Below are positions 1 to 52,857 of a DNA stretch of 52,857 nucleotides, in pieces (positions within the stretch are counted from its first letter, which is position 1; each line of letters starts with the position of its first letter). The translations under genes and the position numbers were made by a program. Source of the stretch: a bacterium (GTDB taxonomy: Bacteria; Pseudomonadota; Alphaproteobacteria; Rhizobiales; JAKIUO01). The notes below the pieces were generated by a model that made no database searches, had not been told where the DNA came from, and worked only from the letters and a program-made list of their open reading frames with translations. The stretch is taken from NCBI GenBank assembly GCA_024228495.1, contig JAAETJ010000217.1:1-52857 (forward strand), read 5' to 3'.

Positions 1-120
1 TCAGAATCAGCTGAGCTGTTTTGGTTCGGTTTCAAGTGAAGAAATGCAGGATATATCTGGATATTTTCAAGTTTCTTTGCGCCGAAAACGGAGCAAAACC
101 GCCAGCTGAAATGATTCTGA
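1..120. repeat. 120-bp segment bounded by inverted repeats
   Basis: Bases 1-9 (TCAGAATCA) are the exact reverse complement of bases 112-120 (TGATTCTGA). Just inside, CAGCTG occurs at 8-13 and again at 103-108. The inner parts are weakly complementary too (TTTTGG near 18-24 against CCAAAAC-like bases near 94-100). This could be a small non-coding inverted-repeat element or a long imperfect hairpin downstream of the OmpA-type gene. The left flank lies outside the window, so a target duplication cannot be tested. Confidence 0.35.
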
Positions 121-136
121 GTGAACGCAAACCGCT

Positions 137-2035
137 CTAGCGACGCTTGCGTCGGTAGTCATCATCATCCTCGTCATCATCTCCCCAGATGACCGTGAAA
201 TCGATGCGGCGGTTGCGGGCCTTGTCACGCTGGGTTTCTTCATAACGCATCAAGGGTTGATCTTCGCCATAACCAAAGGCCGTCATGCGGCGCAGCGAGA
301 TACCTTCTTGAGCAAGGAAACCGGCAACAGTTTTGGCACGGCGGCGCGATAGATCAAGATTATATTCACGTGAGCCATCACTATCGGTGTGACCTGAAAT
401 CTCGATGCGCGACGAGGGACAACGATTCATGACCCGTGACAAGCGCGTCAGCAAGCTATAACTGCCGCGGCGCAAGGAAGCACTGGCAACATCGAAATGG
501 ATGCGGTTGCGATGCACCAGCGCGTCGAGATAGCTTTGGCAGGTCTCTGGATCGATTTGCTCGGTACCACTGATCTGCTCTTCGTCGATCTCTTCATATT
601 CGTACTGGATCACTGGCGCTTTGGCAGGCGGGCGACAAAAGCCTGCGCGGCGGCGCTTCCTGATTTCGGCAAAACGGTTGATCCGCATGCGAAATTTTTG
701 TCCGCGACGACAGGCCTCAACGCCATATCCGGGCAATCGGCGATCAAAGAAATTGATTTCACGATAGCCACGACGGCGTAAAATATCTTTGACTTCGCGC
801 GGTTCAAAGCCCCGTTCGGCCTGCTGCTCACGGCAGCGGCCAATCTTAGTTTTACGATTGACGCGGCCAAACCGATTGAGGCGTAACTCAAATTTGCGAT
901 CATGGCGGCAGGCTTCCACTACATAGGTCGGTAGTTGGTGATCGGTAAACAAGATGCGCGAGAAACCACGGGTTTGCAGAACCTTGCGGATTTGTGGGGG
1001 ACGCAACCCGTTATTGGTGACCTGGCATCGACCAATGCGTTTGCGTTTGCGGATCAAGCCGCTGGCATCAATACGCAATTCCATGCGGCGACCCTTTTCA
1101 CAGGCGCGCACCACATAGATTGGCAGGCGTCGATCTGTGAAGGTGATCTGGTTAAAACCGCGTCCTTGCAATAGTTTGCGTATCTCAGGGGGACGTTTGC
1201 TATTGTCATTCACGGGGGGCTTACGTTTGGAACGATCAAAACCGCAGCGACCATCACGGGTCTTCTTGCTAACGGCCGCCCAGCGGTTCATGCGCATGCG
1301 AAAACGCTTGTTGCCCTTGCAGGCGGTCACGACATAAACGGGTAGATCACGGTCCAGAAAACGGATTTCTTCAAAGCCACGGTCCTTCAGATTCTTGCGT
1401 ATCTGGGGAGGTGTCAAGCCACCACCTCCAGCATTGCTGCCACCACCTCCAGCATTGCTGCCGCCATCACAGCGACCAATGCGATTGCGTTTCACAACGT
1501 GTCCCTGACGATGAATGCTCAGTTGAAAGTGCTTGCCATTTTTGCAAGCTCTCACCGTGTATCCCGGAGGATTGCGATTGACAATGGTGATATTGGAAAA
1601 TCCGGTACTGCGCAGCTCGCGCTTAATCTGCTTGGGAGACACACCGGCCGGTGTGACCGCACGCGTGTTCACACCAGGGACAGCAGCAGCTGATTGGGGG
1701 CATTTGCCACGACGCAAGTTTTTAACGATCCGCCCGTCTCTACGGAGCGCAAGAACATACAGCCTGCCGCCCTTGCAGGCTGTGAGACTGACAATGGGAC
1801 CATGTTCGTTCCTTACATTGATGTTCCCAAAGCCGCGGTTACGTAATACTTTCCTGACCGCCGGTGGTAATAATCGGGCTTGGACATTGGTGACGAGCGG
1901 ATCAATCCCCTGCCGCAAGGCTTGCCCGTTCAATCCCAAAAAAGGAGCCGCACCAACAGCGCTCGTACAGGTTATAGCAAGAGCCACACATCCGGCTCCT
2001 GAAATTGATAAACCTTTGATACTCCGAAACAACAT
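137..2035 (-). CDS. OmpA-family outer membrane protein with six Cys-paired repeats
   Basis: 632-residue secreted or envelope protein. It starts with a hydrophobic signal segment (about residues 10-30, ending in VGAA). Six tandem repeats of about 57 residues follow, at roughly 57-112, 133-189, 208-264, 282-337, 346-401 and 411-467. The repeat consensus is PPxIRKxLxxRGF...LPxYVVxAC...IGRC. Each repeat has two cysteines exactly 25 residues apart, which suggests one disulfide per repeat. A Gly-rich linker (about 191-206) separates repeats 2 and 3. Residues 511-617 form an OmpA C-terminal peptidoglycan-binding domain (SGHTDSDGSREYN, then LSxxRAxxV and GYGEDQP). The end is acidic (DDDEDDDD) and then basic. 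The repeats are very rich in Arg and Lys. Anchoring to peptidoglycan is the family expectation; the role of the repeats is unknown, although they loosely resemble PepSY-like modules. Confidence 0.85.
   Translation of the reverse strand: MLFRSIKGLSISGAGCVALAITCTSAVGAAPFLGLNGQALRQGIDPLVTNVQARLLPPAVRKVLRNRGFGNINVRNEHGPIVSLTACKGGRLYVLALRRDGRIVKNLRRGKCPQSAAAVPGVNTRAVTPAGVSPKQIKRELRSTGFSNITIVNRNPPGYTVRACKNGKHFQLSIHRQGHVVKRNRIGRCDGGSNAGGGGSNAGGGGLTPPQIRKNLKDRGFEEIRFLDRDLPVYVVTACKGNKRFRMRMNRWAAVSKKTRDGRCGFDRSKRKPPVNDNSKRPPEIRKLLQGRGFNQITFTDRRLPIYVVRACEKGRRMELRIDASGLIRKRKRIGRCQVTNNGLRPPQIRKVLQTRGFSRILFTDHQLPTYVVEACRHDRKFELRLNRFGRVNRKTKIGRCREQQAERGFEPREVKDILRRRGYREINFFDRRLPGYGVEACRRGQKFRMRINRFAEIRKRRRAGFCRPPAKAPVIQYEYEEIDEEQISGTEQIDPETCQSYLDALVHRNRIHFDVASASLRRGSYSLLTRLSRVMNRCPSSRIEISGHTDSDGSREYNLDLSRRRAKTVAGFLAQEGISLRRMTAFGYGEDQPLMRYEETQRDKARNRRIDFTVIWGDDDEDDDDYRRKRR
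1419..1461. repeat. 21-bp direct repeat encoding the Gly-rich linker
   Basis: Two adjacent copies of CACCACCTCCAGCATTGCTG (plus C) lie within the OmpA-type gene. They encode the two SNAGGGG units of the linker between protein repeats 2 and 3. A short tandem duplication of this kind is prone to slippage, so linker length may vary among strains. Confidence 0.7.
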
Positions 2036-2392
2036 TAATCAGAACTCCTCAAATAAAAACGATATTAGTCCACTATATAATAGAAACACATATATGAACC
2101 AGAGCTGAATAAGACGCTTACCAATCAATAAAACATCAAAGACAAATCAAGATGGTGCATTACATTTGCACATTGTGGAATTTGATGCCACCATCTTGTA
2201 TGCACGGGGGGAGTTCGGTGAGTAGAAACAGTAAAACCACCTCCACGAGTGATTATTTTGTGAAGACCAGGCTTATGGTGACCGGAGAAGTCTGGGCGAT
2301 GCCTGGCAGTTTGGCAAGCTCCATGAGCCTGGAGATGGCACGCCGGTGGCCACCGCGTTTAAACTGCTCATAGAACGTGTCAAATCCTACCC
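2036..2392. other. Intergenic region before tRNA-Gly, with an imperfect inverted repeat
   Basis: I see no convincing gene in these 357 bases. The only clear structure is an imperfect inverted repeat: AAGATGGTGCAT (2149-2160) against ATGCCACCATCTT (2185-2197), with one bulged base and a 24-base spacer. There is no T-run after it. The segment should hold the promoters of the divergent OmpA-type gene and of the tRNA. Confidence 0.5.
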
Positions 2393-2466
2393 GCGGGTGT
2401 AGCTCAATGGTAGAGCAGCAGCTTCCCAAGCTGAATACGAGGGTTCGATTCCCTTCACCCGCTCCA
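2393..2466 (+). tRNA. tRNA-Gly (anticodon CCC)
   Basis: A 74-base cloverleaf can be drawn. The acceptor stem GCGGGTG pairs with CACCCGC. The D-arm is GCTC...GAGC, the anticodon loop TTCCCAA gives anticodon CCC, the T-arm is GAGGG-TTCGATT-CCCTT, and the 3' end is discriminator T plus an encoded CCA. The anticodon stem has a terminal G-A mismatch (positions 27 and 43). It closely resembles bacterial glycine tRNAs that read GGG. An open frame running antisense through it is a by-product. Confidence 0.95.
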
Positions 2467-2726
2467 CTCGTCATCCTTGAAAATATGCGGCCATAGTCTT
2501 TATTCAGGCCTTTGAGTTCACCCCGCATATTTATCGAGGAACCATCTTAAGCGATCTTGCCTGGCGCCGTTCAAAAGCTCAACTGCAATATCAGCTCACA
2601 CAGAACGTCAAAAAAACCCACCTCCCCTTATTCACAGGTTCATGTATAACTGAACGCCAACACCCATCCTCGTTCGAATCACTTTAGAATGGCGCAAATA
2701 GTAATGCCAATGGGAACCAGGGACGA

Positions 2727-4853
2727 ATGCAGCGGGCGCAGAGAATACTTGAAAAAACCTTTGGTTACAAAAGCTTTCGGCTGGAGCAGGCGCAAATCAT
2801 AGAAGCGCTGGTCGAGGGCCGAGATGTCATGACTCTAATGCCAACAGGTGGCGGAAAATCGCTTTGTTATCAGATTCCCGCATTGGTGCGCGATGGCGTG
2901 GCGATTGTCGTCTCACCGTTGATTGCCCTCATGCAGGATCAAGTCGACGCGCTCAAACTGCTGGGTATCAAGGCGGCATTTTTAAACTCCACACTCACGC
3001 CCAGCGAGCGCCAGCAAACCGAGAATGATCTCACATCCGGTGAGCTTGATCTTTTATATGTGGCGCCCGAACGGCTGGTCGCGATGGGCATGTTGCGGCT
3101 GCTGGAACGCTCGAAAATTTCCTTGTTTGCCATTGATGAGGCACATTGCGTATCCCAGTGGGGGCATGATTTCCGACCCGAATACCGCCAATTGCGCCTC
3201 TTGCACGAACGCTTTCCAAACGTACCACGCATTGCCCTTACCGCAACTGCCGACAAACGTACCAGAGACGAGATCACCAGCGAACTGGACCTTGGCGACG
3301 CGGAGCAGTTTGTCGCCAGTTTCGATCGCCCCAATATTCGCTATACGATTAATGAGGGAGGTGGTGGCCGCAATCATCTCTGGCGCTTTTTGGAAAACGA
3401 ACATCCTGCGGACGCCGGTATCATCTATTGTCTGTCGCGCAAAAAAACCGAGGAAACCGCCAACTGGCTGCGCGGCAAAGGGCGCACGGCTTTGGCCTAT
3501 CACGCCGGATTACCCGTAGAAGAGCGCGCCACCAACCAAAAACGTTTCTTGCGCGAAGAAGGCATCATTATTGTCGCCACCATCGCTTTTGGCATGGGTA
3601 TCGACAAACCAGATGTGCGGTTCGTCGCCCATCTCAATCTGCCCAAAAATGTCGAAGCCTATTATCAGGAAACGGGGCGCGCGGGACGCGATGGGGCACC
3701 CGCCAATGCCTGGATGTCCTATGGCCTGCAAGATGTTATCATGCTGCGTCAGATGACCGATAGCGGCGAAGCCAGCGATACGCAAAAATCTGTGTTGCAT
3801 GACAAATTGAACGCCATGCTGGGTCTTTGCGAAATGGCCGATTGTCGCCGCCGCGAAATCCTCGCTTATTTTGATGAGGAGAGGACCGAGCCATGCGGCA
3901 ATTGCGATAACTGCCTCAATCCGCCCGAAACACGGGACGCCCGTGTCGACGCGCAAAAGGCCCTGTCTTGCGCCTATCGCACCGAGCAACGCTTTGGCGT
4001 CAACTATCTGATCGATGTATTACGTGGCAAGGAGACTGACCGCATTTTGCAATTTGGCCATGACCGCCAAAGCACTTTTGGCATCGGTAAAGATCTTTCG
4101 ATGGTGGAGTGGCGAGCCATCTTTCGCCAACTCATCTCCAAGGGCTGCTTGTATGCTGATCAGGAGCAATATGGCTCGCTGAAACTCACCGACAAGGCCA
4201 AACCCTATTTGAAGGGCGACCTGACCTTCGCTTTGCGCAAACAGATCAAGCCTGCCACCAAGAAAAAAGGATCGCGGACGCGCAAAACATGGGATGCCGT
4301 ACCCTTTGCCTCACGCGCTCTTGCTGAGGCTTTGCGCGAATTACGCACCAAGCTCGCCAAAAAACAGGGGGTGCCTCCCTATGTTATTTTCAGTGATGCA
4401 AGCTTGCAGGAAATGGCCGAAAAGCGCCCTTTGAGCGACGAAGCTTTTTTGATGATATCGGGTGTCGGTGAAAGCAAGCTGAAACGCTATGGCCGCAAAT
4501 TCATGAAAGTGATTGATAAAACACCGTTTGATCAGCGCCTTGATAACACGCTCGGCGACCAGATTAACGAGACCCTTGGCCTGCATCTGCAAGGCATCAA
4601 GGCCATTGATATCGCCAAAACACGTGCCCTCAACCTGTCGACGGTTTACGAACACTTTGCGCAGGGCATTGAGGCTGGCATTGTCGGAGCTGGCGATGTT
4701 CTGACCCTTGAACAACTAGAACAGGACGAGATCCTCGCCGCCTTTGAAGACAGCAATACCCTTGAAGAGGGCAAACTTGAACCAGCCTTTGAAGCACTTG
4801 GTGGCCGCTATGAAATCGGCATACTCAAATGCCTGCTCGCCGAAAACGCCTGA
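2727..4853 (+). CDS. recQ: ATP-dependent DNA helicase RecQ
   Basis: 708-residue 3'-5' superfamily 2 DNA helicase for recombination and replication-fork repair, in the cytoplasm. Motif I is TGGGKS (about 40-45), motif II is DEAH (137-140) followed by [13 protein letters not shown]. Other SF2 motifs include [12 protein letters not shown] and the [10 protein letters not shown] block. A zinc-binding RQC cysteine set follows ([10 protein letters not shown]...CGNCDNC). An HRDC domain covers about residues 525-600 ([20 protein letters not shown]...[11 protein letters not shown]). The last 100 residues look like an extra helix-turn-helix segment ([21 protein letters not shown]), as in some longer RecQ proteins. 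It is convergent with the next gene, with only 3 bases between stops. Upstream CAGGGACG can serve as the ribosome binding site. Confidence 0.96.
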
Positions 4854-4856
4854 AGT

Positions 4857-5726
4857 TTAGCCCCGCACTTTTACATCTGACTTTCGAGCAAACTCGCTGA
4901 CGAGGGAAACGGTTTTCTTGCTCAACAATATGCGCCTGTGGCCAAGACGTTTTGTTCCAACAAGCCTTGCCCATGGCCATTGTCGTGCCAGCCATCTGGA
5001 GCTTTCGATATCAACTTCCTTGTCATTTTCATCATGGACAATAAGCGTTGGTACGTGAAAATCAGATATCAGCACATCTTCCCAGTCAGTGCCATATTTG
5101 GCAGCGATATGACCATATTTTTTCCATAGATACCGAGGAAACATTTCTCTCATATTTGGCGGAAAGGATAAGGTATCTGCGAACTGCTTTGAGAATCTCT
5201 TGATGCTGGTGGCTGGTGAAAGCAAGACAAGCTTTTGCGTCTTGAGGCCAATGTTTGAGGCCATAATTAACGCCATGGCTCCAATGGAATGACCAATCAT
5301 ACAGCGCACGGGTCCAACAGCCTCGCTGACCGCATGGATCGAATCCGCCCAGTCCGGCACGCTGGTGCGCAATCCACTAGATTTACCGTGTCCAATGGCA
5401 TCATAGGAGATGACTTGATATCCCTCATCGAGAAAATGCGTGATAAAATGCGAGAAACACGTCCCCGTCGCCGTCCAGCCATGCACAAACATGATCATCA
5501 GATCGGCTTTATGGCCCCAGCGATAGACAGCCAATTCATGTCCATTGTCCATTTTGACAGTGAATTTTTCGGCCCTTGCGATTAATGTTTCTTCATCGTC
5601 CCGGCGCTTTGAAAACGGCACAGACGTAAAAAGCCTCTCCGCGACCTGCATGGCAGTGGATGGCATAATCCGACCAATGGTCATAAAATACAATTTCAGC
5701 AATTTCAGAAGATTTGGATTCATCAC
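4857..5726 (-). CDS. Alpha/beta hydrolase
   Basis: 289-residue alpha/beta-hydrolase-fold protein, substrate unknown. The oxyanion strand is MFVHGWTATG, a GHGKS turn follows, and the nucleophile elbow is GHSIGA (Ser as nucleophile). The acid is probably in HDENDKEVD and the catalytic His in GHRRIL near the C-terminus. The N-terminus (LLKLYFMTIGRIMP) is hydrophobic and could sit near the membrane. It is transcribed divergently from an HxlR-type regulator across a 77-base gap containing an inverted repeat, so that regulator probably controls it. Lipase, esterase or haloperoxidase-like roles are all possible. Confidence 0.85.
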   Translation of the reverse strand: MMNPNLLKLLKLYFMTIGRIMPSTAMQVAERLFTSVPFSKRRDDEETLIARAEKFTVKMDNGHELAVYRWGHKADLMIMFVHGWTATGTCFSHFITHFLDEGYQVISYDAIGHGKSSGLRTSVPDWADSIHAVSEAVGPVRCMIGHSIGAMALIMASNIGLKTQKLVLLSPATSIKRFSKQFADTLSFPPNMREMFPRYLWKKYGHIAAKYGTDWEDVLISDFHVPTLIVHDENDKEVDIESSRWLARQWPWARLVGTKRLGHRRILLSKKTVSLVSEFARKSDVKVRG

Positions 5727-5738
5727 AACCCCTTATCC

Positions 5739-5787
5739 GTTTCTTAAGGAGACCTACTGTATAGGCTATATCATCTCTTAAAGAAAC
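5739..5787. promoter_or_regulatory. Candidate HxlR operator in the divergent promoter
   Basis: GTTTCTTAAGGAGA (5739-5752) and TCTCTTAAAGAAAC (5774-5787) form an inverted repeat with 12 of 14 matching positions. Between them lies a smaller dyad (TATAGGCTATA). The structure fills the gap between the hydrolase start (5726) and the regulator start (5804). HxlR-type dimers bind such dyads, so this is a plausible autoregulatory operator. Confidence 0.5.
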
Positions 5788-5803
5788 TCTATAAGATAAA
5801 AAA

Positions 5804-6316
5804 ATGCAAAGAAGCTCTTTTTCCGATATGCACTGCTCCGTCGCCCGCACTCTAGACATTATTGGCGAATGGTGGACGCTGCTGATTTTACGCGATGCTT
5901 TTTATGGCGTGCGCCGTTTTGAGGCCTTTCGCGAGCATTTGGGTATTTCTCGCAAGGTTCTGACAGGTCGTCTGCAGCGTCTGACCCAAGAAGATATTCT
6001 CGTAAAAGTCGCATATCAGGAAAATCCGTTGCGATTTGAATATCGACTAACCAAAAAAGGGCTGGATCTGCTGCCCATATTATTGAGCATCATGAAATGG
6101 GGAGATCAGTGGCAAACACTGCCCGATGAAATGCCTGTGGTCTTCAAGCACAAAACCTGTGGTCATGAAGCAAACCCAAAATTTGTTTGCTCTCATTGTC
6201 ACCAAAAATTGTACGCCCGTGATATGCAGCCCAAGGCGGGGCCGGGAGCCAAGCAGCAAGATCTCGAACGACTGCGCCAAGCCAGCATCAACTCAAAGCT
6301 GTTCCTTGAGGAATGA
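5804..6316 (+). CDS. HxlR-family winged helix transcriptional regulator
   Basis: 170 residues. The HxlR core is clear: CSVARTLDIIGEWWTLLILRD, then RRFEAFREHLGISRKVLTGRLQRL as the recognition region, then YRLTKKGLDLLPIL. These regulators usually respond to electrophiles, oxidants or thiol-reactive ligands through a conserved N-terminal Cys, here Cys in MHCSVAR. An unusual C-terminal zinc-ribbon-like extension follows (HKTCGHEAN...CSHCHQKL; Cys/His pairs). No strong Shine-Dalgarno lies before the ATG at 5804; a second ATG at 5828 just before HCSVAR would also keep the core. It probably controls the divergent hydrolase. Confidence 0.88.
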   Translation: MQRSSFSDMHCSVARTLDIIGEWWTLLILRDAFYGVRRFEAFREHLGISRKVLTGRLQRLTQEDILVKVAYQENPLRFEYRLTKKGLDLLPILLSIMKWGDQWQTLPDEMPVVFKHKTCGHEANPKFVCSHCHQKLYARDMQPKAGPGAKQQDLERLRQASINSKLFLEE

Positions 6317-6378
6317 GCGCACGCACCTCCGCTCCGGCCAGCATATGGATCCGGCAAAAAACCACCCAACCCCGGCAC

Positions 6379-6822
6379 CTACTTACCGGTTGATTTTGAG
6401 CTACTGGTAGCCTTTTTTTTGGACCTAGTACGGCTTGTGGTTTTCTTGGCCGGACTTTTGACCCTACCGCTTACCTTGCTCGCTGTTTTCGCCTTGCTTT
6501 TACCATTGGCTTTGGCACGATCGGCCTTGATGTTCTCATCAATGCGTTTCTTCATGATATTACTCGCCCGAAAGATCAGAACACGGCGCGGCGTAATGGG
6601 AACTTCTTTCCCGGTCTTGGGATTACGACCAATCCGCTGACGCTTTTCACGAATACCAAAACTGCCAAACGAAGACAGTTTGACCTGCTCTCCGCGTGCC
6701 AAAGTTGAAGAAAGTTCTTGCAGAACGGTTTCAACCAGTTCTGCCGCCTCATGCCTTGGTAATCCCACCTTTGAAACAACGGCTTCGACCAAGTCAGCTC
6801 TTGTTAGGGTTTTATCACTCAA
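6379..6822 (-). CDS. ihfA: Integration host factor alpha-like protein with basic tail
   Basis: 147 residues. The first 97 or so are a complete IHF-alpha/HU fold: [16 protein letters not shown], then [21 protein letters not shown] and the DNA-minor-groove arm [15 protein letters not shown]. Position at the end of a plsX-fabH cluster is the usual alphaproteobacterial site for ihfA. Typical proteins end near residue 100. Here about 48 more residues follow, almost all Lys, Ala, Ser, Arg and Thr, resembling histone H1-type tails. The start appears to be TTG at 6822, preceded by GGGGAGG about nine bases upstream. The protein bends DNA in recombination and transcription; the tail may add non-specific DNA binding. 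Confidence 0.92.
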
Positions 6823-7020
6823 TTTAACCTGCCTCCCCTACCTGTTCTGAACCAAAGCTAAACAGACTTATGGTTAATAGTCAATGATTTAGGGTGTTTT
6901 CCACGTCCTATATTCAAACCACACTACGAGAATTGATCCGACTAGAAACCTTTACAAAGTCAAAAAACAATAATTCAATCAATGCCAAAATAAATAAGTT
7001 ATTGGGAGCCACTATAGCAT

Positions 7021-7992
7021 CTACCAACGGGCAAGAACAGACCCCCAGGTGAATCCACCGCCCATAGCCTCAAACAAAACCAGTTGATCACGCTCAAGTT
7101 TTCCAGATTCATACAAATAGTTCAGAGCCAATGGTACCGATGCAGCCGATGTATTGGCGTGCTTGTCAACGGTTACCACAACCTTCTCGCGGGCCATCTT
7201 GACCTTGCGAACCACACCTTCCAAAATACGTCCATTGGCTTGATGAGACACAAACCAGTCCACATCATCAGCACTAAAGCCAGTAACCTTCAGGGCCTCA
7301 AAAATTGCTTCTGAAATATTCCTGACGCCATGCTTGAAAACTTCACGACCATCCATATAAATGGTGCCAATGCTTTTGGTTGAGGATGGCCCACCAGTTG
7401 CAGTCAGCAAATCGCGATAACGCCCGTCTGATCGCAAATGGCTTGAAAGAATACCGCGGTCACTCATCTCGCCCTGCCCCTCTCCGGCCTCAACGATTGC
7501 CGCTCCAGCGCCATCGCCAAACAAGATGCAGGTATTGCGATCCTTGTAATCCATCAAACGTGTCAGGGTCTCGGCGCCAATCACCAAAACACGTTTATAG
7601 GTACCAGAGATGATAAAACTGTCAGCTATCGCCAAGCCAAAAAGAAAGCCCGAACAAGCGGCCTGCAGGTCAAAAGCGGCCCCGTGGGTCATACCCAGCT
7701 CTGCTTGCACAATACAGGCCGTCGAAGGGAAGCTCCGGTCGGGTGTTGTTGTCCCCACAATCACCAGATCAATATCACTTGCATCCAGTTCAGCGCGCTG
7801 CATGGCAATCTTTGCGGCCGCAAGCGCAAGGTCAGAAGTAAACTCACCCTCAGCTGCGATATGGCGCTGCTTGATGCCGGTACGCTCGGTAATCCATTCG
7901 TCCGACGTATCGACAAAAGAGACCAGTTCCTCATTGGTCATGATGCGTTCAGGAAGATAACCTCCCACGCTTTTGATAATTGTTCTTATCAT
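7021..7992 (-). CDS. fabH: 3-oxoacyl-ACP synthase III (FabH), downstream copy
   Basis: 323 residues, normal length for the enzyme that condenses acetyl-CoA with malonyl-ACP to start type II fatty acid synthesis. Active-site Cys113 is in AACSGF, the His in SHQANGRI and the Asn in HANTSAAS, so all three catalytic residues are present. GDGAGA and the C-terminal MGGGFTWGS are also intact. It lies 26 bases after a second fabH and closely resembles it along its full length, so the pair is a tandem duplication in which both copies remain intact. A Shine-Dalgarno (AAGGGGG) precedes the ATG. About 200 bases separate it from ihfA downstream. Different primer preference (acetyl versus branched or longer acyl) is possible but not readable here. 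Confidence 0.93.
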   Translation of the reverse strand: MIRTIIKSVGGYLPERIMTNEELVSFVDTSDEWITERTGIKQRHIAAEGEFTSDLALAAAKIAMQRAELDASDIDLVIVGTTTPDRSFPSTACIVQAELGMTHGAAFDLQAACSGFLFGLAIADSFIISGTYKRVLVIGAETLTRLMDYKDRNTCILFGDGAGAAIVEAGEGQGEMSDRGILSSHLRSDGRYRDLLTATGGPSSTKSIGTIYMDGREVFKHGVRNISEAIFEALKVTGFSADDVDWFVSHQANGRILEGVVRKVKMAREKVVVTVDKHANTSAASVPLALNYLYESGKLERDQLVLFEAMGGGFTWGSVLARW

Positions 7993-8018
7993 CGCCAGAT
8001 CCTGCCCCCTTTCAAAAA

Positions 8019-8996
8019 CTACCAGCGCGCCAGCACAGAACCCCAGGTAAAACCACCGCCCATGGCTTCAAACAAAACCAGTTGATCGCGCTTCAGATTG
8101 CCTGATTCATACAAATGAGTAAGCGCCAGCGGAATGGAAGCTGCTGATGTGTTGGCATGAATATCCATGGTCATCACAACACGATCAATTGCCAGACCGA
8201 TTTTTTTTGCCGTACCCTCAAGAATACGCTGATTGGCCTGATGGGCGACAAACCAGTCAATATCTTCTACCTTCAAACCAGAATCATGTAACGCATCACG
8301 AATGACATCGGAAATATTGGTGACGGCATGACGAAACACTTCGCGCCCCTCCATGCGCAGCTTGCCCACCGTGCCCGTTGAAGAGGGGCCGCCATCTACA
8401 TGCAGCTTGTTGCGAAAACGCCCGTCAGAGCGCAGTTTTCTTGTCAATATCCCGCGGTCAGTGATCTGCCCCTTGCCTTTTTGCGCTTCCAGTACAACGG
8501 CACCAGCTCCATCGCCAAACAACACGCAGGTATTGCGGTCTTCCCAATCAAGAATGCGTGAAAAAGTTTCAGTGCCGATCACCAGGATGCGCTCATAATC
8601 TCCGCACCGCAAAAAACTGTCGGCCGTCGCCAGGGCGTAGACAAAGCCCGAGCACACGGCTTGCAAATCGAACGCCGCCCCCCTTGTCATGCCAAGCAGA
8701 GCCTGAATGGTACAAGCGGTGGAAGGAAAAGTCTTGTCGGGGGTTGAGGTGGCAACGATCACCAGATCAATATCGATCGGATGCAATTCGGCCCGCTCAA
8801 GCGCCTGCTTGGCAGCCGCCACGCCAAGATCGGACGTTAGCTCCCCCTCGGCTGCGATATGGCGCTGCTTGATGCCCGTGCGCTCGACAATCCACTCATC
8901 GCTGGTATCGACGATTTTCGAAAGGTCGTCATTAGTCATGATGCGCTCCGGCAGATAACCACCACATCCTCGTATGACTGATCGGATTACCGACAT
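8019..8996 (-). CDS. fabH: 3-oxoacyl-ACP synthase III (FabH), upstream copy
   Basis: 325 residues, initiating beta-ketoacyl-ACP synthase. Cys115 is in AVCSGF, the His in AHQANQRI and the Asn in HANTSAAS. Position directly after plsX (20 bases) is the canonical fabH place, so this is probably the ancestral copy and the next gene a duplicate. It starts with ATG after AAAGGGG. It is part of a minus-strand operon with CBP3, yceD, plsX and the second fabH that supplies fatty acid and phospholipid precursors. Confidence 0.95.
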
Positions 8997-9016
8997 TTGA
9001 TCCCCTTTATCAAGTC

Positions 9017-10060
9017 TTAACTGTCTGGCTGCGAATTTAAGCTGGCATGGAAATGTTCCACATCAGCTGCGATGCGACCCACCAGACCAGCATGAGCAAA
9101 TTCACAGGCATAATCTATGGCGTTTGCATAGCCGATTTCATCTGTGCCGCCATGGCTTTTGATAACAATACCCTTGAGTCCCAGAAATGATCCACCATTA
9201 TAACGCCGGGTATCCATACGATCCTTCAAGGCCATAAATCCGCTGCGTGCACATAATGCTCCCAGCTTGCTCAAAACGGAAGAGTTCATGGCTTCACGCA
9301 GATAGAATGCCATCGTTTCTACCGTTCCTTCTGCTGTTTTCAGAGCAATATTACCACTAAAGCCTTCCGTGACCACAACATCAACTTCGCCCTTGCCGAT
9401 ACTATTGCCTTCGATAAATCCGCGATAATCAACGGGCAGATCTGAGGCTTGCAATACAACATTGGCTTCCTTGACCTCTTCAATGCCCTTGACCTCTTCA
9501 ACGCCGATATTGAGCAGACCCACCGAGGGCTTTTCAATATGGAAAATGGCGCGAGACATGGCGGCACCCATCAGCGCAAAATCTACCAGCTTGGTGGCGG
9601 ATGCCCCCACATTACCGCCCAGATCAAGAACAATCGCTGGTTGTTTGATGGTTGGCCAGATACCGGCAATGGCGGGGCGTTCGATATTTGGTAGCATTTT
9701 TAAACAGATTTTCGACATGGCCATGAGCGCGCCAGTATTGCCAGCTGAGACAACGGCATCTGCTTTGCCAAGCTTGACCGCCTCGATGGCTTTCCACATA
9801 CTTGAGTCACGCCGTCCCGCTCGCAGGGCCTGACTGGGCTTGGCATCCATGGCAATGGTCACACTTGTGTGAATAACAGTCGAACGGGCTGCCAGATCCT
9901 CAAAACGATCCAGCTGGCGATTGATCAACTCCTCATCTCCATAGAGACGATAATGCAGGCCAGCATGGTTTACCAAAGCACGCGCCGCCCCGGCAATGAC
10001 GACCCGAGGGCCATAATCTCCGCCCATTGCATCAAGCGCTATGGTCAAGGGTGGCTTCAT
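9017..10060 (-). CDS. plsX: Phosphate acyltransferase PlsX
   Basis: 347 residues, typical length. PlsX makes acyl-phosphate from acyl-ACP and phosphate, the first step of phosphatidic acid synthesis through PlsY. The N-terminus [23 protein letters not shown] is diagnostic. [21 protein letters not shown] and [17 protein letters not shown] follow in the expected order. GGGAGGA lies upstream of the ATG. It is followed closely by fabH, as in most bacteria. Confidence 0.97.
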
Positions 10061-10283
10061 GCTTGCATTTTCCTCCCACTGTGATCGATTTTTTTATTCG
10101 AAGATAAACAATCCTCGTCAAGTGACAAGGTTTAAATTGAATATCAGCAACTTAGGTCCATAACAGATCAATGCAATTTGTGTAGCCTTCGATTGAGCAG
10201 CCCCCGCCACCCAACACCAGACAAGTAGTAAGGTGCTGGAAACCCTGCTTTAAATCGCCAGACAGGTTTTCAACTCAAAACTT

Positions 10284-10910
10284 CTATTTTTTATGCTTGA
10301 AATTTTCCAGAACCACGAAGGGGGAAGGCCGTTTCTCGCTCGCCTCATTGCCATCCGCTGGCTCTCCATCGAATTGAGCACCTTGTTTTCGCGGGTTGGC
10401 ATCAATGGCCAAAGACAAATATTGATAGACCAGTGGGCCAAGTTCAACCTTGCCCTTGATGAGTTTGAGGGGCGGTTCTTGCGCAAACAAATCTTCAATC
10501 TCTTCACTGTCAGGCATCAGACTGGGACGATGCCCGCCCTTTGAGCTAAACGACTGGGTAAACTTTTCTTCAACCAGTGTATCGATCCGCTCCAGGGTTA
10601 TAACGCAGGTCTGGCGCAATTTCGCTTTCAGTTCGAAATGGCCCAGACATCCATCAATGAGACAACGACCCACATCCTTGTCAGCGCTGATGGTGCTCGG
10701 CCTTACGTCATAGGTACAAATCAATGATGTGACTTCGAGATCATGCTCGTCATTGAGCATGTCAGTGAGCGCTTGCAATTCTGCCCGATCAGAGCATTTT
10801 TTCCCCGTAATGCCTTCGCTGAGAAGATCCTTGAGGTTCAAGCTCCATTTGATCGGCGTCTCATCAACGCCCAACTCTCCGTGCAGCGGGGAAATGTTAT
10901 CATCACTCAC
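10284..10910 (-). CDS. YceD family (DUF177) protein
   Basis: 208 residues. It matches YceD/DUF177: a central CVITLERIDTLVEEKFTQSF segment and the C-terminal VELGPLVYQYLSLAIDANPRKQGAQF block. Family members elsewhere affect 23S rRNA precursor levels and usually sit beside rpmF or plsX; the exact role here is not visible. The start is probably GTG at 10910, two bases after the stop of the CBP3-like gene, with GAGGGGAG inside that gene as ribosome binding site. This indicates translational coupling. A 220-base gap follows before plsX. Confidence 0.88.
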   Translation of the reverse strand: MSDDNISPLHGELGVDETPIKWSLNLKDLLSEGITGKKCSDRAELQALTDMLNDEHDLEVTSLICTYDVRPSTISADKDVGRCLIDGCLGHFELKAKLRQTCVITLERIDTLVEEKFTQSFSSKGGHRPSLMPDSEEIEDLFAQEPPLKLIKGKVELGPLVYQYLSLAIDANPRKQGAQFDGEPADGNEASEKRPSPFVVLENFKHKK

Positions 10911-10912
10911 GA

Positions 10913-11497
10913 TCAGCTCCCCTCTTTCTCATCAAGATCAGCAAACAACTGCGTGCCCGCAACCATCTCGTCCAATGACAGTTCAGCAACCCTGGCCTTT
11001 TGCTTGACCACATAAGCGGCCAACTGCTCTGCCTTGTGCATTTGTACCTCGTCATCGGCAAAAAACACTTCAATGAGCGCATCACTTAAAGTACCGCGCG
11101 AAAAGGTGCCATCCTCATCACCATCAATCGTCTGCTTGTAATATTCAAGGCGGCTTTGAAAGCTGCGCGCCAGTTTCTTGATGCGCGGTCCCACGCCCAT
11201 ATCGCCAACGCCGGTCTCGCGCGCCACATCATCCATATCCGCGAACATCACATCAACCAGTTGCTGGGCAAGCTGCTCGGACGTTTCGTCACCACTCGAC
11301 AATCGATCAAGTACAATAAACATGTGCAAGGACAACAGCTCAAAGCGCCCCTGTATGCTGTCCGCGACGCTCATATAGCGATAAAAAACGGGGTGACGCG
11401 CTTGTGCCACAATGGCTGCATAGAGTTGGCGAGCCATTTCATTGGCGGCGCGATCTTCATCGCTGCCAACAAGGTAATTTGTTAGCCAGGTAAACAT
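10913..11497 (-). CDS. Ubiquinol-cytochrome c chaperone family protein (CBP3-like)
   Basis: 194 residues from the preferred start. It resembles the CBP3/UQCC1 family, which helps assemble cytochrome bc1: ARHPVFYRYMSVADSIQGRFELLSLHMFIVLDRL, then QLVDVMFADMDDVARETGVGDMGVGPRIKKLARSF. A longer frame reaches 11575, but ATG at 11497 (MFTWLTNYLVG) is better. It is preceded by AAAGGA at good spacing and agrees with the usual family N-terminus. It is divergent from bamE and coupled to yceD, an arrangement common in Alphaproteobacteria. Confidence 0.88.
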   Translation of the reverse strand: MFTWLTNYLVGSDEDRAANEMARQLYAAIVAQARHPVFYRYMSVADSIQGRFELLSLHMFIVLDRLSSGDETSEQLAQQLVDVMFADMDDVARETGVGDMGVGPRIKKLARSFQSRLEYYKQTIDGDEDGTFSRGTLSDALIEVFFADDEVQMHKAEQLAAYVVKQKARVAELSLDEMVAGTQLFADLDEKEGS

Positions 11498-11727
11498 ATA
11501 CGGTTCCTTTACCCCCTCAAGGATAACAAGCAAGCTAGGGGACTGATCATTGAGCAAGAATGCTGACATATGCACAAAGATGGGCTATTATCTGATTCTC
11601 GTTATTTGCCGGCACCCTATCACAGGCAAAGTTTGATGGCATAGGGTTAGTTGTCACGATTTATAGTATACGACGAGATGAAAATCAAAAACCCGCTAAA
11701 GCAGCAAATGATGGGATATTGGGGAAC

Positions 11728-12192
11728 GTGTTGAGCAATATAAAACGAACAATGCCCTTTCAAGGTCTTTTGCATCTGTTGGTGATCATGACAGCTGGCC
11801 TGCTGCTTTCAGCTTGTGCCGGTAAAGTCACACAACATGGCCATTTGCTGACTACCGAAGAAATCAAGCAGATCCAGCCAGGTATGTCGAAAGATCAGGT
11901 GCAGCTGTCTCTTGGTTCCCCCGACACCACGTCCACGCTCGCGGAAGAAACCTACTATTATATCTCCTCGACCAGAAAAGGCGTTGCGTTCCTCAAGCCA
12001 AAAGTTGTTGGACGAAGGGTCGTTGCTGTTTATTTTAACAAATCTGAAAGTGTTGACCGGGTGGCCTATTACGGCCTCAGGGATGGCAAAGTGTTTGATT
12101 TCATCAGCCGCCAGACGCCTTCTCATGGCAGCGATACCAATGTGCTCAAACAATTACTTGGCAACTTTGGCAAGAAACAGACAATCTTCTAG
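11728..12192 (+). CDS. bamE: Outer membrane assembly lipoprotein BamE (SmpA/OmlA)
   Basis: About 154 residues. The lipobox LLLSAC gives a lipidated Cys near residue 30. The mature protein has the BamE core: LTTEEIKQIQPGMSKDQVQLSLGSPDTTS, a YYYIS strand, and RVVAVYFNKSESVDRVAYYGL. BamE is a lipoprotein of the BAM beta-barrel assembly complex. The start is uncertain: TTG 11719, GTG 11728 and TTG 11731 all keep the basic NIKRT before the hydrophobic stretch, whereas ATG 11752 would remove it. It is divergent from the CBP3-like gene, the usual alphaproteobacterial neighbour. Confidence 0.87.
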   Translation: MLSNIKRTMPFQGLLHLLVIMTAGLLLSACAGKVTQHGHLLTTEEIKQIQPGMSKDQVQLSLGSPDTTSTLAEETYYYISSTRKGVAFLKPKVVGRRVVAVYFNKSESVDRVAYYGLRDGKVFDFISRQTPSHGSDTNVLKQLLGNFGKKQTIF

Positions 12193-12351
12193 GATCAATG
12201 CCTCTTTCTCTTCACCCGAGTCTGTGAGGCTTTCAAAAATATCGCGCCAATCTTAGCGGTTCATTTACCAACCTGATTTACAGTTTGAAAAGCATAGGCT
12301 CGTCCTGTGACAGGTTCATTATGGTTTGTATTCATGTATTAGGGTAGCGGT

Positions 12352-13062
12352 ATGAGAAACTCAACAACCAAGGTATTTGGTCAAAGACAAGTGACCCAGA
12401 TCGTAAAAACACCGCTGAAAGCGGTTTCTCGGGAAAATACCAAACGCAAATCCATTGAAGATCTGAAGGCTGCAAATGCGGACCGGCGCAAATATCGCCG
12501 CATCAAGGTGCAGCTATCGGGCCGTTTCATGCGCGAAGATCAGCAAGAATATCCCTGCTATACAAATGATATTTCAGCCGGTGGCATGAATGTCTCGGCC
12601 AGCATCAAATGCGAGTCTGGCGAATATGTGGTATTTTATATTGAAGAGATTGGCCGCATCAAGGGCTTTGTGGTGCGCACTCACAATGATGGCTTCGCCA
12701 TTGCCATTGAAGCATCCTCCCACAAACGTGAGCGTCTGGTCGCCACGCTAACCTGGTTGTTGAATCGCCATGAATTGCAAGATCCCCGAGCCAGACGCCA
12801 TGAACGTCAGATTCCAAGCAAACCCAAGACCACATTAGTACGGGCAGATGGCAGACAATTACCTGTGGAAGTGCTTGATTTGTCGATGGGCGGAGCGCGG
12901 GTAAGGGTTAAAGCTTTGTTGAAAACCGGCGAAAAAGTCTATCTTGGCAAGAGCTCGGGTTATGTTGTGCGGGTCGATGAGGACAGTATCGGTATTCAAT
13001 TTGATACAGAACAGTTGCCAAAATCCATGCACTCGTTCTTCGCAAGCAACAAAGCAAATTAA
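12352..13062 (+). CDS. Tandem PilZ-domain protein
   Basis: 236 residues with two PilZ-like domains. The first has RKYRR (about 46-50) and NDISAGG (72-78), matching the RxxxR and (D/N)xSxxG c-di-GMP contacts. The second has RRHER (about 148-152) and DLSMGG (176-181), also matching. Both halves could therefore bind c-di-GMP. No enzymatic output domain is present. The next gene encodes a BTLCP (LapG-like) cysteine protease-fold protein, which suggests a role in surface attachment, but no adhesin is visible nearby. Confidence 0.85.
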   Translation: MRNSTTKVFGQRQVTQIVKTPLKAVSRENTKRKSIEDLKAANADRRKYRRIKVQLSGRFMREDQQEYPCYTNDISAGGMNVSASIKCESGEYVVFYIEEIGRIKGFVVRTHNDGFAIAIEASSHKRERLVATLTWLLNRHELQDPRARRHERQIPSKPKTTLVRADGRQLPVEVLDLSMGGARVRVKALLKTGEKVYLGKSSGYVVRVDEDSIGIQFDTEQLPKSMHSFFASNKAN

Positions 13063-13279
13063 CGTCACAACGCCAGTTTACACGTGTTTCTTGCCAATAA
13101 GAAGCCGTGATCACCCGCCATTGGTATCAACGTGGGCGCGCTATGCAAACGAATCAAATTTAGCTACAATTTTAAATATAAATAAGTCGTTAAGCACACG
13201 CGCAGTTACCTTTCAAATTTAGCAATATATCAAAAGCGGTATGAGATAGTCCTTGAAAATAAAGTTCAGGGGATAACAA

Positions 13280-13921
13280 ATGTACCGCGTTGTTTTGCGT
13301 TCAATAATAGTATTCGTGCCACTGATGGCTACACAGCCGGCGAGGGCAGAATATGGCGTCTGGGTCGATGGGCAGAATATGCGCTCACCCTATATGCGCA
13401 TCTATGGTCAATCCATGCCGCCCATCGGGCATATCAGATTTTGCAAGACCTTTCCCGGCGATTGTCGGCCCAAAAACGAGAAACAGGACCGCTTTGCGCT
13501 GTCCCCTGATCGATGGAACGAACTGGTTGCCGTAAACTCACTTGTCAACCGGATCGTTGAACCGACAGAAGATCAAGAGCTATATGGCGAGATCGAGCGC
13601 TGGACCTATCCCGAAAATCGCGGCGATTGCGAAGATTATGTGCTGCTCAAGCGCCGTATGCTCATCCAGCGCGGCTGGCCGGCAAGTTCGCTGCTGATCA
13701 CCGTTGTCACCGATGAAAATGGTGCAGGCCATGCCGTCATGACAGCTCGCACCTCAAGCGGTGACTTCATACTCGACAATAAGAATTCCAAGATAATGGC
13801 CTGGAACAAGGTACCCTATCGCTTTTTCAAGCGCCAGAGTTACCGTAATCCAAAGCGCTGGGTCTCCCTCAAGCCGCGCGCAGTCAATAATTGGAGATCA
13901 ACAGGCACCGCGCAAAAATAG
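13280..13921 (+). CDS. Transglutaminase-like cysteine peptidase (BTLCP/LapG family)
   Basis: 213 residues with a signal peptide (MYRVVLRSIIVFVPLMATQPARA). The papain-like triad can be placed at Cys117 (NRGDCEDYVLLKR), His151 (GAGHAVMTAR) and Asp166 (FILDNKNS). An extra Cys pair occurs at CKTFPGDC (55 and 62). In Pseudomonas the relative LapG cleaves a surface adhesin under c-di-GMP control; many Hyphomicrobiales carry stand-alone copies of unknown target. GGGGATAA precedes the ATG. It follows the tandem PilZ gene on the same strand after a 217-base gap, so it probably has its own promoter. Confidence 0.88.
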   Translation: MYRVVLRSIIVFVPLMATQPARAEYGVWVDGQNMRSPYMRIYGQSMPPIGHIRFCKTFPGDCRPKNEKQDRFALSPDRWNELVAVNSLVNRIVEPTEDQELYGEIERWTYPENRGDCEDYVLLKRRMLIQRGWPASSLLITVVTDENGAGHAVMTARTSSGDFILDNKNSKIMAWNKVPYRFFKRQSYRNPKRWVSLKPRAVNNWRSTGTAQK

Positions 13922-13988
13922 AGCGCGCACCCAACGAACTACTAGCTGGCCCGGATTTCTCTCCGTTCCACATCCCGGGCCGCAACTT

Positions 13989-14003
13989 GGGTCACAGTGA
14001 CCC
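13989..14003. repeat. Short perfect dyad GGGTCA-CAG-TGACCC
   Basis: A 15-base inverted repeat lies in the gap after the BTLCP gene. Just upstream, GGCCCGG (13950s) can pair with CCGGGCC near 13974-13981. Neither has a following T-run, so these are not classic terminators. They could mark an RNA structure or protein site. Confidence 0.3.
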
Positions 14004-14209
14004 TTATCCTGCTCGGCCAGATTATTGGTAAAGGTTACGGCAAAAAGCCTGTGAACTCTGACCACGCCCAAAGGACGTGGGTTTCTATGTGGTTACTAAA
14101 AACAGCATAAAAACACCGATCCAAACAAACTCACCCGCAAAATTATGGGCTATTGTGAATCGAGTCTAGTGATAGTGGATTTCGCATCAATGGCCATGTT
14201 ACCCTGCTG

Positions 14210-14566
14210 ATGCCTGATGGATCGGAATATTCTTTTTCCCGCCAGTCAGATGGCGGCGTTATTGCCACAAATCTCGATGCCAATCAGGTTCCTTATCAGG
14301 TGGCGTTCGACGGTCCCTGGCCAGCTGATCTAAGGGATATTTCGGAAAATCCTGTCAAATGGTGGATTACCGATCCTGAGGGACGTAAATTTCATCATCA
14401 GTCGTTCAAGCAATATAGCAGCAACTCACTCTATCTCGTCGCGCGTCCCATTGATATCATTGAGCCTGCTGCTGCCAGTCATTCCGATCTTCAGGCGACC
14501 GATTTTCGTAAGAACCAGATGGCAACATGCAACCGGTCCGTCAATCGGGCGCGTGAAGGATCTTGA
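14210..14566 (+). CDS. Hypothetical protein, possibly a fragment
   Basis: 118 residues, not recognised. The sequence is soluble-looking with several Trp residues (PWPADLRDISENPVKWW) and a YSFSRQSDGGVIATNLDANQ segment. The same frame is open upstream to a stop near 14157, giving about 17 more residues (including FRINGHVTLL) that read like part of the same domain but lack a good start codon. No Shine-Dalgarno precedes the ATG. It may be the end of a larger gene that lost its 5' part, or a real small gene with an unusual start. Confidence 0.35.
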   Translation: MPDGSEYSFSRQSDGGVIATNLDANQVPYQVAFDGPWPADLRDISENPVKWWITDPEGRKFHHQSFKQYSSNSLYLVARPIDIIEPAAASHSDLQATDFRKNQMATCNRSVNRAREGS

Positions 14567-14579
14567 AAAGTAATTTGTT

Positions 14580-15794
14580 CTATGAGTTCGAGTCGATAAA
14601 GTCGATTACAAGAGGCCGTATATCCTCTGTCCAGGCTTTTCCGCTGAAAATCCCATAATGTCCGACACCCGGCTCAAGGTGCTGGGCTTTTCGTTTGTCT
14701 GGCAGGCCTGTCAACAGATCGAGGGCGGCAGCACATTGTCCAGGAGCCGAGATATCGTCTAGCCCCCCCTCGACGACTTTCACTGCCGTTTTAGTGATTT
14801 TGCCAAGGTCGACATGTTTTCCATCGATTGTGAATTCGTTTCTGGCGAGCTCACGGTCCTGGAATATGCGCTTGACCGTGGAGAGATAGAATTCTGCCGG
14901 CATGTCCATCACCGCCAGATACTCATCATAAAAGTTATTGTGCCGGTCATGATCGGATGCGTTTCCGCCGGCTACGGCAAATAATTGGTTCGAGAACGCT
15001 TCGCTGTGCATTTTCAGGTTCATCGACATGAAGGACATCAGCTGTGTAAGACCGGGATAGACCCTGCGTCCAATCCCGGGATAACTGGCCCCCACGGACT
15101 GAATCACATTGTGCTCCAATTGTTGAATGGAAACCCGGTCGCTGAATTCTGTGACAGGAGTGGCATTAACCTGTGGATCGACCGGCCCGCCAATCAGGGT
15201 CAAGGTAGATGGGTTGTCTTTTGGTTGGTGCTCGGCAATCCATGCGGCCGCGGCCAATGTCATTGGTACCGGCTGGCAGACCGAGATAACATGTAGATCG
15301 GGTCCAAGGATAGCAAAGAACTCGATCAGATATTTCGCAAAATCTTCAATATCAAAAGAGCCTTTTGAGACGGGGATATCTCTGGCGTTTTGCCATTCTG
15401 TCACAAACACTTCACAGTTTGGCAGCAGGCTGATGACTGTTTTGCGCAGCAAAGTAGCATAATGGCCCGACATGGGTGCGATCAACAACACCTTGCGCTG
15501 CATGGCTTCTTTGCGGCTGGTTTTGAACTGAATCAGTCGCCCGAATGGTTTATCAACCACGGTAGTAACATTAACAACATATTCCCGCCCTTTTGACACA
15601 ACTGAATCGATATCCCAATCCGGTTTGGCCGCAATCCTGCTAAAACTGCGTTCTGTTACTTCGCCCCAGGCGGCAAAAGCTGCCGGAAGTGGACTGTTCG
15701 ACAGTCCAAAGGCTGGATTTCCCCAGAATGCCTTGGCGGACGCCCCCATCCACTGATTGCCCTGCCGCAAGCTTTCTAAAAAATCATATGCCAT
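14580..15794 (-). CDS. phaZ: Intracellular polyhydroxybutyrate depolymerase
   Basis: 404 residues. It fits the short-chain intracellular PHB depolymerases: MAYDFLESLRQGNQWMGASAKAFW at the start, VLLIAPMSGHYATLLRKTV, VTEWQNARDIP, and SVCQPVP where the Cys is the expected nucleophile in place of Ser. The C-terminal PHB-depolymerase domain ends GVGHYGIFSGKAW with the catalytic His. It degrades stored PHB granules to hydroxybutyrate oligomers. A strong AAGGAGG precedes the ATG. It is divergent from phaC across an 81-base gap, so synthesis and mobilisation share a control region. Confidence 0.95.
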   Translation of the reverse strand: MAYDFLESLRQGNQWMGASAKAFWGNPAFGLSNSPLPAAFAAWGEVTERSFSRIAAKPDWDIDSVVSKGREYVVNVTTVVDKPFGRLIQFKTSRKEAMQRKVLLIAPMSGHYATLLRKTVISLLPNCEVFVTEWQNARDIPVSKGSFDIEDFAKYLIEFFAILGPDLHVISVCQPVPMTLAAAAWIAEHQPKDNPSTLTLIGGPVDPQVNATPVTEFSDRVSIQQLEHNVIQSVGASYPGIGRRVYPGLTQLMSFMSMNLKMHSEAFSNQLFAVAGGNASDHDRHNNFYDEYLAVMDMPAEFYLSTVKRIFQDRELARNEFTIDGKHVDLGKITKTAVKVVEGGLDDISAPGQCAAALDLLTGLPDKRKAQHLEPGVGHYGIFSGKAWTEDIRPLVIDFIDSNS

Positions 15795-15875
15795 TAATGC
15801 CTCCTTTTTAATTACCTGTTCTTACTTATAAGTTACATGGTATACAGTAAAATCATTCATAAGTGGAGAGTAAAT
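15795..15875. promoter_or_regulatory. phaZ-phaC divergent promoter region
   Basis: The 81-base gap separates the divergent phaZ and phaC starts. It contains a perfect 10-base palindrome ACTTATAAGT (15824-15833) and the hexamer GTATAC near 15840. The CTGC-N3-GCAG motif seen before phaP is not present here. Confidence 0.45.
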
Positions 15876-17660
15876 ATGTCTGATGTAAAGGATACTGGTG
15901 CGGATGCTTCCTCTGAATTCCTTCTGAATATGGAAAAGATCGATGAGCTAACAAAACGTCTTGCTGGCGCTCTTGCCAAAAGAGGAGCCTCTAATCCTAA
16001 ACTGAGCAGCCCCGATCCATCCATTTTCGCAAAAGCGGCTTCAGGCTATTTTACGGATATGATCACCAATCCGGCGCGGATCATCGAACAGCAGATGGAA
16101 TTGTGGACCGAGTCGGTCAATAATTGGTCAGAAGTACAAAAAACCATGCTATCCTCTCCATCCAAAGCGCCGCCTGAGGCTCGCAAAGACCGCAGGTTCA
16201 AGAACGAACTCTGGGACACGCATCCGTATTTCAGTCTGGTTAAGCGGCAATACGCACTCACCACGAAGGCTATCGAGCAGGCATTGAGCAATCTCGACGA
16301 GTTGGAACCGTCAGAACGCGAACGGATCGAGTTTTTCACGCACCAGATACTTGACATGATGGCCCCCAACAACTTTCTCACCACCAATCCGGACGCCTTG
16401 GAAAAAGCGGTTGAAACCGAAGGTCAGTCTCTTATTCGGGGACTGGAGAATCTGGTTCGCGATGTAGAGACCAATGAAGGAGAAATGGCGGTTACGCTCG
16501 CCGATCAGGATGCTTTCGAGGTTGGAGTTAATATTGCGTCATCACCCGGAGCCATCGTTTATCAGAATCGAATGATGCAGCTGATCCAGTATTCGCCCAC
16601 CACTGAAAAGGTCAACAAGGCACCCCTGATAATCTTCCCACCCTGGATCAACAAATTCTACATTCTAGATTTAAAGGAAAAAAACAGCCTGATCCATTAT
16701 GCGGTTTCCCGAGGATTGACCGTTTATGTTGTATCCTGGGTGAATCCTGATGAAAGCTATCGTGATGACGGCCTGGATTCCTACCTGAAGGATGGTCTAT
16801 TGAAAGCTGTCGAGGTGGTGAAGGATATCACCGGTGAAAAACAGGTGAATACCATTGGCTACTGTATTGGCGGTACGCTTTTGACCATTGCTTTAGCCTA
16901 TATGCAAAAAGTCGGCGATAAAAGTATCAGGAGCGCCACTTTCTTCACCACTATGACAGATTTCAGCAAGCCCGGCGATCTTGGCTTTTTCCTGGACGAG
17001 AAATTCATGGAAGGCCTTGAGAATGAGGTGGAACAAAAGGGCTATCTTTCCCACTTCTTCATGTCCCGCACCTTCTCATACCTCCGGGCCAATGATCTGG
17101 TTTATGCACCGGCCATCCGATCTTATATGCTGGGAGAGGCCCCGCCTGCTTTTGACCTGCTTTACTGGAATGGTGATTCGACCAACCTACCCGGGCGCAT
17201 GGCGAAAGAATATCTGCGCTATCTTTATCTAAACAATGATCTGGCGAATGGGAGGTTCGAGATCCTGGGTGAAACCGTCGATATGAAGGACATCGCAATT
17301 CCGATCTACGCTGTTGCTACCCAGACCGATCATATCGCGCCATGGAAATCGTCCTTCAGTGGCCTGGCCAAAACTAGCGGCAAGAAGACCTTTGTGCTTT
17401 CGGAAAGCGGTCATATCGCCGGTATCGTCAACCCGGCTTCCGCCAACAAATATGGCAATTGGACAAATCAGGCGGAAATGAAAGATCCAGATGCCTGGCT
17501 GGAAACGGCGACGTTTCAGTCCAAATCCTGGTGGCATGGCTGGAGCACTTGGATAAAAAGACGCTCTGGCAAGCTGATTCCAGCTCGAAATCCGGGTTCT
17601 AAATCCTATCCCGTGATCGAAAAAGCCCCTGGAACATATGCAAAAATTAAAGTTAAATAG
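15876..17660 (+). CDS. phaC: Class I poly(3-hydroxyalkanoate) synthase
   Basis: 594 residues from ATG 15876, which follows GGAGAG; a frame 13 codons longer lacks a ribosome binding site. PhaC polymerises (R)-3-hydroxyacyl-CoA on the granule surface. The lipase-like box is GYCIGG with catalytic Cys at about 330; the Asp is in ATQTDHIAPW (about 484) and the His in SESGHIAGIVNP (about 512). PPWINKFYILDL and the ELWDTHPYFSLVKRQY N-terminal block are typical. It heads a phaC-phaP-phaR run on the plus strand. Confidence 0.96.
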   Translation: MSDVKDTGADASSEFLLNMEKIDELTKRLAGALAKRGASNPKLSSPDPSIFAKAASGYFTDMITNPARIIEQQMELWTESVNNWSEVQKTMLSSPSKAPPEARKDRRFKNELWDTHPYFSLVKRQYALTTKAIEQALSNLDELEPSERERIEFFTHQILDMMAPNNFLTTNPDALEKAVETEGQSLIRGLENLVRDVETNEGEMAVTLADQDAFEVGVNIASSPGAIVYQNRMMQLIQYSPTTEKVNKAPLIIFPPWINKFYILDLKEKNSLIHYAVSRGLTVYVVSWVNPDESYRDDGLDSYLKDGLLKAVEVVKDITGEKQVNTIGYCIGGTLLTIALAYMQKVGDKSIRSATFFTTMTDFSKPGDLGFFLDEKFMEGLENEVEQKGYLSHFFMSRTFSYLRANDLVYAPAIRSYMLGEAPPAFDLLYWNGDSTNLPGRMAKEYLRYLYLNNDLANGRFEILGETVDMKDIAIPIYAVATQTDHIAPWKSSFSGLAKTSGKKTFVLSESGHIAGIVNPASANKYGNWTNQAEMKDPDAWLETATFQSKSWWHGWSTWIKRRSGKLIPARNPGSKSYPVIEKAPGTYAKIKVK

Positions 17661-17689
17661 CTGATATAACTTGATATATCAATTAATTT

Positions 17690-17729
17690 CTGCGTTGCGG
17701 CATTTTTTACTTGAAATGCTGCGGTGCAG
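17690..17729. promoter_or_regulatory. Paired PhaR operator sites upstream of phaP
   Basis: CTGCGGTGCAG at 17719-17729 matches CTGC-N3-GCAG, the motif I recall for PhaR binding in Rhodobacter and Paracoccus. CTGCGTTGCGG at 17690-17700 matches with one change, 29 bases upstream. They lie about 75-110 bases before the phaP start. This fits PhaR repression of the phasin gene, relieved when PhaR is drawn to the PHB granule. Confidence 0.65.
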
Positions 17730-17801
17730 CATGTATATTAAGTCCATCAGATCAAGCACAACGGTGTGCACAAGATAACCGGATCATAAAGGACAAAGAT
17801 C

Positions 17802-18218
17802 ATGGCTACAAAAAACCAGACAAACGATTTTACCAAGGCAATCGAAAACTTTTTTACTACTACTCCTTTGGACATGAGCGCATTTGGTGATATCGCCAAG
17901 AATACGGCCGAGTTCAACTCCAAGCTCAGCCAAATTGCTCTTGAGGCCGCGGAGCAAAACGCGGAACTCACTAGCGCCTGGACGAAAGAAACTCTAGTCA
18001 AGCTGGAAGAGCTGACCAAAGTTCAGAAAGATCCTGCTGATTACGCCAAGGCGGTTTCCGATTTTACCGCTGAACAGGCCCAGACTTCTCCCGAGCACGT
18101 TGCTGCTTTCGCAGAAGTTGCCAAAAAAACTCAGATGGAGACAGTTGAGCTTCTGATGGCAGGCGGTAAGGACCTTCAGGCAAAGGCTACTGCGGCTACC
18201 ACGAAAAAAGCTTCCTAA
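17802..18218 (+). CDS. phaP: Phasin (PHB granule-associated protein)
   Basis: 138 residues, alpha-helical, with no Cys or Trp-rich core except SAWTKETL. It fits the phasin family: TKAIENFFTTTPLDMSAFGDIAKNTAEFNSKLSQIALEAAEQNAEL, then alternating Ala/Glu/Lys helices and an Ala-Thr-Lys tail. Phasins coat PHB granules and control their number and size. It is preceded by paired PhaR-type sites and followed by a strong terminator, so it is probably a monocistronic, highly expressed gene. Confidence 0.9.
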   Translation: MATKNQTNDFTKAIENFFTTTPLDMSAFGDIAKNTAEFNSKLSQIALEAAEQNAELTSAWTKETLVKLEELTKVQKDPADYAKAVSDFTAEQAQTSPEHVAAFAEVAKKTQMETVELLMAGGKDLQAKATAATTKKAS

Positions 18219-18257
18219 AAGCTACACATTCAATCCTTTCTCTCTTGGATTGACGAT

Positions 18258-18292
18258 AAGGGCGGGTATTTGCCCGCCCTTTTTTGTTTTTT
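18258..18292 (+). terminator. Rho-independent terminator after phaP
   Basis: AAGGGCGGG (18258-18266) pairs with CCCGCCCTT (18273-18281) around a short loop. A T-rich tract (TTTTTTGTTTTTT) follows. This ends the phaP transcript before phaR. Confidence 0.9.
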
Positions 18293-18350
18293 CGAGTTAT
18301 ATTCATGAGTTCGTGACCTGATGTGGTGGTCATCTTATAGGGAGCATTTC

Positions 18351-18980
18351 ATGTCTGCGAAATCTGACACAATCCTCATTACGCGCTACGCCAGTCGGCG
18401 GCTCTATAACACCGATACCAGCGATTATGTGACGCTGGAAGAAGTCGCCGATTTAGTCCGGCATGGTAAGGATGTGCAGATTGTGGACCGTAAAACCGGC
18501 GAGGACCTGACCCGGCAGTATCTGCTGCAGATCATTACCGAGCATGAAGCCCGGGGTGAAAATATCCTGCCGATCAGTGTTCTGATGGATATTGTCCGCT
18601 CTTATGGTGAAGCCACGGAAAGCATCATTCCGGATTTCCTTGCCCGTTCCTATGAGACACTAAAAGAGCAGCAGCTAGCGGTGATGGAGCAGTTCCAGAG
18701 CTCCGTGCCTCAGGTGTTTGACCCGGCATCCATGTTTGGAGATCCAATGGAATGGCAAAAGAAGCAGTCTGAACTTCTTGGCTCTATCATGGCGCCTTTC
18801 ATGCCGGATATGCAGACATCCGCAAACGCCGCCGAGGAGCAGCCCGCGAAAAAGTCGACAGCCAAGAAAGCCAGTCGCAAAGCCGAGCCAAAACTCAAAG
18901 AAGAGCAGGTCTCGACGTCGGAAGTGGAAGACATCAAGCAACAGCTGGCGGATTTACAGGACAAACTCTCAAAGCTGTAA
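18351..18980 (+). CDS. phaR: PHB synthesis repressor PhaR
   Basis: 209 residues from ATG 18351 (AGGGAG upstream); a frame beginning at 18321 adds ten residues that do not look native. The N-terminal DNA-binding domain is unmistakable: ITRYASRRLYNTDTSDYVTLEEVADLVR. The PHB-accumulation domain follows (TRQYLLQIITEHEARGENILPISVLMDIVRSYG), then a Lys/Ala-rich linker and a short coiled coil at the end (EDIKQQLADLQDKLSKL). PhaR represses phasin and often its own gene and is titrated by PHB granules. The sites before phaP are its likely targets. Confidence 0.95.
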   Translation: MSAKSDTILITRYASRRLYNTDTSDYVTLEEVADLVRHGKDVQIVDRKTGEDLTRQYLLQIITEHEARGENILPISVLMDIVRSYGEATESIIPDFLARSYETLKEQQLAVMEQFQSSVPQVFDPASMFGDPMEWQKKQSELLGSIMAPFMPDMQTSANAAEEQPAKKSTAKKASRKAEPKLKEEQVSTSEVEDIKQQLADLQDKLSKL

Positions 18981-19115
18981 ACCGGTCTCGCCTGGCCCGC
19001 GCTCAACCAAATAATTTCCCTTACCGCTTTTTCCGCTTCCCGAAATCGGCGTTTGCACCCAATCAGTCCGCCGAGAAAAACCATTGGGCGGCGGCATTTT
19101 TACCCAATTAGGCTT

Positions 19116-19154
19116 AAAAAAAACGGGTGCAGGAAGCTGACCTTCCTGCACCCG
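19116..19154 (-). terminator. Rho-independent terminator after phaA
   Basis: CGGGTGCAGGAAG (19124-19136) is perfectly complementary to CTTCCTGCACCCG (19142-19154), with a 5-base loop. Read on the minus strand, the hairpin is followed by eight T residues (19123-19116), so it terminates the phaA transcript. Confidence 0.93.
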
Positions 19155-19186
19155 ATGATGTTTCGTCTCAATGATAGCCTTCAGAC

Positions 19187-20368
19187 CTAGCCGCGCTCGA
19201 TGGCCATGGCGACGCCCATGCCGCCGCCAATGCACATGGTGGCAAGGCCTTTTGAGGCATCGCTTTTCATCATCTCGTGGATGAGTGTAACGACGATACG
19301 CGCCCCGGAGGCGCCAATCGGATGGCCGAGCGCAATCGCGCCACCATTGACATTCACCTTCTCCGGGTCAAAACCCATCTCCTGATTGACGTAAGCTGCC
19401 TGTACGGCAAAGGCTTCGTTTGCCTCAATCAAATCGAGATCGTCAACCGACCATCCGGCCTTATCGAGACAGGCGCGGCTCGCTGGAACCGGACCGGTGC
19501 CCATGATTTTCGGGTCGACACCGGCAGTTGCGAACGCCTTGATGCGCGCCAGCACCGGCAGGCCTTTCTTCTTGGCCTTTTCTTCGCTCATCAGGATAAC
19601 CGCCGCAGCGCCATCATTGATGCTGGAGGCATTGCCGGCTGTAACGCTGCCATCCTTCTTGAACACAGCCCTGAGGCCTCCCAGTTTCTCTTGGGTGGTC
19701 GCGCGCGGTCCTTCGTCCTGCTCAAACACAATCGGATCGCCTCGCCGCTGCGGAATGGTGACTGGAATGATCTCATCCTTGAAGCGCCCTGCCTTGATGG
19801 CGTCTAACGCCCTTTCCTGCGAGGTGGCGGCAAACGCATCCTGCTGCTCGCGCGTAATGGAGAAGCGATCGGCGATATTTTCTGCGGTGATACCCATATG
19901 GCAGTCGTAGAAGGCGTCCCACAAGCCGTCATTCACCAAGCTGTCCTGCATTTCCCAGTTGCCGAGCTTTTGACCAGAGCGGGAGCCAGGAAGCAGATGG
20001 GGAGACAGGCTCATGCTTTCCTGACCGCCAGCGATCATGATGTCCTGATCGCCGAGCAAAATCGACTGACGTGCCAGATTGATTGCCTTCATACCGCTGC
20101 CGCAAACCTTGTTGATGGTAAATGCAGGCGTACTGTCGGGCAGGCTGGCATTTCTCATGGATTGACGCGCCGGATTCTGCCCTGCGCCACTGGTGAGTAC
20201 TTGACCGAGCACCACTTCATCGATCTCTTCCGGTGCCAGCCCGGATTTTTCCAACAGTGCGGATATGACTGTCGCTCCCAATTTACTGGCGGCAATCCTT
20301 GATAGCGATCCTCCAAGGGTACCAATTGCCGTGCGACCGGCCGCTACGATTACCACGTTCTCGCTCAT
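19187..20368 (-). CDS. phaA: Acetyl-CoA C-acetyltransferase (beta-ketothiolase)
   Basis: 393 residues, standard thiolase length. It condenses two acetyl-CoA to acetoacetyl-CoA, the first step of PHB synthesis. Acyl-accepting Cys89 is in KVCGSGMKA, the His in [16 protein letters not shown] and the proton-transfer Cys in TMCIGGGMG near the end. NEAFA is also present. AAAAGGAGC precedes the ATG. phaB (acetoacetyl-CoA reductase), normally next to phaA, is not in the window. Its place at the end of the phaC-phaP-phaR block supports the biosynthetic role over degradation. Confidence 0.94.
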
Positions 20369-20696
20369 TTTATACTTGCTCCTTTTTTAGTATTATTTTT
20401 GGACGTGATTAGAGTCCTGCCGTATACAGATCACGTAGCGGTGTCAGGCTGCACCTCCGGCGCGGCCATCTGGAAGGTTCGCAGTTGCATGCAATTTCCT
20501 TCGTTGCAGAGAATTTTTACAAACGGTGTCTAATTGGTATTGAAACGCTACATATTAATGATCTGAAGTATCAGGTAGAGATCAGCAAGGCAAGGCTGAT
20601 TTGCTCTTTCCGAGAGATAGGTGACACTTCAATACTGGCCACCTGGATCACACTTTGGCTGACAGCAACGCCTAAGGGACACTATAGAGGTTCCCC
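20369..20696. other. Intergenic region upstream of phaA
   Basis: I see no convincing gene in these 328 bases. They should carry the phaA promoter. The only notable site is a perfect 10-base palindrome TTGCATGCAA at 20485-20494. No complete CTGC-N3-GCAG site was found. Confidence 0.5.
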
Positions 20697-21551
20697 TTAC
20701 ATGCCGTAGGCATCACAGATCAATTGCCGTAATTTATTGGATATATCTCCGGGTACACCATTGCCAATCTGCTTGCCATCAATTTGCACGACGGGCATTA
20801 ACAGAGCCGTTGTAGAGGTAACGAAAACTTCTTTGGCAGCCAATGCTTCATCTACACTAAAAGCCCGTTCTTCAAATTTTAAATCAAGCTCGTCGATGGT
20901 CGCTGCTACGGCCTCGCGAGTTCTACCGCGCAAAATTGAATTGTCGGCACGGCGCGTCAACAAGCGATTATCTTGATCAACGATCCATGCGTTGCTGTGG
21001 GAGCCTTCAGTAATGAAACCATCTTCTTCCACGAGCAACGCCTCGGCGCATCCTTGGTCAAGGGCGGTCTGACTGGCCAGCATTTGCGGCAACAGCGAAA
21101 TGGACTTGATATCGCGCCGCGCCCAGCGAAGATCGGGCACCGTTATGGTACGGATCCCTTTTTTGGCCAGGGCATTATTTTTCTTTTCATTGTGATGGCT
21201 GGCCATGCAGATCAAACTGGAGCCAATACAGTCGGCTGGAAATGTGAAGGCGCGCGGAGCAGCGCCGCGTGTCACCTGCAAATAGGTATAACCATCGCGG
21301 ATTTTGTTTCTGCGCAGCGTTTCGTTCATGACATGGATCAATGCCGGACGCGACATGGGCGGGTCCATGCGCAGTTCACCAAGAGATCGATTAAGGCGGT
21401 CCAGATGACCATCAAGATCAACGATCTTGCGCTCATGGATAAAGCAGACTTCGTAAACGCCATCGGCGAATTGAAATCCTCTATCCTCAACATGTATGAC
21501 GGCTTGCGAATATGGACTATAGCGGCCGTTGATGTAGATGATACGCGGCAT
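20697..21551 (-). CDS. dat: D-amino acid aminotransferase (class IV)
   Basis: 284 residues, pyridoxal-phosphate fold type IV. It interconverts D-alanine and D-glutamate (with keto acids) for peptidoglycan precursors. The start IIYINGRYSPYSQAVIHVEDRGFQFADGVYE and the H-x-x-R-L motif (HLDRLNRSL) are typical. The PLP lysine is about Lys149 (RRDIKSISLLPQ). The EALLVEEDGFITEGSHSNAWIV block binds the cofactor phosphate side. GGAGGATAAT precedes the ATG. Branched-chain aminotransferase or aminodeoxychorismate lyase are the alternatives; YxF-type features favour Dat. Confidence 0.87.
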   Translation of the reverse strand: MPRIIYINGRYSPYSQAVIHVEDRGFQFADGVYEVCFIHERKIVDLDGHLDRLNRSLGELRMDPPMSRPALIHVMNETLRRNKIRDGYTYLQVTRGAAPRAFTFPADCIGSSLICMASHHNEKKNNALAKKGIRTITVPDLRWARRDIKSISLLPQMLASQTALDQGCAEALLVEEDGFITEGSHSNAWIVDQDNRLLTRRADNSILRGRTREAVAATIDELDLKFEERAFSVDEALAAKEVFVTSTTALLMPVVQIDGKQIGNGVPGDISNKLRQLICDAYGM

Positions 21552-21627
21552 TTTTTATTATCCTCCAAGTCAGGGTTATAAGGATCAGGATTAAAAAAAT
21601 AGCAGTTGGAGCTATGAGTTAAGCAGT

Positions 21628-21792
21628 TTAAAAAATCTGGCTCAAGAACTCTTTGGTGCGGGGACCCTTGGCACCATCGAAAAATGTTGCGGGAGGGCGA
21701 TATTCAACGATAACGCCCTTGTCGGTGGAGTAGATATGATCGGCAACCTCGCGAGCAAAACCCATTTTATGGGGGACCAAAATGCAGGTCAT
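21628..21792 (-). pseudogene. 3' stump of a polar amino-acid ABC transporter ATPase gene
   Basis: The last 54 codons of a GlnQ/AapP-type ATPase gene: MTCILVPHKMGFAREVADHI, then DKGVIVE, a FFD and RTKEFLSQIF at the stop. Intact homologues read VTHEMGFAREVAD, so the H-loop region is slightly altered (VPHK). Everything upstream (Walker A, signature, Walker B) is missing. The break coincides with the end of a decayed IS3-type element starting at about 21793, which suggests insertion followed by loss of the 5' part. A chimeric frame extends into the element but is not a gene. Confidence 0.8.
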
Positions 21793-22470
21793 GTGGTAAC
21801 ACGCCCGATTATTAACGGGGGTTATTGGTAGAACCTGACTTGTCATGCGGCGCTTATCAGCTTTGCTGCTGGTAGTATACCGCCGATGGCCATATTGGGC
21901 CACTGGCTAATATATGTCCAGAGCCATCTTGTTGCCTGATCCTGCACCTCCTTTATGCTTGTAAACTGATTTTGATCCAGCCATTCGTGACGAACTGTGC
22001 GGTTGTAGCGTTCCACATAGGCATTTTGCCGTGGTTTTCCCCGCTGTATATAGAAAAGAGCGATGCAGCTTTTTTCTGCCCAGCGTTACAGCACACTGCT
22101 GGTGTATATTCAGGGCTATGATCGCAGCGGATGGCCATTGGCCTACCACACCATTCGATAATCGGCTCCAAAGCCCACACGACCCGCTCAGATGGGAGCG
22201 AAAAGTCCACTTCGATAGTCAGGCCCTCACGATTAAAATCATCAATGACGTTGAAGGTGTGAAAACTGTGACCGTCACTCAACTGATCAGCCATGAAATC
22301 CCCTCTCAGCAATTCAAGAGCACCGCCTGCCGGGCAGCAAGGATCGACCAGATCTCGTTGGCAGTTATGGGAACGCCCAGCGCGTCCGGCTTTTCTCTGT
22401 CGAGCCTCTTCTTCGGCCTGATCCGCATGTTCAGCGTCAGCTCGCAATAGATCCAGTAATCTAGTCAGCT
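21793..22470 (-). mobile_element. Decayed IS3-family element (orfB transposase remnant)
   Basis: Minus-strand frames give pieces of an IS3-type DDE integrase in the right order. [20 protein letters not shown] and NEIWS come first, then [20 protein letters not shown], then [11 protein letters not shown], then [19 protein letters not shown] and NMAIGGILPAAKLISAA with a stop at 21843. A block of about 45 bases near 22310-22355 interrupts NEIWS/DFMADQ and brings a stop codon. A frameshift near 22060 splits the second Asp from the catalytic Glu (VERYN). The outer end reads TGGTAACACGCCCG near 21794. No orfA or opposite end is evident, so the element is dead. Confidence 0.82.
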
Positions 22471-22645
22471 CCCCCCATGAGATTGGGGATCATTCATGAT
22501 ATATCTCGCCACAGTATCGGCGCAACCCACTCAACCTTCTCATCAACCATCAATAATGTATTGTATGATTCTAGAGTCACGGTCCTTCTCTTGTTGTTCG
22601 TTTGCGCATATCATCATTGGAAATTTTAAACAAATTGGGTGCCTG

Positions 22646-23011
22646 ATGAGAACGAAGCCTGATAAAATATCGATCCTTGTGGTCGAGGGGCGCGATATTC
22701 CTCGTGACGGACATGGCTATCTTCTGGACCCGGCTGACTGGGACAAGGATGTGGCCAATACGATTGCAAACGAAGAAGGGCTCGAGCTTGGCAATGAGCA
22801 TTGGGCCGTTTTGAATTTTATGCGCGACTATTTCCATGAACACGAAATTTCCGCAGATGCCCGTTTTGTTTTTTCATTCCTGTCGGATCATTTTGATCAA
22901 TCCGACAAAGAAGCGCGCCTGCATTTTTTCAAATTATTCCCTTATGGTTATGTGAAGCAGGCATGCAAGATTGCAGGCATGCGCCAACCAAGAGCCTGGA
23001 GTACCGGATAG
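22646..23011 (+). CDS. DsrC/TusE family sulfur-relay protein lacking the terminal Cys
   Basis: 121 residues from ATG 22646; a longer frame from 22496 adds about 50 implausible residues. The family pattern is clear: DGHGYLLDPADWDKDVANTIANEEGLELGNEHWAVLNFMRDYF, then FFKLFPYGYVKQACKIAG. Cys107 matches the inner conserved Cys (CysB). The usual C-terminal arm Cys (CysA, eleven residues on, in a GCV-like end) is Trp118 here, in RAWSTG. DsrC with both cysteines carries sulfur as a trisulfide; one-Cys forms are thought to act differently. Sox genes 11 kb away make a sulfur role plausible. It lies next to IS debris. Confidence 0.88.
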   Translation: MRTKPDKISILVVEGRDIPRDGHGYLLDPADWDKDVANTIANEEGLELGNEHWAVLNFMRDYFHEHEISADARFVFSFLSDHFDQSDKEARLHFFKLFPYGYVKQACKIAGMRQPRAWSTG

Positions 23012-23096
23012 CGGGCCAGATAGAATTGCTGGTTTTGAGTGCGGGGCTTTTGAGTTATTGTGAGAAACGAGTTCATGATCGTTTTGGGAGATCCAC

Positions 23097-23633
23097 ATGT
23101 TCAAATTGCACACATTACCTGGAGACGCTAATGGCCAACGACTGATCGCAAGCGACGCTATGACCCCCGAAAGTTTTGATGAACTGGCCAAGATGCTCAA
23201 CATCCCCATAGTACAGGCCCGCAAAATTGGTTTTGTTGCGGCGCAACAGTCGCAAAAAGAGCAGTTTGTCGAGACCTTGTGGAACGGCAAGGAAAGCCAG
23301 ATTACCGCGCAGATCGGCGACTGGGTCGTCACCAATCTCACCCCTAATCTCTCTGTTTTACGTGACAAAGATGGCAATGCCAATATTTATGCCATCCGAG
23401 CAGATAAATTCTCTTCGTTTTATAAGCGCCATGAAGGGGCCAACAGTTTTGGCGATATCTATCGCGCCATCTCACAGGTGGACTGTCTCTACCTGTCCGG
23501 CGGTTTTGAAATAATGGCTCCCTGGGGCGAAGTGCAGCTTGCCGATCAAGGCTATCTCCTGCGCAATGGATCCGACATCTACGGCAACCACAAAGACACG
23601 TTCGATGCGACCTATGAGAAGATGGTGGGGTGA
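23097..23633 (+). CDS. Conserved hypothetical protein
   Basis: 178 residues, soluble, no signal or membrane segment. GGGAG before the ATG supports the start. The centre (QKEQFVETLWNGKESQITAQIGDWVVTNL, then LRDKDGNANIYAIRADKFSSFYKR) resembles small conserved bacterial proteins of the PGDYG type, where GDWVVTN occupies the equivalent position. I cannot assign a function. It follows the DsrC-like gene by 85 bases on the same strand and may be co-transcribed; it is convergent with the TIR-WD40 gene. Confidence 0.7.
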   Translation: MFKLHTLPGDANGQRLIASDAMTPESFDELAKMLNIPIVQARKIGFVAAQQSQKEQFVETLWNGKESQITAQIGDWVVTNLTPNLSVLRDKDGNANIYAIRADKFSSFYKRHEGANSFGDIYRAISQVDCLYLSGGFEIMAPWGEVQLADQGYLLRNGSDIYGNHKDTFDATYEKMVG

Positions 23634-23658
23634 TCTGTTAGCTGAGCGCTGTACGCAC

Positions 23659-25737
23659 CTATTTATGAAACGGGGGTTTTTTCATTTTTTTGCACCATTT
23701 GGGCGGGGTTTTGCTCAAAAAATATTTTTTGCGTTGATCGAGGGTGAGGCATTTTTGGGTGGCACGGCGGACCTTGTTGACGAGATCTTTGTTGGAGGCG
23801 AACAGAGGCCACAGGCGGATGGTGCCATCGCCTGATGCGGTGATAATGGCTTTGCCGTTGGGGGAAAAATTCGCATGAGTAACAATGCCCTTGTGTCCCT
23901 TGAGAATTTGCAACAGTTTGCCGGTTTTGACGTCCCAGACCATTGCGGTATTGTCTTTTGAGGCAGAGACAAGGCGCTTGCCATCAGGGCTGAACGAGGC
24001 GTGCAGGACGGCCCATTCATGGCCCTTGAGGGCGCGTACAAAAACACCAGATCGCGCTTGCCACAAACGCACAGTCTTGTCTTCCGAGGCCGTGGCGATC
24101 AGTTCTCCTTGCGGATCATAACGCACACTGCGCACTGAGTCGCTATGGCCCTCAAGCAGGGCCAGACGCTCGCCGCTGGAGACATCAAGGATGCGCACAA
24201 TTTTGTCGGTTGAAGCGGTGGCGATGCGGTTGCCATCAGGACTGAAATCGGCTGACTCAAGCCCCGCCTTGTGTCCCAGAAATGTTTTCAGCAATTGTCC
24301 GCCCGCCACCTCCCAGACTCTTGCCGTTTGATCGCCAGAAGTGGTGACGATACGCTGGCCGTTGCTGGAAAAAGCGGCGCTGGTGAGGTCATAACTATGA
24401 CCTTTGAGGGTTCGGATCAGCTTGCCCGTGCGTGCGTTGAACAAGCGTGCTTTGTTATCAAGAGCCGCCGTCAGGATCATGCTTTGATCGGGGCTGTAGA
24501 CGGCCCCATTGACGAATCCGTCATGCTGATCAAGGGTGAGAATAGCTTTTCTTTTGGCAATCGACCAGACACGAACTGTGCGGTCCCAGGAGGAAGAGAG
24601 GATCAATTTACCATTGGGGCTGAATGTAGCCCCGCTGACTTGATTTTCATGGCCGTTAAAGACCAGATTTTTCTGTTCCTTGATATAGGCAGTATAAAGG
24701 GCATCGCGCGCTTGCAGGCGGTCATCTGGTTGTTGCGCTTCGTTCAGGGCTTCAAGGGCCAGCAGCATGGCGGTTTGCGGGTCGCCGGTTTGGCCAAGAT
24801 GGTTGGCAACGCGCGACAGGAACAGGGACTGGCGCTTTTTGACATTGGCCAGCTCCTTGCGCATGGCGTCCTTGCCCCCTAAGGATCGATCAAAAATAAC
24901 ACCGATCAACACGGTTGCAAATATAAATAACATGAATGCGGCGCCAAACATCCGCATTTTATCGCCAGCGATCCATTTGCCGCTACGCTTTAATAGAGGT
25001 TTGAAATCCGGCATTTTGAAATAGCGTTTTTTAAATGTCTGGAGCCAGGGCATTTTGGGTATAAATTTGATGCCGGCCACCGGTAACTTCAAGCTTTTGG
25101 TTATCCAACCCGGAAAGGTGCTCCAGCGAATACCCTGGCGCAGCACTTTCAGGGTGCGATTAACATTGGCGGCGTGGCGCATGGCAGGGCGTATCAGTTT
25201 CTCGCTGCGATCAGGGCTGGATAATTTGCCGCGATCATGATCGGCGATGATGGTGCCTTGCAGCTCAATACCTGTTTGTGGATTGTTGCTGATTGGTGCG
25301 CTGGTGTCAGCGTCTGGTTTGGGTTCCGTTGCCTTGCTATTGCCCGCACACAATTGTTGCAACTTGTCTTTAAGGTCGCCAAGCCCCGTATCCCGGTTTT
25401 TGGTCATGTCGACCACAAAATTGCAATCTGTTATATCTGCGCTTGTCGGCGCTTCCAGAATGGCCAACATTGGCTTGTGGCGCGATACGGCCTCTTTCTT
25501 TTCCCATTGGCCAAGATTCGAAGCTTGCCAAAAGGGAGTAACAAGTAACAGGACAATTTCAGCTTCTGAGATGGAGGTTTGCAGATCAGCTTGCTGATCG
25601 TTAAAATCCCCTTGTTCCTGTTTTTTTGTGCGTGAGATCAAAATGGGGTCATGGGCATGTTCGCGCAACCATGATTGCAAGCCCAGGGCCGCCCGCTCGT
25701 CCCGGCTTGAATAGCTGATGAATATGCGCGCCATCAT
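23659..25737 (-). CDS. TIR-domain protein with membrane anchor and seven WD40 repeats
   Basis: 692 residues. The N-terminal TIR domain (about 3-130) begins ARIFISYSSRDERAALGLQSWL and has a QWEKKEAV segment whose Glu fits the NADase-type catalytic position. A Pro-rich basic region precedes one membrane helix at about 263-282 (GAAFMLFIFATVLIGVIF). A helical segment (LALEALNEAQQPDDRLQARDALY) follows, as found before WD40 in NACHT-WD40 proteins. Seven WD40 repeats come next (about 357-640; FSPNGKLILSSSWDRTVRVW and the like), forming one full propeller. No NACHT or NB-ARC ATPase lies between. GGAGGG precedes ATG ATG. It is probably a sensor whose TIR faces the cytoplasm; a signalling or anti-phage role is possible but unproven. 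Confidence 0.88.
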   Translation of the reverse strand: MMARIFISYSSRDERAALGLQSWLREHAHDPILISRTKKQEQGDFNDQQADLQTSISEAEIVLLLVTPFWQASNLGQWEKKEAVSRHKPMLAILEAPTSADITDCNFVVDMTKNRDTGLGDLKDKLQQLCAGNSKATEPKPDADTSAPISNNPQTGIELQGTIIADHDRGKLSSPDRSEKLIRPAMRHAANVNRTLKVLRQGIRWSTFPGWITKSLKLPVAGIKFIPKMPWLQTFKKRYFKMPDFKPLLKRSGKWIAGDKMRMFGAAFMLFIFATVLIGVIFDRSLGGKDAMRKELANVKKRQSLFLSRVANHLGQTGDPQTAMLLALEALNEAQQPDDRLQARDALYTAYIKEQKNLVFNGHENQVSGATFSPNGKLILSSSWDRTVRVWSIAKRKAILTLDQHDGFVNGAVYSPDQSMILTAALDNKARLFNARTGKLIRTLKGHSYDLTSAAFSSNGQRIVTTSGDQTARVWEVAGGQLLKTFLGHKAGLESADFSPDGNRIATASTDKIVRILDVSSGERLALLEGHSDSVRSVRYDPQGELIATASEDKTVRLWQARSGVFVRALKGHEWAVLHASFSPDGKRLVSASKDNTAMVWDVKTGKLLQILKGHKGIVTHANFSPNGKAIITASGDGTIRLWPLFASNKDLVNKVRRATQKCLTLDQRKKYFLSKTPPKWCKKMKKPPFHK

Positions 25738-25888
25738 CCCTCCAGATTAGAAAAAACAGATTTGTCACGGTATAGAGGATGATTTTCAACCCTCCAAGCA
25801 AGGATTGTTGGTAACCCCCAGTTTACTACGTATGGCAAGAACATCTTCAACATGCTATGTTACTATATTCACATAGATATTTCAAAAT

Positions 25889-26818
25889 ATGAGTAAGTTC
25901 ATGGCATCAAAATCGTACAAAAAAAAGAAATCGGCTGCCGCACAAAAGGAAAGCTATTCGGTGCAGCAATTGCAAAAGCAATGCGAGCAGCTGAAAAAAC
26001 AGCTGCAAACCTGCCGATCAAAAAAATCCAAGGCAGTGTCGCGGCGCAATGATGAGCTTGCTCTCAAACCCTATCAGGCAGAGCTTTTGAAGCTGCAGTC
26101 TCATATGGAACGCGAGCAGACAAAATTCATGATCCTGTTTGAAGGTCGTGATGCCTCTGGCAAAGGTGGCACTATCCGGCGCACAACGCGCTATATGAAT
26201 GAAAAGCATTACCGGGTCGTGGCGCTTGGCAAGCCAACCGAAACCCAGCGCTCACAATGGTTTTTCCAACGCTATGTGGAGCAATTCCCGCGCGGTGGCG
26301 AGATGGTTCTGTTTGATCGCAGCTGGTATAATCGTGCCATGGTGGAGCCGGTTTTCGATTTTTGCACCGATGAAGAATACAAAAATTTCATGAAAGGCGT
26401 CACCGGTTTTGAAAAAGATCTGGTGCGTCAGGGTACTCGATTGCTCAAGCTGTATTTTTCTGTGACAAAAGATGAGCAGGCCCGGCGCTTTGATCGTCGC
26501 AAAAGCGATCCTTTGCGGCAGTGGAAGCTAAGCGAAGTTGATGTGCAGGCCCAGGATCGCTGGGATGAGTTTACAACGGTCAAATATGCCATGTTGAAAC
26601 GTACGCATGTCCCAACGGCGCCCTGGACCATTATCAGGTCAAATAACAAGCAGGCCGCCAGACTAAATGCTCTGCGCGTCATACTCAATTCTGTCGATTA
26701 TGAAGGCAAAGACACCACGTTGGATTTTGTCCCTGATCCCAAGGTTGTGGTCTCCGGGGCCCGCGAAATCGAAAAAATGGAAGCTGATCGTCTGCGCATA
26801 GGCAAGTTTAAAGGCTGA
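25889..26818 (+). CDS. ppk2: Polyphosphate kinase 2
   Basis: 309 residues. PPK2 transfers phosphate between polyphosphate and nucleotides (commonly GDP or ADP to GTP or ATP). Walker A is FEGRDASGKGGTIRR, Walker B is LFDRSWYNRAMVEPV, and the lid region has RFDRRKSDPLRQWKLSEVD. The C-terminus (TAPWTIIRSNNKQAARLNALR) is typical. The N-terminus has a Lys-rich segment and a short coiled coil (QQLQKQCEQLKKQLQ). Start may be ATG 25889 or ATG 25901. It is divergent from the TIR-WD40 gene. Confidence 0.93.
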   Translation: MSKFMASKSYKKKKSAAAQKESYSVQQLQKQCEQLKKQLQTCRSKKSKAVSRRNDELALKPYQAELLKLQSHMEREQTKFMILFEGRDASGKGGTIRRTTRYMNEKHYRVVALGKPTETQRSQWFFQRYVEQFPRGGEMVLFDRSWYNRAMVEPVFDFCTDEEYKNFMKGVTGFEKDLVRQGTRLLKLYFSVTKDEQARRFDRRKSDPLRQWKLSEVDVQAQDRWDEFTTVKYAMLKRTHVPTAPWTIIRSNNKQAARLNALRVILNSVDYEGKDTTLDFVPDPKVVVSGAREIEKMEADRLRIGKFKG

Positions 26819-26932
26819 TGTCACTTTGTTCGTTATGGGTCTGTCACACCTTTGTGTGTTGCGCTGCCACTTGTTCAATGGCAGAATTTTAATTGGATAA
26901 TATTTGCCATTTGATCTAGAAGGGAAGTGATG

Positions 26933-27427
26933 ATGAAACTGGTTATACAAACCTCTATGGTACTTCTTGTAGCGCTGTCATTTATGCCGCTTGCAGGAGA
27001 GCGCAATGGCGCGATTGCTGCGGAAAACGCCAATCCTGTCAAAGAACGCCAAAAACTGATGCGCTCAGTAGGCAAGGCCATGAAAACTACCGTAAAAATG
27101 CTACGCGGCGATCTTACCTATGATGGCGCTGCAGCCATTTCTGCCATGTCTACCATGAGCGATGTGGCCGGGAAATATACCAAATTGTTTCCTGAAGGGT
27201 CGGATATGGAAAACTCGATCATGGATTTTGACCAGGAATCAGATGCGCGGCCCGAAATCTGGACCAATCGGAAAGATTTCGAGATGAAAGCGGCGGCATT
27301 ACTGGAAGCCAGCACCAAAGCTGGCAAGGCAGCTGGTGATAAAGCAGCATTGGCAGCGGTGTTCAATGACGTTGGAAACACCTGCAAGGCCTGCCATCAA
27401 AAATACAAAGCCAAAAAACAAGAATAG
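26933..27427 (+). CDS. Cytochrome c' family protein
   Basis: About 164 residues with a signal peptide (MKLVIQTSMVLLVALSFMPLAG...). The haem site CKACHQKY is near the C-terminus, as in cytochrome c', and the four-helix pattern has the haem-side residues in ERQKLMRSVGKAMKTTVKML. Cytochrome c' are periplasmic haem proteins that bind NO or CO. AAGGGAA best suits the ATG at 26933; GTG 26927 and ATG 26930 are alternatives. It is followed by the caspase-fold gene on the same strand after 199 bases. Confidence 0.9.
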   Translation: MKLVIQTSMVLLVALSFMPLAGERNGAIAAENANPVKERQKLMRSVGKAMKTTVKMLRGDLTYDGAAAISAMSTMSDVAGKYTKLFPEGSDMENSIMDFDQESDARPEIWTNRKDFEMKAAALLEASTKAGKAAGDKAALAAVFNDVGNTCKACHQKYKAKKQE

Positions 27428-27626
27428 ACTGGTTAAAACCGGCACTCATTGAGACAAATGAGCAAGGTCTTTAGAAAACCTTAACCTTACCTGCCTACAG
27501 CTAGACAAAATGATCTTTGCCTTTGCCATTTGATATCGGCAAGGGGCCCGTAATCTTTGTTTTTGCGTCTTCAATCGTATCTTACGGGATGTGATATGCC
27601 ACGCAAACAAAGCAGGGAACTTGTCT

Positions 27627-30287
27627 ATGTGCACGCAGGTTAGTCGGAAAAACAAACAACAAAAATCGGTAATTAGCATCCCTTTTTGGACCGGCGCAGG
27701 AGCACTGTCTGATGCTCACAAAACGATGATGTCCTTATTGATATTGCTGACGATTCTGCTTTATGCCGGGCCGGTGGTAGCCGCTCAAAACGGGCTGTAT
27801 GCCATCGAAAAAGAAAGCCCAGAATTAACAAATGCGGAGACTTTTCGCGTTGCACAGCTTTCCACTTCGCTGGAGAACTGGCACAATGATGCCTTTGCCA
27901 CCTTAGATTTACAAAAGCGTCTAGATCGATTGACTCGCAAGAAAAATCAAGATAATCGGCGTGGTCCCAAAAAACCAACGGTGACCAATAAACGCAAAAC
28001 AACGGCACGATCCAAAGTGCGAAAAGCTGTTGTCAAAAGAAAAACCAAAGCCAAGACCAAAATCGAGGTCAAAATCAAGGCCAGCACCAAGAAGAAGATC
28101 GTCGTTGCAGATACTGACGAAAAGCATGAAATTGTCCGTGAAGCAGCTATATTGCAGCGCTGTCTGCAAGCCGCTGGCTATTTCAATGAGGCGATTACGG
28201 GGCGTATTGAAAAATCAAGTCTACAAGCCTTCATGACCTTTCGCGATGACAATGATTTGCTTCATCGCTCAAACAACCTCTATGATCCTGTGATCCAAAA
28301 AGCCTTGTTCGAGCAGTGTCCGAAAGTAGCGCCAAGCGATCTTAATGGTGCCGATATTAGCACAATGGCCGGTAAAACGACAGCTGGTGCGGCACTAAAA
28401 AAAACCTCGACACCTGCAAAGCCGATAAACACCAAGGTCCATCAGGATCGGCTTGCTCATGACTTTGATCGATCGCAAGGACCATTGACAACTGCCAGCA
28501 TTGGTGCCACCAGGAAACAGGCGCGCATGTCGATTGTTGCCAAGAACTTGCCGGCAATCAGGAAGGCGCCTACCGCAAAAAGCAAACCAGTTAGCGGTGA
28601 AGAACTTGGAGAACGAACCTTTGCAAATGATGTGCTGGCTGCAACCAGTAGCAAGCCGATATCTTCATCGGTTGAAAAACCGGTTCAAAAGCTCGCCCGT
28701 CTCGACAAGCAAGACGCAACCGGTGTCACCTCTTCTTTTGCTGCAAAAAGCGTCACGGCCGACAAGGCTATTTCTGCTCCGTCTGGCTTTTCGAGCCGCG
28801 TTCCAAGTGCGAACGGCCAGAGCCCGGCACCATTTTCAAAGCGCTTGAGTATTGCAGATCTGGCGATGGCGAAACCAGCCAGCGCCAACACCTGTTCTCC
28901 GCAAAAACACGGCCCAGCGATTGCCATGAGCAAATTGCCGACCTTATCAACTTCTTCAAGGCAGGCATATCCCGTGCGCAACGCCAGCGCATATGACCCG
29001 TATATGAATGATGATAGCCCGTTGATCACCGGTTCGGTTTTGTCCTCTTCTTCAAAATCATCGGTGTCATCATCTTACGGCAACCCAATCGCCAGGGGCT
29101 TTAAAAAGCGCGTACGACTGGTGCAAATGAATATACCTGATAAGGCCTGTCTGCCGCAGGATCTTTATAATATGCTGGCCACAGCACATGGTCGCAAAAC
29201 CGATGTATCGATCTGCAAACGCGATTGTCTTCCAGCTCCCAGGTCCTTTTCGCAAGGACAAAAAGAGCTGTTTACCGAACAGTATGGTATCAATTGGTGC
29301 GGCACGAGATGCCTTGGCATTGCTGACCCTTTGCCACTATCAGAGCTTTTGAAAATTGAGCGTGAGGCGCGGGTACATGTTTGCATGAAGCCGCAGTTGA
29401 GCCTTGCATCAGTTTCCAAAAAAGGCCTGGATAGCGCTGGTATCAATACCTCGATCCGCAACTTGTACAAGCACCTGCCCGGGGGCTATGGCAATGCCGA
29501 TAATATCGCCGTGCTAATTGGCAACAAGAATTATAATGGTAATCTGGGCGCTCATGATGCGGGACACATAAATCTGGCTGCTATGAAAGCCTTGCTGATC
29601 GACCAGCTTGGTTATTCATCTGACAATGTGTTGATCCTTAAGGACGCAAAACTTGGTGATATGCAGCGTTTGTTTGGCCGCCCGAGAGATGTTAATGGTG
29701 AGTTGAAACGCAGACTTAAGTCTAATCCAGACGCTCAATTGATGATATATTTTTCAGGATACGCACGTTCGACGGGCCTTGGTTTGAACAATCATCTTCT
29801 GCCGGTTGATGCGGTCAGCGGGCGCGAGGATGAAACTGCTTATTCATTGAGCATCTTGTATGATAATTTGCGCGAACTTGATGCACGTACGACTCAGCTG
29901 TTTCTTGAAGCGAGTTTTAATACGGACCGATCCGGTGTAGTACAGGCTCCAAATATAGCGGAGCGACGCGTCAATGTGGCACCGATTGTGCCGGTACGTG
30001 GGTTGGCGGTGTTTACGGCCGCGACGGGCGATCAAAAACCATTGATCGATTCTGATACAGGTATTGGTCTTTTTACCCGCTATTTGATTAGTGGGTTGGC
30101 GGGGGGTGCTGATCAGCGCCCCATCGGTAATGGCGACCGCATTATCGATAGCGTGGAGCTTTATGTTCATCTGGCAGGCAATGTGCGCCTTGCGGCTCGC
30201 AAAACGCTGGGACTGCGCCAGAACCCAACCTTTTCACGTTCGGATAATCTGTTCTTGAGCCAATTGTCGAGAAAATCCGCGAAATAG
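27627..30287 (+). CDS. Secreted or anchored caspase-fold protein with degenerate active site
   Basis: 886 residues from ATG 27627 (AGGGAA upstream); an in-frame GTG at 27591 is less likely. A hydrophobic segment near residues 34-53 (MMSLLILLTILLYAGPVVAA) is a signal or anchor. A Lys/Arg-rich region follows, then a peptidoglycan-binding-like segment (ILQRCLQAAGYFNEAITGRIEKSSLQAF), then a long low-complexity Ser/Ala/Lys stretch. The last 260 or so residues have a caspase (peptidase C14) fold: NIAVLIGNKNY, MKALLIDQLGYSSDNVLILKDA, MIYFSGY, HLLPVDAV and GIGLFTRYLISGL. The catalytic HG of the usual SGHG is YA (SGYARS), and the DAC motif is EAS (FLEASFN). Protease activity is therefore unlikely. Confidence 0.85.
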   Translation: MCTQVSRKNKQQKSVISIPFWTGAGALSDAHKTMMSLLILLTILLYAGPVVAAQNGLYAIEKESPELTNAETFRVAQLSTSLENWHNDAFATLDLQKRLDRLTRKKNQDNRRGPKKPTVTNKRKTTARSKVRKAVVKRKTKAKTKIEVKIKASTKKKIVVADTDEKHEIVREAAILQRCLQAAGYFNEAITGRIEKSSLQAFMTFRDDNDLLHRSNNLYDPVIQKALFEQCPKVAPSDLNGADISTMAGKTTAGAALKKTSTPAKPINTKVHQDRLAHDFDRSQGPLTTASIGATRKQARMSIVAKNLPAIRKAPTAKSKPVSGEELGERTFANDVLAATSSKPISSSVEKPVQKLARLDKQDATGVTSSFAAKSVTADKAISAPSGFSSRVPSANGQSPAPFSKRLSIADLAMAKPASANTCSPQKHGPAIAMSKLPTLSTSSRQAYPVRNASAYDPYMNDDSPLITGSVLSSSSKSSVSSSYGNPIARGFKKRVRLVQMNIPDKACLPQDLYNMLATAHGRKTDVSICKRDCLPAPRSFSQGQKELFTEQYGINWCGTRCLGIADPLPLSELLKIEREARVHVCMKPQLSLASVSKKGLDSAGINTSIRNLYKHLPGGYGNADNIAVLIGNKNYNGNLGAHDAGHINLAAMKALLIDQLGYSSDNVLILKDAKLGDMQRLFGRPRDVNGELKRRLKSNPDAQLMIYFSGYARSTGLGLNNHLLPVDAVSGREDETAYSLSILYDNLRELDARTTQLFLEASFNTDRSGVVQAPNIAERRVNVAPIVPVRGLAVFTAATGDQKPLIDSDTGIGLFTRYLISGLAGGADQRPIGNGDRIIDSVELYVHLAGNVRLAARKTLGLRQNPTFSRSDNLFLSQLSRKSAK

Positions 30288-30303
30288 CAAAGGCGGTGTA
30301 TTC

Positions 30304-31101
30304 TCAGGTCGCATTGGCGCGAGAGGAAATCGCAAAATGGCTCATGCTGGTGACACTATGATCGCCTTGCAGCTTGTGTAGCTGGAAAACCGGCTCATCG
30401 TTGAATTGGTCCGGGTAGCGATCAAGGCGCACATCTGTGGCGATGCTTGATGAAGTGCTGGCGGCATGATGGCCCATGTCGAGCATATCGGAGCGGTGGG
30501 TGTGACCACACAAAATCCGCACGATATTGTCATATCCATTCAACAGATCGACCACAGCATTGGCCCGTTCGATGCTCTCGAATTGTAGCGGATTTCTGAT
30601 GGTCTCGACCCTTGCTGGCGGGTGATGCAAAAACACGAAAACGGGTTTGTCAGTGTCTTGTAGCAGCAGCTCTTTCAGCTGCGCAAGACGCGGTTCACAG
30701 CTTGTTCCGATGCGTGTTGCGCTCTTTGTGTCGACACTGATGAGGTCCGCTTTTTTCAACTTGATGCGATACTGGCAAAAGTCAGCGTTTGCGGGCAACA
30801 GGTCCGGTGCCAGAAATTGTGCGATCAGATCAGGCCTGGAATCCCGGTTGCCAACGGTTGGATAAAATGGCGCTTTTAGCTGTGACAGGATTTCAAAGGC
30901 CAACTCATAACTGTTTTCCTCTTCAGCACCTTTAGGGGCAAAATTAACCATATCTCCCGTGTGGACAATCGCCGCTGGAGGGATTGGTAACTGGTTAATG
31001 GTATCGACAACGCGCACGAGTTTATCAGCGCGCTCCAGAGCAAGTGGTGTGTCTTGCCCCTGGTAAAGCAGATGGGTATCGGTAATCTGCGCTAAAAGCA
31101 T
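30304..31101 (-). CDS. Metallophosphoesterase (CpdA-like)
   Basis: 265 residues, calcineurin-like phosphoesterase fold. The metal motifs are in order: DTH (AQITDTHLL), GD (HTGDMVNF), GNRD in place of the usual GNHD, FLHHPP and GHTH. The length and motifs suit class III cyclic-nucleotide phosphodiesterases such as CpdA, but the substrate cannot be fixed. The GNHD to GNRD change removes the His that normally assists catalysis. It is convergent with the caspase-fold gene, 16 bases apart. No clear Shine-Dalgarno is seen. Confidence 0.87.
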   Translation of the reverse strand: MLLAQITDTHLLYQGQDTPLALERADKLVRVVDTINQLPIPPAAIVHTGDMVNFAPKGAEEENSYELAFEILSQLKAPFYPTVGNRDSRPDLIAQFLAPDLLPANADFCQYRIKLKKADLISVDTKSATRIGTSCEPRLAQLKELLLQDTDKPVFVFLHHPPARVETIRNPLQFESIERANAVVDLLNGYDNIVRILCGHTHRSDMLDMGHHAASTSSSIATDVRLDRYPDQFNDEPVFQLHKLQGDHSVTSMSHFAISSRANAT

Positions 31102-31509
31102 GTGTTTTAAACCCTGGAATTATTATTATGAAAGCACAATCATGGCCGCTCTAGGTGAGGATTTACCGTGATCTATGATGAACCTGGCAGATTATCGGCT
31201 CAATCATACTGTCTACACAAAATCGCACAGCATTTATTGCGAAGCACTCTATAGCGCGATTACCCCCATCACGTACAGTAATATAATTATCGAAAACGCG
31301 CTAATCCGCCAGGGGAATCAAAAAATCATATCACAGGCATGAAAGTTATTTTGCGTAATGCAGGAACCAGCACCGGCACGTGGCTTGAAACAAGATGCGC
31401 GCGGCACAGCCGCGAATGTTAACATAGGGACGATTTGAAGGTTTAGACTGGCGATTTTTGCAGTATGCTGTGTTTAAACGTTTTTTCTGGAATAACTGGG
31501 CGCATTTAT
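31102..31509. other. Intergenic region, no gene seen
   Basis: About 400 AT-rich bases between the divergent phosphoesterase and ceramidase-like genes. Frames here are short and without family resemblance. It should contain both promoters; I see no repeat, RNA fold or terminator that I would call. Confidence 0.5.
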
Positions 31510-32319
31510 ATGAACTGGTTTGAACCTGTCTGGCTGTATTGTGAACGCGGAACAAGTGGGCAAATTCTTGCCGAACCGGTTAATGCGCTGTCGACCCTGT
31601 CATTGGTGATCGCGGGTCTTGCTGGCTTGTGGATGTACAAAAAGCTGCCGCTCGGACAGCGCAGCGCCGACCATCTGCTACTCATTGCTCTTGCGGTGAT
31701 TGCCGGGCTTGGTGGTCTGGCTTTTCATTTGTTTGCCGCGCAATGGAGCGAGTTGGCGCATTTGCTGCCTTTGTTGTTCTTTGTGATGGTATATCTTGCC
31801 TTTGCGCTCAACCGGTTTTTGAGAGTACCGCCGGGTGCAACCAGTTTGGCAATCGGGCTTTTTGTGTTGGTGACGATGGCTTGCCTGACCATGACCTGCG
31901 TATTCCTTGATAGGGCTTTGCAGCCCGCTTGGTCTATCATTGGCGAGGCAACGGATACCAAGGCGATTGGTGCCACTTCATGTCTCAATGGAAGTTTTGC
32001 CTATTTCCCAGCGCTCATGGCGCTATTTGCATTAGCGTTGTGGACACACAAACGCCGACACAAATCAGCAAAATCGCTTTTCTTTGCCGCTTTTTTGTTG
32101 CTTGGGGCCATGGTGTTCCATACGATTGATCACCTTACTTGTTCAGTGAACTTTGTCAGTGGTTACAAGGCAGGCACTCATTTTATCTGGCATCTGCTTG
32201 TTGGGGCTTGCTTGTTCATTTTATTGCGAACGGCAATGCGTCATCAGGACAAGCGCCTCGTTCGGGAAATCATTCCTCCGGACGCCAAGCATTCAAAAAA
32301 ATCTCAAACCTCCCCATAG
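31510..32319 (+). CDS. Ceramidase-like integral membrane protein
   Basis: 269 residues from ATG 31510; the frame is open 15 codons further. It resembles alkaline ceramidase-type (CREST) membrane hydrolases: YCERGTSGQILAEPVNALSTLSLV at the start, AFHLFAAQWSELAHLLPLLFF, and FHTIDHLTCSVN...GTHFIWHLLVGACL near the end. The His and Asp residues are those expected to bind zinc. About seven membrane helices are predicted by eye. Bacterial members have unknown substrates. It runs into cbbY 53 bases later on the same strand. Confidence 0.82.
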   Translation: MNWFEPVWLYCERGTSGQILAEPVNALSTLSLVIAGLAGLWMYKKLPLGQRSADHLLLIALAVIAGLGGLAFHLFAAQWSELAHLLPLLFFVMVYLAFALNRFLRVPPGATSLAIGLFVLVTMACLTMTCVFLDRALQPAWSIIGEATDTKAIGATSCLNGSFAYFPALMALFALALWTHKRRHKSAKSLFFAAFLLLGAMVFHTIDHLTCSVNFVSGYKAGTHFIWHLLVGACLFILLRTAMRHQDKRLVREIIPPDAKHSKKSQTSP

Positions 32320-32372
32320 TTGGTGATATACCGCTCAATGATGATGGATATTCTAACGGGGGACTATATTAT

Positions 32373-33143
32373 ATGCAGCTTGAGGCATTGATATTCGATT
32401 GTGACGGCACGCTCGCCGAAACCGAGGAAGCGCACAGGGCAGCGTTCAATACCCTTTTTCGCGAGCACAATCTGGACTGGCACTGGAGTATTGAGACTTA
32501 TACGCAGCTGCTGGAAATAACCGGTGGCAAAGAGCGTATCCGCCATTTTCTACGTCATTATGCTCCCTCAAAAGCCGACTATTATATCGAGAATGATCAT
32601 CTCATCCTGCCGATGCATGTGCGTAAAACGGCGATCTATATGGATCTGGTGAAAACCGGCGAAGTGCCATTGCGCCCCGGCGTTGAACGGCTCATTCGTG
32701 AAGCACGGGCCGCTGGCATGCATCTGGCGATTGCCACCACCACTAATATTGATCCTCTTTCAGCTCTCTTTGAGGGGACGCTTGGTCGGGACGCGCTTGC
32801 ATGGTTCGATGCCATAGCGGCCGGAGATATGGTCGCCAACAAAAAACCAGCTGGCGATGTTTATGAGCTGGCTCTCAAGGGATTGAACCTGCAAGGCCCG
32901 CAATGCCTTGCCTTTGAAGACACTACCAATGGCATTTTGGCGGCGCGTACCGCCAATATTCCAGTGCTCATTACGGTAAGTGAATATAGCGCCGGGCAAG
33001 ACTTCTCGGGTGCGCTCGCCGTGATTGATAGTCTCGGCGAGCCAGATACTCCGTTTAAGGCCCTTTCGGGATTTGCGGATAAGGCCGCCCATGTTGATCT
33101 GGACCTCGCCAAAAAATGGCATGCCGCTGGTCTGAACGGATAA
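32373..33143 (+). CDS. cbbY: CbbY-type HAD phosphatase
   Basis: 256 residues from ATG 32373, which follows CGGGGGA; a longer overlapping frame (32139) is rejected. HAD subfamily IA: nucleophile motif FDCDGTLAETEEAHRAAFN, then TGGKERIRHFLRHY, ATTTNIDPL as motif II, AAGDMVANKKPAGDVY with the Lys, and FEDTTNGILAA as the acidic motif. It closely resembles CbbY, which dephosphorylates xylulose-1,5-bisphosphate, an inhibitory Rubisco by-product. No Rubisco gene is in the window, so a Calvin cycle elsewhere is inferred. It lies upstream of the sox genes. Confidence 0.88.
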   Translation: MQLEALIFDCDGTLAETEEAHRAAFNTLFREHNLDWHWSIETYTQLLEITGGKERIRHFLRHYAPSKADYYIENDHLILPMHVRKTAIYMDLVKTGEVPLRPGVERLIREARAAGMHLAIATTTNIDPLSALFEGTLGRDALAWFDAIAAGDMVANKKPAGDVYELALKGLNLQGPQCLAFEDTTNGILAARTANIPVLITVSEYSAGQDFSGALAVIDSLGEPDTPFKALSGFADKAAHVDLDLAKKWHAAGLNG

Positions 33144-33516
33144 ATTCGTTTTTTCTATTTTCAGGACAAGGCGCTCTGCACAATGCCATCAAACATAAAT
33201 ATATATTGAAAAAAAATGTATAAGTGACGAAATCAGATTTTTCCCGTACGGCAGAAGTGAAGGGCAGCGACCTTGACATTTGGTGCGACATTCTGTCTTA
33301 TTCAATCTCGATCCTCTTACCATTTCGAACATTGGTAGAGGAGTGCGCAAAAAACAAGAAGGTTGAAGACAGGGGATATTTTATGCAGGCAGATGGGACC
33401 GCACGCATAAGGAATTTAGGTTCAGCCACACTGTTTTGATGCAGTTGAATTTGCTGACACATCAAATACCATCCGCCTTTAATCAATAAGAATGAATTTG
33501 AGAGGAAGTTGAAAGC
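33144..33516. other. soxX upstream region
   Basis: These 373 bases hold no convincing gene. An imperfect dyad with TACCA (33318-33322) and TGGTA (33333-33337) around TTCGAA is a possible regulator site. The last part should hold the soxX promoter; GAGAGGAAG sits just before the soxX ATG. Confidence 0.45.
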
Positions 33517-34041
33517 ATGAGACTATCAAGAATAGCGTTTCTTTTTTGCTCGATTGTCGGTTTGACCGGATTGCTGATCCAGCCAGCTATGGCAGCAGAG
33601 CATGCAAAGAAAATGACACCAGCCGCATTGGTTTCCTACAAGATCACCGACGGACCAGCCATTAAAGCCATCAACAAGTCACTTACCGGCAAAGCCGGAG
33701 ATATGGTTGCTGGTGAAAAAACCATGGTCAACAAGAAAAAAGGCAATTGCCTTGCTTGTCACGTCGTTACCAAGCTGAAGGCGCGAGCTGCTAAAAAACC
33801 CAAGAAATATGCTGATATGGGTCTCATCGGCCCGCCACTTGATGGCGCAGCAGGTCGCTATACGGAAGGTGAATTACGCATGATGCTGGTGAATGCCAAA
33901 GCCGCGTTTCCAGATACCATTATGCCGGGTTTTTATCGCGCAGATAAATTGACCAGAGTGATGGGTAAATTCAAGGGTAAAACCGTTATCAACGCTCAGG
34001 ACGTTGAAAATATTCTGGCCTTTTTGGTAACTCTTAAATAG
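33517..34041 (+). CDS. soxX: Sulfur oxidation c-type cytochrome SoxX
   Basis: 174 residues, with a signal peptide ending PAMAAE. The single haem site is CLACH (78-82) and the likely distal Met is in IMPGFYRADKL. GPPLDGAAGRYTEGELRMMLVNAK is typical of SoxX. SoxX pairs with SoxA to attach thiosulfate to SoxYZ in the periplasm. The GAGAGGAAG ribosome site is strong. It is followed by soxA after 46 bases; soxY and soxZ, often next in the operon, are absent from this window. Confidence 0.93.
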   Translation: MRLSRIAFLFCSIVGLTGLLIQPAMAAEHAKKMTPAALVSYKITDGPAIKAINKSLTGKAGDMVAGEKTMVNKKKGNCLACHVVTKLKARAAKKPKKYADMGLIGPPLDGAAGRYTEGELRMMLVNAKAAFPDTIMPGFYRADKLTRVMGKFKGKTVINAQDVENILAFLVTLK

Positions 34042-34087
34042 GTCTCGCGATATTCATATAGACATGAAAAGAACTGGAAGAAGTAAT

Positions 34088-34912
34088 ATGGGACGATTTA
34101 TTAAAATGGCATTGGCTGGTCTTGTTGCCAGTGTGCTGATGGGTGGAGCCGCCATGGCTGCCGCTGATGGCAAAAGTGCAGCTGTCATGAACAAGGGGGA
34201 TCATCCTCTGCCAGAAGTCTGGTCGGGCTACAAATGGGCCAAACCAGAGACACAGGCAACGCAGGATGACGAATTTGAAAACCCTGCCAATCTGTGGACG
34301 GAGCAAGGAAAGGCTCTTTGGTCAAAAGTAGATGGCAGTGCAAAGAAAAGCTGCCAAGAGTGTCACAACGATGCCAAATCATCAATGAAGGGTGTAGCAA
34401 CACGCTATCCCGTTTATTATGGCCCATGGAAAAAGCTCATCAATCTTGAGCAGCGCATCAATCTGTGCCGCACAAAATTCATGAAAGCCAAGGCCTTTAA
34501 ATGGAAATCAGACGATTTGCTTGGTATCACCATCTATGTTTCCAAACAGTCAAACGGTATGCCATCGGCAATTGAAGTCAATGCGCAGACCAAACCGTTC
34601 TGGGAAAAAGGTAAAGCGCATTATTACAAGCGTCGGGGGCAACTCGACATGGCTTGTTCTCACTGTCACGAGAAATATTTTGGTGGACAGCTTCGCTCTA
34701 ATGTCTTGACACAGGGGCATGCCAATGGTTTTCCAACTTATCGTTTAAAATGGCAAAGACCAGGATCGATTCAGCGTCGCTTTAAGGGCTGCAACAAACA
34801 GGTCCGTGCCAAACCGTACAAAATGGGTTCAGATGAATATATCAATCTGGAACATTATGTCAGATGGCGGGGCAATGGCCTTCCTAACGAAACACCCGCT
34901 GTTCGTAACTAG
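34088..34912 (+). CDS. soxA: Diheme thiosulfate-oxidation cytochrome SoxA
   Basis: 274 residues from ATG 34088, preceded by GGAAGAAG; an ATG at 34064 is possible but lacks a ribosome site. Signal peptide MGRFIKMALAGLVASVLMGGAAMAA. Two haem sites are seen, CQECH (89-93) and CSHCH (190-194). The active-site Cys ligand is Cys235 in RRFKGCNKQVRA. With SoxX it forms the c-type cytochrome complex that conjugates thiosulfate to SoxYZ. A terminator follows directly, so soxXA is a two-gene operon. Confidence 0.94.
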   Translation: MGRFIKMALAGLVASVLMGGAAMAAADGKSAAVMNKGDHPLPEVWSGYKWAKPETQATQDDEFENPANLWTEQGKALWSKVDGSAKKSCQECHNDAKSSMKGVATRYPVYYGPWKKLINLEQRINLCRTKFMKAKAFKWKSDDLLGITIYVSKQSNGMPSAIEVNAQTKPFWEKGKAHYYKRRGQLDMACSHCHEKYFGGQLRSNVLTQGHANGFPTYRLKWQRPGSIQRRFKGCNKQVRAKPYKMGSDEYINLEHYVRWRGNGLPNETPAVRN

Positions 34913-34940
34913 GTCAGATCGAGTTTAACGAGATTTGTGA

Positions 34941-34976
34941 AAAGGCAGTGCTTTTGCGGCGCTGCCTTTTTCTTTT
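34941..34976 (+). terminator. Terminator after soxXA
   Basis: AAAGGCAGTGC (34941-34951) pairs with GCGCTGCCTTT (34959-34969; one G-T wobble) around a TTTTGCG loop. TTTTTCTTTT follows. It ends the soxXA transcript. Confidence 0.85.
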
Positions 34977-35054
34977 GTATTTTGTGACGCTCGACGTAAG
35001 GGCTACAATGCAAAAGTTCTGTATTTAGTCGGGTAATGATTGATTGAGCCGCTG

Positions 35055-35589
35055 TCAAAGCTCCTTAAATAAGGCCGAGGCTTTGGATTGACGTTTCAGA
35101 GATGCAAAAAATAATCGTCCATCAAAATGGGGGTCGCGCAAACGATTTGAAGTGATTTCGTAGTGGGCTGGCGGGTTAGTCAAATCTCGATGGGAACAGA
35201 TTGTCTGGCTATTTGCCCAATCTTTGATGTGCAAGGCTTTGTGCCGGCCAGCGCGATCTACAAAGCAGCGGACCAGTTGGTCTTTATGAGATCTTTTAAT
35301 TCGTGCTTTCTTGATTTGTGCATTTTGTGCGGCCATCCAGTAAACCCAAACAAAGCTGCGCTCGCCTATCAGATTAGCAGTGATCATGGGTCTCGGTGAG
35401 GGGACAGGCTTGGCTGGCGACGCGGCCCGATTGTCCAGCTTCGCGCCAAAACGGCTCGTCACAAAGGGTAACAGCCTTGGCCTGCGTGGCTATCCAGGTC
35501 AGAGTATACTTCATCTCTTGTCGCACGTCACTGGCTAGTTTTTTTGACCAATCAATATTTTGAGCGATGATCCGTAATGGTGCAACCAT
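35055..35589 (-). pseudogene. Flavin amine oxidase gene remnant, frameshifted
   Basis: Reading the minus strand across two frames reproduces the C-terminal half of a flavin monoamine oxidase. The first frame ends EPFWREAGQSGRVASQ and LTETHDH. After a frameshift near 35380 the second continues ANLIGERSFVWVYW, then QLVRCFVDRAGRH, ALHIKDW and LRDPHFDGRLFFAS. Intact relatives read FWREAGLSG, then IHD, QLxRLFG, QDWA and DPxWDGRLxFA. The FAD-binding 5' half is missing. The 5' side meets an IS5-type remnant. It lies between soxA and soxB. Confidence 0.7.
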
Positions 35590-35649
35590 GATGATTCGGC
35601 GCGCTTGAAGAGAAAACTATTTATTCTGATCTTAACAATGAACTAAACT

Positions 35650-35800
35650 GCTCTCGCGGTAGTGGTGCTTGTGGATACAAGAACCACATCAATGTGGACC
35701 GGTGTCATAAATTCATCCACACCCATGAAGTGAGTGATGCCAGCCCGCACGACAGCCAGGCGCTTGAAGCTTTCACCGGACTCCATCGGGGAGGCTCTCC
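35650..35800 (+). mobile_element. IS5-type transposase fragment
   Basis: The plus-strand frame reads CGYKNHINVDRCHKFIHTHE followed by VSDASPHDSQALEAF, which is the GYKNH...VTDASVHDSQ core of IS5-type DDE transposases. Only about 45 residues remain and both ends are lost. Insertion sequence activity probably shaped the soxA-soxB interval. Confidence 0.78.
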
Positions 35801-35838
35801 TTCATTTTTATTTGGCTGATTGTATCACTTGCCATGTC

Positions 35839-37761
35839 CTACCCGTCGCTATTGCCAACAGCGCCTGGATAGTCTGCGACGCCGGGATTGTTTGCAACGC
35901 CGAGTAATTTGGGATGGTTGGTTTTCTTGAGGTGCAGGACCCCTTTGTCGTCTTTGGTATTGAGGATATAATCGCGAATGACATCCCAGATCATGCGTCC
36001 TTCTGGCGTCCGGTTAACAACCGCCCAACCGGCGACCTTGTATTTCTTGTCTGGCTCAATCAACTCGCCATTGTCGAGACGGGCATCGGTGATGCGCTTG
36101 AACAGTTTCTTGGTGGGGTCGATGGTGTAATCAAGGCCACCAACGCGTACCATGTCGCCACCAGATTGCAGATAGGGATCAGGGTCGAGCAGATTGTCGG
36201 CGACCTGTTCGAGAACATTCAAAAGCTGCTTGCCGGTCATTTCGTTAGCATAGGTTTCGCCATAGGTCATGGAGCATTGGCTCATCACATCATCAAAGGT
36301 GATCATATGGCCCTTGGGAACGGTTGGCCCCCAGCGCACGCCCGCTGACATGGCAATATGAGCGCCATATTCATCGCGCAGGGCGTTACAGATGACCTGA
36401 TCCCAAGTGCCCATAAAGTTGGAGCGCCGATAAAGTGTTTCTCCAGCAACAGCCAATTTCTCGGTTTTGATTTCTTTAAATGTCTTGCCGTTACGCAGCT
36501 TTGAGTTGGCACGGTCTTTTGCGCGACTTTCAACAACTTTGTCGTCATATTTCTGTTTGTCAAGCTGGGTCAGAAAGGCGGTCATTTCTTTGTCGGCGGG
36601 CAGTTTGTTTTCAAACACGGCGTGCATTTTGTAATGCATCTCTTTGAGTTTGTCGCCGTCGAATTCGAAATCCATAACGCCGATAAATTTACCCGAGCAA
36701 CCGGCATTGGTGACAAGACAGGTACCCCCCTTAGTATCCTTGACCGGTAGAGGTTTTGGCACGCCATCATGAGTATGGCCGCCAAAAATAGCATCCATGC
36801 CGGGGATCTCGCTGGCCATTTTAATGTCCACATCCATACCTGAATGGGAGATCAGCACGACGGCTGCGGGTTTTTCTTCCGTGCGGATTTTTTTCACAAG
36901 ATCGCGCATATCGGGGATGCGCAGGCCAAATGACCAGTCGGGAAAAAACTCGGGAGGATTGGCATTGGCGGTGCGCGGGAAGGCCTGACCGATGACGGCG
37001 ATCTTGCGCCCGTTGATCTCTTTCATCACATAGGGCTGAAAGGCGTGGCCGCTATCTTCGTCGAACATGCCTTTGCCATCATATTTTTCAACGAGCTCTG
37101 GATAGCTGTCGCCCATCATACTCTCGTCCTTGACGCGCACATTCTGGCCGATGAAATCGCCCTTGAACAAAGCGACATTGCTTAAAACTTCTTGCTCTGG
37201 ATAGGTGAACTCCCAATGTCCCACCATGACATTGACGCCCAGAATATTGCAGGCCTCGACCATATCGATTCCCCTGGTCCAGAGTGAAGTACCAGATCCC
37301 TGCCAGGTGTCTCCGCCATCGAGGGTCAAGGTTTTGTCTGTGCCTCCAGCGTCCTTGCGGATGCGATCAATCAAGGTCTTGATATGAGCAAAGCCACCCA
37401 TGCGGCCATATTTTTTGACGCCCTCTTCAAAGTCCAAATAAGTGTAGGCATAGGCCTCGGGGCTGTTCGTCGTCATGCCCATGGCTTTGAGTAGTTTCTC
37501 GCCCACCAGATGCGGGGCGCGCCCAAAGGCATCGCCGATGCCAAGATTAACATTGGGCTCGCGAAAATAAACCGGATGCAGCTGACCATGCACATCCGTG
37601 ATGTGGATGATACGGGCATCGCCCTTCATGGGGGTCTTGTAATAATCAGCATCGTCTGCGGCAACGGCACTTGTGCCACTCATCCACCAAGGCAGCGTAC
37701 CTCCAAGCGCGCCACTGGCAGCCATCAGTTGCAGGAGCTGGCGTCTGTTAATCTTTGACAT
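35839..37761 (-). CDS. soxB: Thiosulfohydrolase SoxB
   Basis: 640 residues. SoxB hydrolyses the terminal sulfone from sulfur-charged SoxYZ to release sulfate and needs two Mn ions. Motifs: HITDVHGQLHP, LDGGDTWQGSGTSLW, VMVGHWEFTYPE, LISHSGMD and FGGHTHDG, then the nucleotidase-like C-terminal domain. A Tat-type N-terminus is likely (NRRQLLQLMAASGALGG). It lies on the strand opposite to soxXA and converges with it, separated by decayed genes, so it is a separate transcription unit. No strong Shine-Dalgarno is seen. Confidence 0.95.
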   Translation of the reverse strand: MSKINRRQLLQLMAASGALGGTLPWWMSGTSAVAADDADYYKTPMKGDARIIHITDVHGQLHPVYFREPNVNLGIGDAFGRAPHLVGEKLLKAMGMTTNSPEAYAYTYLDFEEGVKKYGRMGGFAHIKTLIDRIRKDAGGTDKTLTLDGGDTWQGSGTSLWTRGIDMVEACNILGVNVMVGHWEFTYPEQEVLSNVALFKGDFIGQNVRVKDESMMGDSYPELVEKYDGKGMFDEDSGHAFQPYVMKEINGRKIAVIGQAFPRTANANPPEFFPDWSFGLRIPDMRDLVKKIRTEEKPAAVVLISHSGMDVDIKMASEIPGMDAIFGGHTHDGVPKPLPVKDTKGGTCLVTNAGCSGKFIGVMDFEFDGDKLKEMHYKMHAVFENKLPADKEMTAFLTQLDKQKYDDKVVESRAKDRANSKLRNGKTFKEIKTEKLAVAGETLYRRSNFMGTWDQVICNALRDEYGAHIAMSAGVRWGPTVPKGHMITFDDVMSQCSMTYGETYANEMTGKQLLNVLEQVADNLLDPDPYLQSGGDMVRVGGLDYTIDPTKKLFKRITDARLDNGELIEPDKKYKVAGWAVVNRTPEGRMIWDVIRDYILNTKDDKGVLHLKKTNHPKLLGVANNPGVADYPGAVGNSDG

Positions 37762-37917
37762 GAGGGTTCACTTTCATTGACATACTATTAAGTCGCAATA
37801 TTTATATGTTTTTGTTTTGAAAAAATTATATTCTAGTTAGGCGGCATTGTTAAGCAAAAACACTGCATTAGAATAACGGTTTTGAAATGGTCTGAACGGT
37901 AGATTTGCGGCGACAAA

Positions 37918-37955
37918 GCATATGGAAATGATCTGGGCATATGGGAATGATCTGG
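37918..37955. repeat. 19-bp tandem duplication at the HupE/UreJ start
   Basis: GCATATGGAAATGATCTGG (37918-37936) is followed directly by GCATATGGGAATGATCTGG (37937-37955), one base different. The second copy includes the start codon of the membrane-protein gene, so the duplication moves or obscures its ribosome binding site. Confidence 0.8.
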
Positions 37956-39125
37956 ACAGTTGTAGATAAATTCAAGCAGATCAGCCGCGTATCTACGGCC
38001 ATTTTTCTGCTGACTCCTGTTTTTCTCATTGCCAGCGCTCGAGCTGATGTGGTGAAGCCAGCGCTGATCGAGATTAGTGCGGATGTAACAGGGGTGGTAC
38101 GGATCGAGGTGCGGGCCAGTATCGAGGCTTTGTTGACGGGTATTAATGGGCGCTACAAGAACACCAAGCAGTCCCCCAATGGTGCGCAATATGATGCGTT
38201 GCGGGTTCTGTCTGGCGTGCAATTAAGAGAGAAATTCAAGCCCTTTGAAAGCAGTTTTCTGGGTGAGATATTTCTCAAGGCCGATGGCGTGCGTGTGCCC
38301 CTTCAAATCAGTTCCGTGACCATTCCAGCGCCTGGCTATACCAAGGTGCCTCGACCCAGCATTATAATCCTGGAGGGGCCGCTTAGCCGGGCGACGCAAA
38401 AACTGCAATTTTACTATCCAGCCCGTTTTGGCCAGAGCGCCGTGCGGGTGCGCCAAGTCGATGAAAAAGCTGCCAAATGGTACTGGTCACAATGGCAATG
38501 GATCAGAACGGACGAGCCAAGCCAGATGTTCTCGCTGAGCGAGCTGTTTACCAAGCGCCCCGTGCTTGAGGTTATCTGGTCTTATATCAAGCTTGGCTAT
38601 GTGCATATTTTGCCCAAGGGACTGGATCATATTCTGTTCATTCTGGGACTCTTTTTATTCAGTCCGAACCTGCGCCCGCTTTTGTGGCAGGTGACCATGT
38701 TCACGCTGGCTCATACGCTAACCCTTGGATTGTCGATGGCGGGTTTGTTTTCCTTGCCCTCGCGTATTGTCGAACCGCTGATCGCGGCCTCCATTGCCTA
38801 TGTCGGGTTTGAAAATATCCGCAGTAAAAGTCTTGGCAATGCGCGGCTCGCACTGGTATTTGCCTTTGGCCTTTTGCACGGGTTGGGGTTTGCCAGTGTG
38901 CTAGCTGATTTTGGCATGGAGCGAGACGCTTTCGTAACGTCACTGATCAGTTTTAATATGGGGGTCGAGTTCGGCCAGCTGACCATCCTTGCAATCTGCT
39001 TCGCGCTGACTGGTTTCTGGTTCGGGCAAAAAAGCTGGTACCGCAATTTCGTGACGATACCAGCTTCCTTGTTGATCACCCTCATTGCACTCTACTGGAT
39101 GGTTGAGCGGCTCGAGCTAATTTAG
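37941..39125 (+). CDS. HupE/UreJ family membrane protein
   Basis: 394 residues with an N-terminal signal (STAIFLLTPVFLIASARA) and a periplasmic domain of about 180 residues, then a membrane domain. GYVHILPKGLDHILFILGLFLF, HTLTLGLSMAGLF, LLHGLGFASVLADF and FNMGVEFGQL are the HupE/UreJ_2 hallmarks with conserved His and Asp. Related small proteins carry nickel or cobalt for hydrogenase or urease; the function of these long forms is not settled. Start ATG 37941 or 37947. It is divergent from soxB. Confidence 0.85.
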   Translation: MGMIWTVVDKFKQISRVSTAIFLLTPVFLIASARADVVKPALIEISADVTGVVRIEVRASIEALLTGINGRYKNTKQSPNGAQYDALRVLSGVQLREKFKPFESSFLGEIFLKADGVRVPLQISSVTIPAPGYTKVPRPSIIILEGPLSRATQKLQFYYPARFGQSAVRVRQVDEKAAKWYWSQWQWIRTDEPSQMFSLSELFTKRPVLEVIWSYIKLGYVHILPKGLDHILFILGLFLFSPNLRPLLWQVTMFTLAHTLTLGLSMAGLFSLPSRIVEPLIAASIAYVGFENIRSKSLGNARLALVFAFGLLHGLGFASVLADFGMERDAFVTSLISFNMGVEFGQLTILAICFALTGFWFGQKSWYRNFVTIPASLLITLIALYWMVERLELI

Positions 39126-39297
39126 AGCATCGTGCTTTCACACAGAGTTGATTTTAGGATTTTACTCTATCTCCTTTTGTAATTCACTTGCCTTTTGGAG
39201 GTAGGTAGTTATGACGCAGCCCTTTTCTATCCCTGTTTCAACTACATGAGTTTAGTCCCGAGAAATCGTAAATATTGATGCTCTTAAAGGCCGAATT
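39126..39297. other. Intergenic region, no gene seen
   Basis: No open frame or repeat stands out here. It joins the caspase remnant at 39298 to give a longer gap without an intact gene between the membrane protein and tgt. Confidence 0.5.
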
Positions 39298-39516
39298 AGT
39301 TTGATCACTTTGGAAGCAATGCGTGTCGCAACAATCCGTTCAAAAACAAGATGCAGAGCGTAAAGCGCTTCACTCGTTCTGTGAGTAGAGGCCTAGAACG
39401 TGTTGAACCCGAGGGTAACATATTGGTGGCGTATGCTGCTAGAGACGACACAGTTGCGCTTGACGGAAAGGGCGAAGAGAACATGCCAGCCACGACATGC
39501 TCAAGCACTTATTCTT
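39298..39516 (+). pseudogene. Caspase-domain gene fragment with Cys motif intact
   Basis: The plus-strand frame reads NACRNNPFKNKMQSVKRFTR, then GLERVEPEGNILVAYAARDD and TVALDGKGEEN. This matches the C-terminal part of peptidase C14 proteins, including the catalytic Cys (DACRNNPF in intact proteins) and YATxDGxVAxDGxG. After a frame change it may continue as DMLKHLFF. An in-frame stop lies just upstream, and the His-bearing half is missing. The last bases overlap the tgt 3' end. It is unrelated in position to the large caspase-fold gene 9 kb upstream. Confidence 0.68.
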
Positions 39517-40645
39517 TCGGCGCGTATGCCGCTCTTACCTTGTCGCGCAAGTCATCGAGCGTGCCAGCTTTGATGGCGACACGGATTTGGCTCATCAGGT
39601 CTTGATAGAAAGCGATATTGGCCCAGCTGACCAGCATGGGGGCGAGATATTCGCGGGCCTTGAAGAGATGGTGCAGATAAGCTTTGGAATAATCGGTGTG
39701 CGCCGGGCATGAGCTGCTGGCGTCAATGGGGTCTGGGTCATCATTGAAGCTCGCGTTACGCAGATTGATTTTACCCTGCCAGGTGAAGGCCTGCCCGTGA
39801 CGCCCTGAACGTGTGGGCATGACACAATCAAACATATCGATGCCGCGTGACACGGCTTCGATGATATCAAGCGGTGTACCAACACCCATCAAATAGCGTG
39901 GCTTTTCCTGGGGCATTTTCGGTATCGTGAAATCCAGCACTTTGAGCATCATGTCCTGACCTTCGCCAACTGCCAGCCCGCCGATAGAATAGCCGGGAAA
40001 ATCAATATCTGTAAGCGCCTTGATCGATTGTTCGCGCAGATCCTCATAGACGCCGCCTTGTACAATGCCGAACAAGGCTTGATGATCTCCCGCTCGTTTG
40101 TCAAAAGCCTTCATGCTGCGATCAGCCCAGCGCATGGATAGCTCCATGCTGGTGCGGGCCTCGGTATGCGTGGCGGGGAACGGCGTACATTCATCAAATG
40201 ACATCTGGATATCAGCTCCAAGCTCACACTGGATCTCGATGGATCGTTGGGGGGTCAGCTCATGTTTGCTGCCATCAATATGCGAGCGGAAGGTGACGCC
40301 GTTTTCGCTCATTTTGCGCAGCTTGGAAAGCGACATAACCTGAAAGCCGCCACTGTCGGTGAGGATAGGCCGGGGCCAGTTCATGAATTTATGCAGGCCG
40401 CCGAGCCGCTCGATGCGATCGGAGCCGGGGCGCAACATCAAATGGTAGGTGTTGCCAAGGATGATATCAGCACCCGTGCTCCGCACCTGATCGGGGTACA
40501 AGGCTTTCACGGTCGCTGCTGTGCCCACCGGCATAAAAGCAGGGGTGCGGATCGCGCCACGTGAGGTGGTGATCTCACCCAGCCGGGCGTCGCCATCACG
40601 AGCATTGATATCAAATGAAAATGGTGTGCTCATTGGCGCATTCAT
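39509..40645 (-). CDS. tgt: Queuine tRNA-ribosyltransferase (Tgt)
   Basis: About 378 residues. Tgt exchanges guanine-34 for preQ1 in GUN-anticodon tRNAs. Active-site parts are present: [55 protein letters not shown] and [32 protein letters not shown]. The usual zinc ligands are largely gone: the CxCxxC...H pattern reads [17 protein letters not shown] and then SWANIAFY, leaving one Cys and possibly a His. Several in-frame starts exist (TTG 40669, ATG 40654, 40645, 40633). queA is not adjacent. Confidence 0.94.
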
Positions 40646-40717
40646 AGAAAACATCAAACGAGCTGGCAAGCCATAAACGAAGACGCGACAGGATGAGGCA
40701 TCAACGGCGGGACCGGA

Positions 40718-41596
40718 TCACTCCTCCCCCAACAACTCGATCAAATGCGGCACATAGCGCGCGCCATGCCCGGCCTCAATCTGCGTTTGGAACCGCGAAT
40801 GAACAGCTTGCGAGATCTCACGAGGCGCTGCTAGGTCGCTGGCCATATCGGTGTAATAGCCCATGTCTTTGGCGCATTTATCGAGTGAAAACTGAAAACT
40901 CGTGTCATCACCCTCAAGGATATAGGGAGCTAAGCGATCAAGTATGATCCCGGCGCCTCCCCCCGCCGCAAGCACACCATGCAGCACCTTTGGGTCGATG
41001 CCCGCTTTGTTGGCACAAGTCGTGGCCTCGGCCAGCACAGCCGAAAAACCCAGTGACACGAAATTGTGCAACAGCTTCATGGTATGGCCAGAGCCTACAC
41101 CTCCCGCATATTTGATGTTTTCCGCGAACGATTGCAGCAAAGGCAATTGACGCTCGAACAAGGCGTTGTCCCCGCCGACAATCACGTTGAGACGCCCTTG
41201 TGCGGCTTCCTTGGGAGTGCGGGTCATAGGTGCATCAAGGAATAGCCCACCCGCCTCCTCGACCTTACTGGCAAGCATCAGCGTGGAAGCTGGCACAGCC
41301 GTCGAGCAATCGATAATCACCGTGCCCGGGCGCAGATTTTCGAGCACCCCCTGCTCCTTGAGCAAGACATCTTCGACCTGCGGCGAGCCCGTCACGCAAA
41401 GAATGATCACCTCGCTGGCAGCCGTTAGCTGCGCGATGGTTAAATGGACCTGCGCACCGCTTTTAATGAGATTATTAATCGGTTGATTACCGACATGATC
41501 CAGCACTCCAATATCCCAGCCGGCTTTCTGGATATTGGTGGCAATCCCGTGCCCCATCAAACCAACACCAATCAGGCCAATTTTTTGTTTGCTCAT
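40718..41596 (-). CDS. 3-hydroxyisobutyrate dehydrogenase-family oxidoreductase
   Basis: 292 residues, beta-hydroxyacid dehydrogenase family. The Rossmann start is IGLIGVGLMGHGIATNIQKAGW, the substrate motif FLDAPMTRTPKEAAQGRLNVIVGG, and the catalytic Lys is in GSGHTMKLLHNF. Possible substrates are 3-hydroxyisobutyrate, tartronate semialdehyde, 2-(hydroxymethyl)glutarate or similar; the sequence does not decide. GAGGAAC precedes the ATG. It is co-directional with tgt, 73 bases downstream of this gene. Confidence 0.88.
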   Translation of the reverse strand: MSKQKIGLIGVGLMGHGIATNIQKAGWDIGVLDHVGNQPINNLIKSGAQVHLTIAQLTAASEVIILCVTGSPQVEDVLLKEQGVLENLRPGTVIIDCSTAVPASTLMLASKVEEAGGLFLDAPMTRTPKEAAQGRLNVIVGGDNALFERQLPLLQSFAENIKYAGGVGSGHTMKLLHNFVSLGFSAVLAEATTCANKAGIDPKVLHGVLAAGGGAGIILDRLAPYILEGDDTSFQFSLDKCAKDMGYYTDMASDLAAPREISQAVHSRFQTQIEAGHGARYVPHLIELLGEE

Positions 41597-41880
41597 GCTC
41601 TTTGTTCCTCAATCTGTTTTCCGACTAGGCAGCGGCACTTCGATGATCATTATCAACGCATCAATAGCAATCTATTGATGCTGTGAACTTTGACCATAGA
41701 ACAGGTGCGACAGCAGATTGGCATTAATTGATTGTGAAATATTTTCACCTCTTGCCAGTATGATCTAAAACGTCCTTACTTCACGCCAGTCTCAACTTTT
41801 TCCAGTTTCCCTATAGAACAGAACATGATTCCATGAGGTTCTGAAACACCCACCCATTTTTGAGCATGGAGGGTTACCCC

Positions 41881-42115
41881 ATGGAACAGCAGATTTATCT
41901 TATTTCACTTTACCTTGCTGTCGAAGAAAAATTTGATGATATTGTTGGCGAGCGGCGTTTGCGTGCTCGCGGTTTCGCGCCAGCCTTGAGCGATATTGAA
42001 CTTGTCACCATTGAGCTGTTTGGCGAATATCAAGGTCACGGCAACGATAAAAGCATCTGGCATTATAACATGATCCGCAATTACAGAAATGGTATTCGTC
42101 ATGGACGCCTCCTGT
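41881..42115 (+). mobile_element. IS982-type transposase N-terminal fragment
   Basis: From ATG 41881 the frame reads QQIYLISLYLAVEEKFDDIV, then APALSDIELVTIELFGEYQG and NDKSIWHYNMIRNYRNG. The LSDxExxTIELxGE core is typical of the IS982 family N-terminus. The remaining frame to 42192 loses resemblance and the catalytic DDE core is absent. The fragment is dead. Confidence 0.72.
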
Positions 42116-42239
42116 TAATGGATGAGTTATTGTCAACGCATCCAGTATGGCTCATTTCGAAGCCGAATGGGGCGTCCATACCATTATCGTAATTAGTAAT
42201 TGAAGCTAACTCCACTGTTATGGCGTCTTGCAAGCCACA

Positions 42240-42262
42240 CTCGTTAGCCAAACGAGCAGTTT
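42240..42262 (+). terminator. Weak hairpin with short T-run
   Basis: CTCGTT (42240-42245) and AACGAG (42251-42256) enclose AGCCA and are followed by CAGTTTT. The stem is short; it could be a remnant element end or a weak terminator. Confidence 0.35.
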
Positions 42263-42400
42263 TGGCGTGTCTCCAACTTGCAACCTGGTCGAAAAACAGT
42301 CAATATGAGTTGTTTTTGATCAGGGCGGTCGTTATTGCCATGCTTGGCGCGTGACGAAAAGGTTTTGAATAATTTGTAATAATCAGATGGAATATTTGCC

Positions 42401-43090
42401 GTGCACCGACTTGGGTCAATCCATAGAGCTTTTCAACTAGCCGCTTTGGTTGGTTTGAGTGCGCTTGCCGGTTGTCAGGGCAGCAGCAGTAATGGCAGCT
42501 TGTTCTCTTCCAGTGGTTCAAACGGCGAGCGTCCCGTGCAATTACAAAATTCGCAAACCTCGCCCACTTCGGGAGAGGCCGGCACCGATACGAGCAGGCA
42601 ATTCCCATCAGCCCGCATGGAGCTTGACAAAAAACAACTGGCCAAGGCCGTTGAGCGTTACCGTCTCAATAAAAAGCAAAAACAAAGCCCTTTCCGCTCT
42701 GTTGGATATGATCTAAACGGGGATGGCGGTGCTGAAGCTCTGATTTTGCTTGAAGGTGAAGGGTGGTGTGCTAAAACCGGTTGCACATTGGCCGTGTTCA
42801 CCTCAGGCAAAACGGGATATCGGCCCGTTGCCACTATTCGCCGGGTCTGGGGTCCGGTGATTGTTACAAGTGAGCGCAATAATGGCTGGAGTGATCTGGT
42901 GGCCAATACCGGTCTACCTTCGCGAGATCAGCGTGTGCGCCTGCGCTTTGGCGCCAATGGTTATCCGGGTAATGCGGTGACCTTGACCCCCATGCCATCA
43001 GATATAGAGAGCGCTGGCGAAGTGGTGCTTGAGCGCGCCCCGATGATGTCGCAAGAAATGGTCTCCAACACGCAATCTCTCCCGAACTAA
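42401..43090 (+). CDS. Conserved lipoprotein, function unknown
   Basis: 229 residues beginning with GTG 42401. Lipoprotein signal: HRAFQLAALVGLSALAGC, with lipidated Cys near residue 25. A Ser/Gly-rich spacer follows, then a compact domain with an EF-hand-like DLNGDGGAEALILLEGEGWCAKTGCTL segment containing two cysteines and RFGANGYPGNAVTL near the end. Similar lipoproteins occur in Hyphomicrobiales as hypotheticals. No strong Shine-Dalgarno is seen. Confidence 0.78.
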   Translation: MHRLGSIHRAFQLAALVGLSALAGCQGSSSNGSLFSSSGSNGERPVQLQNSQTSPTSGEAGTDTSRQFPSARMELDKKQLAKAVERYRLNKKQKQSPFRSVGYDLNGDGGAEALILLEGEGWCAKTGCTLAVFTSGKTGYRPVATIRRVWGPVIVTSERNNGWSDLVANTGLPSRDQRVRLRFGANGYPGNAVTLTPMPSDIESAGEVVLERAPMMSQEMVSNTQSLPN

Positions 43091-43102
43091 GCGCCCATCA
43101 AA

Positions 43103-44281
43103 TCATTTTGATCGTTGCGATATTTCAAAACCATAAAGCCAGTCATAATCTGCCAGCAGCTTTTCTGGTTTCTTGTGCGTGAGAACGACATTGCGCGCAT
43201 GGCGCATGAATCCCTTCATATGATAAATCCTGCCCAGTTTTTTGGCGGTGTTCATGACATGGGTCGCCCGTGCACGGCGCTGGCTTTCATATTGCGCAAA
43301 AGCGGTGCGATGATCCTCGCCATATAGATCCAGCAGATGCGCCAGGATGTGCGCATCTTCCATGGCCATGACGCCCCCTTGTGCCAGAAACGGGATGGCG
43401 GGATGCGCGGCATCCCCGAGCAAGCAGACGCGGCCCTTGCTCCAGGATCGAAGCGGCGCGATATCGAACAAGGCCCACTTATGCCAGTTGGTACGGGCCT
43501 TTAAAAACGCTCGCGGCAACTCGTCCCAGCTCTCAAAATGGGGGAGCAGATCTTTTGCGCGCCCCTCGCGCGACCAGCCTTGTTGATTATAGCTGTCCTG
43601 GATCACCGCTACGACATTGATGATATCGCCGCCAAGTACCGGATAGTGAACCAAATGAGCATTGGGAGCCATCCACAATCCGGTTTCGTGCTTATTGAAA
43701 GGTTCAGGCACATCTTCGCTGGCGGCAAGGGTGCGCCATGCCGTTTTACCAATGAAATGTGGGGCTATATCGGGAAATAGATGTTTGCGCGTATGAGACC
43801 AAAGACCGTCGGCTCCAATCAGCAAGCGGCCCGAATACCTATCGCCCCCGGATGAGAGTATGATCAACTCATTTGGCGGTTCGCGAATTTCCTTGATTTG
43901 AAACGCGGTGGTGATCTCTATCTCTGGCATGCTGCGCACTTTTTCAAGCAACGCCATTTGCAACTCGGAGCGATGGAAGACCTTATAGGGGGCGCCATAG
44001 CGCTCTCGGGCAGTATTGCCTAGTGGCACCTTGTTGAGAGATACCCCGGAGATGCCATCATGAATATGGACGAAAGCAGGGGTAGCGCCGCGGCAGCTTA
44101 GAAGATCGTCCATACCCCAATCTAGCAATAAGCGCATGCCGTTGGGACCAATCTGGATGCCAGCGCCAGCTTCGCTAAAAGTGTCCGCCTGCTCTAAAAT
44201 GTGTGAGCTGATACCGTTTTGGGCCAGCGCAATTGCTGTGCAAAGGCCACCAATGCCACCGCCGGCGATTAGAATGGTCAT
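43103..44281 (-). CDS. FAD-dependent monooxygenase (salicylate hydroxylase-like)
   Basis: 392 residues, class A flavoprotein monooxygenase. FAD motif GxGxxG is in ILIAGGGIGGLCTAIALAQNG, the DG motif in LIGADGLWSHTRKHLFP, and the GD motif in VCLLGDAAHPAIPFLAQGG. Substrate unknown; aromatic acid hydroxylation is the typical reaction. AAGGATGACC precedes the ATG. The gene is convergent with the lipoprotein gene. Confidence 0.9.
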   Translation of the reverse strand: MTILIAGGGIGGLCTAIALAQNGISSHILEQADTFSEAGAGIQIGPNGMRLLLDWGMDDLLSCRGATPAFVHIHDGISGVSLNKVPLGNTARERYGAPYKVFHRSELQMALLEKVRSMPEIEITTAFQIKEIREPPNELIILSSGGDRYSGRLLIGADGLWSHTRKHLFPDIAPHFIGKTAWRTLAASEDVPEPFNKHETGLWMAPNAHLVHYPVLGGDIINVVAVIQDSYNQQGWSREGRAKDLLPHFESWDELPRAFLKARTNWHKWALFDIAPLRSWSKGRVCLLGDAAHPAIPFLAQGGVMAMEDAHILAHLLDLYGEDHRTAFAQYESQRRARATHVMNTAKKLGRIYHMKGFMRHARNVVLTHKKPEKLLADYDWLYGFEISQRSK

Positions 44282-44352
44282 ATAAGGTCATCCTTAATCT
44301 GAACCGACCCAGCGTGAGCCGATAGACAATTCCGGTTTCCCGATTAAGATTG

Positions 44353-44598
44353 TTACGCTGCTTCTGGTTTGTGGATACAATTGGCGGGATCGGTTTCATT
44401 ACTAGCCAGATCTTTGTCGTGGACATAAAGCGTCGAGCAATAAGGGCAGATAATCGTGCCCTCGGATCCCATGTCGAGATAGATATGAGGATGATCAACC
44501 GGAGGGGTTGCCCCCATACATTTGAATTTTGTGACACCTATACGGATATTTTCGCTGCCAATATCATTGATAAAATGAGGAGTAACGGGGTCAGCCAT
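44353..44598 (-). CDS. Zinc-finger protein, NDUFS6/complex I-associated type
   Basis: 81 residues. It matches the CHCC zinc-finger family of small alphaproteobacterial proteins homologous to the mitochondrial complex I subunit NDUFS6: KFKCMGATPPVDHPHIYLDM, then GTIICPYCSTLYVH. The ligands are one Cys, one His and the CPYC pair. AAGGAA lies before the ATG. It probably accompanies NADH dehydrogenase, though no nuo gene is in the window. Confidence 0.9.
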   Translation of the reverse strand: MADPVTPHFINDIGSENIRIGVTKFKCMGATPPVDHPHIYLDMGSEGTIICPYCSTLYVHDKDLASNETDPANCIHKPEAA

Positions 44599-44735
44599 TT
44601 AAATTTCCTTGTCGTGAATTGTTTACTGCTGATCAGCTTTGATGTGATTGAATATTAGCCAACCTCAACAGCAAATGCTAGAGCTTTGAACCAAGACGTG
44701 ACCCCCGCAAATTTATCACCTGTCGGAGAGCCCCC

Positions 44736-45518
44736 ATGGCGATCATTCTGGATCATTTTAAAAGCGATGGCATTGACATCGCCTACCGGGTCGAGGGACC
44801 AGAGGAAGGGAGTGCGCGAAACGACGTGCCCTTCTTGCTGATCCATGGCTTCGCCTCCACCGGTCCGACCAATTGGGTCAATCCGTCCTGGACGAAAACG
44901 CTGATCAATGCTGGCTATCGAACCATCTGCATTGATAATCGTGGCCATGGCGACAGTGACAAACTCTATGATCCGCAAATGTATAGCGCTCCCTTGATGG
45001 CTCTAGACGCGGTGCGCCTGCTCGATTATCTGGGCATCGAACAGGCCTATGTCATGGGTTATTCCATGGGCGCACGGATCACGGCGTTTTTATTGCATCA
45101 GGATCAGACACGGGTCAAAGCCGCTATTTTTTCTGGCATGGGTTATAATATGGTACGCGGGCTCGGTGGCTCGGCGCCCATCGCCGCTGCCTTTGAGGCC
45201 GATAGCATGGAGGACGTCACCAATGACACTGCGCGCTCGTTCCGCGCCTTCGCGCAAAGTATCGGCGGCGACCTCAAAGCGCTTGCCGCCTGCCTGCGTG
45301 GTCCCCGTCTGTCGGTCACCAAAGAAATGCTCGCAACCATTAACACCCCAACTCTCATCGCGGTGGGTACAAAAGATGGTATCGCGGGTTCTCCTGAAAA
45401 ACTGCAAGAGCTGATCCCGGGTTCAAAGGTTCTGCATATCCCTGGCAGGGATCACATGAAAGCAGTTGGGGATCCGGTATTCAAAAGGGGGGTGTTGGCC
45501 TTTTTGGAGGAGCTGTAG
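44736..45518 (+). CDS. Alpha/beta hydrolase
   Basis: 260 residues. LLIHGFASTGPTNW forms the oxyanion strand, CIDNRGHGDSDKLYD a typical turn, GYSMGARI the nucleophile elbow with Ser, and GRDHMKAVGD the catalytic His. Asp is probably in VGTKDGIAG. Substrate unknown; it resembles esterase/enol-lactonase-like hydrolases. GGAGAG precedes the ATG. It converges with dxs. Confidence 0.88.
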   Translation: MAIILDHFKSDGIDIAYRVEGPEEGSARNDVPFLLIHGFASTGPTNWVNPSWTKTLINAGYRTICIDNRGHGDSDKLYDPQMYSAPLMALDAVRLLDYLGIEQAYVMGYSMGARITAFLLHQDQTRVKAAIFSGMGYNMVRGLGGSAPIAAAFEADSMEDVTNDTARSFRAFAQSIGGDLKALAACLRGPRLSVTKEMLATINTPTLIAVGTKDGIAGSPEKLQELIPGSKVLHIPGRDHMKAVGDPVFKRGVLAFLEEL

Positions 45519-45664
45519 GGGGCAAGTCCCACTTGTGTCTCCCAAACACACCAATCATCCATTAAGGTCGTTAATCCGCCTTTGTTCATTGTTCAGGTTT
45601 TCGGATACCGACTGGACACGAACAGCCCTGCCGGTCAGATCAAAAGGGCAGATGATGCTTTACA

Positions 45665-47593
45665 TCAGGCCAAATCGAGATGGTTGCTGGCCTCGGTTAT
45701 TTCGCGGCCAAGGGCTGTAAACACAGTGCGTAGGATAGCGTCCACATCCAGCCCGGCTTTTTGGTACATGATCTCGGGCGTATCATGATCGATATATTCA
45801 TCCGGGAGCGCCATTGGCCTCACTTTCAGGCCCCCGCTAGTTTTATTGTCCAGCAAGCCTTCATGAGCCAGGAAATTTAAAACCTGCGAGCCAAAACCGC
45901 CAATTGCCCCTTCTTCAAGGGTCAACATCACTTCGTGATGGCGCGCTAGCTGGGTGATCAATTGTGTATCAAGAGGTTTGGCAAATCGGGCATCCACCAC
46001 CGTTGTTGAAAGACCAAATCCATCCAGCTTGCCTGCCGCTGCAAGGGCCACTTCAAGGCGTCCACCAAGCGATAACAGCACCACCTTGCTGCCCTCCTTG
46101 AGAACGCGCCCTTTGCCAATTTTCAAGGCTTTGGGTTGATCGGGAATGATCAGACCATCGCCACTGCCACGGGGATAACGAAAGGCACTGGGGCCCGCAT
46201 CATGCCCGGCACTGGTCACTACCATACGCGCCAGTTCCACCTCATCACTAGCGGCCATAACTACCACATTGGGTAGATTGGATAAAAAGGCCAGATCAAA
46301 ACTACCCGCATGGGTCGGGCCATCAGCCCCCACCAATCCAGCGCGATCAATGGCAAAGCGCACGGGTAGGTTCTGGATCGCGACATCATGCACAACCTGA
46401 TCATAAGCCCGCTGCAAAAAAGTCGAATAGATCACCACAAATGGTTTGAGCCCGTCTGCTGCCTGCCCCGCCGCGAAGGTCACCGCATGTTGCTCGGCAA
46501 TCCCCACATCAAAGCACCTGTCTGGAAACTTTTTGGCAAAACTCTTCAAGCCCGTGCCATCGGGCATCGCCGCCGTGATCGCCGTGATGCGCTTGTCCTT
46601 GTCCGCTTCCTTGATCATCTGATCGGCAAATACACTCGTGTAGCTGCGCGCTGTAGATTTTTCCTGCTGTCCCGTCACCACATTAAAACGACTGACGCCA
46701 TGAAACTTGTCGGCGCTTTTTTCGGCGTGAGCATAGCCTTTGCCTTTTTGGGTACGCACATGCAATAAGATCGGCCCTTGTTCAGCATCCCTGATATTGC
46801 GCAGTACCGGCATTAAATGCTCAAAATTATGACCATCAATCGGCCCGACATAATAAAAGCCAAGCTCTTCGAAAAACGTACCACCAGCCCATAGCGTGCG
46901 CGTGTGCTCCTCGACCCTGCGCGCCCGCTCTTCCCATTTTTGCGGGAGAATTTTCGCCAACTGCTTGGCAATATCGCGAAGATAAAGATAGGTGCCACCA
47001 GAAGACAGGCGTGCAAAATAAGACGCCATCGCACCAACCGGCGGGGCAATCGACATATCATTATCATTGAGAATAACGATCATGCGGCTATCCATAGCGC
47101 CGGCGTTATTCATCGCTTCATAGGCCATCCCCGCACTCATGGCCCCATCGCCAATCACCGAAATGATTTTATTTGAACCGCCTAGCTGATCGCGGGCCAC
47201 CGCCATACCAAGCCCGGCCGAAATAGAGGTGGAACTATGGCCAGCGCCAAAGGGATCATATTCACTCTCTTTGCGCTTTGTGAAACCAGACAGACCACCT
47301 CCTTGGCGCTGAGTGCGCATCCGGCTGCGTCTTCCCGTGAGAATTTTGTGAGGATACGCTTGATGGCCCACATCAAAAATCAAGCGATCATTGGGGGTAT
47401 CAAATACTTTGTGCAGAGCAATCGTCAGCTCGACAACTCCCAGTCCGGCACCAAGATGCCCGCCAGTCAGCGAGACAATATCAATCATCTCGTCGCGCAA
47501 TTCGCGCGCCAGTTGTGGTAATTGAACATCTTCAAGTTTACGCAACTCTTTAGGGGTGTTGATCGCGTCCAGCAAGGGTGTCTTGGGTGGCAT
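45665..47593 (-). CDS. dxs: 1-deoxy-D-xylulose-5-phosphate synthase
   Basis: 642 residues, full length. Dxs condenses pyruvate and glyceraldehyde-3-phosphate with thiamine diphosphate at the entry to the MEP isoprenoid pathway. [51 protein letters not shown] (metal/ThDP motif), [17 protein letters not shown] and [15 protein letters not shown] are present. The ATG at 47593 has an inverted repeat 32 bases upstream. Confidence 0.97.
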
Positions 47594-47624
47594 CAGTATT
47601 CCAACTCTTTAAAACTGCAACAAT

Positions 47625-47659
47625 TCACAAGAAAACTCCCCCAGCTTTTTTTCTTGTGA
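47625..47659. promoter_or_regulatory. Perfect 11-bp inverted repeat upstream of dxs
   Basis: TCACAAGAAAA (47625-47635) and TTTTCTTGTGA (47649-47659) are exact reverse complements, 13 bases apart. The structure ends 32 bases before the dxs start codon. It could be a protein operator or a 5' leader hairpin. Confidence 0.5.
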
Positions 47660-47834
47660 CTTTACGATCTCTGATTTTAACCTACACCCATTGTCATGAC
47701 GCCGTGAAGTCAAAATTATGCAATATTTGAGCAAATCCAGTGGTGATTGGTTGCAGATCAGCAAACCACCCCCTTCACCGGGTCGTTTTGCTTTTCTCTT
47801 GCGGCAAGCAACTTTTGTCTGGATGGTCCAATAC

Positions 47835-48353
47835 TTAGTCAAACAGGCTGGTGATGCTCTTCCAAAGGCTCATGCCGCCGGTGCCAGCGTTGGCGACTTT
47901 CACAGTCTCGGCTTCTTCGCCCTCTTCTGCGACCGGCTCATCAACCGCCGCAACATGATCATTGGTGATATTGTCTCCGAACAAGCCCATTGCAGCTAGA
48001 GTTTTGACACCAACCATGCCATCAGCTTCGATGCCATTATCGCTCTGCCAGGCTTTGACGGCTTTTTCAGTGCCGGGACCAAATTTACCATCTGCATCAA
48101 GGCCAAGCATGTTTTGAAGCTTTTTTACGGTAGACCCGCGCGAGCCTTTGCGCACCAGAACGAGCTGGAACAGACCCAACGCAGCAAAGGTATCAGGTCC
48201 CGCGATGCCATCAGCTGTCAGGCCATTGTCACTCTGCCACTCTTTTAGAGCCTTTTGCGTACCAGAGCCAAAGTCTCCATCCGCGGTAACGCCCAATGCT
48301 TCTTGCAAAATACGTACAGGTGCGCCTTTGCGACCCTTTTTCAATAATGCCAT
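47835..48353 (-). CDS. Tandem peptidoglycan-binding domain protein
   Basis: 172 residues with two PG_binding_1-like units: VRILQEALGVTADGDFGSGTQKALKEWQSDNGL and VKKLQNMLGLDADGKFGPGTEKAVKAWQSDNGI. Each is followed by DGIAGPDTFAALGL or DGMVGVKTLAAMGL. No signal peptide or catalytic domain is seen, so export is uncertain. An acidic tail follows. AAGGAGAT precedes the ATG. It lies 20 bases after the HerA-like gene and is probably co-transcribed. Confidence 0.87.
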   Translation of the reverse strand: MALLKKGRKGAPVRILQEALGVTADGDFGSGTQKALKEWQSDNGLTADGIAGPDTFAALGLFQLVLVRKGSRGSTVKKLQNMLGLDADGKFGPGTEKAVKAWQSDNGIEADGMVGVKTLAAMGLFGDNITNDHVAAVDEPVAEEGEEAETVKVANAGTGGMSLWKSITSLFD

Positions 48354-48373
48354 CTAATATCTCCTTGATTTTT

Positions 48374-49852
48374 TTAACGTCTACCAAACAATAACTTGAC
48401 AATGATGCGTGAAATCTGACGCCCAAATGAACGCAGCATGCTCTTGCCGAACGCTTCCATCGGTCCCTGGCGCCTAGATTTGCGACCGGCCGCTTTTTGG
48501 GCTTCTTTGTCGGCTGCCATTTTTGCGGCTGTTTCGGCGCGTTGCGTTTCGCGCTCTCTCCAGCGTTTTTCGAGAATTTCATAAGCCGACTCGCGATCAA
48601 TCGTTTCATCATAGAGCCCAGCCACAGGGCTTTTCGCCATCAAGGACGCACGTTCATTATCCTCCAATGGGCCAAGGCGCGACGAGGGAGGCCGGATCAA
48701 GGTACGCTGCACAATGCCTGGCTCGCCCTTTTTCATCAAAGTCGAAACCAGCGCTTCGCCAACTCCCAGTTCCATGATGGTCTTTGCGGTATCAAGGTCG
48801 GGATTTTGGCGAAAAGTGCTGGCCGCCGCTCGCACGGCCTTTTGCTCGCGCGGTGTAAAGGCCCGCAAAGCATGCTGCACACGGTTGCCAAGCTGGCTTG
48901 ATACACTATCAGGCACGTCCAGAGGGTTTTGCGTAACGAAAAAAACACCCACCCCTTTGGAGCGAATGAGGCGCACGACCTGCTCGACTTTTTGCAACAG
49001 AGCCTTTGGTGCTTCATCAAACAAAAGATGCGCTTCATCAAAAAAGAACACGAGCTTTGGCTTGTCCGGATCGCCGATTTCAGGCATCTCGTCGAACAGC
49101 TCGGACAATAGCCACAGCAAAAACGTAGCGTAAAGACGCGGTGTTTTCATCAACTCATCCGCCGCCAGTACATTGATAAAGCCGTTGCCATCATAGGTGG
49201 TGCGCATAAACTCGTTGATCTTTAAGGCTGGCTCGCCAAAAAAATTTTCGGCCCCCTGCTCTTCCAAAACCAGCAACCGACGCTGGATGGCCCCAACAGA
49301 GGATTTTGAGACATTGCCATATTCTGATGACAGCTCCCTAGCGCGATCAGATACCTCAATCATCAGCTTGCGCAGATCTTTTAAATCGAGCAAAGGCAGC
49401 TTTTCATCTTCGGCCAGACGAAAGGCAATATTGAGCACCCCTTCCTGGGTGTCATTAATATCGAGCATGCGCGACAGGAGGAGCGGCCCCATCTCTTGCA
49501 CTGTTGTGCGGATGGGATGGCCTTTGTTGCCAAACAGGTCCCAGAATACGGTAGGATAAGCACAGTATTTAAAATCATCGAAACCGATTTTTTTGGCGCG
49601 CCCTTCCAGAAAATCCTTTTCGACGCCCGTGGCGCCAATCCCCGAGAGATCGCCTTTCACATCGGCGCAAAAAACCGGCACACCCGCTTCTGAAAAACCT
49701 TCGGCAAGAATTTGCAATGACACGGTTTTACCGGTGCCCGTGGCCCCCGTTATCAAGCCGTGCCTGTTGGCAAGCTTAAGCAGCAAATGTTCTTTTTGCG
49801 GCTCGCTATCCACATTGCTGGTGCCAATATAGATTGTTCCCTCATCGCTCAT
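48374..49852 (-). CDS. HerA-like ATPase (DUF853 family)
   Basis: 492 residues from ATG 49852 ([13 protein letters not shown]), preceded by AAGGAG; an upstream ATG at 49882 is less likely. FtsK/HerA-type P-loop: [22 protein letters not shown]. Walker B is [17 protein letters not shown]. Other features include [52 protein letters not shown]. The Lys/Arg-rich C-terminus may contact nucleic acid or membrane. These proteins are widespread, uncharacterised hexameric ATPases; NurA is not seen. Confidence 0.92.
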
Positions 49853-50144
49853 CGCGAACAGCTCCTTGTTTTGCTTGCTCAAATTCGTTTTCCATACATA
49901 CCCGGCAGATAATCAATGTTGCAAACGCAAGATATCGAGAATCACTTCAGGTCGACTTTAGGAGAATTTATAGCATTATCAATACTCTTTGTTGGAGAGA
50001 TTTATAAAGATCATCCGGCAAGCCCCCAGCGTGATCGTAAAATATGTCCCCTTGCCACAAGTCCGACAGGCTTTTATATGAAGTATGCAGCCAAATTTAA
50101 TGAATGCATTCTACCACTTCACCCCCCTCTCACAGGAGATCTAA

Positions 50145-50561
50145 ATGGAAGAACTTATCCAACGTATCGTTTCAAGTGTCGGCATTGACGAAGAGCTCGC
50201 TAAAAAGGCCATCGGCATCATACTCAACATGTTTCAAAAAGAAGGCGACACGGAAGCCGTGGCCAGCTTAATGAACGCTATGCCAGGAGCCAGTGATCTC
50301 GCCAGCGCCGCAGCAAGCGCCGGGAGCAATGACAGTGGCGGTGGCGGTGGACTGGGTGGCCTGATGGGCGCAGCGGCTAGCATGCTGGGTGGTGACAGCC
50401 CTATCATGGGCATGGTTGGCGATCTGACCGGCGCTGGCCTTTCCATCGACCAAGCCAAAGGCGTTGGTACCGAGCTAATGGATTTCGCCACAGAAAAAGC
50501 TGGCGGCGATGTCATCGCACAAGTCGCCAGCTCAATCCCCGGCCTCGATCAGCTTTTGTAG
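50145..50561 (+). CDS. Small conserved protein (DUF2267/DUF2780-like)
   Basis: 138 residues. Helical N-terminus (ELIQRIVSSVGIDEELAKKAIGIILNMFQKEG) with a Gly-rich centre (GGGGGLGGLMGAAASML) and a helical C-terminus. It resembles small uncharacterised alphaproteobacterial proteins of the DUF2267/DUF2780 kind. CACAGGAGA lies before the ATG. No function can be assigned. Confidence 0.75.
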   Translation: MEELIQRIVSSVGIDEELAKKAIGIILNMFQKEGDTEAVASLMNAMPGASDLASAAASAGSNDSGGGGGLGGLMGAAASMLGGDSPIMGMVGDLTGAGLSIDQAKGVGTELMDFATEKAGGDVIAQVASSIPGLDQLL

Positions 50562-50569
50562 ATCGCGAG

Positions 50570-50803
50570 TTAACAAAACTCGGTACAAACTGTGCACTTG
50601 ACTGGCACCAAGACCTTACTACTGCAGTACGCCACAAATGTGAATTGCCGGATTTTGGCCCTTGGTCCGTCAAGTCGAGGGTCGATCATGTCGAACCCTC
50701 ATTAGCACTGATTGAGAAAATGGTGACCTTGCGCAATCATCGCGATGATTGCGACGAGGACAATACGCCATTATTGGTAATAAATACGCTTGTTAGCTGC
50801 TGA
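50570..50803 (+). pseudogene. Phytanoyl-CoA dioxygenase-like gene fragment
   Basis: The plus-strand frame reads TNCALDWHQDLTTAVRHKCE, then LPDFGPWSVKSRVDHVEPSL and TLRNHRDDCDEDNTPLLVI before a stop. Intact relatives read WHQDLTIAVR, then VPGFGPWSVKAGVPHVQPP and RLHLDDCGADNGPLRV. WHQD carries the first iron-binding His and Asp. Only the middle of the domain remains, with neither end. Confidence 0.68.
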
Positions 50804-50812
50804 AAATCCAAG

Positions 50813-50831
50813 GCATGCTTGGCAAGCATGC
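50813..50831. repeat. Near-perfect palindrome
   Basis: GCATGCTTG-G-CAAGCATGC, arms of 9 bases around one central base. It directly follows the phytanoyl-CoA dioxygenase fragment and could be a protein site or element end. Confidence 0.75.
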
Positions 50832-50878
50832 GAGACATATGTGCCTATGCCTCATAAAAAATCCATGCCTCAAACTCT

Positions 50879-50909
50879 GTAAAACACCCGGTGCATCGCC
50901 GTGTTTTAC
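50879..50909 (-). terminator. Hairpin downstream of the thioredoxin-fold gene
   Basis: GTAAAACAC (50879-50887) pairs with GTGTTTTAC (50901-50909) around 13 bases. It lies about 85 bases beyond the stop of the minus-strand gene at 50992. No long T-run follows, so it is a weak or processed terminator at best. Confidence 0.4.
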
Positions 50910-50991
50910 ATGTCGATTATTCTCATCTGCCGCTCCCGCATGTCCTACAGTGGTATGGTATCAGCTAAACAAACATACAATCCGTACCAAG

Positions 50992-51543
50992 CTAGGCCGC
51001 TTTCCACTTGATAGAACAACCCATGCTGGGGATCTGCTCTTGTGGTCCCTTGCCCGTTTTTGCCACTTCGCTCATGGCGTCGAACAGATCGCGCTTGGCG
51101 TCCGGCACAGCATCCTTGCGGCTGGCATCGAGGCGACCGCGATATTGTAGTCTCAAATCCTTATCGAACCCAAAAAAATCTGGCGTACAAACGGCCTTAT
51201 AAGCCTTGGCGATGGCTTGGCTGTCATCATGCAAGTAAGGAAAGCTGAACCCGTGTTGCTTTGCGAACACAGCCATGTTTTCAAAACTGTCTTCTGGATA
51301 ATCATTGGCGTCATTGGCGCAAATGGCCACAGTATGAATGCCTAAGCCTTGCAACTCGATGGCATCCCTGACGATCCGGTCGATCACCGATTTCACATAG
51401 GGGCAATGATTGCAAATAAACATAATCAGCAAACCGTTTTCTCCCTTAAGATCCTCCAGCGTATACGTTTTTCCATCAGTTGCCGGCAATGAAAATTCCG
51501 GGGCACTCCAGCCAAAGTCACAAATCGGGGTCTTTACAGACAT
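50992..51543 (-). CDS. Thioredoxin-fold (redoxin) protein
   Basis: 183 residues from ATG 51543, preceded by AAGGAAG; the frame extends to 51603 without a better start. AhpC/TSA-type redoxin: GWSAPEFSLPATDGKTYTLEDLKG, then FICNHCPYVKSVIDRI containing the CxxC redox pair (CNHC). ANDANDYPEDSFENM and FFGFDKDLRLQYRGRLDAS are typical of this peroxiredoxin-like family. No signal peptide, so cytoplasmic. It is probably a thiol reductase. Confidence 0.88.
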   Translation of the reverse strand: MSVKTPICDFGWSAPEFSLPATDGKTYTLEDLKGENGLLIMFICNHCPYVKSVIDRIVRDAIELQGLGIHTVAICANDANDYPEDSFENMAVFAKQHGFSFPYLHDDSQAIAKAYKAVCTPDFFGFDKDLRLQYRGRLDASRKDAVPDAKRDLFDAMSEVAKTGKGPQEQIPSMGCSIKWKAA

Positions 51544-51603
51544 AGTCACATCTTCCTTGCGGCAATTATTTTGCTTACTTGAGCGCTTGGTTGCGTCGGC
51601 CAA

Positions 51604-52588
51604 AAGACTGTGACGGCAATGCTATTTGAAGCGCGCGAAAAACTATGACTATCGCTTCAAGACCCGTGGTGCAAGATGGTTGTTATCCACGCCTAGCCGC
51701 AAAATGGGATATTTGAGTTGACGCTCCACAGTTCTGCCTCTACACTTTAGGTGTATATGGAAAAGGAGGTTAAGATAATGACTCCGCCTGATAGTATAGC
51801 GCCACACATTGTTTAGTATTAAAATACTGGCATCCTGTGTGGCATCCACAAAATACATATATATACATAAAAACACGACTATTCACGACAAGATGTCAGT
51901 GATATCTGGGGCAATTTGTACTGCACCTGCGTACTATGTACTGCAATCCTTTCGTGAAAGTCGGTTATATCCCCAATTCATTTGGGGAAGGTCAAACAGG
52001 CAGATAAGTCTGGAACGTTTTAGCCGGCCTTATGAAAAAGTGGAGTTTGCGCAATATTAAACGCTGACTATGATTAGAGAACCGGCGTTTTGTAACAAAC
52101 AAAAAGCGGAATTGAGTATCGCTTTGCAAGCGCTCTGTATAGGAAAACTTATATGGGTGCCTGGCGAATTGATAATAAAACCTATTCCCCAAAACACGCT
52201 GCAAGTGCTCATCGAAGTGAGCGTCGCGCGCGACACACGTTGTCATAAGATCAAGGAAAAAGCGCTCTGCACGCTGCATACTAAAACAAGACCTCATCGG
52301 GAAACCGATCTAGCCCTTGTCCGGCATAAAAACCGGCCAAGGGTTTGTCTATGGCAGGGGTGCTTGAAAATAGTGCTGTAATATCACGGAGCAGTGGCGA
52401 CTTGCCATTCTCAAAGGCCTTGGTGATCCGGCACTGCAACCCAGCATTCAGTACCAAAGGTCGGTATTATACCAGCTCGCGAAAGTGCCGACTCACAATT
52501 GATGGATTCCCATCAGGACTAAATTGTGATTCTCTCATTGTTGTTTCAACTCAATTACTTCCACTAAAAGTAGAGGTATGAATTTGGG
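51604..52588. other. Long region without an identified gene
   Basis: About 985 bases. Open frames in all directions are short and match nothing I know. Visible structures are a mini-ORF with a strong Shine-Dalgarno (51762-51816), a hairpin CCCCAA-TTCAT-TTGGGG (51971-51987), and an imperfect hairpin CCCTTG-T-CCGG / CCGG-C-CAAGGG (52314-52343). It may be decayed sequence next to the IS200-type element. Confidence 0.5.
51778..51816 (+). CDS. 12-residue mini-ORF with strong ribosome binding site
   Basis: AAAGGAGGT (51762-51770) sits 7 bases before ATG 51778. The frame encodes MTPPDSIAPHIV and stops with TAG at 51816. An ideal Shine-Dalgarno before so short a frame may be a leader peptide or the 5' relic of a deleted gene. 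Confidence 0.25.
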   Translation: MTPPDSIAPHIV

Positions 52589-52605
52589 AACCGCTCGAAG
52601 CGGTT
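52589..52605. repeat. Hairpin next to IS200-type transposase
   Basis: AACCGCT (52589-52595) and AGCGGTT (52599-52605) are exact reverse complements around CGA. It lies 12 bases beyond the stop of the transposase fragment. IS200/IS605 ends carry such subterminal hairpins. Confidence 0.55.
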
Positions 52606-52616
52606 AGTGTTACTTT

Positions 52617-52857
52617 TTATTTGCCCTTCATAAAGCCAATCACTCTCGCAACCGCTTCCTTGGGAGGGATCGAAATCAGCATATGGACATGATCAGGCAT
52701 CAACTTCCCCTCCTCTATCGTGCATCCCTTCTGCCTTGCCAGCCGGTAAAATACCGCCTGTAAATCCTTGCGGATATGTCCAAACAGCGTTTTCTTGCGG
52801 TATTTTGGAATGAACACCACATGATATTTACAATCCCACACACTATGGTTTAAATGA
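52617..52857 (-). mobile_element. IS200/IS605-type TnpA, truncated
   Basis: Minus-strand frame entering from the window edge: HSVWDCKYHVVFIPKYRKK, then LARQKGCTIEEGKLMPDHVHMLISIPP and VARVIGFMKGK before a stop at 52617. HVH is the HUH metal-binding motif of Y1 transposases. A full TnpA would continue (SAIHIAR-like helix) to the catalytic Tyr, which is missing here. The start codon is beyond the window or a GTG at 52841. Confidence 0.85.

What the first reader, a model, noticed from the sequence alone, without database searches (positions are those of the whole stretch)
27627..30287. Caspase-fold protein with both catalytic residues replaced
SGHG reads SGYA and the DAC(R) motif reads EAS(F), while IGN, LLPVDA and the core strands are kept. 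The protein has an anchor, a peptidoglycan-binding-like segment and a long low-complexity stalk. A catalytically dead caspase-fold domain displayed in the periplasm is unusual and may act as a scaffold or inhibitor.
Basis: partly seen in the sequence, partly recalled or inferred. Interest (0 to 1): 0.6.

Follow-up and report, generated by a model that had tools for sequence, protein, structure and literature searches.

The report
Catalytically dead secreted bacterial caspase-like protein
This bacterial gene makes a probably exported, cell-wall-associated relative of caspases whose cutting site has been lost throughout its family while the fold stays strongly conserved, so it most likely works by binding rather than cutting; dead bacterial caspases are already known, but this cysteine-free family and its pairing with other caspase genes in some lineages look undescribed.

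Summary
In detail: a C14 caspase domain lies at aa 638-884, with Tyr for the catalytic His and Ser for the catalytic Cys. Homologues split the finding. Cys is absent in 36 of 36 family members; His is kept in 31 of 36, so among five congeners only this genome has Tyr. All 32 full-length p20 domains lack any cysteine. Within the genus p20 is strongly constrained (dN/dS 0.05-0.11; linker 0.20-0.33). Dead bacterial caspases are a known class, 'pseudo-orthocaspases', in which Tyr/Ser is the commonest pair (PMC6426788). What looks new is a six-cysteine, probably exported family found only within one order in my searches. Four of its deepest-branching copies lie convergent with an intact caspase-FGE gene, and seven copies in one genus lie in tandem with a second dead caspase; the window's copy has no such neighbour. 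Of 24 carrier genomes tested, 1 has photosynthetic reaction-centre genes, against a published photosynthesis link. Best reading: a non-proteolytic binding module at the cell wall. Export, wall binding and binding function are inferred.

The parts
27627..30287 (+). pseudo-orthocaspase gene (frame open from GTG 27591; likely start ATG 27627)
   Evidence: homologues in all five genomes of the genus
27726..27785 (+). probable signal peptide core (aa 46-65, MMSLLILLTILLYAGPVVAA)
   Evidence: hydropathy scan (27 of 33 members have a similar stretch) and A-x-A-like end by eye; no dedicated predictor was available
28146..28331 (+). PG_binding_1-like segment (aa 186-247)
   Evidence: profile made without the window's genus, E 1e-16 in a one-sequence search; Pfam PG_binding_1 over cut-off in homologue L058; not reported by Pfam in the window protein itself
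28341..29129 (+). Ser/Thr/Lys/Ala-rich linker (aa 251-513)
   Evidence: dN/dS 0.20-0.33 in the 6 of 10 pairs that could be computed
29142..29390 (+). six-cysteine module (aa 518-600; Cys 520, 542, 546, 570, 574, 598)
   Evidence: all six Cys present in 34 of 34 members in which the whole module is in view
29502..30242 (+). cysteine-free caspase-fold (p20, Peptidase_C14) domain, aa 638-884
29571..29573 (+). Asn 661 at the position of an Asp that is nearly invariant in active C14 proteins
   Evidence: alignment with active C14 proteins; Asn in 5 of 5 congeners, Asp in 18 of 36 members. That this is the S1-pocket Asp95 of TbMC2 is my own mapping
29760..29762 (+). Tyr 724 at the catalytic His position
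29907..29915 (+). Glu-Ala-Ser (aa 773-775) where active relatives have Asp/Glu-x-Cys

Best explanation
The gene encodes a pseudo-orthocaspase, a caspase-fold protein without proteolytic activity, that is exported to the periplasm, probably held at the peptidoglycan by a PG_binding_1-like segment, and stabilised by disulfides in a six-cysteine module. The dead p20 domain is kept as a binding surface that presents or sequesters a protein at the cell wall; in the lineages where the gene sits beside another caspase-fold gene, that neighbour is the first candidate partner. Shown by computation: the fold, loss of Cys across the family, absence of any other Cys in the domain, purifying selection within the genus, and adjacency to caspase-fold genes in sister lineages. 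Inferred: export, wall binding, disulfides, and the binding function itself.
For: C14 fold by profile (20 of 20 members of alignment A3 hit PF00656 at E up to 0.01) and by model (best Z 9.3 to yeast metacaspase Yca1). Cys site: S 19, E 7, G 6, D 2, N 2, C 0 of 36; His kept in 31 of 36; no Cys in p20 in 35 of 36 (32 of 32 full-length domains; the one Cys is in a frameshifted fragment). p20 dN/dS 0.05-0.11 against linker 0.20-0.33. Six Cys invariant in 34 of 34. PG-binding-like segment. Convergent intact C14-FGE gene at four deep-branching loci; tandem second dead caspase at 7 of 7 main-type loci of genus g113.
Against: No experiment, and none of the papers I opened deals with this family. The window's own lineage has no caspase gene next to this one, so a partner there is hypothetical. 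Most members keep the His and all keep the neighbouring Glu, so some chemistry cannot be strictly excluded for them. The p20 model is confident over only part of the domain, Foldseek TM-scores are low (0.33 for the best match), and the model with the six-Cys module failed. The PG-binding-like segment was seen in 22 of 33 members by a simple pattern. Localisation rests on sequence features alone.
Confidence: 0.68

Rival explanations
1. FLIP(L)-like regulator: the dead domain pairs with an active periplasmic orthocaspase of the same cell and switches it on or off.
For: Four deep-branching family loci lie convergent with an intact His/Cys C14-FGE gene, and two further loci have an intact C14 gene (with a DUF4384 match below cut-off) about 3 kb upstream. 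The five congeners, window genome included, hold 5 to 18 C14 matches each. FLIP(L) and TbMC4 are described as acting on active relatives (PMC7586951 abstract; PMC6426788).
Against: No caspase gene is adjacent in the window's lineage, in the g31 loci fetched, or beside L106, the next branch. Convergent genes are not co-transcribed. C14-FGE-like genes are common (661 of 72,556 plasmid records match such a protein, 6 of them over 80% of it). The authors of PMC6426788 think regulation of active relatives unlikely. Caspase genes also cluster otherwise (5 of 49 listed matches within 3 kb of another, all in one cluster).
Confidence: 0.18
2. Substrate trap: the pocket still binds basic peptides but cannot cut them.
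For: Glu at the DAC-Asp position is present in 36 of 36 and the pocket Asp in 18 of 36; PMC6426788 proposes that the pocket persists in cyanobacterial pseudo-forms.
Against: The pocket Asp is Asn in 5 of 5 members of the window's genus and Asn, Ser or Glu in 12 of the other 30 with a letter there, so the window protein is a poor candidate.
Confidence: 0.1
3. Another nucleophile: a peptidase or transferase that uses Ser, Asp or Glu at the old Cys site.
For: The His is kept in 31 of 36 and Ser is the commonest replacement, 19 of 36.
Against: The site also holds Gly in 6 and Asn in 2 members, and the window protein has lost the His.
Confidence: 0.04
4. A decaying gene or a sequencing or assembly artefact.
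For: The His change is confined to one of five congeners, and three g31 copies are split by frameshifts.
Against: 898 open codons, similar gene order in L026 and L027 (judged by eye), p20 dN/dS 0.05-0.08 in the window's own three computable pairs, Cys loss in all 36 members.
Confidence: 0.03
5. A role in photosynthesis, as proposed for bacterial pseudo-orthocaspases in general.
For: Published correlation (PMC6426788).
Against: Reaction-centre genes (PF00124) in 1 of 24 carrier genomes tested, 1 of 19 among the well-completed ones; 9 of the 33 carriers were not tested; the window's genome has none.
Confidence: 0.02

Closest known systems
Bacterial pseudo-orthocaspases (Klemencic et al. 2019, PMC6426788; parts 1-5 of 6 read)
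   Same: p20 domain with replaced His/Cys pair; 90% of them in Alphaproteobacteria (nearly all Rhizobiales) and Cyanobacteria; Tyr/Ser is the commonest pair and is exactly what the window has; cyanobacterial YS forms also carry a signal-like N terminus
   Different: Here the p20 is C-terminal behind a six-Cys module, whereas the paper's alphaproteobacterial YS and YA forms mostly have prolonged C-termini; this family is mainly His/Ser, His/Glu or His/Gly, pairs not among the commonest that the paper names for Rhizobiales; 1 of 24 carriers tested has reaction-centre genes
SyOC of Synechocystis PCC 6803 (PMC7889975, abstract read)
   Same: a bacterial pseudo-orthocaspase with a phenotype: its deletion raises tolerance to oxidative stress
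   Different: another lineage; none of the window protein's added modules is mentioned in the abstract
FLIP(L), human pseudo-caspase (PMC7586951, abstract read)
   Same: caspase paralogue without activity that regulates an active relative
   Different: cytoplasmic with death-effector domains (recalled), animal; no partner of the window protein is known
Prokaryotic caspase homologues with a putative peptidoglycan-binding domain (11 of 671 in PMC3501461, passages read)
   Same: combination of a C14 domain with a putative peptidoglycan-binding domain
   Different: the passages read give no dyad status for those 11; here the dyad is lost
Intact orthocaspases nearest to the family outside the order (L099, L100, L101, from G588 and G680)
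   Same: p20 domain, 214-224 bits to the family profile
   Different: intact SGHG and DAC motifs; the family profile matches only from position 107-114, so no six-Cys module was found

Membership tests
Peptidase_C14 (caspase domain, Pfam PF00656) | profile score over the curated cut-off | tested here: met
   29.7 bits against 21.4
Peptidase_C14 (caspase domain, Pfam PF00656) | caspase-hemoglobinase fold | tested here: met
   model core aligned to metacaspases and caspases, best Z 9.3, rmsd 2.9 over 134 residues; the model is confident only over part of the domain
Active C14 cysteine peptidase | catalytic His/Cys dyad | tested here: not met
   Tyr 724 and Ser 775
Pseudo-orthocaspase (PMC6426788) | p20 homology with one or both dyad residues replaced | tested here: met
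   definition
Pseudo-orthocaspase (PMC6426788) | no p10 domain | not tested
   no p10-only profile was run
YS clades of pseudo-orthocaspases (PMC6426788) | descent from an ancestor that already had Tyr/Ser | tested here: not met
   the four congeners keep His, with Ser or Asp at the other site; Tyr occurs in 1 of 36 members; tree. The paper's own sequences were not placed in my tree
NCBIfam NF047832 caspase, EACC1-associated type | score over the curated cut-off of 140 bits | tested here: not met
   38.5 bits
Six-Cys pseudo-caspase family described here | six conserved Cys followed by a Cys-free p20 with LE-x-[not C]-[FY] | tested here: met

The most novel reading that the evidence does not exclude
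A secreted family of obligately cysteine-free pseudo-caspases that arose beside an active periplasmic orthocaspase-FGE gene as its non-catalytic partner (a bacterial counterpart of the FLIP/caspase-8 pair), and that in some lineages took a second dead caspase as neighbour or went on alone as a wall-bound binding protein. (Odds lowered slightly on re-checking: whether the convergent pairing is ancestral or belongs to one side branch is not settled by the two trees.)
Probability: 0.15. Interest if true: 0.7.

Novelty: new variant of a known kind. Interest (0 to 1): 0.42.

Why it matters
Whether bacterial pseudo-caspases regulate active ones or do something else is open; the survey I read (PMC6426788) argued against regulation and for photosynthesis. 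This family gives a testable case: mostly non-phototrophic carriers among those tested, no copy with the catalytic Cys, and natural gene pairs of a dead and an intact caspase (for example the G250 and G014 loci) that can be co-expressed directly.

Tried and rejected
Another Cys as nucleophile: rejected, p20 of the window protein has no Cys. Local mutation or pseudogene: rejected for the Cys by 36 homologues and by dN/dS, accepted for the His. Photosynthesis role: 1 of 24 carrier genomes tested. Defence system: no PADLOC match for the window protein at E up to 0.01; the FGE-type neighbour of L074 and the tandem neighbour of L072 match a PADLOC 'caspase' model at 27.5 and 19.8 bits, not followed. 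A partner in the window's own genome: no DUF4384 match at E up to 0.1; 12 FGE matches, among them a C14-FGE open frame on C1092, none on the window's contig, and the assembly is large (5.1 Mb, 1254 contigs) so some contigs may be foreign; not followed. A sulfur-oxidation link (sox-like genes downstream, named by eye) was not pursued: the genes around L060-L063 look different by eye. First structure model (six-Cys plus p20, 4 rows) failed at mean pLDDT 39.9 and was not used. A second viral-contig scan, with an intact relative as query, found nothing. Single-sequence search of solved structures found nothing at E up to 1; the profile found metacaspase-1 (best, 3.8e-5) and MALT1. Plasmid records: one weak match to the window protein, Methylobacterium aquaticum, 27% of the query; C14-FGE proteins are common there. 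Class-wide search: 3 of 385 genomes at E up to 1e-60, of which only the window's own over the full profile; the two others carry intact caspases. In some searches only the best 4 or 5 candidates of each genome were scored, so these counts may be low. Rows not counted among the 36: L021/L028 (second contig of the G004 gene), the fragment in G373, two small pieces in G782, and other pieces of the split copies in G212, G283 and G396.

Full report
What is there. The ORF at 27591-30287 (+), or from ATG 27627, encodes up to 898 aa. Pfam finds one domain, Peptidase_C14, at aa 638-884 (E 6.7e-7, 29.7 bits, cut-off 21.4). The same profile finds eight C14 places in the source genome, of which this is the weakest. 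In alignments with intact C14 proteins the His position is Tyr 724 and the Cys position is Ser 775, with Glu 773 before it.

Family. Of 61 relatives searched with the protein, 12 have a match at E up to 1e-10; nine of these carry this family, all five genomes of the genus among them, and three (G021, G042, G052) only ordinary intact C14 proteins. A profile of nine members searched in 397 genomes of the order gave 43 with a match at E up to 1e-20; in 24 of them the match includes the N-terminal six-Cys module or a piece of such a gene, and the others match the C14 part or a small fragment; those of the others that I read have an intact His/Cys pair. A later profile at E up to 1e-60 matched 3 of 385 genomes of the class, over its full length only the window's own; the two others carry intact caspases without the six-Cys module. 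Only the best 4 or 5 candidates of each genome were scored. With all candidates scored, 2 of 20 genomes of family f11 and 24 of 30 of family f31 match. I assembled 36 gene loci from 33 genomes (four of them partial). At the Cys site they have S 19, E 7, G 6, D 2, N 2 and C 0. At the His site they have H 31, L 3, Y 1, A 1. The six N-terminal Cys are present in 34 of 34 members in which the whole module is in view. p20 has no Cys in 35 of 36 (32 of 32 full-length domains; the exception is the frameshifted fragment L077). Loss of the Cys is thus a fixed family trait, while loss of the His is scattered over the tree (window; L017; L075; L076; L111) and came later.

Is it under selection? Pairwise dN/dS by a Nei-Gojobori script among five congeners was 0.054-0.110 for p20 (6 of 10 pairs computable, the rest saturated), 0.061-0.208 for the six-Cys module (8 of 10), 0.099-0.294 for the PG-binding-like segment (5 of 6 comparisons), 0.202-0.326 for the linker (6 of 10) and 0.274-0.522 for the N-terminal part (6 of 6). 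Synonymous sites are near saturation in several pairs, so the ratios are rough, but the dead domain is clearly among the best-kept parts.

Pocket. An Asp that is nearly invariant in the aligned active C14 proteins is Asn in all five congeners, Asp in 18 of 36 members, and Asn, Ser or Glu in the rest, with one gap. I equate it with the S1-pocket Asp95 of TbMC2 named in PMC6426788; that equation is mine. If it is right, the window protein has probably lost substrate recognition as well as catalysis.

Other parts. A hydrophobic stretch (mean hydropathy 2.2 or more over 14 residues) lies near the N terminus in 27 of 33 members, often followed by an A-x-A-like site judged by eye; some of the six without it are cut by contig ends. 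A cleaved signal peptide is therefore more likely than an anchor; no predictor was available. Segment aa 186-247 matches a profile built without the window's genus (E 1e-16 against one sequence); a simple pattern finds such a segment in 22 of 33 members. In homologue L058 it passes the Pfam PG_binding_1 cut-off, in L017 it matches below the cut-off.

Structure. A first model with the six-Cys module failed (mean pLDDT 39.9). A second, p20 alone with five rows, had mean pLDDT 58.8, with block means of 60-89 over residues 31-150 and under 60 for most of the rest. Foldseek's best PDB matches were MALT1 (E 2.6e-4, TM-score 0.33 by query), and the second look put yeast metacaspase Yca1 first (Z 9.3, rmsd 2.9, 134 aligned), followed by caspases, MALT1 and metacaspases. 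The low TM-scores probably reflect the poor C-terminal third.

Neighbourhood. In the window the gene lies between a cytochrome c' gene and a phosphoesterase gene, and by eye the order is the same in L026 and L027. No caspase gene is adjacent. In other lineages one is. At seven of seven main-type loci of genus g113 a second caspase-fold gene lies directly upstream on the same strand; it has Leu, Tyr or Phe for the His and Ser at the Cys site in all seven. Of two such partners scanned, L072 passes the Pfam DUF4384 cut-off but gets no Pfam C14 match, and L079 passes the C14 cut-off and matches DUF4384 below its cut-off. At four loci (G014, G202, and the second copies of G250 and G786) a C14 gene with intact His/Cys lies convergent, about 20-95 bases away; the two scanned also carry an FGE-sulfatase domain over cut-off, and the others match a profile of these proteins or were built into it. 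These four are among the deepest branches of the family. In one tree three of them form a single clade beside all others (SH-aLRT 86), in the other the base is unresolved, so the pairing may be ancestral or a trait of one side branch. The next branch, L106, has no such neighbour on its 7.4-kb contig, and L105 and L107, relatives of the g113 copies in other genera, lack the tandem partner (L107 has only about 560 bases upstream). G786 was fetched after the pattern had been seen elsewhere and fitted it at both its loci. In G782 and G784 an intact C14 gene, with a DUF4384 match below cut-off, lies about 3 kb upstream. Background: among 49 C14 matches in the five congeners, 5 lie within 3 kb of another, all in one cluster, and C14-FGE proteins are common in general. 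The pattern is phylogenetically clustered and stands for few events, not eleven.

How it probably works. I read it as a wall-associated, non-catalytic binding protein whose caspase fold was kept as an interaction surface. The pairings in sister lineages make a caspase-fold partner the first candidate, but nothing in the window's own lineage shows one.

What is known. Pseudo-orthocaspases are described: 858 of 9,994 bacterial orthocaspases, 561 of 582 alphaproteobacterial ones in Rhizobiales, YS the commonest pair (PMC6426788; parts 1-5 of 6 read). That paper links them to photosynthesis and thinks regulation of active relatives unlikely. Of 24 carrier genomes tested (of 33), 1 has reaction-centre genes, so for this family the link is not borne out. 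PMC3501461 (passages) reports peptidoglycan-binding domains in 11 of 671 prokaryotic homologues. SyOC (abstract) shows that a bacterial pseudo-orthocaspase can have a phenotype. In five paper searches I saw no listing that describes a six-Cys, Cys-free family or its pairing with C14-FGE genes; for most papers only titles and abstract starts were seen, and supplementary tables of PMC6426788, which may list members, were not read.

Verdict. A real, conserved pseudoenzyme of a known class, in a probably undescribed variant that I found within one order only; the His change in the window is a late, local step. Interest moderate.

Noticed in passing
window 23659-25737 (-): TIR-like domain (by eye, and weak PADLOC ThsB matches), a hydrophobic stretch and WD40 repeats in one protein; its N-terminal part (L026) or two frames of it (L027) lie at the same relative place in two congeners.
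   Followed up: partly
window 33517-37761: sox-like genes (cytochrome-like and SoxB-like proteins, named by eye), a few kb downstream of the pseudo-caspase.
   Followed up: no
L075, L077, L078 (G212, G283, G396): Family copies split over two or three frames in three g31 genomes: decay or assembly error. The copy in G202 (L076) was listed with one TGA, which may be its normal stop.
   Followed up: no
L069, L070, L071, L072, L073, L079, L103: A second dead caspase-fold family, some with a DUF4384-like C terminus, with Leu, Tyr or Phe for His and Ser at the Cys site, directly upstream of the six-Cys family in genus g113.
   Followed up: partly
G002 contig C74, 515-13365: Six C14 caspase-fold matches in 13 kb in a congener of the window's genome.
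   Followed up: no
G000 assembly: 5.1 Mb in 1254 contigs against 2.7-3.8 Mb in its four congeners; twelve FGE-sulfatase matches; foreign contigs are possible.
   Followed up: no
G004 C77 and C1: One family gene lies on two contig ends whose pieces differ in identity to the window (65% and 90%) and overlap in query residues 732-777.
   Followed up: no
L065 9580-12702 (G361): Downstream of this family copy the proteins look like AprB, AprA and Sat (named by eye), another sulfur-oxidation neighbourhood.
   Followed up: no
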